A DNA stretch of 64,000 nucleotides from Dehalococcoidia bacterium (GTDB lineage: Bacteria; Chloroflexota; Dehalococcoidia; SM23-28-2; HRBIN24): contig JANXAP010000040.1 of assembly GCA_025062275.1 (NCBI GenBank), positions 1-64,000 on the forward strand, given 5' to 3'. Below are positions 1 through 64,000 of the stretch, in pieces (position 1 is the first letter of the stretch; the number at the start of each line of letters is the position of its first letter). The notes under the pieces were generated by a model. It was not told the origin of the DNA and did not search any database. It worked only from the letters and a program-made list of their open reading frames with translations. A program made the translations under genes and the position numbers.

Positions 1-36
1 ACGCTCCAGCACGTAACGACGCTCAGACGACTGCAT
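1..36 (-). CDS. 5' end of a divergent gene, product unknown (partial)
   Basis: An open frame starts at ATG (36-34) and runs off the left edge; only the first 12 codons are visible (MQSSERRYVLER). A GGAGG lies about 10 bases upstream on this strand, and a -10-like TATACT sits at 90-95, so a real start is plausible. Too little is present to name a product. It is divergent from the CoA-transferase gene to its right. Confidence 0.45.
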   Translation of the reverse strand, partial: MQSSERRYVLER

Positions 37-69
37 GGGCCATGACCTCCACCAGCTTCAAGGCTTCCC

Positions 70-117
70 TTGCCTCAGGGACGCATCACAGTATAACATG
101 TTCAACACCAACCACAA
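70..117. promoter_or_regulatory. Divergent promoter pair
   Basis: On the plus strand TTGCCT (70-75) and TATAAC (92-97) are 16 bases apart and point to the CoA-transferase gene. On the minus strand TTGTGG (117-112) and TATACT (95-90) are 16 bases apart and point to the gene running off the left edge. The -10 boxes overlap, so the two promoters could compete. Seen by eye only. Confidence 0.4.
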
Positions 118-134
118 GGACGCCCAACAGCAAC

Positions 135-1286
135 GTGCACCAGGAGCAATATCTCAGCCTCGCCCTGTCCGACGTGCTGGTGCTGGAGCTGAGCCGCACC
201 TGGGCGGCGGCCTTCGCCGGCCGTCTGCTGGCCGATGCCGGCGCCGCCGTGCTGCTGGTGGAGCCTCCCGACGGCCATCCCCTTCGCCACGAGGGGCCTT
301 TCCCTCAGGACCGGCCTCACCCCGAGGCGTCGGCGCCCCACCTGTTCGTCAACGCCGGCAAGCGCTCCCTGGCCCTGGAGCTGCCCGCCCAGGCCCACCG
401 TCTGCTGGCCCTCCTGCGACAGGCCCACGCCTTCGTGACGGATGTGCCGGCCGAGGAGCTGGACTCCATGGGCCTCTCCTGGCAGCGCCTGCACCAGGAG
501 AACCACCGCCTGGTGATGACCCGGGTCACCCCCTTCGGCGATACCGGCCCTTACCGTCGCTATCAGGGCACCAACCTGGTCTGCCTGGCCCTTGGGGGGC
601 AGATGAAGATCACCGGCGACCCGGGGCTGCCGCCCCTCAGCAATGCCGGCGCTCAGGCCGAGTACCAGGGGGGGCTGGCCGCCTTCGCCGGCACCGTGGC
701 CAACCTGCTGCTGGCCGAGGAGACAGGGGAGGGCGACTACCTGGACCTGTCCATCCAGGACGTGGTGGCCAACAACCTGGAGGGGCGCAGCCTGACCTTC
801 AACCTGGGGGTCATGGCCCAACGCTCAGGCCTCTGCCCCTCGGCCGTCTACGGCGTATACCCCTGCGCCGACGGCTGGGTGTTCGTCAACGCCGTTTCCC
901 CCTCCCTCTGGGAGAGGCTCAAGGCGGCCATAGGCCTGCCCGAGCTGGAAGACCCCCGCTTCGGCAGCCAGGCGAGCCGCCTGGCCCACAACGACGAGCT
1001 GCAGGCCATCATAGCCTCCTGGACCGTCAGCATGAGCAGTGACGAGCTGCGGCGGCTCATGCGTCAGGGCTACCCCCTGACGGTGGCCGAGACGGTTCCC
1101 TCCCTTCTGGAAGGGGAGCAATGGCGGCAGCGCTGCTACGTGCACCGCGTCCGCCACCCCGCGGCCGGCGAGGTGCCGGTGCTGGGACCCCTGTGGGAGC
1201 ACCCGCCCGGGTGGTCGCCCGCCCCCGCCCCGCTTCTGGGGGAAGCCAACCGGGAGTTGCTGGGAGAGCCCGTTCAGGAGGGATGA
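135..1286 (+). CDS. CaiB/BaiF family III CoA-transferase
   Basis: Predicted family III CoA-transferase of about 383 residues, which moves CoA between carboxylic acids. The N-terminus has the family pattern VLELSRTWAAAFAGRLLADA followed by VEPP, and the position of the catalytic Asp in characterised members is kept in LDLSIQD. I prefer the GTG at 135 to an ATG at 42 because the likely promoter (70-97) lies between them and residues before 135 look unlike the family; the Shine-Dalgarno is weak. The stop overlaps an ATG, and the next gene is a paralogue, so the two are probably co-expressed and may form a heteromer. The substrate cannot be told. Confidence 0.8.
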   Translation: MHQEQYLSLALSDVLVLELSRTWAAAFAGRLLADAGAAVLLVEPPDGHPLRHEGPFPQDRPHPEASAPHLFVNAGKRSLALELPAQAHRLLALLRQAHAFVTDVPAEELDSMGLSWQRLHQENHRLVMTRVTPFGDTGPYRRYQGTNLVCLALGGQMKITGDPGLPPLSNAGAQAEYQGGLAAFAGTVANLLLAEETGEGDYLDLSIQDVVANNLEGRSLTFNLGVMAQRSGLCPSAVYGVYPCADGWVFVNAVSPSLWERLKAAIGLPELEDPRFGSQASRLAHNDELQAIIASWTVSMSSDELRRLMRQGYPLTVAETVPSLLEGEQWRQRCYVHRVRHPAAGEVPVLGPLWEHPPGWSPAPAPLLGEANRELLGEPVQEG

Positions 1287-1291
1287 GGGCC

Positions 1292-2581
1292 ATGGACTGG
1301 CGCACGGGCAGGCTACCCCTAAAGGGGCTGCTGGTGGTGGACTGGTCCGTCTTCTGGGCCGGGGCCTACCTGGGCATGATGCTGCACGACCTGGGCGCCC
1401 AGGTGGTGAAGGTGGAGTCTCCCTACAACTGGGACCCGATGCGCACCATCCTGGACGTCAACCCTGGGGCCAGGGGCGCTCAGCAGGCCCTCCCTCCCGA
1501 GGAACGATGCAACCTCAACCAGCACTTCAACGAGTGGAACCGCGGCAAGCTCTCACTGGCCGTGGCCCTGGAGAGGGAGGAGGGGCGCAGGGTCCTGCTG
1601 GACCTGCTGGCCAGGGCCGATATCTTCATCGAGAACCACCGCCCCCACGTCAAGGAGAAGCTGGGCATCGCCTACGAGGACGTAAGGAAGGTGAAGCCCG
1701 ACATCGTCTACCTGTCCATTTCGGGCTTCGGGCAGGACGGCCCCGAGCGGGACGCCCTGGCCCTCGGCAGCCCGGTGGAGCTGGCCAGCGGCCTCTTCTC
1801 CCTCAATGGCTATCACGGCCAGGCCACCCCAGCCAAGACAGGCTTCAGCTACGCCGACCCGGTCTCCGCCCTGGTGGCCCTGGGGGCCATCCTGCTGGCC
1901 CTGCGCCAGCGGCGCCGCACAGGCAAGGGCCGCTTCATCGACATCGCCATGCGGGACGCCCTGTCCTTCGGCATCGGCAGCGCCTTTGTGGACTGGGCCC
2001 TCAACGGACGGGAGCGGCCCCGCCTCGGGAACCGCCACCCCTCCTACGCTCCCCAGGGCGTCTACCGCGCCTACGGCGCCGACGAGTGGATAGCCATAAG
2101 CGTCCGCAACGACCAGGAATGGCAGGCCCTGGTGCGGCTCATGGGGAACCCCGATTGGGCCACCGACCCCGAGCTGGCCACGGTCGAGGGGCGACGCCGC
2201 CACCACGACCTCATCGACCAGCACCTGGAGCGCTGGACGTCCCAGCACTGCGCCCGCGCCCTGGAGGCGGCCCTACAGGAGGCGGGCGTCCCGGCCGGCG
2301 CCGTCCTGGACTACCGCCAGCTCAGGTTCGACCCCCAGCTCAACGCCCGCGGCATGACGCAGGAGGTGCAGCACCCTCTCTTCGGGACCGAGGTCAGGAC
2401 CAGGTCCCTCTGGCAGAGGGGGCCCTGCTCCCAGCCCATCGAGCGCCCGGCCCCCTGCTTCGGTCAGCACAACCGCTATGTCCTGAGGGAGATCCTGGGC
2501 TACAGCGAGCAGGACATCCAGCGGCTGGAGGAGCAGGGCATCATCGCCTCCTCCATTCACCCATCCCCCCAGCACGACTGA
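1292..2581 (+). CDS. CaiB/BaiF family III CoA-transferase, second paralogue
   Basis: About 429 residues. The N-terminus carries LKGLLVVDWSVFWAGAYLG and an intact VKVESP motif; the catalytic-Asp region reads IDIAMRDALSFG. Two starts compete: ATG 1283, which overlaps the previous stop, and ATG 1292, which sits 9 bases after AGGAGGG (1276-1282). I chose 1292 because its ribosome-binding spacing is normal. It forms a pair with the preceding CoA-transferase and ends 10 bases before a convergent acyl-CoA dehydrogenase. The pair probably activates a carboxylic acid for beta-oxidation-like breakdown; that is inference from neighbours. Confidence 0.8.
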   Translation: MDWRTGRLPLKGLLVVDWSVFWAGAYLGMMLHDLGAQVVKVESPYNWDPMRTILDVNPGARGAQQALPPEERCNLNQHFNEWNRGKLSLAVALEREEGRRVLLDLLARADIFIENHRPHVKEKLGIAYEDVRKVKPDIVYLSISGFGQDGPERDALALGSPVELASGLFSLNGYHGQATPAKTGFSYADPVSALVALGAILLALRQRRRTGKGRFIDIAMRDALSFGIGSAFVDWALNGRERPRLGNRHPSYAPQGVYRAYGADEWIAISVRNDQEWQALVRLMGNPDWATDPELATVEGRRRHHDLIDQHLERWTSQHCARALEAALQEAGVPAGAVLDYRQLRFDPQLNARGMTQEVQHPLFGTEVRTRSLWQRGPCSQPIERPAPCFGQHNRYVLREILGYSEQDIQRLEEQGIIASSIHPSPQHD

Positions 2582-2591
2582 AGGGTAGGCA

Positions 2592-3767
2592 TCAGGCCCG
2601 CGGCAGGCCCAGGCCCCGCCCGGCGATGACGTTGCGCATGATCTCGGAGGTGCCCCCGCCTATGGTGGAGGCCACGCTCAGCAGGTAGTTGCGCTCCACC
2701 CTGCCCTTCAGCCTGGCCCACTTGCTCCTGGGGTGGAGCTGGCCATAAAGCCCCAGCAGTTCCATGCCCGTCCTGGCCAGCCGCTGGTCGAGCTCCGACG
2801 AGTAGAGCTTGGCCACCGATGCCTCGTAGTTGGGTATCTGCCCCGCCTGCTGCATGGAGGCCACCCGGTAGGACAGGTAGCGGCCCACCTCCACCTCGAT
2901 GGCCATCTCCGCCAGGCGGGCGCGCACCTGGGGCCTGCCGTCGGCCACCCGCTCCTGGCGGGCGAACTGGACCAGGTCGTCCAGCAAGCGCTGCGCCCTC
3001 GCCACGCCGGAGATGGAGGACCGCTCGAAGTCCAGGGCCACCGCCACCTGGTACCAGCCACGGTTGACCTCCCCCACCAGGTAGTCGCGGGGGATGCGCA
3101 CGTTGTCGAAGAAGACCTGGTTGAAGCCGTGTTCGCCGGCCATGTTGATGAGGGGCTGGATGGTGATGCCCGGAGCGTCCATGGGCACCACGAAGGTGCT
3201 GATACCCTTGTGCTTGGGAGCGTCGGGGTCGGTGCGGGCCGCCAGCCATCCCCAGTGGGCCTGGTGGGCCAGGGACGTCCATATCTTCTGGCCGTTGATG
3301 ACCCAATAGTCCCCCTCCAGGACGGCGCGGGTCTGCAAAGCGGCCAGGTCGGAACCGGCGCCCGGCTCAGAATAAAGGGTGCACCAGATCTCCTCGCCCG
3401 AGGCGATCTTGGGCAGAAAGCGCCTCTTCTGCTCCTCCGTCCCGTACAGCATCAGGGCCGGCCCCACCCAGGCGACGCCCATGTTGAAGCCGGTGGGGGC
3501 GCGACGGTAGGCCATCTCCTCGTTGTAGATGACCTGCTGCATCACGGTGGCGCCGAGGCCGCCGTATTCGGGAGGCCAGGGCAGGGCTAGCCAGCGCCGC
3601 TGCGCCAGCTTGCGCTGAAAGGCACGGGCGAACTCCGACAGCCCTCCTATGCCTTCCTCCGTCTCGGTGTCGAACTGGTCCTCCCAGTTGGGGGGCAGCT
3701 CTGCGTCCAGGAACTGCCGCACCTCCCTCCGGAAGGCCTCCTCCTCAGCGGTGAACCTGAAGTCCAT
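2592..3767 (-). CDS. Acyl-CoA dehydrogenase
   Basis: A 391-residue flavoprotein of the acyl-CoA dehydrogenase superfamily that inserts a double bond next to a CoA thioester and passes electrons to an electron-transfer flavoprotein. Visible family signs are an N-terminal helical domain, the beta-domain stretch TLYSEPGAGSDLA with NGQKIWTS, and the C-terminal GGGTSEIMRNVIAGR near the FAD adenine site. ATG 3767 follows a GAGGAGG site. It stands alone on the minus strand, convergent with the two CoA-transferases, which fits a shared acyl-CoA pathway. Substrate class is not resolvable. Confidence 0.88.
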   Translation of the reverse strand: MDFRFTAEEEAFRREVRQFLDAELPPNWEDQFDTETEEGIGGLSEFARAFQRKLAQRRWLALPWPPEYGGLGATVMQQVIYNEEMAYRRAPTGFNMGVAWVGPALMLYGTEEQKRRFLPKIASGEEIWCTLYSEPGAGSDLAALQTRAVLEGDYWVINGQKIWTSLAHQAHWGWLAARTDPDAPKHKGISTFVVPMDAPGITIQPLINMAGEHGFNQVFFDNVRIPRDYLVGEVNRGWYQVAVALDFERSSISGVARAQRLLDDLVQFARQERVADGRPQVRARLAEMAIEVEVGRYLSYRVASMQQAGQIPNYEASVAKLYSSELDQRLARTGMELLGLYGQLHPRSKWARLKGRVERNYLLSVASTIGGGTSEIMRNVIAGRGLGLPRA

Positions 3768-3977
3768 GACCCCTCCTCGCTACGACTTTGTCCGGTGGTT
3801 CCCCAAAGGGATGGGACTCCGCGTTCGCGGGCCTGCGGCCCGAGAGACGAAGCGCCTCGCCACGGCCCTGCCGACCCCCACGGCCGGGCCAGCGGGAAGG
3901 CCAGAGGGCAGCCCCATCGCGGCCGCTGCCGAGCCAGCACGGAGTCGGACACGGGCCGCCCGTCCATCCCCATCGTC
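3768..3977. other. Intergenic stretch without recognised features
   Basis: About 210 bases between the acyl-CoA dehydrogenase and the DsbA-like gene. Apart from the ribosome-binding site of the dehydrogenase, I see no gene, RNA, clear terminator or repeat. It is GC-rich, like its surroundings. Confidence 0.5.
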
Positions 3978-4691
3978 TCAGCCACCCCGCGACCGCTCGA
4001 GCAGCCGTCGGGCCACGTCCACGAAGACGCCGTATTCCTGAGCGCCTACCAGGGCGAAGAGGCCCTCGCCGAAGATGAACGTGGGCACTCCGGCGATGGC
4101 CTGCCCTCGCGCCCAGGCCTCGCGGCGCTCCATCTCCTGGCGGTAGGTGCCTTCCTCCAGCGCCTGCGCCAGGGCCGACGGGTCCAGCCCACAGCCCTCG
4201 GCCAGCCTGCAGAGGACATCGATATCTCCGATGTCCTCTCCCCTTTCCCAGTAGGCCTGGTAGATGGCCCGGTGTAGCTCCTGGCCCCTGCCCCGGGATG
4301 CCGCGAAGAGGGTCGCCTGATGGGCCAGGCGGGTATTGTAGAGCCGTTCCGGCACCCGGAAGGGTATGCCCTCGTTTTCGGCCTGCTCCCGAAGCCGCTC
4401 GTAATGCTGCTTGGGATAGCGACGTCCCAGCACCATCTCCCGTGGCAGCCCGCCGGGGGGCAGGTGGGGCATCAGCTGATAGGGCCAGGGCTCCAGGACG
4501 AGGGGCAACTCCCTGGCCGCCCGCTCGGCCCGGGCCAGTCCGATGTAGCACCAGGGGCAGATGTAGTCGGCGATTATGCGCACCGGAAGGGCAGCAGCGG
4601 TCGGGCGTTCCCGGGGCTGGGAATGCCCGCTGTCCGGCGACCTCCGGGCCTCGGCCTCCTCCCCGTAGGGCGTCTGCGAGACGGAGTCCAT
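3978..4691 (-). CDS. DsbA/FrnE-like thioredoxin-fold oxidoreductase
   Basis: About 237 residues with a DsbA/FrnE-like fold. The redox motif CPWC is in DYICPWCYIGLARAERA near residue 50, the helical insert follows, and the cis-proline loop is GVPTFIFGEGLFALVGAQ near the C-terminus. FrnE-type proteins are cytoplasmic and act in thiol-disulfide exchange or related isomerisation; no signal peptide is visible here. I start it at ATG 4691 because a TATAAT lies 10 bases upstream, which would put more upstream start codons inside the promoter. It is divergent from the molybdenum hydroxylase operon. The substrate is unknown. Confidence 0.75.
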   Translation of the reverse strand: MDSVSQTPYGEEAEARRSPDSGHSQPRERPTAAALPVRIIADYICPWCYIGLARAERAARELPLVLEPWPYQLMPHLPPGGLPREMVLGRRYPKQHYERLREQAENEGIPFRVPERLYNTRLAHQATLFAASRGRGQELHRAIYQAYWERGEDIGDIDVLCRLAEGCGLDPSALAQALEEGTYRQEMERREAWARGQAIAGVPTFIFGEGLFALVGAQEYGVFVDVARRLLERSRGG

Positions 4692-4701
4692 AGTCAGCGC
4701 C

Positions 4702-4707
4702 ATTATA
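4702..4707 (-). promoter_or_regulatory. -10 box, near-leaderless start
   Basis: TATAAT on the minus strand lies 10 bases before the ATG at 4691, so the mRNA leader would be only a few bases long. No good -35 box is visible. Confidence 0.4.
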
Positions 4708-4729
4708 GCGCCATCCAGGCCCCTCGCCA

Positions 4730-4758
4730 TTGCTGGCGGGGGCCGCCTGGGCTAGAAT
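4730..4758 (+). promoter_or_regulatory. Promoter of the molybdenum hydroxylase operon
   Basis: TTGCTG (4730-4735) and TAGAAT (4753-4758) are separated by 17 bases, close to the housekeeping sigma consensus. Transcription would start near 4765, about 30 bases before the ATG at 4794. Confidence 0.6.
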
Positions 4759-4793
4759 TTTCCCGTGAACGTCAGGTTGCGGGTGCCAGGCCC

Positions 4794-5678
4794 ATGAGGC
4801 CCTTCGCCCACTTCGCCCCCGGGAGCCTCGACGAGGCTGTGGAAATCTTTCGACGCGAGGGCGAAGGGGGCCGGCCCCTGGCCGGCGGCACCGACCTGGT
4901 GGTCCAGCTCAAGGAGGGCGGCCACAAGTTCCCCTATCCCCGCTACCTGGTCTCCCTGCGACGGCTGCCCGAGCTGAGGGCGCTGGAGTGGCGCGACGGC
5001 CAGGGGCTGCTCCTGGGGGCTGGCCTCACCATGGCCGAGGTGGCCAGGGCGGAGGCGGTGCGTGGGCGCTACTCCGCCCTGGCCGATGGGGCCGGGCTGG
5101 TGGGGTCCCTCCAGACCATGAACATGGCCACCGTGGGCGGCAACGTCTGCAACGCCGCCCCCTCGGCCGACACCGCCCCGCCCCTGCTGGCCCTGGAGGC
5201 CAGCGCCCGCATCGTGGGTCCGGAGGGGGAGCGGCTGGTGCCCCTGGAGGAGTTCTGGCTGGGGCCGGGCCAGACAGCCCTCCGCCACGGCGAGGTGCTG
5301 GTGGAGTTCCTGCTGCCGCCGCCCATGCCCCGCAGCGCCTCCATCTATCGTCGGCACACGCCCCGCCAGCAGATGGATATCGCCGTGGTGGGGGTGGCCG
5401 TGGCCGTAGCCCTCGACGAAGCCGGCCGGACGTTGCGGAAGGTGCGCATCGCCCTGGGGGCGGTGGCGCCCACGCCCGTGCGAGCGCGGCGGGCCGAGGC
5501 CGCCCTGGAGGGCCAGGCCCCCACCGACGAGGCCATCGCCCGCGCAGCCGCCTTGGCCCGGGAGGAGGCGCGCCCCATCTCCGACCTGCGCGGCTCGGCC
5601 TCCTTCCGCCGCCACCTGGTGGGGGTCATGACGGAGCGCCTGCTGAGGGAGGCCATCGAGAGGGCCAGGAGGGGCTAG
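4794..5678 (+). CDS. Molybdenum hydroxylase FAD-binding subunit (CoxM type)
   Basis: About 294 residues; the medium, FAD-carrying subunit of a xanthine dehydrogenase/CO dehydrogenase-type hydroxylase. The FAD-binding loops are visible as LAGGTDLVVQLK near residue 35 and ATVGGNVCNAAPSADTAPPL near residue 110, in the family order. It passes electrons from the iron-sulfur subunit to an acceptor. The gene is followed after 2 bases by the small subunit and then the large subunit, so the three make one complex. The ATG at 4794 fits the start of the fold (MRPFAHFAPGSLDEA). Confidence 0.88.
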   Translation: MRPFAHFAPGSLDEAVEIFRREGEGGRPLAGGTDLVVQLKEGGHKFPYPRYLVSLRRLPELRALEWRDGQGLLLGAGLTMAEVARAEAVRGRYSALADGAGLVGSLQTMNMATVGGNVCNAAPSADTAPPLLALEASARIVGPEGERLVPLEEFWLGPGQTALRHGEVLVEFLLPPPMPRSASIYRRHTPRQQMDIAVVGVAVAVALDEAGRTLRKVRIALGAVAPTPVRARRAEAALEGQAPTDEAIARAAALAREEARPISDLRGSASFRRHLVGVMTERLLREAIERARRG

Positions 5679-5680
5679 CC

Positions 5681-6169
5681 ATGCCCAAGCGCGTCATCTC
5701 CCTCACCGTCAACGGCTCCTCCTACGAGGTGGCGGTGGAGCCCTGGTGGACCCTGCTCTACACCGTGCGCGAGGAGCTGGGGCTCACCGGCAGCAAGGAG
5801 GGCTGCGGCACCGGCGACTGCGGGGCCTGCTCCATGCTCCTGGACGGCCGCCTGGTCACGTCCTGCATCGTGCTGGCGGTGGAGGCCGACGGCTGCCAGG
5901 TGACCACCATAGAGGGCCTGGCCCAGGGAGGACAGCTTCACCCGGTGCAGCAGGCCTTCGTGGAGAAGGGGGCTGTCCAGTGCGGCTACTGCATCCCCGG
6001 CATGGTCATGGCCGCCTACGACCTGCTGCGCCGCAACCCCAGGCCGACGCTGGAGGACGTGCGCCTGGGGCTGGCAGGCAACCTGTGTCGCTGCACCGGC
6101 TACACCAAGATATACGAGGCCGTCCTGGCCGCCGCCGAGCGGCTGAGGGGCGACGGAGGGAAGGGGTAA
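5681..6169 (+). CDS. Molybdenum hydroxylase [2Fe-2S] subunit (CoxS type)
   Basis: 162 residues. Two [2Fe-2S] domains can be read: a plant-ferredoxin-like one with GCGTGDCGACSMLLDG, and a C-terminal helical one with CGYCIPGMVMAA and CRCTGYTKI. It shuttles electrons from the molybdenum site in the large subunit to FAD in the medium subunit. The length is normal for the family and all eight cluster cysteines appear to be present. It sits between the medium and large subunit genes with 2- and 3-base gaps, so it is translated from the same message. Confidence 0.92.
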   Translation: MPKRVISLTVNGSSYEVAVEPWWTLLYTVREELGLTGSKEGCGTGDCGACSMLLDGRLVTSCIVLAVEADGCQVTTIEGLAQGGQLHPVQQAFVEKGAVQCGYCIPGMVMAAYDLLRRNPRPTLEDVRLGLAGNLCRCTGYTKIYEAVLAAAERLRGDGGKG

Positions 6170-6172
6170 GCC

Positions 6173-8473
6173 ATGGCGCGAGAGACCACCGCGCGGCCCC
6201 AGTTCCGACACGTGGGCAGGCCCGTGGACCGCATCGACGCCACGGGCAAGGTGACGGGAAAGACAGTCTACGGCGACGACCTGCGCCTGCCGCGGCTGCT
6301 GCACGTCAAGCTGGTGCACGCGCCGCTGGCCCACGCCCGCATCCGCCGCATCGATGCCTCCAAGGCCCTGGCGGTGCCAGGGGTGGAGGCGGTCATCACC
6401 GCCGCCGACCTCCCGCCCCACCACGTCAACCCCGACGCCCGCGCCCAGGTGCTGCTGGCCCGCGACGAGGTGCTCTTCTACGGCCAGCCGGTGGCGGCGG
6501 TGCTGGCCCGCGACCCCTACACTGCCGCCTACGCCCGCGACCTGGTGGAGGTGGAGTACGAGGAGCTGCCGGCGGTGGTGGACCCCCTGGAGGCCATGCG
6601 CGAGGACGCCCCCCTGGCCCGAACGGCCGCCATACGAGAGGCCGACCGCTCCGAGGAGCAGGGTCACATCACCGTGGAGGCGGAGCAGCAGCAGGCCCAG
6701 TCGCGCCCCAGCAACGTCTCCTCCACCATCACCTTCCGCCGGGGGGACGTGGAGGCGGGCTTCGCCGAGGCCGACGCGGTGGTGGAGGGCACCTGGCGCT
6801 CGGCCATGGTGCACCAGTCCTACATCGAGCCCCACGTCATCGTCGCCGACTACGATGCCAGCGGCGAGCTGAGCATCTGGTCCAGCACCCAGGCGCCCTT
6901 CCACGTGCGCCACGAGGTGGCCCGCACCCTGGGCCTGCCCGAGGCGCGGGTCCGGGTGACGGCCACCGAGGTGGGGGGCGGCTTCGGCGGCAAGATATAC
7001 CTCTACGAGGCGCTGGTGGCAGCCCTGGCCATGGCCGTGCGCCGCCCCGTGAAGCTGGCCATGAGCCGACGGGAGGACATGCTGGCCGCCACCCCCTCCC
7101 CCCAGGCCGTCGTCCAGCTCAAGGCGGGTATGAAGGCCGACGGCACCCTGGTGGCCCTCCAGGCGCGGGTCATCTACGACGCGGGCGCCTTCCCCGGGGC
7201 GCCGGTGCTGCCGGGCTGCCTGCTCATCGGCGGCTCCTACAAGTGCCCCAACCTGGACATCCAGGGCTTCGAGGTGCTGACCAACAAGGTGAGCGTGGGT
7301 GCCCTGAGGGCGCCCGGCGCCCCCCATGTGGCCTTCGCCCTGGAGAGCGCCATGGACATGCTGGCCCAGCGGCTGGAGCTGGACCCCCTGGAGGTGCGCC
7401 TCAAGAACGCCGTCGAGAAGGGCGACCCCCTGCCCAGCGGCCAGCCCTATCCGGCCATCGGCCTCAGGGAGTGCCTGGAGGCCATCGCCCGCACCGATAT
7501 CTGGCGGGAGCGGCACCGGTCGCGCCAGCGCCCTCACCGGGGCGTGGGGCTGGCCGTGGGCGGCTGGCTTGGCGGCCTGCAGCCCGCCTCGGCCACCGTG
7601 GGCCTCAACGCCGACGGCACCATCAACGTCACCGTCGGCGCGGCCGACATCACCGGCACCAACACCTCCTTCGCCCAGATCGCTGCCGAGGAGCTGAACG
7701 TCCCCCTGGAGATGGTGTCGGTGGTGACGGGCGACACCCGCACCGCCCCCTACGCCGGCATGACCGCCGGCTCCAAGACCACCTACACCGTGGGTCGGGC
7801 GGTGAAGCTGGCGGCCGAGGACGCCCGCCAGCAGATCCTGGCCATCGCCTCCCAGCGCCTGGAGGTGCCGGTCGAGGAGCTGGAGATGGAGGACGGGGTG
7901 GTGCGCGCCAGGGGCCGACCCGACAAGCAGATCACCTTCCGCGAGCTGGGGCGGCTCACCACCGGCTTCGGCGCCCGCTACGCGCCCATCGTCGGTCGGG
8001 GGGCCATCACCGCCCGCCGGCAGGCGCCGGGCTTCACGGCCCAGGTGGCCGAGGTGGAGGTGGACCCCGACACGGGCCAGGTGACGGTGCTGCGCTACGC
8101 CGTGGCCCAGGACGTGGGCTTCGCCATCAACCCCAAGTCGGTGGAGGGCCAGATGCAGGGCGGCTCCGCCCAGGGGCTGGGCATCGCCCTCTTCGAAGAG
8201 ATGGTCTACGACGAGAAGGGTCGGCTGCTGAACCCCAACCTGCTGGACTACCGCCTGCCGACGGCCCGCGACGTGCCGCCCATCGAGGCCGTCATCGTCG
8301 AGGTGCCCTCGGAAGAGGGGCCTTACGGGGCGCGCATAGTAGGGGAGCCGTCCATCGTCCCCGGGCCGGCGGCGGTGGCCAACGCCGTGGCCGATGCCGT
8401 GGGCGCCCGCGTCTTCGAAGCGCCCATCACGCCCGAGCGGGTCCTGCGCGCCCTGGGCAAGCTGCAGGAATAG
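6173..8473 (+). CDS. Molybdenum hydroxylase large, molybdopterin-binding subunit
   Basis: 766 residues; the catalytic subunit that hydroxylates its substrate using water at a molybdenum-cytosine-dinucleotide-type cofactor. Visible motifs include GRPVDRIDATGKVTGK at the start, GGGFGGK in the cofactor-binding region, and the C-terminal GPYGARIVGEPS, where the catalytic Glu lies. The AYxCSFR loop of form I CO dehydrogenase is absent; the matching place reads GSYKCPNLDIQ. This argues against true CO oxidation and for an aromatic, aldehyde or N-heterocycle substrate. That reading is inference; the exact substrate is not visible. Confidence 0.9.
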   Translation: MARETTARPQFRHVGRPVDRIDATGKVTGKTVYGDDLRLPRLLHVKLVHAPLAHARIRRIDASKALAVPGVEAVITAADLPPHHVNPDARAQVLLARDEVLFYGQPVAAVLARDPYTAAYARDLVEVEYEELPAVVDPLEAMREDAPLARTAAIREADRSEEQGHITVEAEQQQAQSRPSNVSSTITFRRGDVEAGFAEADAVVEGTWRSAMVHQSYIEPHVIVADYDASGELSIWSSTQAPFHVRHEVARTLGLPEARVRVTATEVGGGFGGKIYLYEALVAALAMAVRRPVKLAMSRREDMLAATPSPQAVVQLKAGMKADGTLVALQARVIYDAGAFPGAPVLPGCLLIGGSYKCPNLDIQGFEVLTNKVSVGALRAPGAPHVAFALESAMDMLAQRLELDPLEVRLKNAVEKGDPLPSGQPYPAIGLRECLEAIARTDIWRERHRSRQRPHRGVGLAVGGWLGGLQPASATVGLNADGTINVTVGAADITGTNTSFAQIAAEELNVPLEMVSVVTGDTRTAPYAGMTAGSKTTYTVGRAVKLAAEDARQQILAIASQRLEVPVEELEMEDGVVRARGRPDKQITFRELGRLTTGFGARYAPIVGRGAITARRQAPGFTAQVAEVEVDPDTGQVTVLRYAVAQDVGFAINPKSVEGQMQGGSAQGLGIALFEEMVYDEKGRLLNPNLLDYRLPTARDVPPIEAVIVEVPSEEGPYGARIVGEPSIVPGPAAVANAVADAVGARVFEAPITPERVLRALGKLQE

Positions 8474-8483
8474 GGTGACGGAC

Positions 8484-8795
8484 ATGCAGTCCATGGGCAA
8501 CTACGAGGTGCTCTCCCACGTGGAGATGGCCGAGTGCAGCCTGCGCATCCTGCGCCTGCGCCAGGGGGAGCACGTGTCCCCCCATTACCACCGCGAGTGT
8601 GTGCAGATATACACCGTTCTGGAGTCTGAGGTGGAGGTGCAGGTGGGGGAGCGCACTTACCGCCTGCTCCCCTACGAGACGGTGCGGGTGGAGAGGGGGG
8701 TCGTCCACGCCCTGCGGCCGGGAGAGCGCGACGCCCTGGTGCTGAGCCTGTCCATCCCGCCCCTCCAGCGCGAAGACCACCACGTGGTGAGCTAG
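8484..8795 (+). CDS. Small cupin-domain protein
   Basis: About 103 residues with one cupin barrel. The metal-binding motif is recognisable as GEHVSPHYHRECVQIYTVLE, and the second motif near the end has RGVVHALRPGE. A GTG at 8475 is an alternative start three codons earlier. It begins just after the hydroxylase large subunit, so it is probably the last gene of that operon. Cupins of this size bind a metal and a small ligand or isomerise or dioxygenate substrates; its exact role here is unknown. Confidence 0.75.
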   Translation: MQSMGNYEVLSHVEMAECSLRILRLRQGEHVSPHYHRECVQIYTVLESEVEVQVGERTYRLLPYETVRVERGVVHALRPGERDALVLSLSIPPLQREDHHVVS

Positions 8796-8846
8796 CACCC
8801 CCGCGGGGCGCCCGTCCACGTCCGTCCCGGCGCGTGGGCCGCCAGC

Positions 8847-9344
8847 CTAGTCGCCGCGGTAGGCCGCCTCCAGCTTCGCCAGGTCGAACTTCACCTGCCT
8901 GAGCATCTCCTCGGCCACCCGCCGGGCCCTTTCCCGGTCGGGGTCCTCCAGCATCTCGTGGAGGCGGCGCGGCACGATCTGCCACCGCAGGCCGTAGCGG
9001 TCCACGATCCAGCCGCAGGCGGCGGGCTGGCCACCGTGCCGGACGATGGCGTCCCAGTAGCGGTCCAGCTCCTCCTGCGAGTCGCACAGCACCAGGAAGG
9101 ACACGGCGTCGTTGAAGGGGTGGTGAGGGCCGCCGTTGATGGCCATGAAGGGCTGGCCGAACAGGGTGAACCGGACGACGGCCACCGTGCCGGCCGGCCC
9201 GCTGGGCGAATCGGCGGGCAAGTAGTTCACCTGCTCCACCCGCGAGTCGGGGAAGAGGGAGGCGTAGAAGCGGGCGGCCTCCTCCGCCTCGGCCGTATAC
9301 CACAGGTGGGGCACGAGCTTGGGCTGCTGTCCCTGGGCCATCAT
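8847..9344 (-). CDS. VOC-superfamily protein, PhnB/3-demethylubiquinone-methyltransferase-like
   Basis: 165 residues of the glyoxalase/bleomycin-resistance fold, PhnB-like group. Family marks are PHLWYTAEAEEAARFYASLF at the start, PFMAINGGPHHPFNDAVSF in the middle and the late CGWIVDRYGLRWQIVP. The start is the first of two ATG codons (9344), 8 bases after GAGGAGG. Despite the common database name, such proteins are not shown to methylate ubiquinone. The gene lies 59 bases downstream of hisH, and a functional link is not obvious. Confidence 0.78.
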   Translation of the reverse strand: MMAQGQQPKLVPHLWYTAEAEEAARFYASLFPDSRVEQVNYLPADSPSGPAGTVAVVRFTLFGQPFMAINGGPHHPFNDAVSFLVLCDSQEELDRYWDAIVRHGGQPAACGWIVDRYGLRWQIVPRRLHEMLEDPDRERARRVAEEMLRQVKFDLAKLEAAYRGD

Positions 9345-9403
9345 GGGGAGCGACCTCCTCTCAGCGGGACGGACGGGGCACTGGAGCGCGGCGGGCCTGC
9401 GCC

Positions 9404-10024
9404 CTAGGCATGGACGCGGGCCGCCATGCGCAGGAAGTTGCGGTATAGGAGGAGGCCCGCCTGTCCGCTCTTCTCGGGATGGAACTGGGTGGCCACCAGG
9501 TTGCCCCGGGCCACCACCGCCGGGAAGCGCACGCCGTATTCGGCCACCGCCACCACCACCTCCTCGTCCTCGGGCTCCGGATAATAGCTGTGCACGAAGT
9601 AGAAGTACTCGCCGTCCTGGACCCCTTCGAGGAAGGGGTGGGGGCGGACGATGTGCACCCGGTTCCAGCCCATGTGGGGCACCTTGAGGCCGTCGGGCAG
9701 GCGGACGACCCGACCCGGCAGCACCCCCAGGCAGGTGTGATGCCCTCCCTCCAGCGAGTAGTCGAAGAGCACCTGCTGGCCCATGCAGACACCCAGGAAG
9801 GGACGTCCCTGGCGGATGTATCCCCGTATAGGCTCCACCAGCCCCCGCTCCTGCAGGTTGCGCATGGTGTCGGCGGCGGCCCCCACCCCCGGCATCACCA
9901 CTGCCTGGGCAGCCAGGACGTCCTGAGGACGGGAGGAGATGAACGGCTCCCCGCCCGCCCAGGCCACCGCCCGCGCCACCGAGCGCAGGTTCCCCGCCCC
10001 GTAGTCGATGATGACCACCCTCAC
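9404..10024 (-). CDS. hisH: Imidazole glycerol phosphate synthase, glutaminase subunit
   Basis: 206 residues, a class I glutamine amidotransferase. HisH releases ammonia from glutamine for HisF, which makes IGP and AICAR in histidine synthesis. The nucleophile elbow is GVCMGQQVLF and the His-Glu pair is in TQFHPEKSG; the N-terminus VVIIDYGAGNLRSV is typical. The start is a GTG only 6 bases after a TACAAT box, implying a leaderless message. No hisF, hisA or other his gene is nearby, so hisH is an orphan in this window. It is divergent from ligA. Confidence 0.92.
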   Translation of the reverse strand: MRVVIIDYGAGNLRSVARAVAWAGGEPFISSRPQDVLAAQAVVMPGVGAAADTMRNLQERGLVEPIRGYIRQGRPFLGVCMGQQVLFDYSLEGGHHTCLGVLPGRVVRLPDGLKVPHMGWNRVHIVRPHPFLEGVQDGEYFYFVHSYYPEPEDEEVVVAVAEYGVRFPAVVARGNLVATQFHPEKSGQAGLLLYRNFLRMAARVHA

Positions 10025-10030
10025 GCCCCC

Positions 10031-10036
10031 ATTGTA
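10031..10036 (-). promoter_or_regulatory. -10 box for a leaderless hisH
   Basis: TACAAT on the minus strand followed by GGGGGC and then the GTG start. Six bases between box and start place the transcription start at or next to the start codon. A clear -35 is not visible. Confidence 0.5.
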
Positions 10037-10086
10037 ACACCGGCCTTCGCTGGCCACGGCCCGGCCATAAGCTGTCAGGTCAAATG

Positions 10087-12168
<2,082 letters not shown>

Positions 12169-12169
<1 letters not shown>

Positions 12170-12750
12170 TGGCGCGCACCGCCCTGCTGCTCCTCATCCT
12201 GCCCCTGCTGGCCGCCTGTGGGCTGGCCCAGGACCTGACCCACACCCCCTCGCCCGGGGGCGAGGCCGTCGGGGAGCGAACGCCACCCGCCGCCCCGACC
12301 GTGCCAGCGGGCGTCGCCCTGCCCACCCCGCCGCCAGACCTGCCGCAGGCGCGGGTCACCCGCGTGGTGGACGGTGATACCATCGAGGTGAGCATCGGTG
12401 GCCGCCGCTACACCGTCCGCTATATCGGTGTGGACACCCCCGAGTCGGTGGCGCCCGGCCAGCCGGTGGAGTGCTACGGTCGGGAGGCGTCCCGGCGCAA
12501 CCGCGAGCTGGTGGAGGGGAAGACGGTGCTCCTGGAGAAGGACGTGTCGGAGACGGACCGCTACGGGCGCCTGCTGCGCTACGTCTGGGCCGACGGCGTG
12601 ATGGTCAATGCCGTGCTGGTGGCCGAGGGCTACGCGCAGGTGGCCACCTTCCCGCCCGACGTGAAATACGTGGACCTGTTTCGACGGCTGCAGGAGGAGG
12701 CTCGGGCCAGGGGCCTGGGGCTGTGGGGGGCCTGCCCCGCGGCCCGCTAG
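12169..12750 (+). CDS. Secreted lipoprotein thermonuclease (SNase-like)
   Basis: 193 residues. A short signal peptide ends in the lipobox LLAAC, so the protein should be lipid-anchored outside the membrane. After a Pro/Thr-rich linker comes a staphylococcal-nuclease fold: RVVDGDTIEV, RYIGVDTPES and DRYGRLLRYVW supply the usual Arg/Asp/Glu active-site pattern. It would cut DNA or RNA with calcium. The start is a GTG that overlaps the ligA stop (TAGTG), so it is translationally coupled to ligA even though the nuclease acts outside the cell; a scavenging role is a guess. Confidence 0.85.
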
Positions 12751-12760
12751 GGGCCGAGGC

Positions 12761-12790
12761 TTCAGCCACCGCCCAGGCCGAGGTTATAAT
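12761..12790 (+). promoter_or_regulatory. Promoter of the mre operon
   Basis: TTCAGC (12761-12766) and a perfect TATAAT (12785-12790) with an 18-base gap. A GGAGGGG ribosome-binding site follows at 12809-12815, before the GTG of mreB. Confidence 0.5.
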
Positions 12791-12819
12791 GCGTGAAGTG
12801 AGCCATAGGGAGGGGTAAG

Positions 12820-13884
12820 GTGAGGCTGAACCCGCTGGACAGCCTGATGGGGATCTTCTCCCACGACATCGCCATCGACCTGGGCACAGCCAACACCCTG
12901 GTGATGGTCAGGGGCAAGGGTCTGGTCATCGAGGAGCCTTCGGTGGTGGCCATCGACCGCATCGAGCGGCGCATCATCGCCGTGGGTGCCGAGGCCAAGC
13001 GCATGGTGGGCCGCACGCCTGCCGATGTCGTGGCTGTGCGGCCCCTGAGGGACGGCGTCATTTCCGACTTCGCCGTCACCGAGAAGATGCTGCAATACTT
13101 CATCCGCACCGCCCACAACCATTCCCTGCTGCCACGGCCGCGGGTGGTGATAGGCATACCTTCGGGGGTGACGGAGGTGGAGAAGCGGGCGGTGCACGAC
13201 GCCGCCCTCAATGCCGGCGCCCGCGTCTGCTACCTCATCGAGGAGCCCATGGCGGCAGCCATCGGCGCTGGCCTGCCGGTGACGGAGCCGGGAGGCTGCA
13301 TGATCGTGGACATCGGCGGCGGCACCACCGAGGTAGCCGTCATCTCCATGGGCGGCATCGTCGTCAGCAACTCCATCCCGGTGGCCGGCGACGAGATGGA
13401 CCAGGACATCATGACCTACACGCGTCAGGTCCACAACATGCTCATCGGCGAGCGCACGGCCGAGGAAGTGAAGATCAAGATCGGCTCCGCCTACCCACTG
13501 GAAGAGGAGATGACCCTGACCATCAAGGGGCGTGACCTGGCCACGGGCCTGCCCAAGGCGGTGACCATCAGCAGCGTGGAGGTGCGCGACGCCATCGCTG
13601 CCTCCGTCAACGCCATCGTGGACGCCGTGCGCCAGACCATCGAGGCCACGCCGCCGGAGCTGGTGGCCGACATCATGAACAGGGGCATCGTCCTGGCCGG
13701 CGGAGGGGCCCTGCTGCGGGGCCTGGACAAGCGCCTGGCCCAGGAGACCAAGTTCCCCGTCTACGTCGCCGAAGACCCCCTGCGCTGCGTGGTGCGGGGC
13801 TGCGCCGAGGTGCTGGAAGAGGCCACCATCCTGCAGAAGATCCAGTCGCGGCTCAACCGACGCCGTCACCGGCCGCCGCGCTAG
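12820..13884 (+). CDS. mreB: Rod-shape determining actin-like protein MreB
   Basis: 354 residues. MreB is a bacterial actin that forms membrane-bound filaments and guides the elongation machinery. The phosphate-1 loop is AIDLGTANTLV, phosphate-2 is MIVDIGGGTTEVAVIS and the adenosine motif is GIVLAGGGALLRGLD. The N-terminal NPLDSLMGIFSHD may be the membrane-binding segment. GTG start with GGAGGGG upstream. It is the first gene of mreB-mreC-mreD-PBP2-rodA. Confidence 0.96.
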   Translation: MRLNPLDSLMGIFSHDIAIDLGTANTLVMVRGKGLVIEEPSVVAIDRIERRIIAVGAEAKRMVGRTPADVVAVRPLRDGVISDFAVTEKMLQYFIRTAHNHSLLPRPRVVIGIPSGVTEVEKRAVHDAALNAGARVCYLIEEPMAAAIGAGLPVTEPGGCMIVDIGGGTTEVAVISMGGIVVSNSIPVAGDEMDQDIMTYTRQVHNMLIGERTAEEVKIKIGSAYPLEEEMTLTIKGRDLATGLPKAVTISSVEVRDAIAASVNAIVDAVRQTIEATPPELVADIMNRGIVLAGGGALLRGLDKRLAQETKFPVYVAEDPLRCVVRGCAEVLEEATILQKIQSRLNRRRHRPPR

Positions 13885-13908
13885 CCGAGGCGGCCGCTGC
13901 CCAGGCCT

Positions 13909-14775
13909 ATGGAGGGCCCCAGCTTTCAGCCCGAGCCCGGGCCCCTGTTGAGATGGGCCTTGTGGCTGGTGGGGACGTTGGCCCTGGCCATCGCCTCCAT
14001 GTCCCTGTCGCAGGCGGGGGCCCTGGACTCCCTGCGCTCCCTGGCCGTGCAGGCGGCCGCCCCCGCCACCCTGGCCCTGCGCGGCGCCGCCCTGGACGCC
14101 TCCGACCTGGTGCGGTCGCTCCTCCGCCGCGACCAGGTGCTCGAGGAGAACGAGGCCCTGCGCCGCGAGGTAGAGGAGCTGCGGGCGGAGCTGGCCCGCC
14201 GCCAGGATGCCAGCCAGCGCCTGGCCGAGCTGGAGCGACTGCTACAGCTCAAGTCCTCCCGCCCCCAGGACGGCCTCCTGGGAGCGCGGGTGGTGGCGCT
14301 GGAACTCGGGCCGCTGCGCCAGGCTGTGGCCATCGACCGTGGCAGCGACGACGGCCTGAGGGAAGGGATGCTGGTCCTCTCGGAGGGGGGAAGCCTGGTG
14401 GGCACCATCACCACCCTGTATCCCGACCATGCCTGGGTGACACTGGTCACCGATCCCCGCTCAGCTGTCAACGTGACGGTGCAGGGTGGGCAGGGCGATG
14501 CCCGCGGGGTAGTGGTAGGGCGGGCGGGGTCGCCCCCGTCCCTGGAGCTGGTGCCCCGCGAGGCCGGCATCGAGGACGGCGACCTGGTGGTCACCTCGGG
14601 CCTCGGAGGGAAGTTTCCTCCCGGCCTTCTGGTGGGCGTGGCCCGCTCGGTGCGTGCTCACCCCCAGGACACCTTCGTGCGTGCCCAGGTGGAGCCTTCG
14701 GCGCCCCTTTCGCGCCTGCAGGCGGTTCTAGTGCTGACCACCTTTCAGCCTATCCGGTTAGGGGAGCCATCATGA
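13909..14775 (+). CDS. mreC: Rod-shape determining protein MreC
   Basis: 288 residues. One N-terminal membrane helix (about residues 15-35) is followed by a coiled coil (residues 75-110, rich in Glu/Arg/Leu, EENEALRREVEELRAELARR) and a periplasmic beta-rich domain with repeated GxxVG segments. MreC links MreB to the PBP2/RodA synthase and is thought to activate PBP2. Its end overlaps the mreD ATG (ATGA). All parts look intact, which matters because the PBP2 it should activate looks dead. Confidence 0.92.
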   Translation: MEGPSFQPEPGPLLRWALWLVGTLALAIASMSLSQAGALDSLRSLAVQAAAPATLALRGAALDASDLVRSLLRRDQVLEENEALRREVEELRAELARRQDASQRLAELERLLQLKSSRPQDGLLGARVVALELGPLRQAVAIDRGSDDGLREGMLVLSEGGSLVGTITTLYPDHAWVTLVTDPRSAVNVTVQGGQGDARGVVVGRAGSPPSLELVPREAGIEDGDLVVTSGLGGKFPPGLLVGVARSVRAHPQDTFVRAQVEPSAPLSRLQAVLVLTTFQPIRLGEPS

Positions 14776-15284
14776 GGTATGCCCTCGGCGCCCTGATGGC
14801 CCTGGCAACAGCCCTGCTGGCCTACAGCGTCCTGCCCTCGGTGCGGCCCCTGGGGGTGCAGCCCGACCTGGCGCTGCTGCTGGCCGTCTGCTGGGCCGTG
14901 GCCTGGTCGCCGGGGGAAGGACTGCTGCTGGCCATCGTCGCTGGAACCCTGTCGGACCTGCTGGGGACGCGGCCCGTGGGGCTTTCGGCGCTGGGAGCCC
15001 TGCCGGCGCTGGCCCTGGCCGCCCTGGGCCAGGCGACGGTGGTGCAGGCGTCTCTCCCCACTGCCCTGGTGGCGGTGGGCCTGGGCACCCTGGCCCAGCA
15101 CATCCTGTACCTGATGGTCTACACCATCACGGGAGAGGGACCGTCCTGGGGCGACGCGCTGCTGCGGGGCGCTCTGCCCGCCGCCCTGGTCAACGCCCTG
15201 TGGACTCCCCTGGTGCTGGTGCTCTTGTGGGGGCTGAGGGCGCTCCTCGGGCCCAGGATGGCAGGCCCCCGACTGGGAGAGTGA
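14772..15284 (+). CDS. mreD: Rod-shape determining protein MreD
   Basis: 170 residues, almost wholly hydrophobic, with about five or six membrane segments and the family-like VQPDLALLLAVCWAVAWSPGEG stretch, of which VQPDLALLL is the clearest mark. MreD is an integral membrane partner of MreC. ATG at 14772 overlaps the mreC stop as ATGA, and a few bases separate its end from the PBP2 gene. The identification leans on both hydropathy and position. Confidence 0.88.
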   Translation: MRYALGALMALATALLAYSVLPSVRPLGVQPDLALLLAVCWAVAWSPGEGLLLAIVAGTLSDLLGTRPVGLSALGALPALALAALGQATVVQASLPTALVAVGLGTLAQHILYLMVYTITGEGPSWGDALLRGALPAALVNALWTPLVLVLLWGLRALLGPRMAGPRLGE

Positions 15285-15287
15285 GAA

Positions 15288-17174
15288 GTGGCCACCACTA
15301 CCCGTCGCTGGCGTTCGCCTCGGCCCAGGCGCCGCGAGCAACCGGCGCCGGCTGCCAGCCGCTGGGGCTTCCTCGCCCTTCGTGGGCTGGCCCTGCTGCT
15401 GATGGCCATCCTGGTGGGGCAACTGGTGCGGTTGCAACTGGTGGAGGGGGAGCGCTTTCGTCAGATGGCCGCCAGCAACGCGCTGCGCGAGCTGCAGGTG
15501 CCGGTGAGCCGGGGCCTGATATATGACCGCGGCGGCCGGCCCCTGGTATACAACCGCACCACTTTCGACGCCGCCATCGTCCCGGCCAACGTGCGGCCGG
15601 AGCAGCAGGAGAGGCTCTTCCGTGAGCTGGGGAGCATCGTCGGCCTTCCGCCCGAGGAGATCGAGGCCCGCTTTCGGGAGGGCCGTACCCGCCAGAGCCC
15701 TTACGACCCTCTGGTAGTGAAAGAGGGTCTGACCCGGGAGCAGGCCCTCGCCCTGAAGGAGCGGGAGCCTGACCTGCCAGGCGTCCGTCTGCTGGAGCGG
15801 ACGGTTCGCGATTACGTTGGGGGGCCGGCCCTGGCCCACGTGCTGGGCTATACCGGGCCTATATCAGCCGAGGAGCTGGAAGCTCTGAAGGGGCTGGGCT
15901 ACCACCTGCACGACTGGGTGGGCAAGGCAGGGGTGGAGGCCACCTACGAGACCATCCTGAGGGGCACCCCGGGGCAGGTGCTGCTGGAGGTGGACGCCTT
16001 CGGCCGCCCCCGCCGCATCGTCGCTGAGCAGCCGGGGCAGGACGGCTCCAGCCTCCTGCTGACGGTGGACCTGGACCTGCAGCGCCGCCTCTACGAGGCC
16101 CTCAGCGCCCAGGTGCCCCCCGGAGAGGTGGCAGCAGCCGCCCTGATGGACGTGCGCAACGGAGAGGTCCTGGCCCTGGTCTCCCTGCCCAGCTTCGACC
16201 CCAACGTTTTCGCCGACCCCGGCCGTCGCGATCTGGCGGCCGCCCTCCTGGACGCCCCGGGCAAGCCCCTCCTGAACCACGCCCTGGGGGAGCTATATCC
16301 TCCCCTGGACACCTTCAAGCCCATCGTGGCCCTGGCCGCCCTGCAGGAGGGGATCGTCCGCCCTGAGACCGTCATCCGCAATCTGGCCGGCTACATGCTG
16401 GTGAGCAACCCCCTGGCGCCGGGGGCGGTGCCAGACATCATCTTCGACCCCCGCCCCCTGGGGGACATGGACCTGGCACGGGCCCTGGCCCAGGGGGCCA
16501 ACACCTACTTCGCTCAGCTGGCGGGAGGCTCCCCCGATGGCTCCGTGCGCGGCCTGGGGGAGGAGCGACTGGCCCGCTACGCCCGCGCCTTCGGACTGGG
16601 GGAGGCCACGGGCATCGACCTGTCAGGGGAGGCGGCAGGCCTCGTGCCCGACGCCCGCTGGAAGGAGCGGACGCTGCGCGACCCCTGGCGGCCCACCGAC
16701 ACCTATCGCTTTGGCCTGGGCCAGTCCTATCTGTCGGCCACCCCCATGCAGGTGCTGGTGTCCACCGCTGCCCTGGCCAACGGCGGCCGCCTCCTGCGTC
16801 CCCACCTGGTGAGGGAGATCCGCGACCCCGAAGGGCGGGTCTTGGCCGAGGCCGGAGGCCAGCCCCGCGCCGGCCTGCCGGTCTCGCCGGAGAACCTGAG
16901 CGCCGTCCGCCAGGCCATGGTCAGGGCCGTCAGCGAGGGGGTGGCCAGGGCAGCGGCGGTGCGCGGCCTGCAAGTGGCGGGGGTGAGCGGCGCCGGCGAG
17001 GACGGCCACGCCTGGTTCGCCGGCTTCGCCCCTGCCGATCAGCCCCTGGTGGCGGTGGTGGTCTACATGGCCCGTGGCAGCGCCGACAGGCCGGCCGCGG
17101 TGGCCGCCCAGGTACTGGACTTCATGTTCAACCAGAGCGGCATCGCCCAGGCGTTGCGGGAGGGGAGACGTTGA
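15288..17174 (+). CDS. Penicillin-binding protein 2-like, predicted catalytically inactive
   Basis: 628 residues with the architecture of the elongation transpeptidase PBP2: a cytoplasmic basic tail, one membrane helix (about residues 28-50), a dimerisation domain (SRGLIYDRGGRPL) and a transpeptidase domain. All three catalytic motifs are altered. SxxK is DTFK (D341 replaces the nucleophile Ser, K344 kept), SxN is GAN (403-405) and KTG is VSG (566-568). The frame is open throughout and the surrounding fold is conserved, so this looks like a maintained pseudoenzyme and not a decayed gene. PBP2 normally cross-links peptidoglycan and stimulates RodA; only the second role could remain. GTG start. 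Confidence 0.88.
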   Translation: MATTTRRWRSPRPRRREQPAPAASRWGFLALRGLALLLMAILVGQLVRLQLVEGERFRQMAASNALRELQVPVSRGLIYDRGGRPLVYNRTTFDAAIVPANVRPEQQERLFRELGSIVGLPPEEIEARFREGRTRQSPYDPLVVKEGLTREQALALKEREPDLPGVRLLERTVRDYVGGPALAHVLGYTGPISAEELEALKGLGYHLHDWVGKAGVEATYETILRGTPGQVLLEVDAFGRPRRIVAEQPGQDGSSLLLTVDLDLQRRLYEALSAQVPPGEVAAAALMDVRNGEVLALVSLPSFDPNVFADPGRRDLAAALLDAPGKPLLNHALGELYPPLDTFKPIVALAALQEGIVRPETVIRNLAGYMLVSNPLAPGAVPDIIFDPRPLGDMDLARALAQGANTYFAQLAGGSPDGSVRGLGEERLARYARAFGLGEATGIDLSGEAAGLVPDARWKERTLRDPWRPTDTYRFGLGQSYLSATPMQVLVSTAALANGGRLLRPHLVREIRDPEGRVLAEAGGQPRAGLPVSPENLSAVRQAMVRAVSEGVARAAAVRGLQVAGVSGAGEDGHAWFAGFAPADQPLVAVVVYMARGSADRPAAVAAQVLDFMFNQSGIAQALREGRR

Positions 17175-18286
17175 TCCAGGAGCGGCTGGCCCGCCACTTC
17201 GACCCGGTGCTGGCGGCGGGGGCCATTGCCCTGGCCGGCTACGGCGGCCTGCTCATCTACAGCGCTTCCCTCAGCTCCTATCCCGACGGCATCAACGGCC
17301 TGGGCCACCCGGTGGTGAAGCAGGCGCTGCTCGCCCTGCTGGGCATCGCCCTCATGGTCGTGCTGATGATGACCGACTACCGGGCCTTCGGGCGGGTGGC
17401 GCCTTTCCTCTACGGGCTGGGGCTGCTGCTCCTGGTGGCTGTGCTGCTGGTGGGCGATGAGTCCCTGGGGTCGCGACGCTGGCTGAGCCTGGGGCCGGTG
17501 CAGGTGCAGGCGTCGGAGCTGGCCAAGCCCTTCACCATCCTGGCCCTGGCCCGCTACATGGCCGACCGTCCCCTGGATATGCGCCGCCTGCGCCACTTCC
17601 TGGCCACCCTGGCTATGGGGCTGGTGCCGGCGGTGCTGGTGATGCTGGAGCCGGACATGGGCACGGCCATCATCTTCGGCTCCGTTTGGCTGGTGATGGC
17701 CCTCATGGGCGGGGCACGGCCCTACTACGTGGGGCTGCTGGTGGCCATCCTCATCCTTTCCATTCCCCTGGTCTCGGCAGCCGCCCTCAGCGATTACCAG
17801 CGGGAGCGGCTGGCCCTCTTCTTCAACCCCAACCTGGACCCGCTGGGGGGCGGCTTCAACATCCTGCAGGCCGAGATAGGCATCGGCTCCGGCGGCCTGC
17901 TGGGGAAGGGGCTGTTCCAGGGCAGTCAGACGCAGCTGGACTTCCTGCAGACGGCCACCACCGACTACATCTTCAGCGTGCTGGGGGAAGAGCTGGGCTT
18001 CGTAGGGGCGCTGCTGCTGCTGGCCCTGTACGTGGTGGTGATTTTCCGCTGTCTGCGGGCGGCCAGCCTGTCCTACGACCTGTTCGGGCGCCTGCTGGCC
18101 ACCGGCATCGCCGTCATGCTGCTGGTGCAGGTGTTCATCAACGTCGGGGTCAACGTGCGGCTGTTGCCGGTGACGGGCATCCCGTTGCCCTTCATCTCGC
18201 AGGGAGGCAGCTCCCTGCTGATGACGTTCATGGCCCTGGGGCTGGTGCAGAGCGTGCTGCTGCGCCGGCGCCCCTTCGAGCCTTAG
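17171..18286 (+). CDS. rodA: Rod-shape SEDS glycosyltransferase RodA
   Basis: 371 residues with about ten membrane helices. RodA polymerises lipid II into glycan strands. The SEDS signatures are readable: LEPDMGTAIIFGSVW, the loop NPNLDPLGGGFNILQAEIGI, and TTDYIFSVLGEELGFVG, whose Asp (D265) matches the essential Asp of the family. The end PLPFISQGGSSLL is also typical. So the glycosyltransferase appears intact although its PBP2 partner does not. TTG start overlapping the PBP2 stop (TTGA). Its last bases overlap the convergent radA stop. Confidence 0.93.
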   Translation: MIQERLARHFDPVLAAGAIALAGYGGLLIYSASLSSYPDGINGLGHPVVKQALLALLGIALMVVLMMTDYRAFGRVAPFLYGLGLLLLVAVLLVGDESLGSRRWLSLGPVQVQASELAKPFTILALARYMADRPLDMRRLRHFLATLAMGLVPAVLVMLEPDMGTAIIFGSVWLVMALMGGARPYYVGLLVAILILSIPLVSAAALSDYQRERLALFFNPNLDPLGGGFNILQAEIGIGSGGLLGKGLFQGSQTQLDFLQTATTDYIFSVLGEELGFVGALLLLALYVVVIFRCLRAASLSYDLFGRLLATGIAVMLLVQVFINVGVNVRLLPVTGIPLPFISQGGSSLLMTFMALGLVQSVLLRRRPFEP

Positions 18287-19635
18287 GCCAGGGCCAGGCG
18301 CACGGCCTCCCGCAGCGTGGCGGCCGGGGCCAGCTCCAGGCGGCAACGCAGGCCCCGCTGCAGGGCGGAGCGGGGCAGAACGGCCCTGCGGAAGCCCAGG
18401 CGCTCCGCCTCCAGAAGCCGACGCTCCAGGTGGGGCACCGACCTCAGCTCGCCCGAAAGCCCCACCTCGCCCACAGCTACCAGGTCCGCTGGCAGGGGAC
18501 GGTCGCGCTGGCTGGAGACGATAGCCAGGGCCAGGGCCAGGTCGGCCGCCGGCTCCTGAACGCGCAGGCCTCCCACCACCGAGGCGATGATGTCCTGGTT
18601 GGCCAGAGGCAGCCCCAGGCGCCGCGACAGCACGGCCGCCACCAGCACCAGACGGTTGTAGTCCAGCCCGTTAGCGGTGCGGCGGGGGGCAGGGGCCACG
18701 GTAGGGCTGGTGAGGGCCTGCACCTCCACCAGCAGGGGGCGGCTGCCCTCCATCACCGGCACTACAGCCGAGCCTATGCCGTCCTGGGCCCGCTCCGACA
18801 GGAACAGCTCCGAGGGGTTGGCTACCTCCACCATCCCTTCACCCCACATTTCGAACACGCCCACCTCGGCCACCGAGCCGAAGCGGTTCTTGGCACCCCT
18901 CAGGACTCGGTAGCTGCTGAAGCGCTCCCCCTCCAGGTAGAGCACCACGTCCACCATGTGCTCCAGCACCTTGGGGCCGGCCAGCTCGCCTTCCTTGGTC
19001 ACGTGGCCCACCAGGATCACCGGCACCCCGGTGCTCTTGGCCCACTGCAGGAGCTTGAGGGCGCACTGGCGCAGCTGCACGACGCTCCCCGCTGGCTGGG
19101 GCAGGCCGCCCCAGTAGACCGTCTGAATGGAGTCCACCACCAGCAGGGAGGGCGAGAGGGCCTCAGCGGCCTTCAAAGCCGCCTCCAGCTCCGTCTCGGC
19201 GAGGAGGTACAGACCAGCCCCCACCAGCCCCAGGCGACGGGCCCGCATGGACACCTGCCGTGCCGACTCCTCGCCCGATACGTAGAGGACGGGGCGGCCC
19301 CCAGCACGGGCGGCCAGCGCCGCCACCTGCAGCACGAGGGTGGACTTGCCGATGCCAGGGTCGCCGCCGATGAGCACCAGCGAGCCCGCCACCAGCCCAC
19401 CCCCCAGAACCCGGTCGAACTCGCCCAGCCCCAGGACCAGCCTCTCCTCCCCGTCCTGGGGGACGGCCGAGACCTGGACCGGGACGGCTGGGGCATGGCC
19501 GCCTGCAGGAGCAGGAGCCGCCTCGAGGAAGGTGTTCCAGGAGCCGCAGTCGGGGCAGCGCCCCAGCCACTTGGCGCTCTCCCGCCCGCACTCCTGGCAG
19601 ACGAACAGGGACTGTGCCCGCCCCTTAGAACTCAC
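18283..19635 (-). CDS. radA: DNA repair protein RadA/Sms
   Basis: About 450 residues. RadA is a RecA-related, hexameric helicase that promotes branch migration in recombination. A four-cysteine zinc finger opens the protein (CQECGRESAKWLGRCPDC), then Walker A GGDPGIGKSTL, the RadA-specific KNRFG motif near residue 250 and a C-terminal Lon-protease-like domain. GTG start at 19635; the CATAAT -10 box lies only 6 bases upstream, implying a leaderless message. It heads the minus-strand side of a convergent pair with rodA. Confidence 0.95.
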   Translation of the reverse strand: MSSKGRAQSLFVCQECGRESAKWLGRCPDCGSWNTFLEAAPAPAGGHAPAVPVQVSAVPQDGEERLVLGLGEFDRVLGGGLVAGSLVLIGGDPGIGKSTLVLQVAALAARAGGRPVLYVSGEESARQVSMRARRLGLVGAGLYLLAETELEAALKAAEALSPSLLVVDSIQTVYWGGLPQPAGSVVQLRQCALKLLQWAKSTGVPVILVGHVTKEGELAGPKVLEHMVDVVLYLEGERFSSYRVLRGAKNRFGSVAEVGVFEMWGEGMVEVANPSELFLSERAQDGIGSAVVPVMEGSRPLLVEVQALTSPTVAPAPRRTANGLDYNRLVLVAAVLSRRLGLPLANQDIIASVVGGLRVQEPAADLALALAIVSSQRDRPLPADLVAVGEVGLSGELRSVPHLERRLLEAERLGFRRAVLPRSALQRGLRCRLELAPAATLREAVRLALA

Positions 19636-19641
19636 GTTCTG

Positions 19642-19670
19642 ATTATGCCACCCCTGTGCGCCCCTGCCAA
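19642..19670 (-). promoter_or_regulatory. Promoter of radA, leaderless
   Basis: On the minus strand TTGGCA (19670-19665), a 17-base gap and CATAAT (19647-19642). Six bases later comes the GTG start codon, so the transcript should begin at or within a base of the start. Confidence 0.65.
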
Positions 19671-19724
19671 GGCCCCCCGAGCCTGGCCTCGCGAGATAGG
19701 GAAGACGCTCGCTCTCCCACCCCC

Positions 19725-21161
19725 TCATCGGGGGCGATAGACGAAGCTGTAGACGGACGGGCCGGACGTGGGCGGCGGCCCCAGCGCCACCTGCACGTCC
19801 ACCCCGTAGAACAGGTCCACCATAGGGTCCAGATAGAAGGGGCCGCCTTCGAAGAGCAGCGCCGGCGGGGCGTTCTCCACGTAGAGCACTGAGCCCGGCG
19901 GCAGTCGCGGATACTGGGCCTGCAGCGCTGCCAGCAGATCGTGGCTGGAGTCGGCCACCGCGTGCAGGTTGCGCTGGTGGTATACGTGCAGCAGCAGGGC
20001 GGGCACCGCCAGGGCCAGCAGCGCCCCCGCCCAGAGGGCGGGGCTGGCAGCCTGGGCCAGGCGGGGCATTCGCGGCGCCAGCCACGAGGCGGCATCGGCC
20101 AGCAGCCGCGCGCCCAGGATGCACAGGGGGGCCAGCAGGAGGTAGTTGTAGCGGCCGGCCTGCAACTCCGGCGCGTTGGTGGCGTAGGGAAGGGCGAAGA
20201 GGAGCCAGAAGAGCATGAGAAAGGCCCAACGCCAATCTCGCCGCCGCAGGAGGGACTCCGCCAGACGAAGGACGAGGATGGCGGACAGGCCCCGCAGCAC
20301 CGTCCACCCGGGGTCCCCCGACCAGACGGGCACCAGCGGCCAGCCCAGGTAGAGGAACAGGTTCTCGAAGATGTGCCAGCCCAGGCTGCCGAGGCCCGAG
20401 GCCTCGCCAGCGGCCGCCTCGCGAAAATGGGGCAGTCGCAGAGCCACGTAGCCCAGGACCAGGGCAGCCAGGGGCAGCAGCGGCAGCCAGGTCGAAAGAC
20501 GCGGCCACTGTCGCGGCCCCGCCCTCAGCAGGTGGTAGGCAGCCAGGGCCAGGGGGGCCGCCAGGCCGGGCTCCCGGCTCAGGACGGCTCCGGCTGCCAG
20601 GACGAGGGCTCCTGCCCGCCAGAGGGCCGCCCTGACGCCCTGGCTGCGATAGCTCTCCATCCACGCTGCCAGGGCGGCGAGAGTGCAGGCGGTCACCAGT
20701 AGCTCGGTGACCGCCGAGATCCAGACCACAGCCTCGATGGCCAGGGGGTGGAGCGCGTAGCCCAGGGCCGCCAGGGTGGCCAGGGACCGCTGCCCCAGGA
20801 GGCGGCGGGCCAGCCACCAGACCAGGGCCACGTTCAGGACATGAAGCCCCACGTTCACCAGGTGATACGGCAGGGGGTGGAGGCCGAAGAGGCGCTCCTG
20901 GACCAGCAGGGCCAGGTAGTAGAGGGGGCGGTAGAGCTTGCCGGTGTTGAACAGGCTCTCGCCCCCGTCCCGGGGGTCGAAGATGGCCTCCAGGTAGTGG
21001 GCGGCGCTGTGCCAGGCGGCGCCCCGCAGGTGGATGAAGTCGTGGAGCATGAACCAGTCGCCGAGGGAAGGCAGGAATAGCAGGGCGGCCACCGTCGGGG
21101 GCAAAAGAAAGTGGCCCACCTCGGCGAGGCGGGCCACCGCTCCCCTTCGGCCAGGGGCCAT
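19725..21161 (-). CDS. Polytopic membrane protein, GT-C glycosyltransferase-like
   Basis: 478 residues with roughly ten or more membrane helices and a C-terminal soluble tail. The overall layout, with an acidic motif after the first helix (DWFMLHDFIHLRG) and helices rich in Leu/Ala/Trp, resembles GT-C-fold mannosyl/arabinosyl transferases that use polyprenyl-phosphate sugars. No catalytic motif is certain. It lies between radA and clpC on the same strand with no tight coupling. Function is unassigned; an O-antigen ligase-like or mannosyltransferase-like role is only a possibility. Confidence 0.65.
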   Translation of the reverse strand: MAPGRRGAVARLAEVGHFLLPPTVAALLFLPSLGDWFMLHDFIHLRGAAWHSAAHYLEAIFDPRDGGESLFNTGKLYRPLYYLALLVQERLFGLHPLPYHLVNVGLHVLNVALVWWLARRLLGQRSLATLAALGYALHPLAIEAVVWISAVTELLVTACTLAALAAWMESYRSQGVRAALWRAGALVLAAGAVLSREPGLAAPLALAAYHLLRAGPRQWPRLSTWLPLLPLAALVLGYVALRLPHFREAAAGEASGLGSLGWHIFENLFLYLGWPLVPVWSGDPGWTVLRGLSAILVLRLAESLLRRRDWRWAFLMLFWLLFALPYATNAPELQAGRYNYLLLAPLCILGARLLADAASWLAPRMPRLAQAASPALWAGALLALAVPALLLHVYHQRNLHAVADSSHDLLAALQAQYPRLPPGSVLYVENAPPALLFEGGPFYLDPMVDLFYGVDVQVALGPPPTSGPSVYSFVYRPR

Positions 21162-21173
21162 TCGCAGCGCGGG

Positions 21174-23639
21174 CTAGGTCAGGGCCGGCTGGGACACGTT
21201 CAGCAGGACGATCTCGCCGTCCTGGACATCGATGCGGACGGTATCGCCCTCGCCGAAGCGCCCTTCCAGGATGGCCTCCGACAGCCGGTCCTCGATCTCG
21301 TTCTGGAGGACGCGGCGCAGGGGTCGGGCGCCGAACACAGGGTCGAACCCCTTCTCCCCCAGCCAGTCCTTGGCGGCGTCGGTTATCTCGATGCTGATGC
21401 CCTTCAGGGCCACCCGCTGCTCGATCTCGCGGATCTCCTTCTCCACGATCTTGCGGATGTGCTCCTTGGTCAGCGGGTGGAAGACCACCACCGCGTCCAG
21501 GCGGTTGAGGAACTCCGGCCGGAAGACCTGCTTCATGGCCTGGAGCACCTTCTCCTTCATCCGCTCGTACTGCTCCTGGAAGGTCTGGGCCTCCTCCCGC
21601 TTGGTGGCGAAGCCCAGCACCTGCTCCTTGCGGATGAGGTCGGAGCCCACGTTGGAGGTCATGATGATGATGGTGTTGCGGAAGTCCACCCGCCGCCCCT
21701 TGGCGTCGGTCAGGTGACCGTCGTCGAAGATCTGCAGCAGCATGTTGAAGACGTCCGGGTGGGCCTTCTCGATCTCGTCCAGCAGGATGAGGCAGTGAGG
21801 CTTGCGCCGCACCGTGTCGGTTAGCTGGGCGGCGTCCTCGTAGCCCACGTAGCCCGGCGGCGCCCCGATGAGCCTGGACACGTTGTGCTTCTCCATGAAC
21901 TCGCTCATGTCCAGGCGGATCATGGCGTCCTCGGACCCGAACATGAACTCCGCCAGGGCGCGGGCCAGGTAGGTCTTCCCCACGCCCGTGGGCCCCAGGA
22001 ACATGAATACGCCGATGGGACGCCGCGGGTCCTTCAGGCCGGCGCGGGCACGCCGCACCGCCCTGGCCACCGTGCGGATGGCCTCGTCCTGACCGATGAC
22101 CTTCTCGTGCAGCGCCTCCTCCATCTTCAGCAGCCGCTGAGACTCCTCGGAGGCGATGCGGGTCACCGGGATGCCAGTCCACATGGACACTACTTCGCAG
22201 ATGTCCTCGGCGGTGACGGTCGGGCGCTCCTCCTGGCGCTGGCTGCGCCAGCCCGCCTCCAGCTGCTTGATGCGCTCCTGGAGCTTGACCTCCCGGTCCC
22301 GCAGCTCGGCGGCGTACTCGTATTGCTGCTGGGCGATGGCCTGCTCCTTCTCCCGCCGCAGGCTCTCCAGGCCCTTCATGGCCTCCTGGAGGGAGGGCGG
22401 AGCGTAGGAGCGGCGGATCCGCACTCGGGAGGCAGCCTCGTCCACCAGGTCGATGGCCTTGTCGGGCAGGAAGCGGTCGGGCACGTAGCGCGCCGCCAGC
22501 TCCGCCGCCGCCTTCAGAGCCTCATCGGCGATGAAGAGGCCGTGGTGCTCCTCGTAGCGGTGCTTGATGCCCCGCAGGATCTCCAGCGTCTCCTCCACCG
22601 TGGGCTCGTTGACCACGATGGGCTGCAGCCGCCGCTCCAGGGCGGCGTCCTTCTCGATGTGCTTGCGGTAGTCGTCCAGGGTGGTGGCGCCGATGACCTG
22701 GATCTCGCCGCGGGCCAGGGAGGGCTTGAGGATGTTGGCTGCGTCCACCGCCCCCTCGGCGGCGCCAGCACCCACCAGCATGTGCATCTCGTCGATGAAG
22801 AGGATGCAGTTGCCGGCCGTCTTCAGCTCCTCGATGACCTTCTTGAGGCGCTCCTCGAACTCGCCCCGGTACTTGGTGCCGGCCACCAGGGCGCCGATGT
22901 CCAGGGTGACGATGCGCTTGCCCTGCAGCATCTCGGGAACGTCGCCGCGGATGATGCGCTGGGCCAGCGCCTCGACGATGGCCGTCTTGCCCACCCCCGG
23001 CTCGCCGATGAGGACGGGGTTGTTCTTGGTGCGCCGGGAGAGGATCTGGACCACCCGCTCGATCTCGCGGTCGCGGCCGATGACGGGGTCGAGCTTGCCC
23101 TGGCGGGCCAGGGCCGTCAGGTCCACGCCCAGCTGGTCCAGGGTGGGGGTGCGAGCCGGGGCGCGGGACGCCTGTGGCCCTCCCTGCTGCGGCATGCTCT
23201 GGGAGAGGACGCGGGAGACCTCGGCCCGCACCTTCTCCAGGCTCACGCCCAGGCTCTCCAGCACGCCGGCGGCGATGCCCTCGCCCTCGCGCACCAGGCC
23301 CAGGAGCAGGTGCTCGGTGCCGATGTAGTGGTGGCCCAGGCGGCGGGCCTCGTCCACCGCCAGCTCGATGACCTTGCGGGCCCTGGGGGTGAGACCGATC
23401 TCACCGGTGACGGCCTTGTCGCCCCGGCCGATGATGAACTCCACCGCCGAGCGGACCTTGTTGAGGTCCACCCCCAGGTTGGCCAGCACCTTGGCGGCCA
23501 CACCCTCCCCTTCCCTGACCAGGCCCAGGAGGATGTGCTCGGTCCCTATGTAGTTGTGGTTGAAACGGAGGGCCTCCTCCTGCGCCAGAGTGAGGACCCT
23601 CCGGGCACGCTCAGTGAACTTCTCGAAACGATCGGCCAT
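21174..23639 (-). CDS. clpC: ATP-dependent Clp protease ATPase subunit ClpC
   Basis: 821 residues with the full ClpC layout: two N-terminal Clp repeats (residues 1-145), AAA1 with Walker A GEPGVGKT, a middle coiled region with a UVR-like segment ([18 protein letters not shown]), and AAA2 with Walker A GPTGVGKT. It unfolds proteins for ClpP or acts as a disaggregase. ATG 23639. A TATAAG box (23662-23657) lies 17 bases before the start; I see no CtsR-type heptad repeat or CIRCE element, so heat-shock control is not shown by the sequence. clpP is not in the window. Confidence 0.95.
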
Positions 23640-23687
23640 AGCCTATCACCGCCACACTTATACCATACCCGTTGGCCGTCGAATTTT

Positions 23688-24902
23688 CTACTCCCCCTGT
23701 GGGCCGTTCTGGGGCTGCACGGCGGCCCGCATCTCAGGGGGAACGAAGACCACGGCCCCGTTCTGGTCGAAGGCCCATCCCTGGGCCTCGGCCTCGGGCC
23801 GTGCCTGACGCAGCGACAGGCTGAGGCGCCGACGGTCGCGCTCGATGCGCAGCACCTTCACCGGGACGATGTCGCCCTCTCGCACCAGTTCGCCCGGGTG
23901 CTGCAGGTGACGCTCGGACATCTCCGAGATGTGGATGAGGCCCTCCACTTTGCCGCTGAGGCGCACGAAGGCGCCGAAGTTGGTCAGCTTGGTGACGAGG
24001 CCCGGCAGCACGTCGCCCTCCTTCAGGTGGGCGACAATGGCCTCCCACTGTTCGCCCTGGGCGCGACGCAGGGATAGGCTCACCCTTCCCGTCTCCTGGT
24101 CGATGCGCATGACGAAGACTTCCACCTCGTCCCCCACTCGGCAGATGGAGTGGGGCGGCGGTGGGGTGGCATCCCAGCTCAGCTCCGAGACGGGCACCAG
24201 CCCCTCCACCCCGCCCAAGTCCACGAATACGCCGAAGTCGCGCACGCTGGTGACCCGTCCCCGCCGCACTTGCCCCTCCTGCAGCTCGTGCAAGAGCTGT
24301 TCCCGCAAATGGCTCCGCTGTTCCTCCAGGGCCGCCCTCTGGGAGAGGATGGCCCTCCCCCGCCGGCGGTTCAGCTCCAGCACCTTGACGGTGAGCCAGC
24401 GCCCCACCCAGCGGGAGAGGTCTCGGCTGGGCAGCTCAGGGTCGGGCACCAGCTGGGAGATGGGCAGGAAGGCACGCACCCCTTCGGCATTGAGGATGAG
24501 GCCACCCCGGTTGTGCCCCACCACCGGGGCCTGGAAGGCCTCCCCCCGCTGGTAGCGCTCGTGCAGGATCTGCCAGCCCTGCTCGCCGCGGGCCCTGTCC
24601 AGGGAGAGGAGGATCTGGCCATCGGCCGTTTCGGGGCGGAGGACGTAGACGCTCACCTGGTCGCCCACCTTGAGGGAGGCCTCGCCTCCCGGGCCGAGGC
24701 AGGTCATCTCGCTGCGGGGGATGACCCCCTCCGTCTTGGCGCCCAGGTCCACCAGGACGCCCTCCCGGGTGAAGCCGACGATGGTGCCGTCGACGATGTC
24801 GCCGCGGCGCAGGTGGGGGTAGGCGGTGTAGGTGCCCAGGAGCTGGGCCATGCTCTCCTGGGGCTCGGGGGTGCTCTCTTCGGGCTGGGGAGGTGCCGAC
24901 AA
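23688..24902 (-). CDS. rpsA: S1 RNA-binding-domain protein, ribosomal protein S1-like
   Basis: 404 residues made of four S1 domains, beginning at about residues 30, 120, 210 and 300 (for example GDIVDGTIVGFTREGVLVDL and VRRGRVTSVRDFGVFVDLGG). S1 proteins bind mRNA at the ribosome; four-domain forms are common outside Gammaproteobacteria. The start is TTG 24902, 8 bases after GGAGG (24915-24911); an ATG at 24851 is possible but lacks such a site. A TATAAT box lies at 24956-24951. It lies directly upstream of clpC with 48 bases between them. Confidence 0.88.
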   Translation of the reverse strand: MSAPPQPEESTPEPQESMAQLLGTYTAYPHLRRGDIVDGTIVGFTREGVLVDLGAKTEGVIPRSEMTCLGPGGEASLKVGDQVSVYVLRPETADGQILLSLDRARGEQGWQILHERYQRGEAFQAPVVGHNRGGLILNAEGVRAFLPISQLVPDPELPSRDLSRWVGRWLTVKVLELNRRRGRAILSQRAALEEQRSHLREQLLHELQEGQVRRGRVTSVRDFGVFVDLGGVEGLVPVSELSWDATPPPPHSICRVGDEVEVFVMRIDQETGRVSLSLRRAQGEQWEAIVAHLKEGDVLPGLVTKLTNFGAFVRLSGKVEGLIHISEMSERHLQHPGELVREGDIVPVKVLRIERDRRRLSLSLRQARPEAEAQGWAFDQNGAVVFVPPEMRAAVQPQNGPQGE

Positions 24903-24950
24903 GGGGTCTCGCCTCCGCTTAATAGGTTGGGCCTCAGGGCCTTTGCGCTA

Positions 24951-24956
24951 ATTATA
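24951..24956 (-). promoter_or_regulatory. -10 box upstream of the S1-like gene
   Basis: A perfect TATAAT on the minus strand 48 bases before the TTG start. No convincing -35 box was found. Confidence 0.4.
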
Positions 24957-25002
24957 AGTGGTGGTGGTCAGCGCGCCTAGGGGTGGCGAGGGAAAAGATA
25001 GT

Positions 25003-25128
25003 GGGCCCCTGGCAGCGGCCTATTTTCCCAGCGGGTTGCCCCGCCAGTATCGTCGGCGCTGAGGCGTTTCACTTCCGTGTTCGGGATGGGAACGGGTGGG
25101 TCCGCCTCGCTCTAGCCACCAAGGGCCC
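25003..25128 (-). rRNA. rrf: 5S ribosomal RNA
   Basis: About 126 bases. The 5' end GGGCCCTTGG pairs with the 3' end CCAGGGGCCC as a 10-bp helix I (one G-U). Inside are the conserved CCCATCCCGAACACGGAAGT loop region and the GCGCCGACGATACTGGCGGGG helix IV/V region. It is the last gene of the 23S-tRNA-5S unit, which runs on the minus strand. Confidence 0.93.
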
Positions 25129-25159
25129 GTGTGCGTGCCGAGATAGGGAGAGGAGGAGA

Positions 25160-25234
25160 TGGTAGCGGGGGTGGGATTCGAACCCACGACCTCCGGGTTA
25201 TGAGCCCGGCGAGCTGCCGCTGCTCCACCCCGCG
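25160..25234 (-). tRNA. Initiator tRNA-fMet (CAT)
   Basis: 75 bases with CCA encoded. The anticodon loop CTCATAA sits on a stem with three consecutive G-C pairs (CCGGG/CCCGG), the hallmark of initiator tRNA, and the first base pair is mismatched (C1 with U72), another initiator feature. The T arm GTGGGTTCGAATCCCAC is normal. It lies between the 23S and 5S genes, which is an unusual place for a tRNA. Confidence 0.93.
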
Positions 25235-25266
25235 TCCCGATATTCATTATAGCCCCAGGCCTGCCT

Positions 25267-25287
25267 GGTTGTGAGGGCGGTGGTGTA

Positions 25288-25297
<10 letters not shown>
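25267..25297 (-). repeat. 3' half of the 23S precursor processing stem
   Basis: This 31-base segment is the inverted copy of 28286-28316: in the transcript 28 Watson-Crick pairs, one G-U and two mismatches form a long helix that brings the 23S ends together. Such stems are RNase III-type processing sites. Confidence 0.8.
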
Positions 25298-28285
<2,988 letters not shown>

Positions 28286-28296
<11 letters not shown>

Positions 28297-28316
28297 ACAC
28301 CACTGCCTCCACAACC
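28286..28316 (-). repeat. 5' half of the 23S precursor processing stem
   Basis: Partner of 25267-25297, from GGTTGTGG to GGTCAAGC on the minus strand. The helix would extend from the mature 23S end outward for about 31 positions. Confidence 0.8.
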
Positions 28317-28418
28317 GTGAAGGCGGGCCTCGGGGCTACGTCCTTCTCTCCCTATTCGGTTGGTAAGGTGCGGAAACCACAGGCCCGGCCAGCTGGCCGA
28401 GCCCGTCATCCGCATCCC

Positions 28419-28448
28419 TTTATACCGCCGCCCCCCACCCCTTGTCAA
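28419..28448 (-). promoter_or_regulatory. Promoter of the 23S-tRNA-5S unit
   Basis: On the minus strand a perfect TTGACA (28448-28443), an 18-base gap and TATAAA (28424-28419). Transcription would start near 28411, leaving about 115 bases of leader before the 23S 5' end. This shows that the unit is transcribed without a 16S gene. Confidence 0.75.
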
Positions 28449-28528
28449 GGTGGCCCCGCCCGGGGACGGCCAGCCCAGGCTTGCGCCCTCCCCTACCTGC
28501 CGGCACGATGGTGACAGGAGGTGCCTCC

Positions 28529-29422
28529 ATGCGTCTGGTGACCTTCCTGGCCGGGGGCGGCCAGCCCCTGCCCGGCGCCCTGACGGAAGACGGCATCGTG
28601 CCCCTGTGGCCCGAGTTCGCCTCCGTCCTGGACCTGGTGCGCGGGGGGGAGGAGGCCATGCAGAGGGCCCAGGACCTCCTGGCCCGCCGTCCCCCATCCC
28701 ACAGCCTGCGGTCGGTAAGGCTGCTGGCGCCCATACCCCAGCCACCCCGCTGTCTCTTCGCCGTGGGCTGGAACTATCTGGCCCACTTCCATGAGTCCAG
28801 CTCCCAGGGGCGCGCCCAGGAGCTGCCCCAGCACCCCACCTTTTTTACCAAGCCCACCACCGTGGTGGCCGGCCCCTACGATGACCTGCCTTACGACCCG
28901 CAGCTCTCGCCCCAGTGGGACTACGAGGCCGAGCTGGCGGTGGTCATCGGCCGCGGGGGTCGCAGCATACCCGAGGCCGAGGCCATGGCCCATGTCTTCG
29001 GCTACATGGCCGCCAACGACATCACCGCCCGCGACCTGCAGCGCCGCCACGGCGGCCAGTGGCTCAAGGGGAAGGCCATGGACCGCTCCTGCCCCCTGGG
29101 GCCCTGCCTGGTGACGGCCGACGAGGTGCCCGACCCCCACGCCCTGGTGCTCCGCTGCTGGGTCAACGGCCAGCTACGCCAGGAGGCCAGCACCGCCCAG
29201 ATGGTCTTCACCCTTCCCCGCCTCATCGCCGAGCTCTCCTGGGGCATGACCCTGTTGCCCGGGGACATCCTTCTCACCGGGACGCCCGAGGGGGTGGGCT
29301 TCGCCCGCAACCCTCCCCTCTTCCTGCAGGCCGGCGACGAGGTGGTGGTCAGCATCGATGGCATCGGCGAGCTGCGCAACCGCCTGACGCCCTTCCCCCT
29401 TTCCCGCTACGAGCGGCTGTGA
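28529..29422 (+). CDS. Fumarylacetoacetate hydrolase (FAH) family protein
   Basis: 297 residues. The FAH fold binds a divalent metal and cleaves C-C bonds or isomerises or decarboxylates 2-keto acids in aromatic catabolism. The catalytic domain begins at FAVGWNYLAHFHES, with the metal ligands in DYEAELAVVIGRGG and AANDITARDLQRR, and ends with LLTGTPEGVGFARNPP. The ATG at 28529 is 7 bases after AGGAGG; an ATG at 28508 is less well placed. It is divergent from the rRNA unit. The exact substrate cannot be told; several FAH proteins act in hydroxyphenylacetate or related pathways. Confidence 0.88.
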   Translation: MRLVTFLAGGGQPLPGALTEDGIVPLWPEFASVLDLVRGGEEAMQRAQDLLARRPPSHSLRSVRLLAPIPQPPRCLFAVGWNYLAHFHESSSQGRAQELPQHPTFFTKPTTVVAGPYDDLPYDPQLSPQWDYEAELAVVIGRGGRSIPEAEAMAHVFGYMAANDITARDLQRRHGGQWLKGKAMDRSCPLGPCLVTADEVPDPHALVLRCWVNGQLRQEASTAQMVFTLPRLIAELSWGMTLLPGDILLTGTPEGVGFARNPPLFLQAGDEVVVSIDGIGELRNRLTPFPLSRYERL

Positions 29423-29437
29423 GGGCCGCCGAGGCCG

Positions 29438-29466
29438 TTGAAGCTGGCCCGCGGGACAGCGATAAT
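29438..29466 (+). promoter_or_regulatory. Promoter of the small membrane protein gene
   Basis: TTGAAG (29438-29443), 17 bases, GATAAT (29461-29466). Transcription would begin near 29473, leaving a leader of about 7 bases before ATG 29480. Confidence 0.6.
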
Positions 29467-29479
29467 GCGCCATGGTGAC

Positions 29480-29665
29480 ATGGGACAGGGGCCGGTGCCG
29501 CTGCCGCTGGTGATAGCCCGTATCGTGGCGGTGACGGGGGTGGGCTTCTGCTCGGCCATCGGCGTGTTCCTCCTCATCGGCGGCATCTGGCACCTGGGGG
29601 CGGGCTTCCTGGCTGCCACCCTCTTCTTCGTGTTCCTGATGTTCTTCATCGAGCGAGGGCGCTAG
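29480..29665 (+). CDS. Small membrane protein of unknown function
   Basis: 61 residues with two predicted membrane helices (about VIARIVAVTGVGFCSAIGVF and WHLGAGFLAATLFFVFLMFF) and a charged tail IERGR. I recognise no family. Starts further upstream are possible in the same frame but would overlap the promoter. It lies between the FAH gene and tatA on the same strand, with its own promoter. Codon use matches the neighbours, so it is probably real. Confidence 0.6.
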   Translation: MGQGPVPLPLVIARIVAVTGVGFCSAIGVFLLIGGIWHLGAGFLAATLFFVFLMFFIERGR

Positions 29666-29671
29666 GCTTCG

Positions 29672-29700
29672 TTGTCAGCGCCCCCGCCCGGTGCTATGCT
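29672..29700 (+). promoter_or_regulatory. Promoter of tatA
   Basis: TTGTCA (29672-29677) and TATGCT (29695-29700), 17 bases apart, upstream of an AAGGAGGT ribosome-binding site and the ATG at 29724. Confidence 0.6.
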
Positions 29701-29723
29701 GGGCGCGAGGGGAGAAGGAGGTA

Positions 29724-29969
29724 ATGCCGTTCCTGTTGTTCCAGGGCCTGGGACCGACGGAGCTGCTCATCATCTTCGCCATAATCGTGGTGCTGTTCGG
29801 GGCCTCCCGCATAGCTGACATCGGCGGCGCCATAGGCCGTGCCATCCGCGAGTTCCGACGGGAGATACGGGAGCCCGACGATCAGCGGCCCAAGGTCCAG
29901 GATCGGGAGCGCCGTCAGGTGCCCGGCCCCGAGGCCCGTCGCGAGGACAGGCCCGACTTCCGCCACTAG
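29724..29969 (+). CDS. tatA: Twin-arginine translocase protein TatA/TatE
   Basis: 81 residues. It has the TatA layout: a short N-terminal segment ending in GPTELLIIFAIIVVLFG as the membrane helix, the FGASRI hinge, an amphipathic helix (AIGRAIREFRREIREP) and a charged unstructured tail. TatA forms the pore for folded proteins with Tat signals. ATG 29724 has a strong AAGGAGGT site. No tatC is in this window, but a Tat-type lipoprotein signal is found on the ABC binding protein at 57.8 kb, which would need this system. Confidence 0.9.
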   Translation: MPFLLFQGLGPTELLIIFAIIVVLFGASRIADIGGAIGRAIREFRREIREPDDQRPKVQDRERRQVPGPEARREDRPDFRH

Positions 29970-29975
29970 AGGGCC

Positions 29976-30779
29976 TCAGCCCTCCTGTATGGCGATGCCC
30001 AGGATGGCATCGCCGGGGGGCGGCTGCTCCTGACAGGGGTTGTCCCGACTGTGCCTCTGGAAGCAGGGGTTGCGTTCGGTCAGGGCCTCCACCACGTCCA
30101 TGCCCGCCACTACCTCACCGAAGACGGTGTCGCGTCCGTCCAGCCGGGGCTGGTCGCCCAGCAGGATGTAGAACTGGCTGCCGCTCAGGTCAGTGCCGCC
30201 GGCTATGGGGGCCAGGGCCACGGCGCCGCGGCGGTGAGTCAGGTCGTTCCGCTCCAGGGGAAGGGTGTAGCCCGGGCCTCCGGCGCCGCTGCAGACCAGG
30301 GCGCCATCGGCCCGACAGGTGGGGTCTCCCGTCTGGGCGAAGGCGTAGGCCGGGTCCTTGCGCACGATATGGAACAGGAGGCCATCGTAAAAGCCTTCCC
30401 GCGCCAGGAAGACGAAGCTGTTGACGGCCAGGGGTGCCTTATCGGCGTAGAGACGAACGCGGATCTCGCCCTTGGTGGTGCGGATGACGGCGGTGTAGGA
30501 CTTGCTGGGGTCCACCACCTGCTGGGGGCCGGGATATGTCTTCACGCCCGGCAGCTGCGGCGTCGGCGTGGGGGTGGCCCCGGGCGTAGGCTCGGGCCGT
30601 GGGTTGCTGGTGCCGCCCCCCGTGAGGCCCCCGAAGCCCACCGCCGCCATGCTGGCGATGATGAGGACGATGAAGGCGATGTAAAAGGCACGGACGTTGA
30701 AGATGACGTTGAGGGGGAAGGGCGGCCCCGCCCGACGGGGCCTGGGACGCGGTCGCGGACGACGTTCGCGGCGGCTCAG
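29976..30779 (-). CDS. Membrane-anchored cyclophilin-type peptidyl-prolyl isomerase
   Basis: About 267 residues from a proposed CTG start. The first 30 residues are Arg/Pro-rich, then a membrane helix (VIFNVRAFYIAFIVLIIASM), a Gly/Pro/Thr linker, then a cyclophilin domain from about residue 95 (FHIVRKDPAYAFAQTGD, GSQFYILLGDQPRLDG, TVFGEVVAGMDVVEAL). It would speed prolyl isomerisation outside the membrane. The only ATG before the domain (30650) would cut off the basic tail and most of the helix. No ATG, GTG or TTG exists upstream in frame, but a CTG at 30779 sits 8 bases after AGGAG. A -10-like TATACT lies at 30831-30826. Confidence 0.78.
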   Translation of the reverse strand: MSRRERRPRPRPRPRRAGPPFPLNVIFNVRAFYIAFIVLIIASMAAVGFGGLTGGGTSNPRPEPTPGATPTPTPQLPGVKTYPGPQQVVDPSKSYTAVIRTTKGEIRVRLYADKAPLAVNSFVFLAREGFYDGLLFHIVRKDPAYAFAQTGDPTCRADGALVCSGAGGPGYTLPLERNDLTHRRGAVALAPIAGGTDLSGSQFYILLGDQPRLDGRDTVFGEVVAGMDVVEALTERNPCFQRHSRDNPCQEQPPPGDAILGIAIQEG

Positions 30780-30868
30780 GGCCTCGACTCCTGACGAAGG
30801 ACGGGGGCGCTAGGCCCCTCGTTCCAGTATAGCGCAGGCAGAGGCCAGGCGCCCCCCGCCGCCCGCTC

Positions 30869-31981
30869 TCATGACAGCTCGGGGACGAGGGCCCGGGTGA
30901 TGCGGCGCACCATCTCGTCCCGGCTCCCCTCCAGCACCGGCAGGGTCATGAGGACGTGGGTGAACAGGTGCAGGGGGTGCTCCAGGCTGACGCCGATGCC
31001 GCCGTGCAGCATGTGGGCGTTGGTGAAGACGGAGCGGGCCGCCTCGGCCGTCCAGCGGGCAGCCTTCCATATGTCGCTGCTGGCGGCGGGGTCCCTCTCG
31101 AACTCCCAGAGGGAGTGATAGGCAGCCCAGCGCACCGTCTCGGCCATGGCGTACATCTCCGCCGCCCGGTGTCGCGCCGCCTGGAAGGTGGCTATGGGCC
31201 GCCCGAACTGGATGCGGTTGGAGATGTACTCCGAGGTCATGGCGGTGACGCGGTGGATGATGCCCGCCATCTCCACGTTGGCCAGGGCGGCGATGAGGGC
31301 CTCCATCTCCTCCCGCAGCCCCCTCGCCTCCTCCCCGCGGGCGATGACGGCCCCGCCACCCAAGGGCAGCCCATCGAACAGGACCCGACAGACAGGCCTC
31401 AGGTCCACCAGGTGCTGAGGCTCCAGACGCGCCCCGGCCAGGGGCAGCAGGCCCAGAGCCTGGGAGCCGTCCTCGCTGATAGGCGCCAGCACCCAGTCCA
31501 GGACATGGGCGAAGGGCACCAGCAGGAGCTGGCCCCGAAGGCGACCGTCGCGCAGCGCCAGCCCGCCCCCGTCGCCTCCCTCCCTGGGCCGCCACCCGTA
31601 GTCGGTGTAGGCCACCCCGTAGAAGCCATCGCCCCTGGCCAGGCGGCGGAGGTGCTCCTTCAGGTCCTCATGGAGAGCTGCGGCCCGCCGGAGGACGTAG
31701 GAAGCCACGAAGGCCTGGGGCAGGGGGGAGGGAACGGCGGCGTAGCCTGCCTCTTCCACCAGCACCCCCGCGTCCAGCAGCGAGGCGCCGGCCCCGCCCT
31801 CCTCCTCCGGCACCAGCAGCCCCAGCCAGCCCAGCTGGGCGTACTCGCCGATGTCGGAGCGCTCCAGGGCGACGTCGCCCCTCTCCAGGGCGAAAAGCCT
31901 CTCCAGAGGATACCTGTCGCGGAAGTAGGCGCGGGCCGTCTCCCGCAGCAATCGTTGGGTGTCGGAGTCGGCGAACTGCAT
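30869..31981 (-). CDS. Acyl-CoA dehydrogenase-like protein (second of a pair)
   Basis: 370 residues of the acyl-CoA dehydrogenase superfamily, shorter and more divergent than its partner. The C-terminal domain pattern RIQFGRPIATFQAARHRAAE is clear, and LHGGIGVSLEHPLHLFT stands where the active-site and dimer-contact helix lies in relatives. The FAD loop GxxxSxL in the middle domain is weakly conserved. The gene starts 6 bases after the end of the neighbouring acyl-CoA dehydrogenase, so the two probably form a heteromer of the kind known from steroid and cholesterol side-chain breakdown in actinobacteria. The heteromer is inference. Confidence 0.82.
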   Translation of the reverse strand: MQFADSDTQRLLRETARAYFRDRYPLERLFALERGDVALERSDIGEYAQLGWLGLLVPEEEGGAGASLLDAGVLVEEAGYAAVPSPLPQAFVASYVLRRAAALHEDLKEHLRRLARGDGFYGVAYTDYGWRPREGGDGGGLALRDGRLRGQLLLVPFAHVLDWVLAPISEDGSQALGLLPLAGARLEPQHLVDLRPVCRVLFDGLPLGGGAVIARGEEARGLREEMEALIAALANVEMAGIIHRVTAMTSEYISNRIQFGRPIATFQAARHRAAEMYAMAETVRWAAYHSLWEFERDPAASSDIWKAARWTAEAARSVFTNAHMLHGGIGVSLEHPLHLFTHVLMTLPVLEGSRDEMVRRITRALVPELS

Positions 31982-31987
31982 CGGTCG

Positions 31988-33160
31988 TCACCTCGGTAGC
32001 TTCAGGCCGTGGTTGGCGATGAGGTCGCGCTGGATGTCGTTGTTGCCCCCGCCGAAGAGGTTGATGAGGGAGCCCCGCAACTGACTCTCGAAGGTCATGC
32101 CGGCCCGGTCCTTGATGGCCAGGGGCGAGTCGCGCCGCAGCAGGGCTCGGGGACCCAGGATGCTCATGGCGGCCGACAGCAGCTTGATGCGGCACTCGTT
32201 GGCCAGCACCTTGATGAGGGAGGCCTCCGCCACCGGCACCTCCCCTTCGGAGATCATGGCCGCTATCCTGAGGTCCATCACCTTGAGCACGTAGACGGTG
32301 CTGGCCTGTTCCGCCAACACGGTGCGCAGGGCGTGCCGCCCGTTCCCCTGGGGCGGGGCCTCCCGCAGCAGGTCGCAGAGGCTATCGAACACTCGCTCCA
32401 GCTGGGCTACGGGGCTGATGGCCACCCGCTCGAAGTCGAGCTGGGTGGTGATGTAGTACCAGCCCCGGTTCTCTTCCCCCACCAGGTTCTTCACCGGCAC
32501 GCGCACGTTGTCGTAGTAGGTGATGTTGGTGCGGCCGCCGGTGGAAAGGTATAGGGGCTTCACCGAGAACCCCTCGGCGTTGGTGGGCACCAGGATGATG
32601 GATATCCCCTTGTGCTTGGGCGCCTCGGGGTCGGTGCGGCAGGCCAGCCAGATGTAGTCCGCCTCCTGGGCCAGAGAGGTGAAGATCTTCTGGCCGTTGA
32701 TGACGTATTCGTCCCCCTCCCGCACGGCGCGAGTCTTGAGGGAGGCCAGGTCCGTCCCCGCCTCCGGCTCGGTGTAGCCCACGGCGAAGGTGATCTCGGC
32801 CCGAAGGATCTTGGGCAGTATCTCCCGCTTCTGCTCCTCGGTCCCTACCCGCATCAGCGTGGGCCCCACGGTGCTGATGCTCAGGAGAGGGTAGGGAAGG
32901 CCACGGTAGTCCAGTTCGTAGCGGACGATGTAGGTGAAGAGGGGGTTCTTCCCCCCGCCGCCGTATTCCTTGGGCCAGCCGATGCCCAGGTAGCCGTCCT
33001 CGCCCAGGCGACGCATGAAGGCGCGGGCGAGGGGCCCCGTAGATTCCAGCGAGTCCCGCGAGCGCAGCTCGTGCATGAGCTCCGGCGTCACCACGTTGTC
33101 CAGGTAGCGACGGAACTCCTCGCGGAACTGGGCCACCTCAGGCGGAAAGGCGAAGTCCAT
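31988..33160 (-). CDS. Acyl-CoA dehydrogenase (first of a pair)
   Basis: 390 residues with clear family marks: GWPKEYGGGGKNPLFTYI near residue 60, VGYTEPEAGTDLASLKTR and NGQKIFTSLAQEADYIW in the beta-domain, and the C-terminal LFGGGNNDIQRDLIANHG near the FAD site. The ATG at 33160 follows GGAGGAG. It lies directly upstream of a second, shorter dehydrogenase and downstream of a CoA-transferase fusion on the same strand, which together suggest activation and desaturation of one acyl-CoA. Confidence 0.9.
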   Translation of the reverse strand: MDFAFPPEVAQFREEFRRYLDNVVTPELMHELRSRDSLESTGPLARAFMRRLGEDGYLGIGWPKEYGGGGKNPLFTYIVRYELDYRGLPYPLLSISTVGPTLMRVGTEEQKREILPKILRAEITFAVGYTEPEAGTDLASLKTRAVREGDEYVINGQKIFTSLAQEADYIWLACRTDPEAPKHKGISIILVPTNAEGFSVKPLYLSTGGRTNITYYDNVRVPVKNLVGEENRGWYYITTQLDFERVAISPVAQLERVFDSLCDLLREAPPQGNGRHALRTVLAEQASTVYVLKVMDLRIAAMISEGEVPVAEASLIKVLANECRIKLLSAAMSILGPRALLRRDSPLAIKDRAGMTFESQLRGSLINLFGGGNNDIQRDLIANHGLKLPR

Positions 33161-33201
33161 CTCCTGCTCCTCCTGTCTCGCTCCGTTCGCTCGCCACGGC
33201 T

Positions 33202-35583
33202 TCAGAGGGCCAAGGGCTGGTCTCCGATCACGTGTTCCCGCTGGAGCTGCTCTAGCCCCTCGTCGGACACGCCCAGCAGCCCCTGCAGGACCTCGGCGTT
33301 GTGCTGGCCGAGGAGGGGCGGGGGCCGCTTGTGGTCGCGGTCGATGCCGCTGAAGCGGAAGGGCCAGGTGCGGAACCAGTGAGTGCCGGTGACGGGCCGC
33401 GTCAGGCGCTGGAAGAAGCCAAAGGCGCGCAGTCCCGGCTCCTCCTCCAGCTCGGCGGGGAGGACGACACGGCCAGCCCTCACGCCGGCGGCCTGGAGGG
33501 CACGCTCCAGCTCGACCCCGTCCCAGCCGGCCACCAACTCGGCTATCAACCTGTCCAGCTCCTCCTCATGGGCCTTTCGGGCCTCGACGGTGGCGAAGCG
33601 AGGGTCCGACGCCAGCTCGGGCCGCCCCAGCACCCTCGCCAGGGAGGCGAACTCCTGGTCCGAGGCCACGGCGATGGCCACCCAGCGGTCGTCGCCGGCC
33701 ACCCGGTAGGCGCCGTGGGGCGCCATCCAGTCGTGCTTGTTGCCCCGGCGACCCGGCACCGGCGCGCCGTGCTGGACAGCGATGTGCTCCGGCGCCCAGA
33801 TGCTGTCCAGCACCTCGCACTGGGGCACCTCCACCGCGGTGCCTCTGCCCGTCCGCTCCCGCCAGCGCAGGGCCATCTCGATGGCAGCCACCGTGTGCAG
33901 GCCCACCAGCGGGTCGGAGAAGCCGCCCATTATCATGGGCGGGCCGTCAGGGTAGCCGGTGACCGATGCACAGACGGCCAACTGCTCGAAGGAGACGCCG
34001 TAGCCCACGTAGTCCTCCCAGGGGCCGCCGGGGCCGTAGCCGGGCATGGTCACCACGATGAGACGAGGGTTGATGGCCAGCAGCTGGTCGGGGCCATAGC
34101 CCAGGTTGGGCATGACACGGTTGGAGAAGTTGCTGATGACCACGTCCGCCCGCGCCAGCAGGGCCTCGAACAGCTGGCGACCCCGGGGATGAGTGAGGTC
34201 GAGGGTGATGCCCCGCTTATCGCAGTTGGTGTCGTTCCACAGGGGCCCCCACTCCCACCAGCGGGGACGGCTCGGGTCGGCCAGAGTGAAACGGTAGCTG
34301 TCCGGCCGCTGGACCGACTCCAGCTTGATGACGTCGGCGCCCAGGGCGCCCAGCAGCATGGTGGCCGAAGGCCCCGACCAGAACCAGGTCAGGTCCACCA
34401 CCCGGATACCGGCGAAGGGCAACCGTCCGTCGGCGCCTCCCCTCACCTCGGGGACGGCCTGTCGCTCGGCCGCCGCTGGGGGCAGGTCGCCGTCCTCGAT
34501 GGGAGGCGGGCGATGGACGGGGGCTATGTCCCGTATCAGCAGGGGTGGGCGCGGCACCCGCACCCGGGCACCGTCCACCTCGGCCTCCACGAAGAAGCCG
34601 CGGGCCTGCAACTGGGGGCACTGTAGGCGCTCGGCCACGTTCTGGGCGCCCGCCGCCGGCAGACGCCAGAGCTGGCACTGCTGGACGATCTCCTGGCGGG
34701 TGCGCTGCAGATACCAGTCCTTGACCCGCTGGTACAGCTCCTCGCCGTGCTCCTGCCAGTAACGCGGCTCCCGCCCCCCCGGCAGCTCCAGCACGTCGTC
34801 CAGGCCCAGCAGGCGGCAGAGCATCTCCCAGTGGGTGGCGGTGAGGGGTGAGCAGGCCACGTAGCCGTCGGCGCACGGGACCAGGGCCTGAGGCCAGCGG
34901 GGCAGGCGCCGGCTGGGGGCGAAGCCGTTGATGCTCTTTACCAGCCAGGGAGAGGTGAGGACGAAGGCAGCCACCGCCTGGCAGCTCACCTCCACCCACT
35001 GCCTGGGGCCGCCAAGGCGATGATGGCGCAGGGCGATGAGGGCCGCCGTCCAGGCCGCGGCCCCTGCCACCCTGGCCATGATCTCCCCTCCGGGGCGCAG
35101 TGGCTCCCGGCCCGCGTCCCCCAGCATCCCCATCCAGCCACCCAGGGCGTGGGTGATGAGGTCGCTGGCCTGGTAGTCGCCGTAAGGGCCGTCGAGGGCG
35201 AAGGGGGAGATGAGGACGCAGGTGGTCCTGCCCTCCAGCCTCTCCCGCAGCTCGGCGGGGCGCAGGCCCAGCACCGGCAGGGCCATCTCCTGGTCGACGA
35301 GGACCAGGTCGGCCCCCAGGCACAGGTCCAGCGCCCGGGAGGGAGCGACAGGCCCCTCAGGGGCTACCTTCAGAATCCGACAGCCCCTGGCCAGCCAGGC
35401 CCAAGAGCCGCTGCGGCGCTCCCCCTGCCGGTAGTAATAGGGAGGGGCCTCCCGCAGAGGGGAGCCGCTGGCGGGCTCCAGCAGGAGCACCTCGGCCCCC
35501 CAGTCGGCCAGGTTCTTGGCTGCCCAGGCGGCAGCCCCGAAGCCCGGGACCTGGACCACCCGCAGGCCCGCGAGGACGCTCAT
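33202..35583 (-). CDS. Tandem CoA-transferase fusion (two CaiB/BaiF domains)
   Basis: 793 residues; two complete family III CoA-transferase domains in one chain (about residues 1-380 and 395-793). The second starts with FAGIRVVDLTWFWSGPSATM. In related enzymes the catalytic acid follows a xVDxxxxD pattern. Here the first domain reads VEVSCQA (Ala203 in that place) and the second reads VEVPQCE (Glu). So the first half probably lacks the nucleophile and may serve structure or CoA binding, with the second half active. This is my own alignment by eye. Neighbours are a paired acyl-CoA dehydrogenase and a pirin. ATG 35583. Confidence 0.85.
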   Translation of the reverse strand: MSVLAGLRVVQVPGFGAAAWAAKNLADWGAEVLLLEPASGSPLREAPPYYYRQGERRSGSWAWLARGCRILKVAPEGPVAPSRALDLCLGADLVLVDQEMALPVLGLRPAELRERLEGRTTCVLISPFALDGPYGDYQASDLITHALGGWMGMLGDAGREPLRPGGEIMARVAGAAAWTAALIALRHHRLGGPRQWVEVSCQAVAAFVLTSPWLVKSINGFAPSRRLPRWPQALVPCADGYVACSPLTATHWEMLCRLLGLDDVLELPGGREPRYWQEHGEELYQRVKDWYLQRTRQEIVQQCQLWRLPAAGAQNVAERLQCPQLQARGFFVEAEVDGARVRVPRPPLLIRDIAPVHRPPPIEDGDLPPAAAERQAVPEVRGGADGRLPFAGIRVVDLTWFWSGPSATMLLGALGADVIKLESVQRPDSYRFTLADPSRPRWWEWGPLWNDTNCDKRGITLDLTHPRGRQLFEALLARADVVISNFSNRVMPNLGYGPDQLLAINPRLIVVTMPGYGPGGPWEDYVGYGVSFEQLAVCASVTGYPDGPPMIMGGFSDPLVGLHTVAAIEMALRWRERTGRGTAVEVPQCEVLDSIWAPEHIAVQHGAPVPGRRGNKHDWMAPHGAYRVAGDDRWVAIAVASDQEFASLARVLGRPELASDPRFATVEARKAHEEELDRLIAELVAGWDGVELERALQAAGVRAGRVVLPAELEEEPGLRAFGFFQRLTRPVTGTHWFRTWPFRFSGIDRDHKRPPPLLGQHNAEVLQGLLGVSDEGLEQLQREHVIGDQPLAL

Positions 35584-35708
35584 GGCCTCCGCCCTGACAT
35601 GGACAACGTGTCACTACCCCAGCGGGGCCTAGTCTAGCTCAGGCCAAAATTTTAACACACGTCTAAACGATATGTCCACCTGAGGAAAGGCGTCGCCGCC
35701 CGCCTTTT

Positions 35709-36512
35709 TCAGCGCGGCGGCCGCGGCCAGGGGCGCCCCAGCACCAGCCCCCGTCCCGGGCCGTAGACCGCCCGCAGCAGCCTGGCGGGCGACCTGGCGC
35801 GGAGGGAAACATGCCTCCGTCCTCGGGAAGGCACCACCAGCAGGCAGCAGCCGGGGGAGAGAACCGCCTCGCCCGTCCCCAGGGCCAGCTCCCCCTCCAG
35901 GGGCGCCAGGAGGGCACCCTCTCCGTCTTCCAGCGGCTGCTCCAGCGTCGCCCCCTCGTCCAGCCAGCTGTCAACGTAGAGGCGGATGTCGCCGTGGACG
36001 GGGAAGCGGGCCCGGGGCCCCACCAGCTCCTTGCTACGGACCCCGGGCGCCTCCTGGTAGCGGGGGGCATCGGCGTCCCGCAGCACGGCGAAGGAGGCCC
36101 TCTCGGGCACTGGAGCCGTCTCATAGACCAGGATGAAGGCCCGGGCCGGCGTGTCGCCGTGGTTCCACTCGCTGTGCAGCATCCCCCGCTGCCCCTCCGT
36201 CAGGCGGCCCAGGTCGCCCGTAGCCATGTGGCCGCGGATGCCGTTGAGGGCGTCGTCGTGATCCATGGCCCCTTGCAGGATGTAGAAGAGGCGCTCGTTG
36301 AAGCGGTGGGGGTGATGGCCGATGCCGAGATGGGCCTCCATCAGGGCATCGTGCACCGTCAGCAGCGGGCCGCAGGCGTGCAGGGTCACGAACGGGCCCA
36401 GGAACTCGACAGCGGTGAGGCCGGGCGCGCCGAAGTCGGCCTCCGTAAGGACAGCGCAGTCCTCCGGCAAGACCAGCAGGGCACGGGCGCCGTCCACCTC
36501 CAGCTCACGCAC
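35709..36512 (-). CDS. Pirin-family (bicupin) protein
   Basis: About 267 residues. The pirin pattern is visible in HHPHRFNERLFYILQGAMDH, then the GDLGRLTEGQRGMLHSEWN motif. Pirins are two-cupin proteins that bind iron; some oxidise quercetin, others regulate transcription or redox. The start is uncertain: ATG 36536 lies within a TTATGCT that could be a -10 box, so I chose the GTG at 36512 that follows a purine-rich GGAGGGAGGGGG stretch. The second cupin half from about residue 150 is less conserved. Its link to acyl-CoA genes nearby is unknown. Confidence 0.72.
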   Translation of the reverse strand: MRELEVDGARALLVLPEDCAVLTEADFGAPGLTAVEFLGPFVTLHACGPLLTVHDALMEAHLGIGHHPHRFNERLFYILQGAMDHDDALNGIRGHMATGDLGRLTEGQRGMLHSEWNHGDTPARAFILVYETAPVPERASFAVLRDADAPRYQEAPGVRSKELVGPRARFPVHGDIRLYVDSWLDEGATLEQPLEDGEGALLAPLEGELALGTGEAVLSPGCCLLVVPSRGRRHVSLRARSPARLLRAVYGPGRGLVLGRPWPRPPR

Positions 36513-36551
36513 TCTACCACCCCCTCCCTCCAGCATAACGCCCGCTGCTGC

Positions 36552-37463
36552 CTAGCGCAGGGCAGGGGCCACCTGGCTGGCGAAGGCGCGCAGCTGGTCC
36601 CGCGCCGCGCCGGGGCCGATGAAGACCAGGAGGAAGTGGCGGACGCCGGCCTCGACATACTGCTCCAGGCGGTGGACGCAGTCCCTAGGGGTGCCCAGCA
36701 CCACATAGCGGTCGACGATGTTTTCGAAGGGCTGGTTGTAGGTGCGGGACAGGTAGCCCACCGCCGAGGCCTTGGCCTCCTCATAGGAGTCGGCCAAGGA
36801 GACGAACTGGTACAGGGCGGGAGTGAGGGAGTCGGGGTCCCGTCCCGCCTCCTGGGCATATTGCCGCACCTTCTGCCATCCGTCCCGGAAGCGTTCGGGC
36901 GAGAACAGGTAGGGCAGATAGCCGTCGCCGAGGCGGCCCGCCCGGCGCATGGCCGCCTCCGAGCGCCCTGCCACCCAGATGGGCGGCCCACCCGGCTGCA
37001 CCGGCTTGGGCTGCAGGGTGACTCCGCCCAGCTGCCAGAAGCGGCCGCGATAGGTGACGTTGTCCTCCCGCCACAGGCGACGCAGGATGCGGATGGCCTC
37101 GTTGGCCCTGGCACCCCGCTCCTGGACGGGGACGCCGCAGGCCTCGAACTCCTTGGGGTATTCGCCCCCTACCCCCACGCCCAGGATGAGACGGCCGCCC
37201 GAGATGATGTCCACGCTGGTGGCCTCCTTGGCCACCACGGCCGGCGGCCTCAGGGGCAGCAGGGTGACGGCGGTGCCCAGCAGCACCCGCTGCGTGCGGG
37301 CAGCGTAGGCCGCCAGCACCGTGAAGGCGTCCATGGTGGGGCCGTAGAAGAAGATGTGCTCCGAGGACCAGACCGAGTCGTAGCCCAGGGACTCGGCCTC
37401 CTCCACCGCCGACAGGTCGGGGCCGGCCAGGGGCATCACCACCCCGAACTTGAGGGAAGTCAT
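36552..37463 (-). CDS. LLM-class flavin/F420-dependent oxidoreductase
   Basis: 303 residues of the luciferase-like monooxygenase fold. Family marks are FGVVMPLAGPDLSAVEEAE at the start, GTAVTLLPLRPPAVVAKEAT and GGRLILGVGVGGEYPKEFEA. Many such proteins use coenzyme F420 rather than FMN, and this sub-pattern (LGVGVGGEY) is common there, but cofactor choice cannot be decided. The ATG at 37463 has GAGGAGG upstream. It ends the catabolic block on the minus strand. Confidence 0.85.
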   Translation of the reverse strand: MTSLKFGVVMPLAGPDLSAVEEAESLGYDSVWSSEHIFFYGPTMDAFTVLAAYAARTQRVLLGTAVTLLPLRPPAVVAKEATSVDIISGGRLILGVGVGGEYPKEFEACGVPVQERGARANEAIRILRRLWREDNVTYRGRFWQLGGVTLQPKPVQPGGPPIWVAGRSEAAMRRAGRLGDGYLPYLFSPERFRDGWQKVRQYAQEAGRDPDSLTPALYQFVSLADSYEEAKASAVGYLSRTYNQPFENIVDRYVVLGTPRDCVHRLEQYVEAGVRHFLLVFIGPGAARDQLRAFASQVAPALR

Positions 37464-37596
37464 GGCAGCCTCCTCTGCCCGAAGCTACGAACATGCTACA
37501 CGCCCGGCATGTCCCCAGCTACCCCTTGCCTCCTTGACCAGAGGCGAATAGATTAGCTTTGACCCGGAGCAGTCGCAGCGAGAAGAGGAGGCGAAC

Positions 37597-38409
37597 ATGC
37601 CGCTGGTCAGGGTGGGAGACATCAACATCTATTACGTTACCGAAGGGGAGGGGCCGCCCCTGCTGATGATCATGGGCTTCGGTGGCCAGCACCACTCCTG
37701 GGGGGACACCACCTCCCGGCTGCTGGCCCAGCACTTCCGCACCATCCGCTTCGACAATCGGGGCACCGGCCTTTCGGACAAGCCGGAGGTGGAGTACTCC
37801 ATTGCCATGATGGCCGATGACGCGGCGGGCCTGCTGCGCGCCCTGGGGATCGGCAAGGCCCACGTATACGGGGTGTCCATGGGGGGCATGATCGCCCAGG
37901 AGCTGGCCCTGCGCCATCCGGACCTGGTGGCGGGGCTGGTGCTGGGCTGCACCACGCCGGGCTGGTCCCACGGGGTGCCGCCCCAACCCCACATCATCCA
38001 GATGATGATGCCCGAGCCGGGCCTCTCGCGGGAGGAGCAGGTCCGCAAGACCTGGCCCGCCATGTGCGCCCCCTGGTTCCTGGAGCAGGGGCGCGAGTTC
38101 CTGGAGGAGATGCTGCGACGGGGGCTGGAAAACCCTACCCCCATCGACACCCTGAACCGCCAGGCGGCGGCCATCCAGCGCTTCGACACCTATGACCGCC
38201 TGGGCCAGATCCGAGCCCCCACCCTGATCATCCACGGCGACCAGGACGTCCTGGTGCCCACCCAGAACGCCTACATCCTGCACGAGCGCATTCCCGGCTC
38301 CAAGCTGGTCATCATCGAGGGGGCGGGCCACGTCTATTTCTGGGAGAAGCCGGAGGAGGCTGCCAAGGCGGTCATCGAGTTCCTGCAGCAGGTCTCCCTG
38401 GCAGCCTGA
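37597..38409 (+). CDS. Alpha/beta-hydrolase
   Basis: 270 residues with a catalytic triad that can be read directly: nucleophile GVSMGGMIAQ, acid HGDQDVLVP and His in EGAGHVYF. The oxyanion loop is IMGFGGQHHSWG. The N-terminus MPLVRVGDINIYYVTEGEG is typical of the hydrolases that cleave esters, lactones or C-C bonds in aromatic catabolism. ATG 37597 with GAGGAGG upstream. It is 21 bases upstream of an SDR on the same strand; the two likely share a message. Confidence 0.87.
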   Translation: MPLVRVGDINIYYVTEGEGPPLLMIMGFGGQHHSWGDTTSRLLAQHFRTIRFDNRGTGLSDKPEVEYSIAMMADDAAGLLRALGIGKAHVYGVSMGGMIAQELALRHPDLVAGLVLGCTTPGWSHGVPPQPHIIQMMMPEPGLSREEQVRKTWPAMCAPWFLEQGREFLEEMLRRGLENPTPIDTLNRQAAAIQRFDTYDRLGQIRAPTLIIHGDQDVLVPTQNAYILHERIPGSKLVIIEGAGHVYFWEKPEEAAKAVIEFLQQVSLAA

Positions 38410-38430
38410 ACCAGGGACGGAGGTGCAGCT

Positions 38431-39225
38431 ATGCGGTTGCAGGGGAAGGTCGCTCTCATCACCGGCGCCGCCTCGGGCATCGGCCGGGCCACGGCCCTTC
38501 TCTTCGGCCGGGAGGGCGCCCGGGTCATGTGCGTGGACATCAACGGGGAGGGGGCCAAGGCCACTGCCGAGGCCATCGCCGCCGCTGGCGGCGAGGCAGC
38601 CTGGACCCAGGCCGATGTCGCCAGCGACGCCGATGCCCAGCGCATGGTCCGGGAGACGGTGGAGCGCTTCGGCAGGCTGGACATCCTCTTTAATAACGCC
38701 GGCGTGGAGATAGCCGGCCCCGTGACGGCCGTGCCGGAGGAGCGCTGGGACTGGCTCATGTCCATCAACCTGAAGGGGGTCTACCTGGGCTGCAAGTACG
38801 CCATTCCCGAGATGCTGAAGTCGGGCGGCGGCGCCATCGTCAACACCGCTTCGGGGGCGGGGCTCATGGGCATCCCGGGCCTCTCGGCCTACTGCGCGTC
38901 CAAAGGGGGCGTGATCCTCCTGACCAAGTCCCTGGCCATGGAGTGGGCCACCCAGGGCATACGCGTCAACTGCGTCTGCCCGGGGGTCATCCGCACGCCC
39001 ATGGTAGAGCGGGCCGTGACCCTGCTGGGCGGTGCGGCGGACCCCGAGGAGGCCTGGCGGCGCCTGGGAAGGGTCCACCCCATCGGTCGGGTAGGGGAGC
39101 CGGAGGAGGTGGCCAGGGCAGTCCTGTTCCTGGCCTCCGACGAGGCGTCCTTCATCACCGGGGTGGCCCTGCCGGTGGACGGTGGCTGGGCCGCTGGCAC
39201 CGGGCTGCGACAGGACCAGTCCTGA
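38431..39225 (+). CDS. Short-chain dehydrogenase/reductase
   Basis: 264 residues with the classical SDR fold. The Rossmann motif GAASGIGRA is near residue 14, NNAG near residue 90 and the catalytic YCASK (Tyr-x-x-x-Lys) near residue 155, with Ser in the NTASGAG stretch. The start MRLQGKVALITGAASG is typical and an ATG with GGAGG upstream is present. It is probably co-transcribed with the preceding hydrolase. SDRs oxidise or reduce alcohol/keto groups with NAD(P); the substrate is unknown. Confidence 0.9.
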   Translation: MRLQGKVALITGAASGIGRATALLFGREGARVMCVDINGEGAKATAEAIAAAGGEAAWTQADVASDADAQRMVRETVERFGRLDILFNNAGVEIAGPVTAVPEERWDWLMSINLKGVYLGCKYAIPEMLKSGGGAIVNTASGAGLMGIPGLSAYCASKGGVILLTKSLAMEWATQGIRVNCVCPGVIRTPMVERAVTLLGGAADPEEAWRRLGRVHPIGRVGEPEEVARAVLFLASDEASFITGVALPVDGGWAAGTGLRQDQS

Positions 39226-39270
39226 GAGGCCCCCTGTCGGCGGGCAGCGCGGATGCGGACGCCGCACCCC

Positions 39271-39299
39271 TTTACAGGCGGGCGGCGAGCCTGTAAAAT
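39271..39299 (+). promoter_or_regulatory. Promoter of greA within a perfect inverted repeat
   Basis: TTTACA (39271-39276) and TAAAAT (39294-39299) are 17 bases apart. The same stretch is an inverted repeat, TTTACAGGC (39271-39279) with GCCTGTAAA (39289-39297), so the arms coincide with the -35 and -10 boxes. It could be an operator for a dimeric regulator or a cruciform. Confidence 0.55.
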
Positions 39300-39316
39300 G
39301 GGCTGCGCTTGGCGGC

Positions 39317-39346
39317 TGAGGCTGCGGCCTCGGTCTATTTTTATCT
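39317..39346 (+). terminator. Hairpin with T tract in the greA leader
   Basis: GAGGC (39318-39322), loop TGCG, GCCTC (39327-39331), then GGTCTATTTTTATCT. It lies after the greA promoter and before the start at 39400, so it may end SDR transcription or attenuate greA. The stem is short, so strength is uncertain. Confidence 0.4.
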
Positions 39347-39399
39347 GTATCGAAGGCAATATGGCCCGTTAGGGGGCGTGGGACAAGGGGTGATTATCG

Positions 39400-39873
39400 G
39401 TGGCTACTTCTGACCGCCCGATCCCCATCACCAAGGAGGGGCTGGCCCGCTTCAAGGAGCGGCTGGACTACCTCATAAACGTGCGGCGGCCGCAGGTGGC
39501 CCGCCGCATCCAGGAGGCGCGGGAGCTGGCCGGCTCCGAGGCGTCCGGCGAGTACGAGGACGCCAAGAACGAGCAGGCGATGGTGGAGGGGGAGATCCGA
39601 CAGCTGGAGCACCTGATCCAGAACGCCATCATCATCGAGGAGCATCACGACTCCCAGGTGGTGGAGCTGGGCTCCACCGTCACCCTCATGGACGAGGAGG
39701 GGCGCGTCGTCCGCTACACCATCGTCGGTAGCGCCGAGGCCGACCCCAAGCAGGGCCGCATCAGCAACGAGTCGCCTGTGGGCCGTGCCCTTCTGGGCCG
39801 CCGGGTGGGCGAGGTCGTGGAGGTGCAGGCACCGGCGGGGATCAAGCGGTGGACCGTGGTCTCCCTGGGATAG
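39400..39873 (+). CDS. greA: Transcription elongation factor GreA
   Basis: 157 residues, full GreA length. The N-terminal coiled coil (PITKEGLARFKERLDYLINV onward) carries the Asp/Glu tip residues (EASGEYEDAKNEQ) that stimulate RNA cleavage by stalled polymerase; the C-terminal domain includes VELGSTVTLMDEEG and ISNESPVGRALLGRRVGEVV. GTG start at 39400 after a weak AAGGGG site. It begins a co-directional run to lysS and beyond. Confidence 0.95.
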   Translation: MATSDRPIPITKEGLARFKERLDYLINVRRPQVARRIQEARELAGSEASGEYEDAKNEQAMVEGEIRQLEHLIQNAIIIEEHHDSQVVELGSTVTLMDEEGRVVRYTIVGSAEADPKQGRISNESPVGRALLGRRVGEVVEVQAPAGIKRWTVVSLG

Positions 39874-39961
39874 CTGGAGTGCCCCTCAGGGGCTAAAATG
39901 GGCAGGCGGGGCCTAGCGCCCCGCCGACGGTCTCTGGGCCCCCCAGGCACATGGTGCCCCC

Positions 39962-41440
39962 GTGGACATCGAGCAGGTCATAGCCTACCGCCGGGCCAAG
40001 GTCGAGCGCTGGCGGGCCCGTGGCATAGACCCCTATCCGCCGCGCTTCCGCCGCAGCCACACCGCCCGCGAGGCCGTGGCTGCCCTGGAGGAGGCCGAAC
40101 GCGCCGGCCAGGCGCCACCCACGGTTTCCGTGGCCGGCCGCATCGTGGCCATGCGCCAGATGGGCCGCGCTACCTTCATCGACCTGCGCGACGGCAGCGG
40201 GCGCATCCAGACCTACCACCGGCTGGACGTTCTGGGCGAAGAGGCCTATGCCGCCCTAGATGACCTGGACCTGGGCGATTTCCTGGGCGTCAGCGGGGAC
40301 CTGTTCCGTACCCGCAGCGGCGAGCCAACGGTGCAGGCCCGCGCCTATACCCTGCTGTGCAAGGCCCTGCGCGCCCCTCCCGAGAAGTGGCACGGCCTGC
40401 AGGACACCGAGACCCGCTACCGCCAGCGCTATCTGGACCTGATGGTGAACGAGGAGGTGCGGGAGCGCTTCCGCCTGCGCCACCGCATCGTCCAGGCGGT
40501 GCGGCGCTACCTGGACGAGCGCGGTTTCCTGGAAGTGGAGACGCCGGTCCTTCAGCCCCAGGCCGGCGGGGCTGCCGCGCGCCCCTTCGTCACCTATCAC
40601 AATGCCCTGGAGCGGCACCTCTACCTGCGCATCGCCCTGGAGTTGCACCTGAAACGGCTACTGGTAGGGGGCTACGAGCGTGTCTACGAGCTGGGAAAGG
40701 TGTTCCGCAATGAGGGCGTCACCGCCCGCCACAATCCCGAGTTCACCATGCTGGAGGCCTACCAGGCCTATGCCGACTACAACGACATGATGGAGCTGAC
40801 AGAGGGGATGGTGGCCTACGTCGCCAGCGAGGCGCTGGGGACCCTGCAGGTGCCCTGCGGCGACGCCGTCATCGACCTGACGCCTCCCTGGCCGCGGGTG
40901 CCCCTGCGGGAGGCCATCCTGCGCCACACCGGCATCGACATCGGGGCGTTGCGGGATGCCGCTGCCCTGCGGGAGGCAGCGGCGTCCATCGGGCTGGCGG
41001 TGGACCCGTCCTGGGACTGGCCCAAGCTGGTGGACGAGCTGCTGGCCAACTTCGTGGAGCCACGCACCCTGCAGCCCACCTTTATCATCGATTACCCTGT
41101 GGAGCTCTCGCCCCTGGCCAAGGCCAAGCCCGAGGACCCGGGGCTCGTGGAGCGGTTCGAGCTGTTCGCCGCCGGCCGCGAGATGGCCAATGCCTACACC
41201 GAGCTGAACGACCCTCAGGAGCAGCGACGCCGCTTTCAGGAGCAGGCCCGCCGCCGCGCCGCCGGACAGGAGGAGGTGGAGCTGGGCGACGAGGACTTCC
41301 TGGTGGCCCTGGAGCACGGCATGCCCCCGGCTGGCGGCCTGGGGCTGGGCATCGACCGACTGGTGATGCTGCTGACGGGGCAGTCTTCCATCCGCGAGGT
41401 GGTGCTCTTCCCGGCCCTGCGGGAGAAGGGGACGTCCTGA
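39962..41440 (+). CDS. lysS: Lysyl-tRNA synthetase, class II
   Basis: 492 residues. The N-terminal OB fold binds the anticodon (VAGRIVAMRQMGRATFIDLR) and the class II catalytic core carries motif 2 (VFRNEGVTARHNPEFTMLEA) and motif 3 (GLGLGIDRLVMLLTGQSSI). GTG start at 39962 follows greA by 88 bases; a TAAAAT at 39894-39899 may be a -10 box, but no -35 is convincing. Its stop overlaps the next ATG (TGATG). Confidence 0.95.
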   Translation: MDIEQVIAYRRAKVERWRARGIDPYPPRFRRSHTAREAVAALEEAERAGQAPPTVSVAGRIVAMRQMGRATFIDLRDGSGRIQTYHRLDVLGEEAYAALDDLDLGDFLGVSGDLFRTRSGEPTVQARAYTLLCKALRAPPEKWHGLQDTETRYRQRYLDLMVNEEVRERFRLRHRIVQAVRRYLDERGFLEVETPVLQPQAGGAAARPFVTYHNALERHLYLRIALELHLKRLLVGGYERVYELGKVFRNEGVTARHNPEFTMLEAYQAYADYNDMMELTEGMVAYVASEALGTLQVPCGDAVIDLTPPWPRVPLREAILRHTGIDIGALRDAAALREAAASIGLAVDPSWDWPKLVDELLANFVEPRTLQPTFIIDYPVELSPLAKAKPEDPGLVERFELFAAGREMANAYTELNDPQEQRRRFQEQARRRAAGQEEVELGDEDFLVALEHGMPPAGGLGLGIDRLVMLLTGQSSIREVVLFPALREKGTS

Positions 41441-42123
41441 TGTCGGGGCGGTTCCGGGCGGTGGTGTTCGACCTGGACGGGGTCCTCTGGGACGGGGAGG
41501 CCCTCTACCACCGGGCCCTCAACGCTGTCCTGGCCCCCCTGGGCCATGCCCTGGACTATGAGACCTATCGTCAGGCCGTGGCCGGCCTCTCGGTAGAGGA
41601 CTGCTGGGAGTGGGCCAGGGAGCGCTTCGGCCTGGGCCAGCCGCTGGAGGAGCTGCTGGAGGCCTACCACCGGGCGGTGATGGAGCTCCTGCGGGACGGC
41701 GTGGAGCCGCTGCCCGGCGCCCGCCAGCTGGTGGGGCGGCTCCGAGAGCTGGGCGTCCCTTTGGCCCTCGCTTCCTCCTCTCGGAGGGAGTGGGTGGAGG
41801 CGACGCTGCGAGGCCTGGGACTGGAGAGGGCCTTCCAGGCCATAGTCACGGCCAGCGAGGTGGAGCGGGCCAAGCCCGCCCCCGACCTCTACCTGGCCGC
41901 CGCCCGACTCCTAGGTGTGCCGGCCCAGCGCTGCATCGCCGTCGAGGACACCCCCACCGGCCTGCGAGCAGCCAGGGCGGCAGGCATGTTCGCCGTCCAG
42001 CTGCGGGCCGCATCCTCCTGCTTTCCGCCCCAGCCCGAGGCCGACCTGGTGATAGACTCCCTGTGGGACTTCGACCTGTCCCTCCTGCAGACGGGGGCGC
42101 CCGCCGAGGGCCGCCAGCCATGA
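41440..42123 (+). CDS. HAD-superfamily hydrolase, beta-phosphoglucomutase-like
   Basis: 227 residues. HAD motif I FDLDGVLWDG gives the nucleophile Asp, motif II ALASSSRREW the Thr/Ser, motif III is the Lys in VERAKPAPD and motif IV VEDTPTGLRAARAAGM. The alpha-helical cap between motifs I and II is that of subfamily IA, as in beta-phosphoglucomutase and phosphoglycolate phosphatase. The start overlaps the lysS stop by one base, and its stop overlaps the ATG of the Nudix gene (ATGA), so translation is coupled. Substrate unknown. Confidence 0.87.
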   Translation: MSGRFRAVVFDLDGVLWDGEALYHRALNAVLAPLGHALDYETYRQAVAGLSVEDCWEWARERFGLGQPLEELLEAYHRAVMELLRDGVEPLPGARQLVGRLRELGVPLALASSSRREWVEATLRGLGLERAFQAIVTASEVERAKPAPDLYLAAARLLGVPAQRCIAVEDTPTGLRAARAAGMFAVQLRAASSCFPPQPEADLVIDSLWDFDLSLLQTGAPAEGRQP

Positions 42124-42614
42124 AGCGCCATTTCACCTGCACCGGCTTCATCTTCGCCGGCGACCGCACCCTCTTTCTCTGGCACCCCCACCTGCAGATG
42201 TGGGTTCCCCCAGGCGGCCACCTGCTGCCCGACGAGGACCCGGTTACGGCCGTCCTGCGGGAGATAGAGGAGGAGACGGGGCTGCAGGCGGAGGTGCTGC
42301 CCACCGCACCCGTCTTCCCCTTCTCCTATCCCGGCCAGGTCCAGCCCCCCTACGCCCTGCTGCTGGAAAACTCGGCGGAGCCGGGAGAGCCCCATCAGCA
42401 CCTGGACATGATCTACTTCTGCCGCCCGCGGCCCGGCGCCCGCCTGGCACCGCCGCCGGGCACCGCGCTGGTCTGGGCCACCGAGCGAGACCTGAGGGAG
42501 GGGCGTCCCCTGGAGATGGAGGGAGCCTGCGGCCTGGCCGCGCCCGTGGCCCCCGACGTGCGGGAGCTGGCCCTGGAGGGCTTCCGCCTGCTGGCCCGAG
42601 GCGGTAAGGAGTAG
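42120..42614 (+). CDS. Nudix hydrolase
   Basis: 164 residues with a textbook Nudix box beginning at GGHLLPDEDP and ending REIEEETGL, with all Gly, Glu, Arg and the EExxEE positions in place. The protein hydrolyses a nucleoside diphosphate linked to another moiety; the remainder gives no clear substrate. ATG 42120 overlaps the HAD stop. The HAD-Nudix coupling suggests linked housecleaning of phosphorylated metabolites, which is inference. Confidence 0.9.
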   Translation: MKRHFTCTGFIFAGDRTLFLWHPHLQMWVPPGGHLLPDEDPVTAVLREIEEETGLQAEVLPTAPVFPFSYPGQVQPPYALLLENSAEPGEPHQHLDMIYFCRPRPGARLAPPPGTALVWATERDLREGRPLEMEGACGLAAPVAPDVRELALEGFRLLARGGKE

Positions 42615-42621
42615 GGATAGG

Positions 42622-43932
42622 ATGCTTTCGCTGCAGCTGATCCGCGAGGAGCCCGAGCGGGTGCGGGAGGCCCTGCGCAGGCGCCGCTCCGACGCCCCCC
42701 TGGACGAGGTCATCGCCCTGGACCGGGAATGGCGCCGGACGCTCCACGAGGCCGAGACGCTGCGGGCCGAGCGCAACGCCCTCTCCAAGGAGATCGGCCA
42801 GCTCTCGCGCCTCATGGCCGACGAGAGCGTCCCCACCCGCGAGCGGCGCCATGCCCAGCACCGCCGCGATGACCTGCTGGCCCGCTCCACTTACCTCTCC
42901 CAGCGGCTGGAGGGTCTGGAGCAGCAGGTGAAAGAGCTGCAGCGTCGGCTGGACCAGCTCCTCCTCACCATCCCCAACCTCCCCGACGACCGGGTGCCCG
43001 AGGGCGATGGGGAGGAGGACAACGTGGTGGTGCGCCAGTGGGGGGAGCCGCCCCAGTTCGACTTCCGCCCCCTCACCCATTGGGAGCTGGGGGAGCGGCT
43101 GGGCATCCTGGACCTGGAGGCCGGGGCGAGGCTCTCGGGCTCCCACTTCTACGTGCTGACGGGCCTGGGAGCGAGGCTGCAACGTGCCCTCATCCAGCTG
43201 GCCCTGGACTTCCACACCTCCCGCGGCTACCAGGAGATATACACCCCCGCCCTGGTGCGGGAGGAGTGCATGTGGCGGGGGGGATGGTTGCCCACCTTCG
43301 CCGAGTTCATGTACCACGATGCCGAGGAAGACCTGTGGCTGCTGCCCACAGCCGAGGTGGCCCTGACCAACCTGCACCGCGACCAGGTGCTACCTCCGGG
43401 CAGCCTGCCCCGCTATTACGTGGCCTACACCCCCTGCTTCCGTCGCGAGAAGTTCGCCGGCGGCAAGGACGTGCGCGGCGTGAAGCGCGTCCACCAGTTC
43501 GAGAAGGTGGAGCTGTACAAGTTCGTGGAGCCAGAGCGCTCGGCCCAGGAGCTGGAGGCGCTGGTGGAGGACGCCTGCGCCCTGCTGCGGGCGCTGGGCA
43601 TCCCCCACCGGGTGGTCTTGCTCTGCACGGGGGAGCTGGGCTTCAACTCGGCCATGACCTACGACATCGAGGCGTGGACGCCGGGGGCCGGCGAGTGGCT
43701 GGAGGTCTCCTCCTGCTCCAACTGCACCGACTTCCAGGCCCGCCGCGCCAGCATCCGCTTCCGCCGCGAGAAGGGAGGCCGGCCGGAGCTGGTGCACACC
43801 CTCAACGGCACCGGCCTGGCCCTGCCTCGCGCCCTCATCGCCCTCTTGGAGAACCATCAGCGGGCCGATGGCTCGGTAGCGGTGCCCGAAGCCCTTCGCC
43901 CCTACCTGGGCGGCCTCGAGGCGCTGCGCTGA
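42622..43932 (+). CDS. serS: Seryl-tRNA synthetase
   Basis: 436 residues. An N-terminal long coiled-coil arm (residues 30-100), used to recognise the long variable arm of tRNA-Ser, precedes the class II core. Motif 2 is visible in YYVAYTPCFRREKFAGGKD and motif 3 in TLNGTGLALPRALIALLENH. ATG 42622 follows the Nudix stop by 7 bases. No truncation is seen; the length matches the family. Confidence 0.96.
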   Translation: MLSLQLIREEPERVREALRRRRSDAPLDEVIALDREWRRTLHEAETLRAERNALSKEIGQLSRLMADESVPTRERRHAQHRRDDLLARSTYLSQRLEGLEQQVKELQRRLDQLLLTIPNLPDDRVPEGDGEEDNVVVRQWGEPPQFDFRPLTHWELGERLGILDLEAGARLSGSHFYVLTGLGARLQRALIQLALDFHTSRGYQEIYTPALVREECMWRGGWLPTFAEFMYHDAEEDLWLLPTAEVALTNLHRDQVLPPGSLPRYYVAYTPCFRREKFAGGKDVRGVKRVHQFEKVELYKFVEPERSAQELEALVEDACALLRALGIPHRVVLLCTGELGFNSAMTYDIEAWTPGAGEWLEVSSCSNCTDFQARRASIRFRREKGGRPELVHTLNGTGLALPRALIALLENHQRADGSVAVPEALRPYLGGLEALR

Positions 43933-43959
43933 CGCCTCGCCCGCAGGGAGGTGTGACCC

Positions 43960-44244
43960 TTGGACTGGGGAATGGACTGGCGGGTGCTCACGTCCGCCTT
44001 CGGTCTCATCTTCCTGGCCGAACTGGGGGACAAGACCCAGCTGGCGGTGATAGCCATGACCGCCCGCGAGAAGGCGCCCCTGGTCATCCTGGCCGGGGCG
44101 CTGGCGGGCTTCCTCCTGGCCACCCTCATCGCCGTGGTAGTGGGGCTGGTGGGGGCGCGCTTCGTGCCCACCGAGGTCGTCGAGAAGGTGGCGGCGGTGG
44201 CCTTCATCGTCATCGGCGTCCTCATCCTGCTGGAAAGGCTCTGA
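43960..44244 (+). CDS. Half-size TMEM165/GDT1-family membrane protein
   Basis: 94 residues with three hydrophobic segments. The hallmark E-x-G-D-(K/R)-(T/S) motif is in LAELGDKTQLA. Two-copy members are manganese/calcium-type cation exporters of about 190-220 residues; this protein has only one copy, so it would have to dimerise to build a transporter. TTG start at 43960, 8 bases after GGGAGG; an ATG at 43972 is 20 bases from that site. Directly downstream of serS. Confidence 0.82.
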   Translation: MDWGMDWRVLTSAFGLIFLAELGDKTQLAVIAMTAREKAPLVILAGALAGFLLATLIAVVVGLVGARFVPTEVVEKVAAVAFIVIGVLILLERL

Positions 44245-44286
44245 GGGGCTGCCGCCGCGCTATGATGTGGGCGGAGGGCTGAGGAG

Positions 44287-45390
44287 ATGCGCGTCCTGGC
44301 GGTGGACGTGGGCACGGGCACCCAGGACATCCTGCTCTTCGACTCCGAGCAGCCCATCGAGAACTGCGTTCAGCTGGTGCTGCCCTCGCCCACCGAGATC
44401 GCCGCCCGCCGCATTGCCCGCGCCACCAGGGAGGGCAGGGCGGTGGTGCTGGTGGGGACGGTGCAGGGGGGCGGCCCCTGCCACTGGGCGCTGGAGCGAC
44501 ACCTGCAGGCGGGCCTCCCCGCCTACGCCACCCCCGAGGCCGCCCAGACCTTCGACGACGACCTGGAGGCGGTGCGGGCCATGGGCGTGACCATCGTTTC
44601 GGAGGACGAGGCGCGCTCCCTGGACGGCCGCGCCCAGCGGGTGGTGCTGCGCGACCTGGACCTGGATGCCATCCGCAACGCCCTGGCTGCCTTCGAGGTG
44701 GACGGGCGCTACGACGGGCTGGCCCTGGCCTGTCTGGACCACGGCGCCGCGCCCCCTGGCTACTCCGACCGCCTCTTCCGGTTCGACCACCTGCGCCGGG
44801 TGGTGGAGGGAGGCAACGACCTGCTGCGGTTCGCCTTTCTGCCCGAGGAGGTGCCCGCCTACCTGACCCGCGCCCGTGCCCTCCTGGCCTGCGCCCAGGG
44901 TGAGGGGGTGCCCATGGTCTTCCTGGACACAGGGCCGGCAGCGGCCCTGGGCGCCCTCCAGGACCCCCAGGTGGGAGGGCGGGAGGAGCAGATGGTCATC
45001 AACCTGGGCAACATGCACGCCCTGGCCTTTCATCTGACCGGCACCCGCATCCGCTCCCTCTTCGAGCACCACACCGGAGAGGTGACCCGCGAGCAGCTGG
45101 AGGACTATGCCCAGCGCCTGCTGGACGGCACTCTGACCCACCAGGAGGTGTTCGAGAGCAAGGGCCACGGCGTCTTCTACGCCGAAGGGCCTACCGGGAA
45201 CCGTCCGCTGGTGGCCGTCACCGGGCCGCAACGCTGGAAGCTGCGGGGCAGCAGCCTGCAGCCCTACTTCGCCGTGCCCCACGGCGACATGATGCTGGCG
45301 GGCTGTTTCGGCCTGCTGTGGGCTTTCGCCCACCGCCATCCCCGGCACGGCGAAGAGGTGCTGGGGCGCCTGGGCGTGGGCGGACTCTAA
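44287..45390 (+). CDS. DUF1786 protein, actin/ASKHA-like fold
   Basis: 367 residues, matching the DUF1786 family, sometimes annotated as pyruvate formate-lyase activating-like. The N-terminus VLAVDVGTGTQDILLFD looks like a phosphate loop of sugar-kinase/actin-like ATPases, and NLGNMHALAFHL a second phosphate loop; TGPQR is a further short motif. No experimentally shown function is known to me. ATG 44287 with GGAGG nine bases upstream and TATGAT at 44261-44266. Its stop overlaps the convergent gene at 45387 by 4 bases. Confidence 0.72.
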   Translation: MRVLAVDVGTGTQDILLFDSEQPIENCVQLVLPSPTEIAARRIARATREGRAVVLVGTVQGGGPCHWALERHLQAGLPAYATPEAAQTFDDDLEAVRAMGVTIVSEDEARSLDGRAQRVVLRDLDLDAIRNALAAFEVDGRYDGLALACLDHGAAPPGYSDRLFRFDHLRRVVEGGNDLLRFAFLPEEVPAYLTRARALLACAQGEGVPMVFLDTGPAAALGALQDPQVGGREEQMVINLGNMHALAFHLTGTRIRSLFEHHTGEVTREQLEDYAQRLLDGTLTHQEVFESKGHGVFYAEGPTGNRPLVAVTGPQRWKLRGSSLQPYFAVPHGDMMLAGCFGLLWAFAHRHPRHGEEVLGRLGVGGL

Positions 45391-45899
45391 AAGGTGGGCC
45401 TGGTGTCCAGGTACCTCTTCAGGATGCGACCGAGGGGTCCCGGCGCCAGGTCCTCCAGGCCGGACCAGGTGGTGTAGTAGTCCTCCACCTCCAGCTCGTC
45501 CATGCCCAGCACGTAGCGCCAGGTGCGGATGCCCACCACCGGCACCTTCAGCTTCTTGCAGAGGCGGTGGGCCTCCTCGGCGTAGCCGGTGGGGACATAG
45601 AGGTAGAGGGGGCCCAGCTCGGCGAAGAGCTTCCACTCGTGGGCCTCGTCCTCGGTGACCGTCTCGGCCGTTTCCACCTCGCCCAGGATCCTGACGATGT
45701 TCTCGGGGTCCTGGACGACGACGATGTCGGGGTAGACGACGGTGCCCCTCTCGGTGCGCACGCCCATGGTGCGCTCGGGGTGGTTGGTGTAGGTCTTGTA
45801 ATAGGGGTAGCGCTCGTTGGGATAGGCGAAGCGGAGCCTGGCGATGTCCTGTACCGCCTGGGCGTGCAACACCTCGCGGCTGGCAGTCCTGGCCGGCAT
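45387..45899 (-). CDS. Hypothetical protein, possible PD-(D/E)xK fold
   Basis: 170 residues, not recognised by name. The stretch VYPDIVVVQDPENIVRILGEVET resembles the beta-alpha core of PD-(D/E)xK nucleases (Asp, then GExET), but the usual Lys is replaced by Thr/Val. ATG 45899 has AAGGAG 8 bases upstream. Promoter TTTACG-N17-TATGAT lies at 45988-45960. It is convergent with and overlaps the DUF1786 gene, a neighbour that gives no hint of function. Confidence 0.6.
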   Translation of the reverse strand: MPARTASREVLHAQAVQDIARLRFAYPNERYPYYKTYTNHPERTMGVRTERGTVVYPDIVVVQDPENIVRILGEVETAETVTEDEAHEWKLFAELGPLYLYVPTGYAEEAHRLCKKLKVPVVGIRTWRYVLGMDELEVEDYYTTWSGLEDLAPGPLGRILKRYLDTRPTF

Positions 45900-45959
45900 G
45901 GCGTTATCTCCTTCGGCAACGGGTGCGGAGGCTCGCGACGTCCGTCACAAGCCGAGACC

Positions 45960-46074
45960 ATCATACCCCACCCCTGGTGGCTCGTAAAGCAGCCTCCCGC
46001 CTGCGCCGGGCGCGGCCGCCTTGCGAGGCATCCCCCAGGGGCAGCGGCCTTGACGTAGGCAGCTGGGGTATGAT
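45960..46074. promoter_or_regulatory. Inverted pair of divergent promoter motifs
   Basis: ATCATACCCCA (45960-45970) and TGGGGTATGAT (46064-46074) are exact inverted copies of 11 bases, 93 bases apart. Each holds a TATGAT -10 box facing outward. The left one has TTTACG 17 bases upstream on its strand. On the right, TTGACG (46050-46055) is 13 bases from TATGAT or 16 bases from GATAAA (46072-46077). Confidence 0.5.
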
Positions 46075-46109
46075 AAACAGTTACCGCATACGTAAGAGGG
46101 AGGTCAGCC

Positions 46110-46565
46110 TTGGCCCAGGAGACCGCCACCCAACAACAGGCGCAGGAGAAGAAGGTCAAGCCCCTCGTCCCCTTCCTGCGCATCCCCGACGGCTGGCCCG
46201 ACCAACCGGCCTATCTCTTCGCCTCCCGCTGCCTGGAATGCGGGGCCATGTTCTTGGGCGAGAGGTATGCCTGCGGTCGTTGCGGGGCCGTGGAGAAGTT
46301 CCAGGAGGTGCGCCTCTCGGACGAGGGCGAGATCTACGTCTTCACCGTCATCCACCAGACGTTCCCGGGCATCGAGGCCCCCTACATAGCTGCCATCATC
46401 GACCTGCCCGAGGGCGTCTCGGTGCGGGCCAACGTCTACGGCCTCGACCCCAACAAGCCCGATCCCTCGTGGTTCGGCAAGAAGGTGCGCATGCGGGTGG
46501 AGAAGATCCGCGTGGACCGTGAGGGCAACGACGTGGTGGCCCCCAAGTATTATGTGGTGCAGTAG
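46110..46565 (+). CDS. Zn-ribbon/OB-fold protein (DUF35 type)
   Basis: 151 residues. A zinc ribbon with CLECG and CGRCG cysteine pairs is followed by an OB-fold half (EIYVFTVIHQTFPGIEAP). Such proteins form a complex with a thiolase, feeding acyl-CoA to it, and are typically encoded next to one, as here. TTG start at 46110; GGGAGG lies 7 bases upstream. It is followed after 32 bases by a thiolase gene. Confidence 0.85.
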   Translation: MAQETATQQQAQEKKVKPLVPFLRIPDGWPDQPAYLFASRCLECGAMFLGERYACGRCGAVEKFQEVRLSDEGEIYVFTVIHQTFPGIEAPYIAAIIDLPEGVSVRANVYGLDPNKPDPSWFGKKVRMRVEKIRVDREGNDVVAPKYYVVQ

Positions 46566-46597
46566 CTATCGGTCGGGCGAAAGCAGGAGGTGCTGAG

Positions 46598-47746
46598 ATG
46601 CGCGAGGTAGCAGTAGTCGGCGTGGCCATGACCAAGTTCGGCCGCTACAACGACAAGGACGTGGTGAGGCTGGCCTCGGAGGCCGCCGTGGGGGCGCTGC
46701 GCGACGCCGGCATCAGCATCAAGGACGTGCAGGTGGTGGTGTCGGGCAACCTCTACCAGGCTAACGCCACCGTGGGCCAGCGCATCATGAAGGAGATCGG
46801 GGCCACCGGCGTGCCCGTCATCAACGTTGCCAACGCCTGCGCCACCGGCTCCACCGCCTTCCGCGAGGCCTACATGGCGGTGGCCTCCGGCGCCTACGAC
46901 ATCGCCCTGGCCATCGGCTCCGAGCAGATGGGCAAGATGGGCCTCCTGGGCGGTGGCGGCGGCGGCGACCCGGCCTACAACCCCGAGGGCATCATGGGCA
47001 CCAACCTGATGCCGGGCGTCTTCGCCATGACCGGCGTGGAGCACATGCGCAAGTACGGCACCACCATCGAGCAGTTCGCCAAGGTGGCCGTCAAGAACCA
47101 CAAGCACTCGGTACTGAACCCCTACGCTCAGTACCAGATCGAGACGCCGCTGGAGATGGTGCTCAACGCCCGCATGGTGGCCTGGCCCAACACCCTGTAC
47201 ATGTGCTGCCCCACTGGCGACGGCGCCGCAGCGGCCGTCATCATGTCGGCCGAGAAGGCGCGGCAGTACACCACCAAGCCGGTATGGGTGGCGGCCTCCG
47301 TCCTCACCTCCGACCCCTGGACGGAGCGAAACCCCACCATGTGGGACGTCAACACCCTCACCCGTATGGCCGCCAAGGAGGCCTACGAGAAGGCCGGCAT
47401 CGGCCCCGAGGACCTGGACATGGTGGAGCTGCACGACTGCTTCGCCACGGCCGAGCTGGTCCACTACGAGAACCTCATGCTGTGCGGCGAGGGCGAGGCG
47501 GGCGAGTTCATCGACAAGGGCATGCCCTACCACCGCAACCTGGGCGGCAAGATCCCGGTGAACGTCTCGGGCGGCCTCCTCTCCAAGGGGCACCCCCTGG
47601 GGGCCACCGGCGTCGCCAACATCGTCGAGATCGTCTGGCACCTGCGCGACCAGGCCGGCGAGCGGCAGATCCCCAACGCCAAGGTGGGGCTGGCCCACGT
47701 CATCGGCCTCGGCTCCGCCTGCACCATCCACATCCTCAAGCGCTAG
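46598..47746 (+). CDS. Thiolase/acetyl-CoA acetyltransferase-like protein
   Basis: 382 residues of the SCP-x/thiolase-like group. The nucleophile Cys is in NVANACATGSTAFREA, the GHPLGATG motif holds the catalytic His, and the end GLGSACTIHILKR is close to the second Cys motif. It condenses or cleaves beta-ketoacyl-CoA, most likely in complex with the DUF35 partner immediately upstream. ATG 46598. A strong terminator follows at 47766. Confidence 0.9.
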   Translation: MREVAVVGVAMTKFGRYNDKDVVRLASEAAVGALRDAGISIKDVQVVVSGNLYQANATVGQRIMKEIGATGVPVINVANACATGSTAFREAYMAVASGAYDIALAIGSEQMGKMGLLGGGGGGDPAYNPEGIMGTNLMPGVFAMTGVEHMRKYGTTIEQFAKVAVKNHKHSVLNPYAQYQIETPLEMVLNARMVAWPNTLYMCCPTGDGAAAAVIMSAEKARQYTTKPVWVAASVLTSDPWTERNPTMWDVNTLTRMAAKEAYEKAGIGPEDLDMVELHDCFATAELVHYENLMLCGEGEAGEFIDKGMPYHRNLGGKIPVNVSGGLLSKGHPLGATGVANIVEIVWHLRDQAGERQIPNAKVGLAHVIGLGSACTIHILKR

Positions 47747-47765
47747 AGAGAGGACGCGGCCGACA

Positions 47766-47796
47766 GGAAGGGGGGCCAGTGGCCCCCCTTCCCCTT
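47766..47796 (+). terminator. Intrinsic terminator after the thiolase gene
   Basis: A perfect 12-bp stem (GGAAGGGGGGCC, loop AGT, GGCCCCCCTTCC) followed by CCTTT. It ends the DUF35-thiolase transcript. Confidence 0.8.
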
Positions 47797-47892
47797 TCGG
47801 AGACAGCCTCAGTGGCCGCACCCTATTGGCCGCCGTTCCGCTCTGGGCTACAATAGCTGAGGCGCGTAAGCGACTATCCGGGAGAGTCGGAG

Positions 47893-48105
47893 ATGGCGGA
47901 GCCGTTCGACAACTACTTGGACCTCATCGAGGCCGCCCGGGAGCTGGGCATACACCCCCAGAGCCTACGGCGCCTGATCAAGCAGAAGAAGGTGCCGGCC
48001 ATCATGTTCGCCGGCAAATATCTCATCCCCCGCGACCAGTTCGAGATGTTCAAGGCGACCTACGACCCCAGGCCGGGGCGCAAGCCGGTGCGACGCCTCC
48101 TCTAG
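47893..48105 (+). CDS. Small helix-turn-helix (excisionase/MerR-like) protein
   Basis: 70 residues with a winged helix-turn-helix fold: LDLIEAARELGIHPQSLRRL, followed by the wing KKVPAIMFAGKYLIP. Such domains bind DNA as excisionases or stand-alone regulators. TACAAT at 47850-47855 could be its -10. ATG 47893 with a GGAG close upstream. Its end overlaps the convergent phosphoribosyltransferase gene by 4 bases. There is no phage or integrase nearby, so it is likely a chromosomal regulator. Confidence 0.78.
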   Translation: MAEPFDNYLDLIEAARELGIHPQSLRRLIKQKKVPAIMFAGKYLIPRDQFEMFKATYDPRPGRKPVRRLL

Positions 48106-48779
48106 CCCTCGGCCTCCAGGCCGGTGGCGGCCGCCCGACGTGACTGTATGTACTCGATGCTGCGGCGGTACCACTCCTCGTCTATCTTCCCGCACACCAT
48201 CAGGTAGTTCAGGATCTGCTCCAAGGTGAGGATGGAGATGAGGTTGAGGCCGTAGCCTTTGAGCCGCTGTCGGGCGCCCTCGTCCCGGTCCACCAGCACC
48301 AGAACGTCCCGCACCTGCAGCCCAGCGTTGATGTGCAGCCACGCAGCCGTCTCGATGACGTTGGTGCCGCTGGTCACCAAGTCGTCGATGAGGAGAACCC
48401 GCTCGCCGCGACGATAGACGCCCTCCAGAAAGGGCTCCGAGGAGTCCTTGCCCTTGGGTGGGTGGATGTAGACCAGGGGCACCTTGGACACCAGCGAGAA
48501 GGCCAGGGCCAGGTGCAGCCCGCCGAAGGGGATGCCCGTGACGCGCTGGAAGGGGAGGATGTGGGGCCTGGCCATCCCCTGCAGGGTGCGCACCGTGTCC
48601 CACATCACCCGCGCCGTGCGCCAGAGGGCGCGGGGGTTGCTGGTCAGCAGCCGCAGGTTGACGTAGACGGGCGAGTGGAGGGTGGTGCGCCCGAGGGTGA
48701 AATCGCCGAACTGGATGGCACCCAGGTCCCACAGGACCCGGGCCAGCCAGAGGTTCTCAGGGTCGCGACGCTGGGGCAT
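48102..48779 (-). CDS. Orotate-phosphoribosyltransferase-like enzyme
   Basis: 225 residues with the type I phosphoribosyltransferase signature VLLIDDLVTSGTNVIE, which binds PRPP. The N-terminal part FGDFTLGRTTLHSPVYVNL resembles OMP synthase (PyrE), but the family includes regulators and other transferases. ATG 48779. No other pyrimidine gene is next to it, so calling it PyrE is not safe. It overlaps the convergent HTH gene. Confidence 0.78.
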   Translation of the reverse strand: MPQRRDPENLWLARVLWDLGAIQFGDFTLGRTTLHSPVYVNLRLLTSNPRALWRTARVMWDTVRTLQGMARPHILPFQRVTGIPFGGLHLALAFSLVSKVPLVYIHPPKGKDSSEPFLEGVYRRGERVLLIDDLVTSGTNVIETAAWLHINAGLQVRDVLVLVDRDEGARQRLKGYGLNLISILTLEQILNYLMVCGKIDEEWYRRSIEYIQSRRAAATGLEAEG

Positions 48780-48920
48780 GGGGCATAAATAACGGCCCTC
48801 TTGCCTCCGAGGGGCCTTCTAAAGACCAGACGCCAACATAACATCCCCGCCCACCAGCGTCAAGCTGGTGGAAAGGAGGAGTCCCCCGTAGCCCCAGCGG
48901 CTGCTAAGATAGGGTTCGGC

Positions 48921-49688
48921 ATGTGGGAAGGGACGCCCCTGGCCGGAAAGGTGGCCGTGGTCACCGGCGCCTCCCGAGGCATCGGACGGGCCACGGCTAT
49001 CGCCCTGGCCCGCGCCGGCGCCGACGTGGTGGTGGCAGCCCGCACCGCCACCGAGGGGGAAGGCAAGCTGCCCGGCAGCCTGGCCAGCACCGCCCAGGAG
49101 GTGGAAGCCCTGGGCCGCCGCGCCCTGGCCGTCCCCACGGACCTGACCAGGGACGAACAGGTGGAGGAGCTTGTCCGCCGCACCCTGGAGGAGTTCGGGC
49201 GGGTGGACGTGCTGGTCAACAACGCCGCCATCAATTACATGGCCCCCTTCACCGAGACGCCGATGCGCCGATGGGACCTGGTGCTGAACGTGAACCTGAG
49301 GGGCACCGTCCTCTGCACAAAGCTCTTCCTGCCCCACATGCTCACCCAGGGACGGGGGACCATCGTCAACGTGTCCTCGTATCTGGCCGTGGCCCACATG
49401 CCTCGCACTCTGGCCTACGGCGTCTCCAAGCTAGCCATCGAGAAGTTCAGTCAGGGGCTGGCCCAGGAGCTGCTGGGCACGGGCGTTTCGGTCAACTGTC
49501 TGCGCATAGAGGCCAACGTGGCCACCGAGGGGTGGACGTTCCTCAACCCTGGCATCGACTTCTCCCACTGGGAGCGGCCCGAGGGGCCGGCCGAATGCAT
49601 CGTCTGGCTGGCCACCAGGCCTCCCAGCCTGACGGGGCTGGTGTTGACGCTGGCCGATGTGCGGCGGCTACGAGCGCAGATGTCCTAA
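48921..49688 (+). CDS. Short-chain dehydrogenase/reductase
   Basis: 255 residues. Rossmann motif GASRGIGRA, NNAAINYM for the NAG position and YGVSK (Tyr-x-x-x-Lys) are in place; LRIEANVATEGWTF follows, where family members close over the substrate. ATG 48921 was taken as start because a TAAGAT box lies 10 bases upstream; an upstream GGAGG at 48874 has no good codon at proper distance. It stands between the phosphoribosyltransferase and a lipoprotein gene of the opposite strand. Confidence 0.82.
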   Translation: MWEGTPLAGKVAVVTGASRGIGRATAIALARAGADVVVAARTATEGEGKLPGSLASTAQEVEALGRRALAVPTDLTRDEQVEELVRRTLEEFGRVDVLVNNAAINYMAPFTETPMRRWDLVLNVNLRGTVLCTKLFLPHMLTQGRGTIVNVSSYLAVAHMPRTLAYGVSKLAIEKFSQGLAQELLGTGVSVNCLRIEANVATEGWTFLNPGIDFSHWERPEGPAECIVWLATRPPSLTGLVLTLADVRRLRAQMS

Positions 49689-50464
49689 GAGCCGCCAGGC
49701 GTAGGGGTAACGTTCACTATCTGATACGGTGGCCGGAAGGCGTCGGCCGCCACCTCTTCGGTCACCTGAGTGGCCTCGAAGAGGCTGCTGTCCTGCTGGC
49801 CGTCCTCGGGGGTGGCCAGGGCCTCGGCCCGCAACAGCAAGGCGGAGTCCACAGCGAAGCACACCTCCAGCTTCTCCAGGGCCCCTGCCGGGCCTGCCAG
49901 ACCCGTACTGGTGAAGCAGCGGGCGGCGATGTCGGCTACCGTGCGGCTGGAGACGGCGGTGGTGCCCTCCCCTAGCTGCTGCAACACCGCCTCGGCCACC
50001 AGGCCCGGGTCGGCCAGCACCCTCGAGTCGGCCACGAAGGGCAGGGGCGCCACCGGCGACTCCTCGGGCCTAAGCCTGAGGCAGGCGTGCTCGGCGTCGT
50101 CGCACAGGTAGAGGTCGGTGCCGTCGTGAATGACGGAGCCAGACCCGCCGTCGGCCAGAGCTATGTCCATACGCCACTGCCTCAGGGAGGGCCGCCACTG
50201 GAAGAGGATGTCCGCCTCCTCGCGGACGCCGCGGGTCACGCTGCTGGCCTTGTAAGCGATGCGGGCGTCGCGGCTGCCCCAGCGTTGCAGGATGGCCCGC
50301 AGCTCGTCTTCCGTCTCCCGGGGGACCCCCGGCCGCCCCTGGGCGGACGGGGTCGCTGTGGAGGGGGCCTCGCCGCCTTCGCAGCCGATGGCTAGGGCTA
50401 TCAGGAGCACAAGGGGCAGCGAGGCCCAGGCAGCCAGCCGCCGCAACCCGTCCAACCCCGTCAT
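49685..50464 (-). CDS. Lipoprotein of unknown function
   Basis: 259 residues. A signal peptide ends with the lipobox LAIGC, so the protein is lipid-anchored at the cell surface. The mature part has a Thr/Pro-rich linker and then a beta-rich domain with four cysteines (YLCDDAEHACL, ARCF, VCF), loosely like LppX/LolA-type carriers, but I cannot assign it. It is 50 bases downstream of the lipid operon's acyltransferase on the same strand, so a role in lipid or surface export is possible but unproven. Confidence 0.7.
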   Translation of the reverse strand: MTGLDGLRRLAAWASLPLVLLIALAIGCEGGEAPSTATPSAQGRPGVPRETEDELRAILQRWGSRDARIAYKASSVTRGVREEADILFQWRPSLRQWRMDIALADGGSGSVIHDGTDLYLCDDAEHACLRLRPEESPVAPLPFVADSRVLADPGLVAEAVLQQLGEGTTAVSSRTVADIAARCFTSTGLAGPAGALEKLEVCFAVDSALLLRAEALATPEDGQQDSSLFEATQVTEEVAADAFRPPYQIVNVTPTPGGS

Positions 50465-50514
50465 CTCTCCCCGCCGTCCAGACCCTTAGACCCTACTGCA
50501 GAGGGGGACGGCGG

Positions 50515-51429
50515 TCAAGGCCCGTCTTGCGGGAACATGTCGCGGAAGGGGTACCACTGGTCGGGGTAGCGGGCCACGAAGCGCTCGAAGTGCACCAGCA
50601 CCTGCTGGGTGGTGCGGTGGGCGTCCTCTTCGGGGTCGAGACTCGGGTCAGCGAAGATGGGCGGGCTGACGTAGGCGGCGAAGCGTCCCCCGGGGCGCCG
50701 CACGGCCAGCCCCAGCAGGATGGGAGCGCCCGAAAGGCGGGCCAGCCGCGCCGGCGCCGTGGGGAAGTAGGTCTTGTGGCCGAAGAAGGTCACCGGCCGG
50801 CCCTCGCCGTTGCGCACGCCCAGGTCCAGCACCAGGGCCACCAGCTCGTTGCGGCGCAGGGCCCGCAGCAGCCGCAGGCCAGTGCCCTCGGTAGGCAGGA
50901 GGGTGACGCCCATCCGCTCGCGCATCATCACCACCCAGCGGTGCAGCCACCAGGGGCGGAGGCGGTTCATGACCGAGGTGACACGATAGCCGTGCAGGAG
51001 CAGGAGGGCGCTGGCGATCTCGATGCTGCCCATGTGGGCGCTGGTGAAGATGACGCCGCGCCCGTAGGAGCGGGCCTCCTCGAAGTGCTCGTCCCCGTAG
51101 ATGGTGACGCGGTCGCGCAGGTCGTCCAGGTCCCAGCCCTGAACCGAAACGAGCTCGGCGATATAGCGGCCGAAGTGACGGAAGCTGCCCCGCGCCAGCC
51201 GGTCCACCTCCGGGTCATCGAGGGGGCGGTTCAGCAGCCGCGAGTAGTTGCGCTTGGTGGCCTCCCGCTTCTCTCGCCAGAGCAGGTAGAAAAGGTCGGC
51301 GATGGGGGTCGCTACCAGGTAGCCCAGCTCCAGGGGGACGATGCTGGCGAGGGCGCGATGAGCGGTGATGAACCAGGGCTCCACCGCCTTGGTCGCGCCT
51401 TTGGTGGTCGCCTCCCTTGCCAGGACCAT
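50515..51429 (-). CDS. Lysophospholipid acyltransferase (LpxL/PatA-like)
   Basis: 304 residues. The acyltransferase block HxxxxE reads SAHMGSIEIA, with the second block VVMMRERMGVTLLP typical of LpxL and mycobacterial PatA. Such enzymes move a fatty acid from a carrier to a glycolipid or phospholipid. The exact start is uncertain (ATG 51429 or TTG 51435). It is the last gene of a five-gene minus-strand run with fatty-acid synthase-like genes. No lipid A genes are present here. Confidence 0.82.
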   Translation of the reverse strand: MVLAREATTKGATKAVEPWFITAHRALASIVPLELGYLVATPIADLFYLLWREKREATKRNYSRLLNRPLDDPEVDRLARGSFRHFGRYIAELVSVQGWDLDDLRDRVTIYGDEHFEEARSYGRGVIFTSAHMGSIEIASALLLLHGYRVTSVMNRLRPWWLHRWVVMMRERMGVTLLPTEGTGLRLLRALRRNELVALVLDLGVRNGEGRPVTFFGHKTYFPTAPARLARLSGAPILLGLAVRRPGGRFAAYVSPPIFADPSLDPEEDAHRTTQQVLVHFERFVARYPDQWYPFRDMFPQDGP

Positions 51430-51459
51430 TGCCAAGTTCGATGGTAGGGCACGGGAGCG

Positions 51460-51936
51460 CTAGGGGGAAGCAGATGGCCCCTCGCCGGGGGGCAGGCCGT
51501 AGAAGGCCCGCAGCCGCTCCGCCTCCGCCGGCCCGACCCGGAGGAACAGGGCCTCCGCCTCGGCCAGCAACTCGCCCCGGGCATCCAGCAGGCGGGCCTC
51601 GGCCAGGAGGCGCCTGCCCCGCGCCTCCTTGACCCTGCCCCGCACCTGTAGGGGCTGCCCCACCGGCACCGGGCGACGGAAGCGCACCTCCAGCCGGCCC
51701 GTGAGGGCCCAGGCTCCGGCCTGGTAGACGGCCCAGCCCATGGCCTCGTCCAGGGCAGCCGCCACCACCCCGCCGTGGACGTAGCCCGGGAAGCCCTGGT
51801 GCTCAGGCCTGGGGATGAAGCGCCCTACCGCCTCGTCTCCCTGGGCCTCGAAGGCGATGGCCAGTCCGTGGGGGTTGGCCGGCCCACAGCCGTAGCAGAG
51901 GTCGCGGGGGCTAGCGCCCCCGGGCGTCGCCGTCAT
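51460..51936 (-). CDS. Hotdog-fold thioesterase (PaaI-like)
   Basis: 158 residues, single hotdog fold. GCGPANPHGLAI at the start and YVHGGVVAAALDEAMGWA are the family signatures; the latter contains the catalytic Asp/His pattern. It cleaves acyl-CoA or acyl-carrier thioesters. ATG 51936 overlaps the end of fabF by 26 bases, which implies translational coupling. It lies inside the lipid operon between fabF and an acyltransferase. Confidence 0.82.
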   Translation of the reverse strand: MTATPGGASPRDLCYGCGPANPHGLAIAFEAQGDEAVGRFIPRPEHQGFPGYVHGGVVAAALDEAMGWAVYQAGAWALTGRLEVRFRRPVPVGQPLQVRGRVKEARGRRLLAEARLLDARGELLAEAEALFLRVGPAEAERLRAFYGLPPGEGPSASP

Positions 51937-53164
51937 AGCGGCGGAACACCACCGACGCGTTCTGCCCACCGAAGCCGAAGGCGTTGACCAGGGCGGTGCG
52001 GACCTCGGCCCGTCGCGCCGCCCCGGGCACGTAGTCCAGGTCGCAGGCCGGGTCCGGGTTCTCCAGATTGATGGTGGGAGGTATGACCCCCTCGTGGATG
52101 GCCAGGACGGCCGTCAGGGCCGAGAGGGCGCCGGCCCCGCCCAGCAGGTGTCCCACCATGGACTTGGGCGAGCTTATGGCCACCCGGTAGGCGTGCTCCC
52201 CCAGCGCCCTCTTGATGGCCGCCGTCTCGGTGGCGTCGTTGAGGGGCGTGCCGGTGCCATGGGCTACGATGTAGTCCACCTCCTCCGGCGCCAGGCCGGC
52301 GGCACGGAGGGCGCCCGTCATGGCCCGGGCCGCCACCTCCCCCGATGGCTCCGGGGCAGTGATGTGGTAGGCGTCGCATGTCATGGCACCCCCGGCCAGC
52401 TCGGCATAGATGCGGGCGCCGCGGGCCAGGGCATGCTCCAGCCGCTCCACCACCAGGGCCACGGCCCCTTCGCCGAACACGAAGCCATCGCGGTCGCGGT
52501 CGAAGGGGCGGCAGGCGCCCTGGGGGTCGTCGTTCCGGCGCGACAGGGCGCGCATGTTGTCGAAGGCAGCGATGGTCAGGGGGTGCAGGCTCGCCTCGCT
52601 GCCGCCGACGATGACCACGTCCGCCTCTCCCCGGTCGATGATCCATTTGGCCTCTACGAAGGCATAGGCGCCGGCGGCGCAGGCGGCCACCGAGGTGATG
52701 ACGGGCCCTTTGATGCCGTAGCGCATGGCTATCTGGCAGGAGGGCATGTTGGGGGCTAGCATGGGAACCAGGAAGGCGCTGACCCTGGCCGGCCCCTTCT
52801 CGAGGTAGGTGCGCTCCCCCTCGGCAATGTCGGGGACGCCCCCGCCGCCAGTGTTCATCACCACGCCAACGGTGTAGGGGTCCAGGCGCTCCACCGCCAG
52901 AGCGGCATCCTCCACTGCCTGGGCAGCGGCGGCGATAGCGAACTGGCTGAAGCGAGCGCAGCGGCGGGCCGTGCGCAGGTCCATGTAGTCCAGGGGGTCG
53001 AACCCCTTCACCTCGGCGGCGATGCGACAGCCCAGGCCCGAAGGGTCGAAGGCGGTGATGTGCCCCACCCCCGATACCCCGGCCACCAGGTTGCGCCAGA
53101 ACTCTTCCACCCGCAGGCCGATGGGGGTGATGCAGCCCAAACCGGTTACGACGGCCCTAGCCAG
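51911..53164 (-). CDS. Beta-ketoacyl-ACP synthase II-like (FabF)
   Basis: 417 residues. The active-site Cys is in SVAACAAGAYAF, the two His residues in IVAHGTGTPLNDA and KSMVGHLLGGAGA; the Cys-His-His triad is complete. It condenses malonyl-ACP with an acyl chain. The only reasonable start is CTG at 53164, 8 bases after AAAGGAGG, because upstream codons belong to the preceding gene and a later TTG would cut into the VVTGLG strand. It overlaps the stop of the HadB-like gene by 8 bases, so it is translationally coupled to it. Confidence 0.88.
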   Translation of the reverse strand: MARAVVTGLGCITPIGLRVEEFWRNLVAGVSGVGHITAFDPSGLGCRIAAEVKGFDPLDYMDLRTARRCARFSQFAIAAAAQAVEDAALAVERLDPYTVGVVMNTGGGGVPDIAEGERTYLEKGPARVSAFLVPMLAPNMPSCQIAMRYGIKGPVITSVAACAAGAYAFVEAKWIIDRGEADVVIVGGSEASLHPLTIAAFDNMRALSRRNDDPQGACRPFDRDRDGFVFGEGAVALVVERLEHALARGARIYAELAGGAMTCDAYHITAPEPSGEVAARAMTGALRAAGLAPEEVDYIVAHGTGTPLNDATETAAIKRALGEHAYRVAISSPKSMVGHLLGGAGALSALTAVLAIHEGVIPPTINLENPDPACDLDYVPGAARRAEVRTALVNAFGFGGQNASVVFRRYDGDARGR

Positions 53165-53576
53165 GGGTATCGCCTCCTTTCCGTGGCGGGCTTGCGGGGG
53201 TCTCGGCCGCCTCGGCCTCGGCACTCACCAGCACCTGCCCCTTACCGTCCAGCACTTCCACCAGGCAGGAGGCGCTGCCCCGCGGCAGCACCCGCACGGT
53301 GAGAGCGTCGCCCGGGCGGGCCGGAAGGCGAAAGCGGGCCCGCAGCCTTCCCCCCTCCAGCCAGCGACGTCCCCAGGCGCGGGCCAGAGCCTCGGACACA
53401 TAGGCCAGCAGCAGCATGCCATGGGCCACGGTGCCCCCGAACTGGGTGCGAGCGGCGAAGGCAGGGTCCACGTGCAGGGGGTTGTGGTCGCCGCTCACCT
53501 GGGCGTAGCGGTCTATCTTGGCCTGGTCCAGATGGCGGACCAGCTCCACCAGGGCCACGGGCGCCCCCTCCGTCAA
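53157..53576 (-). CDS. MaoC/HadB-like hydroxyacyl dehydratase, catalytic subunit
   Basis: 139 residues. The hydratase 2 motif YAQVSGDHNPLHVDPAFA includes the catalytic Asp and His; GTVAHGMLLL completes it. In mycobacteria such a subunit (HadB) pairs with a non-catalytic one (HadA or HadC) to dehydrate 3-hydroxyacyl-ACP. The start is TTG 53576, overlapping the previous stop (TTGA). The gene order HadA-like, HadB-like, FabF-like supports a role in chain elongation. The fit to the Had system is by pattern and not by test. Confidence 0.82.
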   Translation of the reverse strand: MTEGAPVALVELVRHLDQAKIDRYAQVSGDHNPLHVDPAFAARTQFGGTVAHGMLLLAYVSEALARAWGRRWLEGGRLRARFRLPARPGDALTVRVLPRGSASCLVEVLDGKGQVLVSAEAEAAETPASPPRKGGDTPG

Positions 53577-53986
53577 GGCTTCCCACCCCCAGCTGGCAGG
53601 CCCAGGGTGGCCCGCCCCGATACCAGCAGCTCTCCCTCCGAGTCCCGGACCGACAGCTCTACGCCCAGCAGCGCCCACCCCTGACGCTCGCTGCGACTGA
53701 CGATGGCCGCCTCGGCGGTGACCGTCTCGCCGCGGCGGGGCAGGCGGTGGCAGGCCATCTCTTGTGACAGGTGAAGGCTGCCCTCGGGCAGGCGGGCTTG
53801 CTCCAGCAGGGCGCGGACGGCCAGGGCCAGCACGGCCAGCGGCGGCACCGCCTGCGGCTCCAGCGCCGCCGTGGTGACGTCCTCGGTAGCTGCCAGGTAG
53901 GCGTCCACCCAGGCGTCGTCCAGGGTGTAAGTGGTGGGAGCGAAGCGATGGCCCTTGGGCAGTTGGTCTAGGCGGGGAACGGACAT
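53573..53986 (-). CDS. HadA-like hotdog protein, non-catalytic dehydratase partner
   Basis: 137 residues with a single hotdog fold (LSQEMACHRLPRRGETVTAE). It has no Asp-x4-His pair, as expected for the supporting subunit of a HadAB-type dehydratase that gates the long acyl chain. ATG 53986. Its stop overlaps the TTG of the catalytic partner. It is the first gene of the minus-strand lipid operon, which probably starts at the divergent promoter near 54165. Confidence 0.7.
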   Translation of the reverse strand: MSVPRLDQLPKGHRFAPTTYTLDDAWVDAYLAATEDVTTAALEPQAVPPLAVLALAVRALLEQARLPEGSLHLSQEMACHRLPRRGETVTAEAAIVSRSERQGWALLGVELSVRDSEGELLVSGRATLGLPAGGGKP

Positions 53987-54160
53987 GCCTGCCCTCAGCC
54001 TTCCTCGGGCACCGCTCCCCTGCGGTGGGGAGGGCGATGGCCGCAGCCCGCCAGCGGCCCCCCAGCCCCTCGGGGGCGGGCGCGCATCGGGGCCCCGTGA
54101 CGCATGGGGGCCGGGACTTCGGGCACCTGCTTCATGGCGGCCTTCGACGGGTTTATGGAT

Positions 54161-54210
54161 AGTATAGACCACAGGCCCAGGCCAAGAGCAACCTGGGGCG
54201 GTGCTACAAT
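54161..54210. promoter_or_regulatory. Divergent promoters between the lipid operon and the ferredoxin gene
   Basis: Minus-strand TATACT (54166-54161), with TTGCTC (54191-54186) 19 bases upstream, serves the lipid operon. Plus-strand TACAAT (54205-54210) serves the [2Fe-2S] ferredoxin, whose GGAGGG site and ATG follow. Between 53987 and 54160 I see no gene. Confidence 0.45.
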
Positions 54211-54225
54211 GCCCCCGGAGGGACC

Positions 54226-54537
54226 ATGCCCAGGATAACCGTCCTGCCGCAGGGGCTGACGCTGGAGGCCCGTCCGGGGCAGACCATCATGGAGGCAGCC
54301 CACGAAGCGGGCTATTACTGGCCCACCACCTGCGGCGGTCAGGGCATCTGCACCAGCTGCGTCTGCGTCGTGGAGGAGGGGGAGGACGGCCTGGACCCCA
54401 TGGGTCCCAGCGAGCGTCGCACCCTTTACGCCGAGTTCGGCGAGGCCCAGGTGCGGGCCAGGCGTCTGCGCCTGGCCTGCCAGGCGCGAGTCCGGGGGGA
54501 CGTGGCCGTGCAGAAGCGGGGCGTGCGCCCTTCCTGA
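54226..54537 (+). CDS. Plant-type [2Fe-2S] ferredoxin
   Basis: 103 residues. The cluster ligands are visible as CGGQGICTSC plus a distal Cys in RLACQARV, giving the C-x5-C-x2-C and late-C pattern. It carries single electrons to unspecified partners such as oxygenases or dehydrogenases. ATG 54226 follows GGAGGG at a close distance. A second, iron-sulfur ferredoxin gene follows with its own promoter. Confidence 0.9.
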   Translation: MPRITVLPQGLTLEARPGQTIMEAAHEAGYYWPTTCGGQGICTSCVCVVEEGEDGLDPMGPSERRTLYAEFGEAQVRARRLRLACQARVRGDVAVQKRGVRPS

Positions 54538-54538
54538 C

Positions 54539-54567
54539 TTGGCAGCCTGGGGCGGTGATGTTAAAAT
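54539..54567 (+). promoter_or_regulatory. Promoter of the 7Fe ferredoxin gene
   Basis: TTGGCA (54539-54544), 17 bases, TAAAAT (54562-54567). A leader of about 37 bases follows, with GGGAAGGG before the ATG at 54611. Confidence 0.7.
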
Positions 54568-54610
54568 CTTGCTATCAAGCTAACCTTCACAGCGCTATCG
54601 GGAAGGGCCC

Positions 54611-54895
54611 ATGGCTTACGTCATCGCCGAGCCGTGCAAGGGAGTGAAGGACGCCTCCTGTGTGGACGTCTGCCCCGTAGACTGCATCCACACCAGCGAC
54701 CATGACGACCAGTACTATATCAACCCCGAGCTGTGCATCGACTGTGCCGCCTGCGTGGACGTCTGTCCGGTGAGCGCCATCTTTCACGAGGACGACCTGC
54801 CCCAAGAGTGGCGCCACTACATCGATGTGAACCGCCGCTGGTTCGAGGAGCACGATGTAGGCCGCGGCTTCCGTCAGCGGACGGAGCGACGCTAG
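54611..54895 (+). CDS. fdxA: Seven-iron ferredoxin (FdxA type)
   Basis: 94 residues. The first cluster region reads CKGVKDASCVDVCPVDCIH, where the ligands suit a [3Fe-4S] site, and the second CIDCAACVDVCPVSAIF binds [4Fe-4S]. The acidic middle and the C-terminal tail are typical of FdxA proteins, which serve as low-potential electron donors. It is separated from the previous ferredoxin by 73 bases with its own promoter. Confidence 0.92.
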   Translation: MAYVIAEPCKGVKDASCVDVCPVDCIHTSDHDDQYYINPELCIDCAACVDVCPVSAIFHEDDLPQEWRHYIDVNRRWFEEHDVGRGFRQRTERR

Positions 54896-54991
54896 CCCGA
54901 GGTGGCTATCGGAAGTCGTTAGAGGAACGCCGCTAGAGGATGCAAATGTGCTATCATAGGATACGTTAATGCATGTGGCCGGGGGATAGCC

Positions 54992-55894
54992 ATGGACTTG
55001 GGGCAGATAGAGGCGTTCGTGCAGGTAGCCCAGCTCCATAGCTTCAGCAAGGCGGCCCAGGCCCTCCAGCTCACCCAGCCCTCGGTGACCGCCCGCATCC
55101 AGTCGCTGGAGCGGGAGCTAGGGGAGGAGCTGTTCGAGCGGGGCGGCCGCGGCGTTCGCCTGACCGATGCGGGGGAGGCCTTCCTCCCCTATGCCCTGCG
55201 CATCCTGCAGATCGTGAAGGAGGCGCGGGACACGGTGGAGGAGGTGCGCAACCTGCAGCTGGGGCACCTGCGTCTGGGCTCGGCCCTGACCATCAGCACC
55301 TACGTCCTCCCCAAGATATTGCACGTCTTTCGCCAGCGCTATCCGGGCATCAACGTCTCCATCCGCACGGGGCGGTCGGAGCAGGTGCTACAGATGGTGC
55401 TAGGGGACGAGGTGCAGGTGGGGCTGGTGCGGGCCATCCACCACCCCGACGTGGACACGGTGCCCCTCTACGAGGACGAGATAGTGCTGGTGGTCCACTG
55501 CGACCACCCCTTCGCCCGTCGGCAGCGGGTGACCCTGGAGGAGGTGGCGTCCCAGCCCCTCATCCTCTACGACCGCGGCTCCAGCTACTTCGGCCTCATC
55601 CACTCCTACTTCCGCCAGGCGGGGCTGGTGCCCCACGTGGCCATGGAGCTGGACTCGCTGGAGGCCACCAAGCGCATGGTGGAGCAGGGCCTGGGCATCG
55701 CCATGGTGCCCAAGGTCACCATCGAGCGGGAGTTGCAGGTGGGCGCCCTGGTGGAGGTACCCATCGCCGACGCGCCTCCGCCCAAGCGCACCATCGCCCT
55801 CATCCACCGCCACAACCGCCGCCGCTCCCGCACCGTCCAGGCCTTCCTGGAGGTGCTGGGCGAGATCTACCGCCTTCAGCCCGCCTCAGCGTAG
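54992..55894 (+). CDS. LysR-family transcriptional regulator
   Basis: 300 residues. The N-terminal winged helix-turn-helix (LGQIEAFVQVAQLHSFSKAA, TARIQSLERELGEELFERGG) and the C-terminal substrate-binding domain starting at about residue 90 are both complete. Its leader holds TATC-ATAG-GATA (54952-54963), a small inverted repeat that could be its own operator. Target genes may be the neighbouring ferredoxins or a distant operon; this is unknown. Its stop overlaps the convergent sigma-factor gene by 19 bases. Confidence 0.92.
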   Translation: MDLGQIEAFVQVAQLHSFSKAAQALQLTQPSVTARIQSLERELGEELFERGGRGVRLTDAGEAFLPYALRILQIVKEARDTVEEVRNLQLGHLRLGSALTISTYVLPKILHVFRQRYPGINVSIRTGRSEQVLQMVLGDEVQVGLVRAIHHPDVDTVPLYEDEIVLVVHCDHPFARRQRVTLEEVASQPLILYDRGSSYFGLIHSYFRQAGLVPHVAMELDSLEATKRMVEQGLGIAMVPKVTIERELQVGALVEVPIADAPPPKRTIALIHRHNRRRSRTVQAFLEVLGEIYRLQPASA

Positions 55895-56406
55895 CGGCCC
55901 AGGTCCTCCCTGAGGCGTCCGATGGCCCGGTGCAGCAGCAACCGCGCCGTGCCATGCTGGATGCCCATGACGCGGGCCACCTGCGGCCCGGGCAGCCCCT
56001 GCACGAAGCGCAACAGCAACGCCTGCCGTTGCCGCTCCGGCAGCGACCTCACCGCCCTGCGCAGGGCTGCAGCCAGCTCCTCTTCCTCCAGCTCGCGACA
56101 CGGGTCAGCAGGCTCCGGCGATGGCCAGCCCCAGAGATGGAGGGGCAGGACACGACGGCGGCGCAGATGGGCGTTGACGGTGCGCCGCGAGATGGTCAGC
56201 AGCCAGCTGAGGCCCGCCTCCAGCCGCTGCAGGCGGTGAAAGCTGGCCAGCGCCTGGAGAAAGGTGTCGGCAGCCAGGTCCTGGGCCAGCTCAGGGTCGT
56301 CGACCCTGCGACGGATATAGGCCAGCACCCGTCGGTGGTGCCGACGATAGAGCTCCTCGAAGTCGGCCTGGGAGAATGGGGGCGTCTGTCGAGCATTGGC
56401 AGCCAT
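55876..56406 (-). CDS. ECF-family RNA polymerase sigma factor
   Basis: 176 residues with region 2 (FEELYRRHHRRVLAYIRRRV, then TFLQALASFHRL) and region 4 (LPERQRQALLLRFVQGLPGP, then GTARLLLHRAIGRLRE). No anti-sigma factor gene is next to it. It has a strong promoter of the housekeeping type just upstream, so it is not visibly autoregulated. It overlaps the LysR gene at its 3' end. Confidence 0.9.
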   Translation of the reverse strand: MAANARQTPPFSQADFEELYRRHHRRVLAYIRRRVDDPELAQDLAADTFLQALASFHRLQRLEAGLSWLLTISRRTVNAHLRRRRVLPLHLWGWPSPEPADPCRELEEEELAAALRRAVRSLPERQRQALLLRFVQGLPGPQVARVMGIQHGTARLLLHRAIGRLREDLGRYAEAG

Positions 56407-56417
56407 CCCGCTTAAGG

Positions 56418-56446
56418 AATGTAGCGAGGCAAGGCAGTGTTGCCAA
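56418..56446 (-). promoter_or_regulatory. Promoter of the ECF sigma gene
   Basis: On the minus strand TTGGCA (56446-56441), 17 bases, TACATT (56423-56418), a few bases before the ATG at 56406. Confidence 0.65.
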
Positions 56447-56509
56447 CATTGTCGACCGTGAATCCCATGAAAAAAGTGTGAAGGAGCGCTAGACCAGCCT
56501 GTGCGGCTG

Positions 56510-57364
56510 TCAGCCGCCCAGGGCGGCTGCTCGCAGCCCCTTCAGGGCTTCCACGTTGGGGCGGTCGGGGCCTTCGCCGTCCATGCCCGGCACTTCCAGC
56601 AGGAAAGGCAGGTCACGGAAGGCCGGGTGGGCGATGATGTTGAGGAACCCCTCGTTGCCGATATAGCCGTGGCCGATGTTCTCGTGTCGGTCTACGCCGC
56701 CGGCCAGGGGACATTTGGAATCGTTGGCGTGAACGGCCACCAGCCGCTCCAGCCCCACCTCTCGATCGAACTCCTCCATGGCTGCCTCGAGCCCCTGGCG
56801 GCTGCGGACATCGTAACCAGCGGCGAACATGTGCTGGGTGTCCAGACAGACCTTCAGGCGCGGATGGGCGGCCGCCCGCACGATGCGTCCCAGCTCGGGA
56901 AAGCGGGAGCCGACGGCCCCGCCCATGCCGGCCGAGTTCTCCAGCACCAGCCAGGTGTCCTCCGGCGTGCGGGACAAGACCTGCAGCAGGCAGTCCACTA
57001 TCTGGCCGAACACCTCCTCCAGGCCTGCCCCCTTGTGGCTTCCCAGGTGGAAAATGACCCCCTTCATGCCTAGGCGGTGGCACAGTTCCATGTCCAGCAC
57101 CAGGGCCTCCACCGACTTGGCCACCAGCTCGCGGTTGGGGCTGGCCAGGTTGATGAGATAGGGGCCGTGGATGTAATTGGGCCCCAGCCCCTCGGCCTGG
57201 GCGCGGGCACGAAAGGCCTCTACCTCCTGGGCGCCGAACTCGCGCCGACGCCAGCTCTGGGGGGCGGAGGTGAAGATCTGCACCGCCTCGGCCCCCATCT
57301 CCAGGGCACGGTCGATGGCCTTGTCCACTCCGCCGGCGGTGGAGACGTGGGCGCCGACCTTCAC
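56510..57364 (-). CDS. nfo: Endonuclease IV
   Basis: 284 residues of the AP endonuclease 2 (Nfo) family, which cuts DNA at abasic sites with a zinc cluster. The N-terminus VKVGAHVSTAGGVDKAIDR and the metal-ligand stretches GVIFHLGSHKG, VLENSAGMGG, CLDTQHMFAAGYD and VAVHANDSK are all there. GTG start at 57364, overlapping the previous gene's stop (GTGA). Co-translation with an HMA protein is odd for a DNA repair enzyme. Confidence 0.94.
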   Translation of the reverse strand: MKVGAHVSTAGGVDKAIDRALEMGAEAVQIFTSAPQSWRRREFGAQEVEAFRARAQAEGLGPNYIHGPYLINLASPNRELVAKSVEALVLDMELCHRLGMKGVIFHLGSHKGAGLEEVFGQIVDCLLQVLSRTPEDTWLVLENSAGMGGAVGSRFPELGRIVRAAAHPRLKVCLDTQHMFAAGYDVRSRQGLEAAMEEFDREVGLERLVAVHANDSKCPLAGGVDRHENIGHGYIGNEGFLNIIAHPAFRDLPFLLEVPGMDGEGPDRPNVEALKGLRAAALGG

Positions 57365-57684
57365 GCTGCACCCCTCCCGCGACGCGCCAGGGCGCGACGA
57401 ATGCCGTCCAGCAGCCGGCGCAGGCGAGGGAAGAGGACGGTGGACTCCACCGCCCTCTCCAGAGCGCCCTCGGGCAGAGGGGCGGCGGACCGCACCAGCG
57501 CCGTGCCCGATTCCAGGTCCACCGTCGCCACCCGAACCCCCGGCAGGGACAGGAGACCTCGGCGGGCGCGGGCGGCGCACAGGTCACAGACCAGGCCCTC
57601 GATGCGCAATGTGGCCACCTCTCCCTCCCTGGCCGTCACCACGGCCCGGGGGCGGTAGAAGAGACGACGCCAGTGGACACGCAT
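57361..57684 (-). CDS. HMA-like metal-binding domain protein
   Basis: 107 residues. The middle holds a heavy-metal-associated fold: LRIEGLVCDLCAARARRG with a CxxC pair, then LPGVRVATVDLESGTALV. The basic tails on both sides are unusual for a simple copper chaperone. ATG 57684; a TATAAT lies at 57705-57700. Metal and partner are unknown. Confidence 0.75.
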   Translation of the reverse strand: MRVHWRRLFYRPRAVVTAREGEVATLRIEGLVCDLCAARARRGLLSLPGVRVATVDLESGTALVRSAAPLPEGALERAVESTVLFPRLRRLLDGIRRALARRGRGAA

Positions 57685-57699
57685 GGTCGCTCTGCCCCC

Positions 57700-57705
57700 A
57701 TTATA
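57700..57705 (-). promoter_or_regulatory. -10 box upstream of the HMA-nfo pair
   Basis: TATAAT on the minus strand 15 bases before the ATG at 57684, giving a leader of about 8 bases. No -35 of quality is visible. Confidence 0.45.
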
Positions 57706-57844
57706 GGGCCTATCGAAGAGATGTGGCTGCCCTCGTCGCGTCGGTTGCGCCGCGACCTACCTCCCCTTACCCTTGGACGGTGACCGCATCCCCGACAGGG
57801 CGCATGCGGGCCGCTCCACGCACTCCCACGGAAAAAGGGGTGAA

Positions 57845-59062
57845 ATGTACGGAAGAAGGTTTTCCCGTCGTCACCTGCTCAGGCTCGGGGCCGGGTTGGC
57901 CGTGGCCGGGATGGTGGGCTGCGGCCAGGAGAGCGAGGAGGCGCCCACCCCGGCTGCCCGTCGGGGCAGCGGGCCGCCCGTGAGGGTGGGGGTGCTAGTG
58001 CCCACCAGCGGCGTCTACGCGGCCCTGGGACGCGACCTGCTCAACGGCTACAACCTCTACTTCGAGAAGGCCGGCTTCGTGGCTGGAGGACGACCCATCG
58101 AGCTGCTGGTGGAAGACGAGACCGCCGACCCCAACACCGCCCTCACCCGCGCCCGCAAGCTCATCGAGGCCGACAGGGTGGACATATTTACAGGCGTAGT
58201 CAGCACCTCCTCCGCCTATGCCATGCGCGACCTCCTGCACCAGAGCCGCACCCTGTCGGTCATCACCAATGCCGGCGGCAACGACCTGACCCGCAGCCGC
58301 AAGAGTCCCTACATCTTCCGCGCCTCCTTCACCAGCTGGCAGGTGAGTTTCCCCCTGGGGAGATGGGTGGCCGAGGAGCTGGCCCGGCGGGTAGTCATCA
58401 TTTACGCCGATTACGGCTTCGGGCAGGAGAGCCGGGCCGCCTTCAGAGAGAGCTTCGTGGCTGCCGGAGGTCGAGTCCTGGACGAGATCCCCTACCCCCT
58501 GGGCAACACCGACTTCAGCAGCGTCATCGACCGCATACGGGCGGCCCGACCCGAGGCCGTCTACGGCTTCGCTTCCGGCAGCGACGCCGTCCTCTTCCTG
58601 CGGCAGTTCGTCCAGGCCGGGCTGAGGGGGCGCATCGCCCTGGCGGTGACGGGCTGGACGGTGGAGCAGGACGTGCTCAGGTCGGTGGGACGCGATGCCC
58701 TGGACGCCTACAGCAGCCTCTATTGGGCCGTCACCCTCGACAACGCCGCTAACCGTCAGTTCGTGGAGGACTACCGGCGTCGCTACGGTGAGCTGCCCAG
58801 CGTCTTCGCTGTGCAGGCCTACGACGGCGCCAGGGTCATCGCCGAGGTGCTGGAGGCCGTGAAGGGCGACACCTCCGACCCCGATGCCCTGGTGCGGGCA
58901 GCCGAGGCGCTCCACTTCGACAGCCCCCGGGGCACCTTCGAGTTCGACCCTGTCACCCACAACGTGGTCCAGAACATCTACCTGCGACAGGTGCGGGACG
59001 AGGGCGGGCAGGTGGTGAACGTGGTGGTGAAGGACCTGGGACGCCTGCGGGACCCGGGCTAG
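57845..59062 (+). CDS. Branched-chain amino-acid-type ABC transporter binding protein
   Basis: 405 residues. The signal region is RRFSRRHLLRLGAGLAVAGM followed by a lipobox VGCG, so it is a Tat-exported lipoprotein. The mature domain is a type I periplasmic-binding fold: VRVGVLVPTSGVYAALGRDLL, the hinge regions ADRVDIFTGVVSTSSAYAM and AVQAYDGARVIAEVLEA. Such proteins bind branched-chain amino acids, amides, urea or aromatic acids. ATG 57845 with GGGGTGAA upstream. It heads an importer operon. Confidence 0.88.
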   Translation: MYGRRFSRRHLLRLGAGLAVAGMVGCGQESEEAPTPAARRGSGPPVRVGVLVPTSGVYAALGRDLLNGYNLYFEKAGFVAGGRPIELLVEDETADPNTALTRARKLIEADRVDIFTGVVSTSSAYAMRDLLHQSRTLSVITNAGGNDLTRSRKSPYIFRASFTSWQVSFPLGRWVAEELARRVVIIYADYGFGQESRAAFRESFVAAGGRVLDEIPYPLGNTDFSSVIDRIRAARPEAVYGFASGSDAVLFLRQFVQAGLRGRIALAVTGWTVEQDVLRSVGRDALDAYSSLYWAVTLDNAANRQFVEDYRRRYGELPSVFAVQAYDGARVIAEVLEAVKGDTSDPDALVRAAEALHFDSPRGTFEFDPVTHNVVQNIYLRQVRDEGGQVVNVVVKDLGRLRDPG

Positions 59063-59081
59063 AGGGTGCCAGCCGACGCCC

Positions 59082-59945
59082 ATGGAGCACCTGTCGGCGC
59101 TGCTCAACGGCCTCTCCTACGGGATGCTCCTGTTCCTCCTGGGATCGGGTCTCTCCTTGGTGCTGGGAGCGGGGCGCTTCGTCAACCTGGCCCATGGCGC
59201 CCTCTATACGCTGGGCGGGTATGTGGGCTTCACCGTCTGCAACGAGTGGGGGAACTTCTGGCTGGGCCTGCTGGTGGGGCCGGCCTTAGGGGCGGCCGTG
59301 GGCCTGGGCATGGACTGGTTGTTGCTGAGGCGGCTGCGTGGCGGGGGCCGCGAGCTGGACCAGGTGCTCCTCACCTTCGGCCTGGCCCTGGTAATGGCCG
59401 ATGCCACCCGCGCTGGCTGGGGCGGCGACATTCGCAGCGTTGGGGCGCCGCCTCCCTTCCACCGCCCCATCGAGATAGGCGGCTTCGTCTATCCCTCCTA
59501 CCCCCTGGTCATCATCGGAGTGGGGGTGGCCGTGTTCGTCCTGCTGAGGCTGCTGCTGCGACGCACGCGGCTGGGCGTGGCGATCCGCGCGGCTGTGGGC
59601 GACGGGGAGATGGCCCAACTAGCGGGCGTGCCGACAGGTGCCGTACTGTCCCTGACCTTCGCCCTGGGGGTGGCCCTGGCTGCCCTGGCCGGGGTGGTGG
59701 GCCTGCCCCGTCTGGCCCTGGCGCCGGGACGGGACTTCGAGCTGTTGCTGCTGGCCCTGGTAGTGGTGGTCATGGGCGGGGCAGGACAGATAGAGGGCGT
59801 CTTGGCCGCCTCCCTGCTGGTGGGTCTCACCGACGCCCTGGGCAAGCTCTACTTCCCCCAGTTCACGGCGGCCATGGTCTCGGGGCTGCTAGCGGTGGTG
59901 CTGGTCTGGCGGCCCGAGGGACTGCTGGGCAAGAGGACACCGTGA
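59082..59945 (+). CDS. ABC importer permease LivH type
   Basis: 287 residues with about eight membrane helices. The family start LSALLNGLSYGMLLFLLGSGLSLVLG and the cytoplasmic loop ALVVVVMGGAGQIEGVLAASLLVG are typical of LivH. ATG 59082 lies 19 bases after the binding-protein stop. It forms the channel with the LivM-type permease, whose GTG overlaps its stop. Confidence 0.9.
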   Translation: MEHLSALLNGLSYGMLLFLLGSGLSLVLGAGRFVNLAHGALYTLGGYVGFTVCNEWGNFWLGLLVGPALGAAVGLGMDWLLLRRLRGGGRELDQVLLTFGLALVMADATRAGWGGDIRSVGAPPPFHRPIEIGGFVYPSYPLVIIGVGVAVFVLLRLLLRRTRLGVAIRAAVGDGEMAQLAGVPTGAVLSLTFALGVALAALAGVVGLPRLALAPGRDFELLLLALVVVVMGGAGQIEGVLAASLLVGLTDALGKLYFPQFTAAMVSGLLAVVLVWRPEGLLGKRTP

Positions 59946-60919
59946 AGAGAAGGACCCCCCTGCGCCTGCTGGCGTTAGCGGCCGTGGCCGTCCTGGCCGC
60001 CGTTCCGCCACTGGCGGGCGGCTTCACCCTTCACCTCGGGGTGGAGGCGGCCACCCTGGCCACGGCAGCCCTGGCCCTGGGACTGCTGGTCGGCAGGGGA
60101 GGGATGGTCTCCCTGGGCCATGCCGCCTTCTGGGGGCTGGGGGCATACGCCGCCGCCCTCCTGGCGAGACATGTGGCGCCGTGGCCCTGGCTGGCGTTGC
60201 CGGTGGCAGCCCTGGTGGCGGTGGGCTTCGCCCTGGCCACAGGCGTCCTGGTCCTGCGGGGCCGCGGCATCTTTTTCCTCATGCTCACCCTCGCCTTCGC
60301 CCAGCTGGCCCATGTCCTGGCCCTCCAGTGGCGCGACCTGACGGGAGGCGACGACGGCATCGCAGGCGTCCCGGCGCTGACGGGCCTGGAAGACCACCGC
60401 GCCCTGTACGGGCTGGCCATAGGAACGCTGGTGGGCAGCTATCTGCTGCTTTCGGCGGCGTGGGCATCGCCCCTGGGGCAGGTGCTGGACGCCGCCCGCC
60501 AGAACGAGGCCCGTGCCCGCGCCCTGGGCTACCCCGTGTTCCTCTACCGTCTGGCAGCATATGCCCTCGCAGCGGCCGTGACCGGCGTGGCCGGGGCCAT
60601 CGCTGCCCACGAGCGCGGCTTCGTCCACCCGCGGGACCTCTCCTGGTCCGTGTCGGGGGTGATGCTCATCGTAGTGCTGCTGGGCGGGCCCCAGGCCCCT
60701 TGGGGGCCGGCCGTGGGGGCGAGCGCCTATGTGGCCGTCGAGGCTTGGGCCAGCGCCCGCAGCGATTACTGGAACCTGTTCTTGGGGCTGCTGCTGGTGG
60801 CGACGGTCCTGTGGGGGCGAGGGGGCCTGGCCGGACTGGCAGCGTGGGCGTCGTCGGGGGTGAGACGTCTGGCCCGCGGGGGTGCCGATGGCGGAGCTGC
60901 GGGTGGAGCGCCTGTCTAG
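59942..60919 (+). CDS. ABC importer permease LivM type
   Basis: 325 residues with about nine membrane helices. The loop PRDLSWSVSGVMLIVVLLGG is the LivM signature. GTG 59942 overlaps the LivH stop (GTGA). The 3' end overlaps the fused ATPase gene by about 32 bases, implying coupled synthesis. Confidence 0.9.
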   Translation: MKRRTPLRLLALAAVAVLAAVPPLAGGFTLHLGVEAATLATAALALGLLVGRGGMVSLGHAAFWGLGAYAAALLARHVAPWPWLALPVAALVAVGFALATGVLVLRGRGIFFLMLTLAFAQLAHVLALQWRDLTGGDDGIAGVPALTGLEDHRALYGLAIGTLVGSYLLLSAAWASPLGQVLDAARQNEARARALGYPVFLYRLAAYALAAAVTGVAGAIAAHERGFVHPRDLSWSVSGVMLIVVLLGGPQAPWGPAVGASAYVAVEAWASARSDYWNLFLGLLLVATVLWGRGGLAGLAAWASSGVRRLARGGADGGAAGGAPV

Positions 60920-62366
60920 GGCCTTCGGCGGGGCGCTGGCCCTGAAGGACGTCTCCCTCGCCGTGGCCATGGGAGAGCGCAGGGCCCTCATCGGCCCCAA
61001 CGGTGCCGGCAAGACCACCCTCTTTCGCCTCATCGGCGGCGAGCTGCGCCCCAGCGGGGGCGCCATCTACCTGGACGGGCGGCGCATCGACGGCCTTCCC
61101 CCGGAGCGCATCGCCCTTCTGGGGGTGGTGCGCTCGTTCCAGGTGCCCAGCGTCTTCCCCGACAAGAGCTGCCTCGAGCACGCGATGCTGGCCCTGCTGG
61201 CTGGCCGCAGGGGCCGTCGCTGGTGGCCCTTCGTCCCCCTGGAGGGGACGCCTGGCCTTAGGGACGAGGCGCTGCGGGTGCTGGAGCGGGTGGGTCTGGA
61301 AGGGCAGGCCGGACAGCCGGCCGCTGCTCTCTCCCACGGCGACCGGCGCCTCCTGGAGCTGGCCATGGTCCTGGCCCAAAGGCCGCGGCTGTTGCTGCTG
61401 GACGAGCCGCTGGCTGGCCTGTCGCCTCCGGAGAGGGAACGCATCGGCCGGCTGCTGCTGGGCCTGCCGCGCCAGCTGACGGTGCTGCTCATCGAACACG
61501 ACCTGGCCTTCGCCTATGCCTTCAGCGAGCGGGTGACAGTGCTGCACGGGGGCGAGGTGCTGCTGGAGGGGAGGCCCGAGGAGGTGCGCAGCCACCCGCG
61601 GCTCCTGGCCGCCTATGCCGGGCCGAAGCTGACAGGGGCTGAGGCTATCGTCCCCCGCGAGGGAGAGGCGGGCCCGCCGGCCCTGCAGGTATCGGGCCTC
61701 GCCTGTGGCTATGGCCAGGCCCAGGTGCTGCACGGTGTGGACCTGGAGGTAGGTCGGGGCGAAGTGGTGGCCCTGTTGGGCCGCAACGGCATGGGCAAGA
61801 CCACCCTTCTGCACGCCGTCGCCGGCCTCCTGCGCCCGCGTTCGGGGCGGGTGGTGCTGGAGGGAAGAGACGTGACGGGCCTTTCCCCCCTGCAGCTGGC
61901 GCGGGCGGGACTCAGCCTCGTGCCCCAGGGACGGCGGCCCGTCCCGGGCCTGTCGGTCCAGGAGGAGCTGTCGCTGGCGCAACGTCCCGGGCCTTGGACA
62001 GTCGAGGGGGTATACAGCCTTTTCCCCCGCCTGTGGGAGCGGCGGCAGGCCCAGTCCACCGCTCTGTCCGGGGGCGAACAGCAGATGCTGGCCGTCGCCC
62101 GGGCGCTGGTGCGCAACCCCAGGGTGCTGCTGATGGACGAGCCCTTCGAGGGCCTGGGCATGCCCTGGCTGGAACGCGTGCAGGAGGTCGTCCGGGCCCT
62201 GCGCAGCCAGGGCGTGGCAGTGGTGCTGGCCGAGCAGAGGCTGGACCTGGCCCTGCCCTTAGCAGACCGCGTCTATGTGCTGGAGCAGGGGAGGACTGTC
62301 TACCAAGGCCCCTCGGGCGACGCCCGCACCAGCGAGCGGCTGCTGCAGTGGCTCCTGCCCCTGTGA
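60888..62366 (+). CDS. Fused ABC transporter ATPase, LivG-LivF in one chain
   Basis: 492 residues with two complete ATPase domains. Domain 1 (residues 1-240, LivG-like) has Walker A GPNGAGKTTL, signature LSHGDRRLLELAMVL and Walker B LLLLDEPLAGLSPPER. Domain 2 (from about residue 262, LivF-like) has Walker A GRNGMGKTTL, signature LSGGEQQMLAVARAL and Walker B VLLMDEPFEGLGMPW. In most bacteria these are two genes. ATG 60888 lies within the livM gene; GTG 60882 is an alternative. Confidence 0.92.
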   Translation: MAELRVERLSRAFGGALALKDVSLAVAMGERRALIGPNGAGKTTLFRLIGGELRPSGGAIYLDGRRIDGLPPERIALLGVVRSFQVPSVFPDKSCLEHAMLALLAGRRGRRWWPFVPLEGTPGLRDEALRVLERVGLEGQAGQPAAALSHGDRRLLELAMVLAQRPRLLLLDEPLAGLSPPERERIGRLLLGLPRQLTVLLIEHDLAFAYAFSERVTVLHGGEVLLEGRPEEVRSHPRLLAAYAGPKLTGAEAIVPREGEAGPPALQVSGLACGYGQAQVLHGVDLEVGRGEVVALLGRNGMGKTTLLHAVAGLLRPRSGRVVLEGRDVTGLSPLQLARAGLSLVPQGRRPVPGLSVQEELSLAQRPGPWTVEGVYSLFPRLWERRQAQSTALSGGEQQMLAVARALVRNPRVLLMDEPFEGLGMPWLERVQEVVRALRSQGVAVVLAEQRLDLALPLADRVYVLEQGRTVYQGPSGDARTSERLLQWLLPL

Positions 62367-62385
62367 GCCAGGGGCTGTGGGGGCC

Positions 62386-62823
62386 TTACCCGGAGGCGGC
62401 GCCCCTCAGCCCGCGCACGAAGCGGCGCACCTCCTCGACCAGCTCGGGGAGGTCGCGATAGGGACGGGCGGTGACCTTGGGATCGGGATGATGCAGCACC
62501 CAGTCGGAGATGCGGAAGCCGAAGTGGGCGTCGTAGAGCAGGAGCACGGGCTTGCCGCGCATCTGGACGGTGGTCAGCTCGCAGCCGACGCCGGTGGAGG
62601 AGATGGTGGCCTCAGCCACCAGGGCATCGGCCTCCTGCAGCCACTGATAGACTTCCCGCAGGGCACGGGCCCTGTCCACCGATGGCTGCGGGAAGGTGGG
62701 GTCGGCTACACGCTGGTTCAGGACCTCCACCCCCTCATCCTGCAGGGCCTGGGCGATGGCCCGCACCGCCTCCACATACTCGCGTCGGCCGCTGGTGATG
62801 GCCGCCGAGAGGAATACCTTCAT
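62386..62823 (-). CDS. Nucleoside 2-deoxyribosyltransferase-like protein
   Basis: 145 residues. The fold is that of nucleoside 2-deoxyribosyltransferases and MazG-linked relatives: MKVFLSAAITSGRREYVEAV at the start, ADALVAEATISSTGVGCELT in the middle with the acidic E of the active site, and KPVLLLYDAHFGFRISDWVL. Relatives exchange bases on deoxyribosides, or hydrolyse nucleotide monophosphates. ATG 62823. It is convergent with the importer operon. Confidence 0.78.
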   Translation of the reverse strand: MKVFLSAAITSGRREYVEAVRAIAQALQDEGVEVLNQRVADPTFPQPSVDRARALREVYQWLQEADALVAEATISSTGVGCELTTVQMRGKPVLLLYDAHFGFRISDWVLHHPDPKVTARPYRDLPELVEEVRRFVRGLRGAASG

Positions 62824-62868
62824 GCCTCACCTCCTGCTGGCTGCTGCTGTTGCGCCTCGGGCCCGCCC

Positions 62869-62898
62869 TTGACCGCCCCCATGCTCTATAAATAGCAT
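62869..62898 (+). promoter_or_regulatory. Likely promoter of tRNA-Val and the fluoride-riboswitch operon
   Basis: TTGACC (62869-62874) and TAGCAT (62893-62898) are 18 bases apart, just before the tRNA at 62912. An alternative -10, TATAAA (62887-62892), has no matching -35. Confidence 0.5.
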
Positions 62899-62911
62899 GG
62901 ATTTGGCAGGT

Positions 62912-62986
62912 GGGCGATTAGCTCAGCGGCAGAGCGTCTCGCTTACACCGAGAAGGTCGGAGGTTCGAATCCTCCATCGCCCACCA
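62912..62986 (+). tRNA. tRNA-Val (TAC)
   Basis: 75 bases with CCA encoded. The acceptor GGGCGAT pairs with ATCGCCC; anticodon TAC in CTTACAC reads valine codons; the T arm is GGAGGTTCGAATCCTCC. The gene ends 4 bases before the first helix of a fluoride riboswitch, so both should be on one transcript. Confidence 0.94.
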
Positions 62987-62990
62987 GAAG

Positions 62991-63054
62991 GGGCGATGAG
63001 GCCCGCCCGGCGCCCGGAAGGCGCCGAACCGCGGCGACGCTGATGGCCTCTACC
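62991..63054 (+). promoter_or_regulatory. Fluoride riboswitch (crcB motif)
   Basis: Helix P1 is GGGCG (62991-62995) with CGCCC (63004-63008), around the loop ATGAGGCC. An extra hairpin GGCGCC-CGGAA-GGCGCC follows, then GAACC, a GCG-GCGA-CGC stem and CTGATGGCCTCTACC. The loop GAGGCC (62998-63003) pairs with GGCCTC (63045-63050), the known pseudoknot. P1, its loop and the 3' conserved segment match my memory of the crystallised Thermotoga aptamer. It controls the fluoride exporter gene downstream. Confidence 0.92.
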
Positions 63055-63081
63055 GAACGACGCGGTGGGGGCCTTTTCTTT
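63045..63081 (+). terminator. Intrinsic terminator overlapping the riboswitch
   Basis: GGCCTCTACCG (63045-63055), loop AACGACG, CGGTGGGGGCC (63063-63073), then TTTTCTTT. The 11-bp stem shares the aptamer's 3' pseudoknot strand, so fluoride binding would prevent it forming and allow read-through into crcB. Confidence 0.88.
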
Positions 63082-63090
63082 ACGAGGCCG

Positions 63091-63465
63091 ATGACGGTGG
63101 TAGCGGTAGCGACGGGAGGGGCCCTGGGGGCCCTGGCCCGTTACTTCCTGGCCCGTGCGGTCTATTCCCTGTTGGGCACCGCCTTCCCCTACGGCACCCT
63201 GGTGGTGAACCTGTTGGGGTGCTTCCTGCTGGGGGTTATCATAGCCCTGGTGGAGGAACGGGGGCTGCTGGGGCCCGAGGCCCGCTCCCTGCTGGCAGTG
63301 GGGTTCCTGGGTGCCATGACCACCTTCTCGACCTTCGTCTACGAGTCCCACGGGCTGCTGAGGGACGGCGCCTATCTCCTATGCCTGGGATACCTGGCAG
63401 CCAGCCTGATAGGCGGCCTGGCCTCCTTCGTGCTGGGCAGGGCGTTGGGCAGCATCGGGAGCTGA
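63091..63465 (+). CDS. crcB: Fluoride exporter CrcB/Fluc
   Basis: 124 residues with four membrane helices and the family motifs GGALGALARYFLA, GTLVVNLLGCFLLG and GFLGAMTTFSTF. CrcB forms a dual-topology dimer that lets fluoride leave the cell. Start ATG 63091; an upstream in-frame ATG at 63043 is inside the riboswitch and is rejected. A DUF190 gene follows 4 bases later. Confidence 0.93.
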   Translation: MTVVAVATGGALGALARYFLARAVYSLLGTAFPYGTLVVNLLGCFLLGVIIALVEERGLLGPEARSLLAVGFLGAMTTFSTFVYESHGLLRDGAYLLCLGYLAASLIGGLASFVLGRALGSIGS

Positions 63466-63469
63466 AGGC

Positions 63470-63826
63470 GTGGAAGAGGAGACGCAGGCGCTGCTACTGC
63501 GCATCTTCATCGGCGAGAGCGACCGCTGGCACGGCCGCCCTCTATATCGGGCGCTGGTGGAAAAGGCCCGGGAGCAGGGGCTGGCAGGGGCCACCGTGAT
63601 CCGCGGCATCGAGGGTTTCGGGGCCAACAGCGTCATTCACACCTCCCGACTGCTGGAGCTGTCCAGCGACCTGCCCATCGTCATCGAGGTTGCCGACCGA
63701 CCCGAGAAAATAGAGGCCTTCCTGGCCACGGTGAGAGAGATGGTCCAGGAGGGTTTGGCGACCCTGGAAAGGGTGCGGGTCGTGTTCTACCGGCCCGACC
63801 AGCCGCACAAGGAGGGAGGCCCGTGA
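63470..63826 (+). CDS. DUF190 protein
   Basis: 118 residues of the DUF190 family, ferredoxin-like fold: LLRIFIGESDRWHGRPLYRA, then GATVIRGIEGFGANS. DUF190 genes are often next to crcB, so it likely helps in fluoride resistance, but its mechanism is unknown to me. GTG start at 63470. Its stop overlaps the GTG of the following gene. Confidence 0.85.
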   Translation: MEEETQALLLRIFIGESDRWHGRPLYRALVEKAREQGLAGATVIRGIEGFGANSVIHTSRLLELSSDLPIVIEVADRPEKIEAFLATVREMVQEGLATLERVRVVFYRPDQPHKEGGP

Positions 63827-64000
63827 GGGAAACAGACCGGCCGCGGCGCCACTTCATTTACGAGGCCAGCGCCGAGCTGCTGACGCCTACCCTGCGGCGC
63901 GCCCGCGCCGGCCGCAGCGACGGCATCCAGCACTTCATCTTCTCCGACGAGGCGCCAGAGGCGGGCGGCGAGGGCTCGGCTCCCACGCCGCTGGCCTATC
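63823..64000 (+). CDS. Partial gene of unknown function, third gene of the fluoride operon
   Basis: Open frame from GTG 63823 (overlapping the DUF190 stop as GTGA) to the window edge, 59 codons. It starts VRETDRPRRHFIYEASAELL and continues without stop. I do not recognise a family. The overlap suggests it belongs to the same riboswitch-controlled message. Confidence 0.55.
   Translation, partial: MRETDRPRRHFIYEASAELLTPTLRRARAGRSDGIQHFIFSDEAPEAGGEGSAPTPLAY

Follow-up and report, generated by a model that had tools for sequence, protein, structure and literature searches.

Loss of the transpeptidase motifs from the rod-operon PBP2 in a family of Dehalococcoidia

Class B penicillin-binding proteins (bPBPs) require the nucleophile Ser, SxN and KTG to cross-link peptidoglycan, and in the elongasome RodA and PBP2 are usually taken to form a tightly coupled polymerase-transpeptidase. 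The bPBPs also activate their SEDS partners (PMC6207328), and the bPBP pedestal both activates the SEDS partner and binds MreC (PMC6207328, PMC10257715). In E. coli, a toxic futile cycle sets in when mecillinam blocks PBP2 (PMC6207328), and the transpeptidase-deficient PBP2 S330A serves as a negative control in complementation (PMC10257715).

Engineered dead bPBPs are already known. B. subtilis PBP2B S309A, a laboratory mutant of the divisome, supports division provided that the PBP2a relative PBP3 is active (PMC5656894). Catalysis by the SEDS-partner bPBP is likewise partly dispensable in C. difficile SpoVD S311A, where the SEDS partner is needed; this mutant is also engineered, acts at the sporulation septum and is compensated without a need for PBP3 catalysis (PMC12713402). 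By contrast, the loss described here arose in nature, extends over a family and concerns the elongasome, and our search of the open-access literature, with most subscription journals outside its scope, turned up no previous description of a PBP2 that is dead by nature.

The rod-operon PBP2 and its active site

The window, a stretch of 64,000 nucleotides from a Dehalococcoidia bacterium (assembly GCA_025062275.1, contig JANXAP010000040.1), carries a complete rod operon, mreB-mreC-mreD-PBP2-rodA (Table 1). Relatives have the same order, which bears out the normal mreD-PBP2-rodA arrangement given in an earlier note on this DNA. From mreC through rodA the genes overlap or nearly touch, the TTG start of rodA and the stop of PBP2 share four bases (TTGA), and operon and overlap are both kept. 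MreB is 95% identical in HRbin24, a separately assembled genome of the same genus. Between a ligA-like gene (10127-12169) and mreB lies a staphylococcal-nuclease homologue (12169-12750; PF00565) with a lipobox-like start.

Table 1 Features of the rod operon in the window
Feature	Position	Strand	Basis
mreB	12820..13884	+	PF06723 / NF010539
mreC	13909..14775	+	PF04085 / TIGR00219
mreD	14772..15284	+	PF04093 just over cut-off; matched at same place in relatives; overlaps mreC end
Putative pseudo-PBP2: membrane anchor, pedestal, degenerate transpeptidase domain	15288..17174	+	TIGR03423, PF03717, PF00905; motif loss
Pedestal (PBP_dimer) domain of PBP2, residues 71-242	15498..16013	+	0/22 conserved pedestal positions changed in family
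DTFK where SxxK expected (D341; Lys344 kept)	16308..16319	+	motif alignment
GAN where SxN expected (G403; N405 kept)	16494..16502	+	motif alignment
VSG where KTG expected (V566); following loop shortened by ~10 residues relative to intact relatives	16983..16991	+	motif alignment
rodA, TTG start	17171..18286	+	TIGR02210 over cut-off; catalytic D265 and SELAK kept

The PBP2 frame is open, begins with GTG and encodes 628 residues. In a profile search residues 29-615 scored 479.2 bits against TIGR03423 (cut-off 455), which assigns the protein to PBP2/MrdA, and the PF03717 pedestal and PF00905 transpeptidase domains were both strong matches. The protein resembles other PBP2/MrdA members, including those of the E. 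coli and Thermus RodA-PBP2 structures (8TJ3, 6PL5), in domain order, operon place, RodA adjacency and fold; unlike them, it has no nucleophile Ser, no SxN Ser and no KTG Lys. The domain fold appears to be kept, as a PBP2 fold match was obtained in the PDB, and an AlphaFold model (6 sequences, pLDDT 70), which is poor at the active site, supports the overall PBP2 fold only.

Alignment with intact PBP2s places D341 (GAC, 16308-16310) at the nucleophile, G403 (GGG, 16494-16496) at the SxN Ser and V566 (GTG, 16983-16985) at the KTG Lys. The protein therefore reads DTFK, GAN and VSG where an active class B PBP has Ser-x-x-Lys, SxN/SxD and K[ST]G, and the loss of all three motifs from an open frame, as claimed in the earlier note, is confirmed. 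K344, N405 and G568 are the motif residues that survive. The Thr-to-Ser change in KTG would by itself be harmless, because an intact MecA-type paralog carries KSG; however, 7-10 residues are also missing from the loop after KTG in all four family members.

Could the protein still be a weak D,D-transpeptidase that works through an unconventional site? The retention of Lys344 and Asn405, and of Ser-x-x-Lys in the sister genus, speaks for this, but a regular-expression search of all 628 residues found neither S-x-x-K nor [KH][ST]G, so that at the level of sequence no intact motif lies elsewhere in the protein. The shortened post-KTG loop and the finding that substitution of the Ser generally abolishes PBP activity (PMC5656894) also stand against such an enzyme, which we regard as very unlikely. 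We infer that the window PBP2 is a pseudo-transpeptidase and would be inactive in vivo.

An error of sequencing, assembly or alignment was also considered, the assemblies being drafts. The HRbin24 PBP2 (G001; L019/L086), however, has an open frame and is 76% identical, and it carries DTFK, GSN and VTA; all three losses are thus common to a separate assembly, two of them recur in two further genomes, and the residues flanking the first two motifs align without gaps. The probability of an artefact is accordingly negligible.

Distribution of the losses and a second origin

The window's family is represented in our genome collection by four genomes, all in many contigs, and the motif alignment spans about 100 rod PBP2s. 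In the sister genus both genomes retain Ser-x-x-Lys, read ASH at SxN and lack KTG. The SxN Ser and KTG are thus absent from 4/4 family genomes, while the nucleophile is also lost in 2/2 genomes of the window's genus; as the sister genus has both Ser and Lys, some residual activity may persist there. About 80 rod-type PBP2s from sister families, the class and the phylum have intact motifs, and PBP2 is intact in the other families of the window's order. One further family, f20, was suspected since its matches stopped early and proved intact.

In the PBP2 tree the family forms one clade (support 100) nested within its own order, which indicates an inherited PBP2 that changed rather than a foreign gene. 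Parsimony suggests that the family ancestor lost KTG and SxN and that the Ser went later, in the window's genus; alternatively, the losses could have arisen separately in the two genera.

A second clade of degenerate PBP2s was found in another order, in families f112 (four genomes) and f139 (one genome; L161, L165, L171, L243 and L246 in all). Here the first motif reads GATFQ, GAAFH, GATFH, GSIFQ or GAPFQ, and the third reads VVG, EVG or HAA in the four complete copies; the copy of genome G462, a fragment at a contig end, was left out of the third-motif comparison. As in the window's family, Ser or Lys and KTG have been lost, but the substitutions differ and SCN is mostly kept. Strongly supported branches set f112/f139 apart from the family of the window, and intact relatives fall between the two, so at least two losses are needed; the grouping of f112 with f139 as a single clade is weakly supported. 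In all three f112 loci read, the pseudo-PBP2 gene lies directly before rodA, as in the window, and a class A PBP gene with intact motifs lies upstream of it (about 0.5-2.5 kb between the genes). Unlike the window, the stretches read from f112/f139 contain no mreBCD; MreB genes are found elsewhere in these genomes.

The sequences at hand therefore point to a loss that is family-wide in two distant orders and not order-wide. The earlier note had spoken of a pseudo-transpeptidase elongasome should the whole lineage share the loss; the window's family fits this idea, its order does not, and a second origin lies elsewhere in the phylum.

Selection and conservation by domain

Between the window's genome (G000) and HRbin24, NG86 estimates of dN/dS were 0.25 for PBP2 (pedestal 0.23, transpeptidase 0.27), 0.11 for RodA and 0.07 for MreB, figures that are rough given the large synonymous distances between the two genomes. 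The PBP2 value indicates that the gene is maintained, and the protein thus combines lost catalytic motifs with purifying selection, as a pseudoenzyme does. These data bear on the possibility that PBP2 is a decaying relic in a lineage that is losing its elongasome or its wall. The class does have wall-less members, it contains many small genomes without any PBP2 match, the dcw cluster has been lost in Dehalococcoides and SAR202 relatives (PMC10608941), and the family has a long stem branch. Decay is nonetheless improbable: besides the low within-genus dN/dS of all three genes, the frame is open in 4/4 genomes, the pedestal positions are unchanged, and within the scope of the searches both the operon and the dcw cluster are there.

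The two parts of the protein have not changed alike. Intact class-level PBP2s share 26 conserved membrane and pedestal positions, and in neither genus do both genomes differ at any of them, whereas 15 of 93 conserved transpeptidase positions are changed in the window's genus and 14 of 93 in the sister genus, clustering at the motifs (mainly 340-341, 403-404, 479-480 and 566-571). For the window's genus this contrast gives a Fisher p of 0.04, which is indicative only as the sequences are related. Compared with class-level outgroups, the transpeptidase domain has an identity of 0.53 in order relatives and of 0.43-0.46 in the family; that of the pedestal hardly changes (0.42 versus 0.40-0.41). 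The transpeptidase/pedestal identity ratio is 1.07-1.18 in the family and 1.22-1.35 in 17 intact order relatives, with no overlap. As judged from these alignments, the extra divergence of the family PBP2 is confined to the transpeptidase domain; catalytic constraint was released, and the region predicted to lie towards RodA and MreC was held.

A further possibility is a transpeptidase domain with a new or altered activity, for example with D341 and K344 in another hydrolase or in a ligand-binding sensor. Both residues are fixed in the two genomes of the genus, segment 330-350 is 95% identical between them compared to 78% for the domain, and the fold seems to be preserved. Yet the sister genus has Ser at this position, hence there is no common new site; the substrate-positioning SxN and KTG are gone, and a conserved helix N-terminus can be structural. 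We therefore consider a new activity unlikely. The pseudo-transpeptidase reading has withstood motif alignment, the hunt for motifs at other sites, the tests of selection and of conservation by domain, and comparison with the second genome of the genus.

RodA and candidate cross-linkers

The RodA encoded next to this PBP2 appears intact. Its D265, the essential Asp named in the earlier note, corresponds in the alignment to E. coli D262 and to the site of the Asp-to-Ala mutation in PDB 6BAS, and with SELAK at the SExxK motif and a TIGR02210 score over the cut-off it has the features of a SEDS polymerase.

Wall genes were sought by family searches and in the stretches read, with MurA, MurD, MurE, Ddl and MurJ outside scope. 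In the window's genome a dcw cluster encodes MurB, MurC and another Mur ligase, MurG, MraY, FtsW and an FtsI that is intact, and there is one class A PBP with intact motifs. The genome also encodes a MecA/PBP3-type class B PBP (PF05223, 47 bits) with intact GSTFK, SCN and KSG and an N-terminal lipobox-like LTAC; sister families whose PBP2 is intact have this protein equally, so it does not follow the pattern of loss. A wall-less cell is ruled out by the dcw cluster with these genes and by the three intact PBPs, and L,D-transpeptidases are ruled out as substitute cross-linkers, none having been found in any of the four family genomes. The unusual wall without PBP2 cross-linking that the earlier note offered as one explanation is not needed, given the three other PBPs.

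Its other suggestion, that PBP2 is a scaffold or activator of RodA, agrees with the conserved membrane and pedestal positions, the coupled intact RodA and the same pairing in the second origin. We consider it likely that this PBP2 is a pseudoenzyme retained to bind and activate RodA and to dock MreC, with cross-links supplied by another transpeptidase; its one remaining role is probably to hold RodA and turn it on. D,D-transpeptidase activity would have been lost and the gene retained, with the membrane helix and pedestal binding RodA, activating it allosterically and docking MreC. RodA would still polymerise glycan along the MreB track, and its strands would be cross-linked most likely by the putative lipoprotein of MecA/PBP3 type or by a class A PBP. 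Both RodA activation and the identity of the cross-linking PBP are inferred here: the MecA-type protein is favoured because of the B. subtilis PBP2B/PBP3 precedent, and a class A PBP because of the f112 gene order. In B. subtilis, too, a non-catalytic class B PBP keeps a structural role in a cell with a PBP2a-like class B PBP whose site is intact, although compensation by the MecA-type protein is putative here.

The E. coli data on S330A and mecillinam count against this model. In that species a transpeptidase-dead PBP2 fails; what sets the two cases apart must be the helper transpeptidase, and the model requires an efficient cross-linker acting in trans. For the two origins taken together, it is reasonably probable that these are natural uncoupled elongasomes, in which PBP2 has on two or more occasions become a dedicated, non-catalytic RodA activator while RodA's strands are cross-linked in trans by another PBP. 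A natural family that has dropped the transpeptidase half and retained everything else would allow the activator role of PBP2 to be cleanly separated from catalysis. That a curated HMM score (TIGR03423) calls a catalytically dead-looking enzyme functional also bears on genome-based statements about walls and beta-lactam targets.

Several further features of f112 were observed. Four class A PBPs (L230, L231, L233 and L235, from G462, G378, G413 and G441) have degenerate transpeptidase motifs (e.g. TGILT, GLA, HSA) but a normal alignment in the single glycosyltransferase segment that was compared, which suggests further pseudo-transpeptidases in this family. In one genome the divisome transpeptidase looks dead too, an FtsI-like PBP (L211; G462:C155:1048-1986) reading GSLFR, SSE and AEG. 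The G413 RodA (L203:10219-11319), beside a pseudo-PBP2, has SQVAM at SExxK, where the other two f112 RodAs read have SEFAK. Just upstream of the pseudo-PBP2 gene, at L203:6904-8265 and at the corresponding position of L202 and L204, lies a gene for an uncharacterised, possibly coiled-coil protein, which shows weak, sub-threshold similarity to EzrA.
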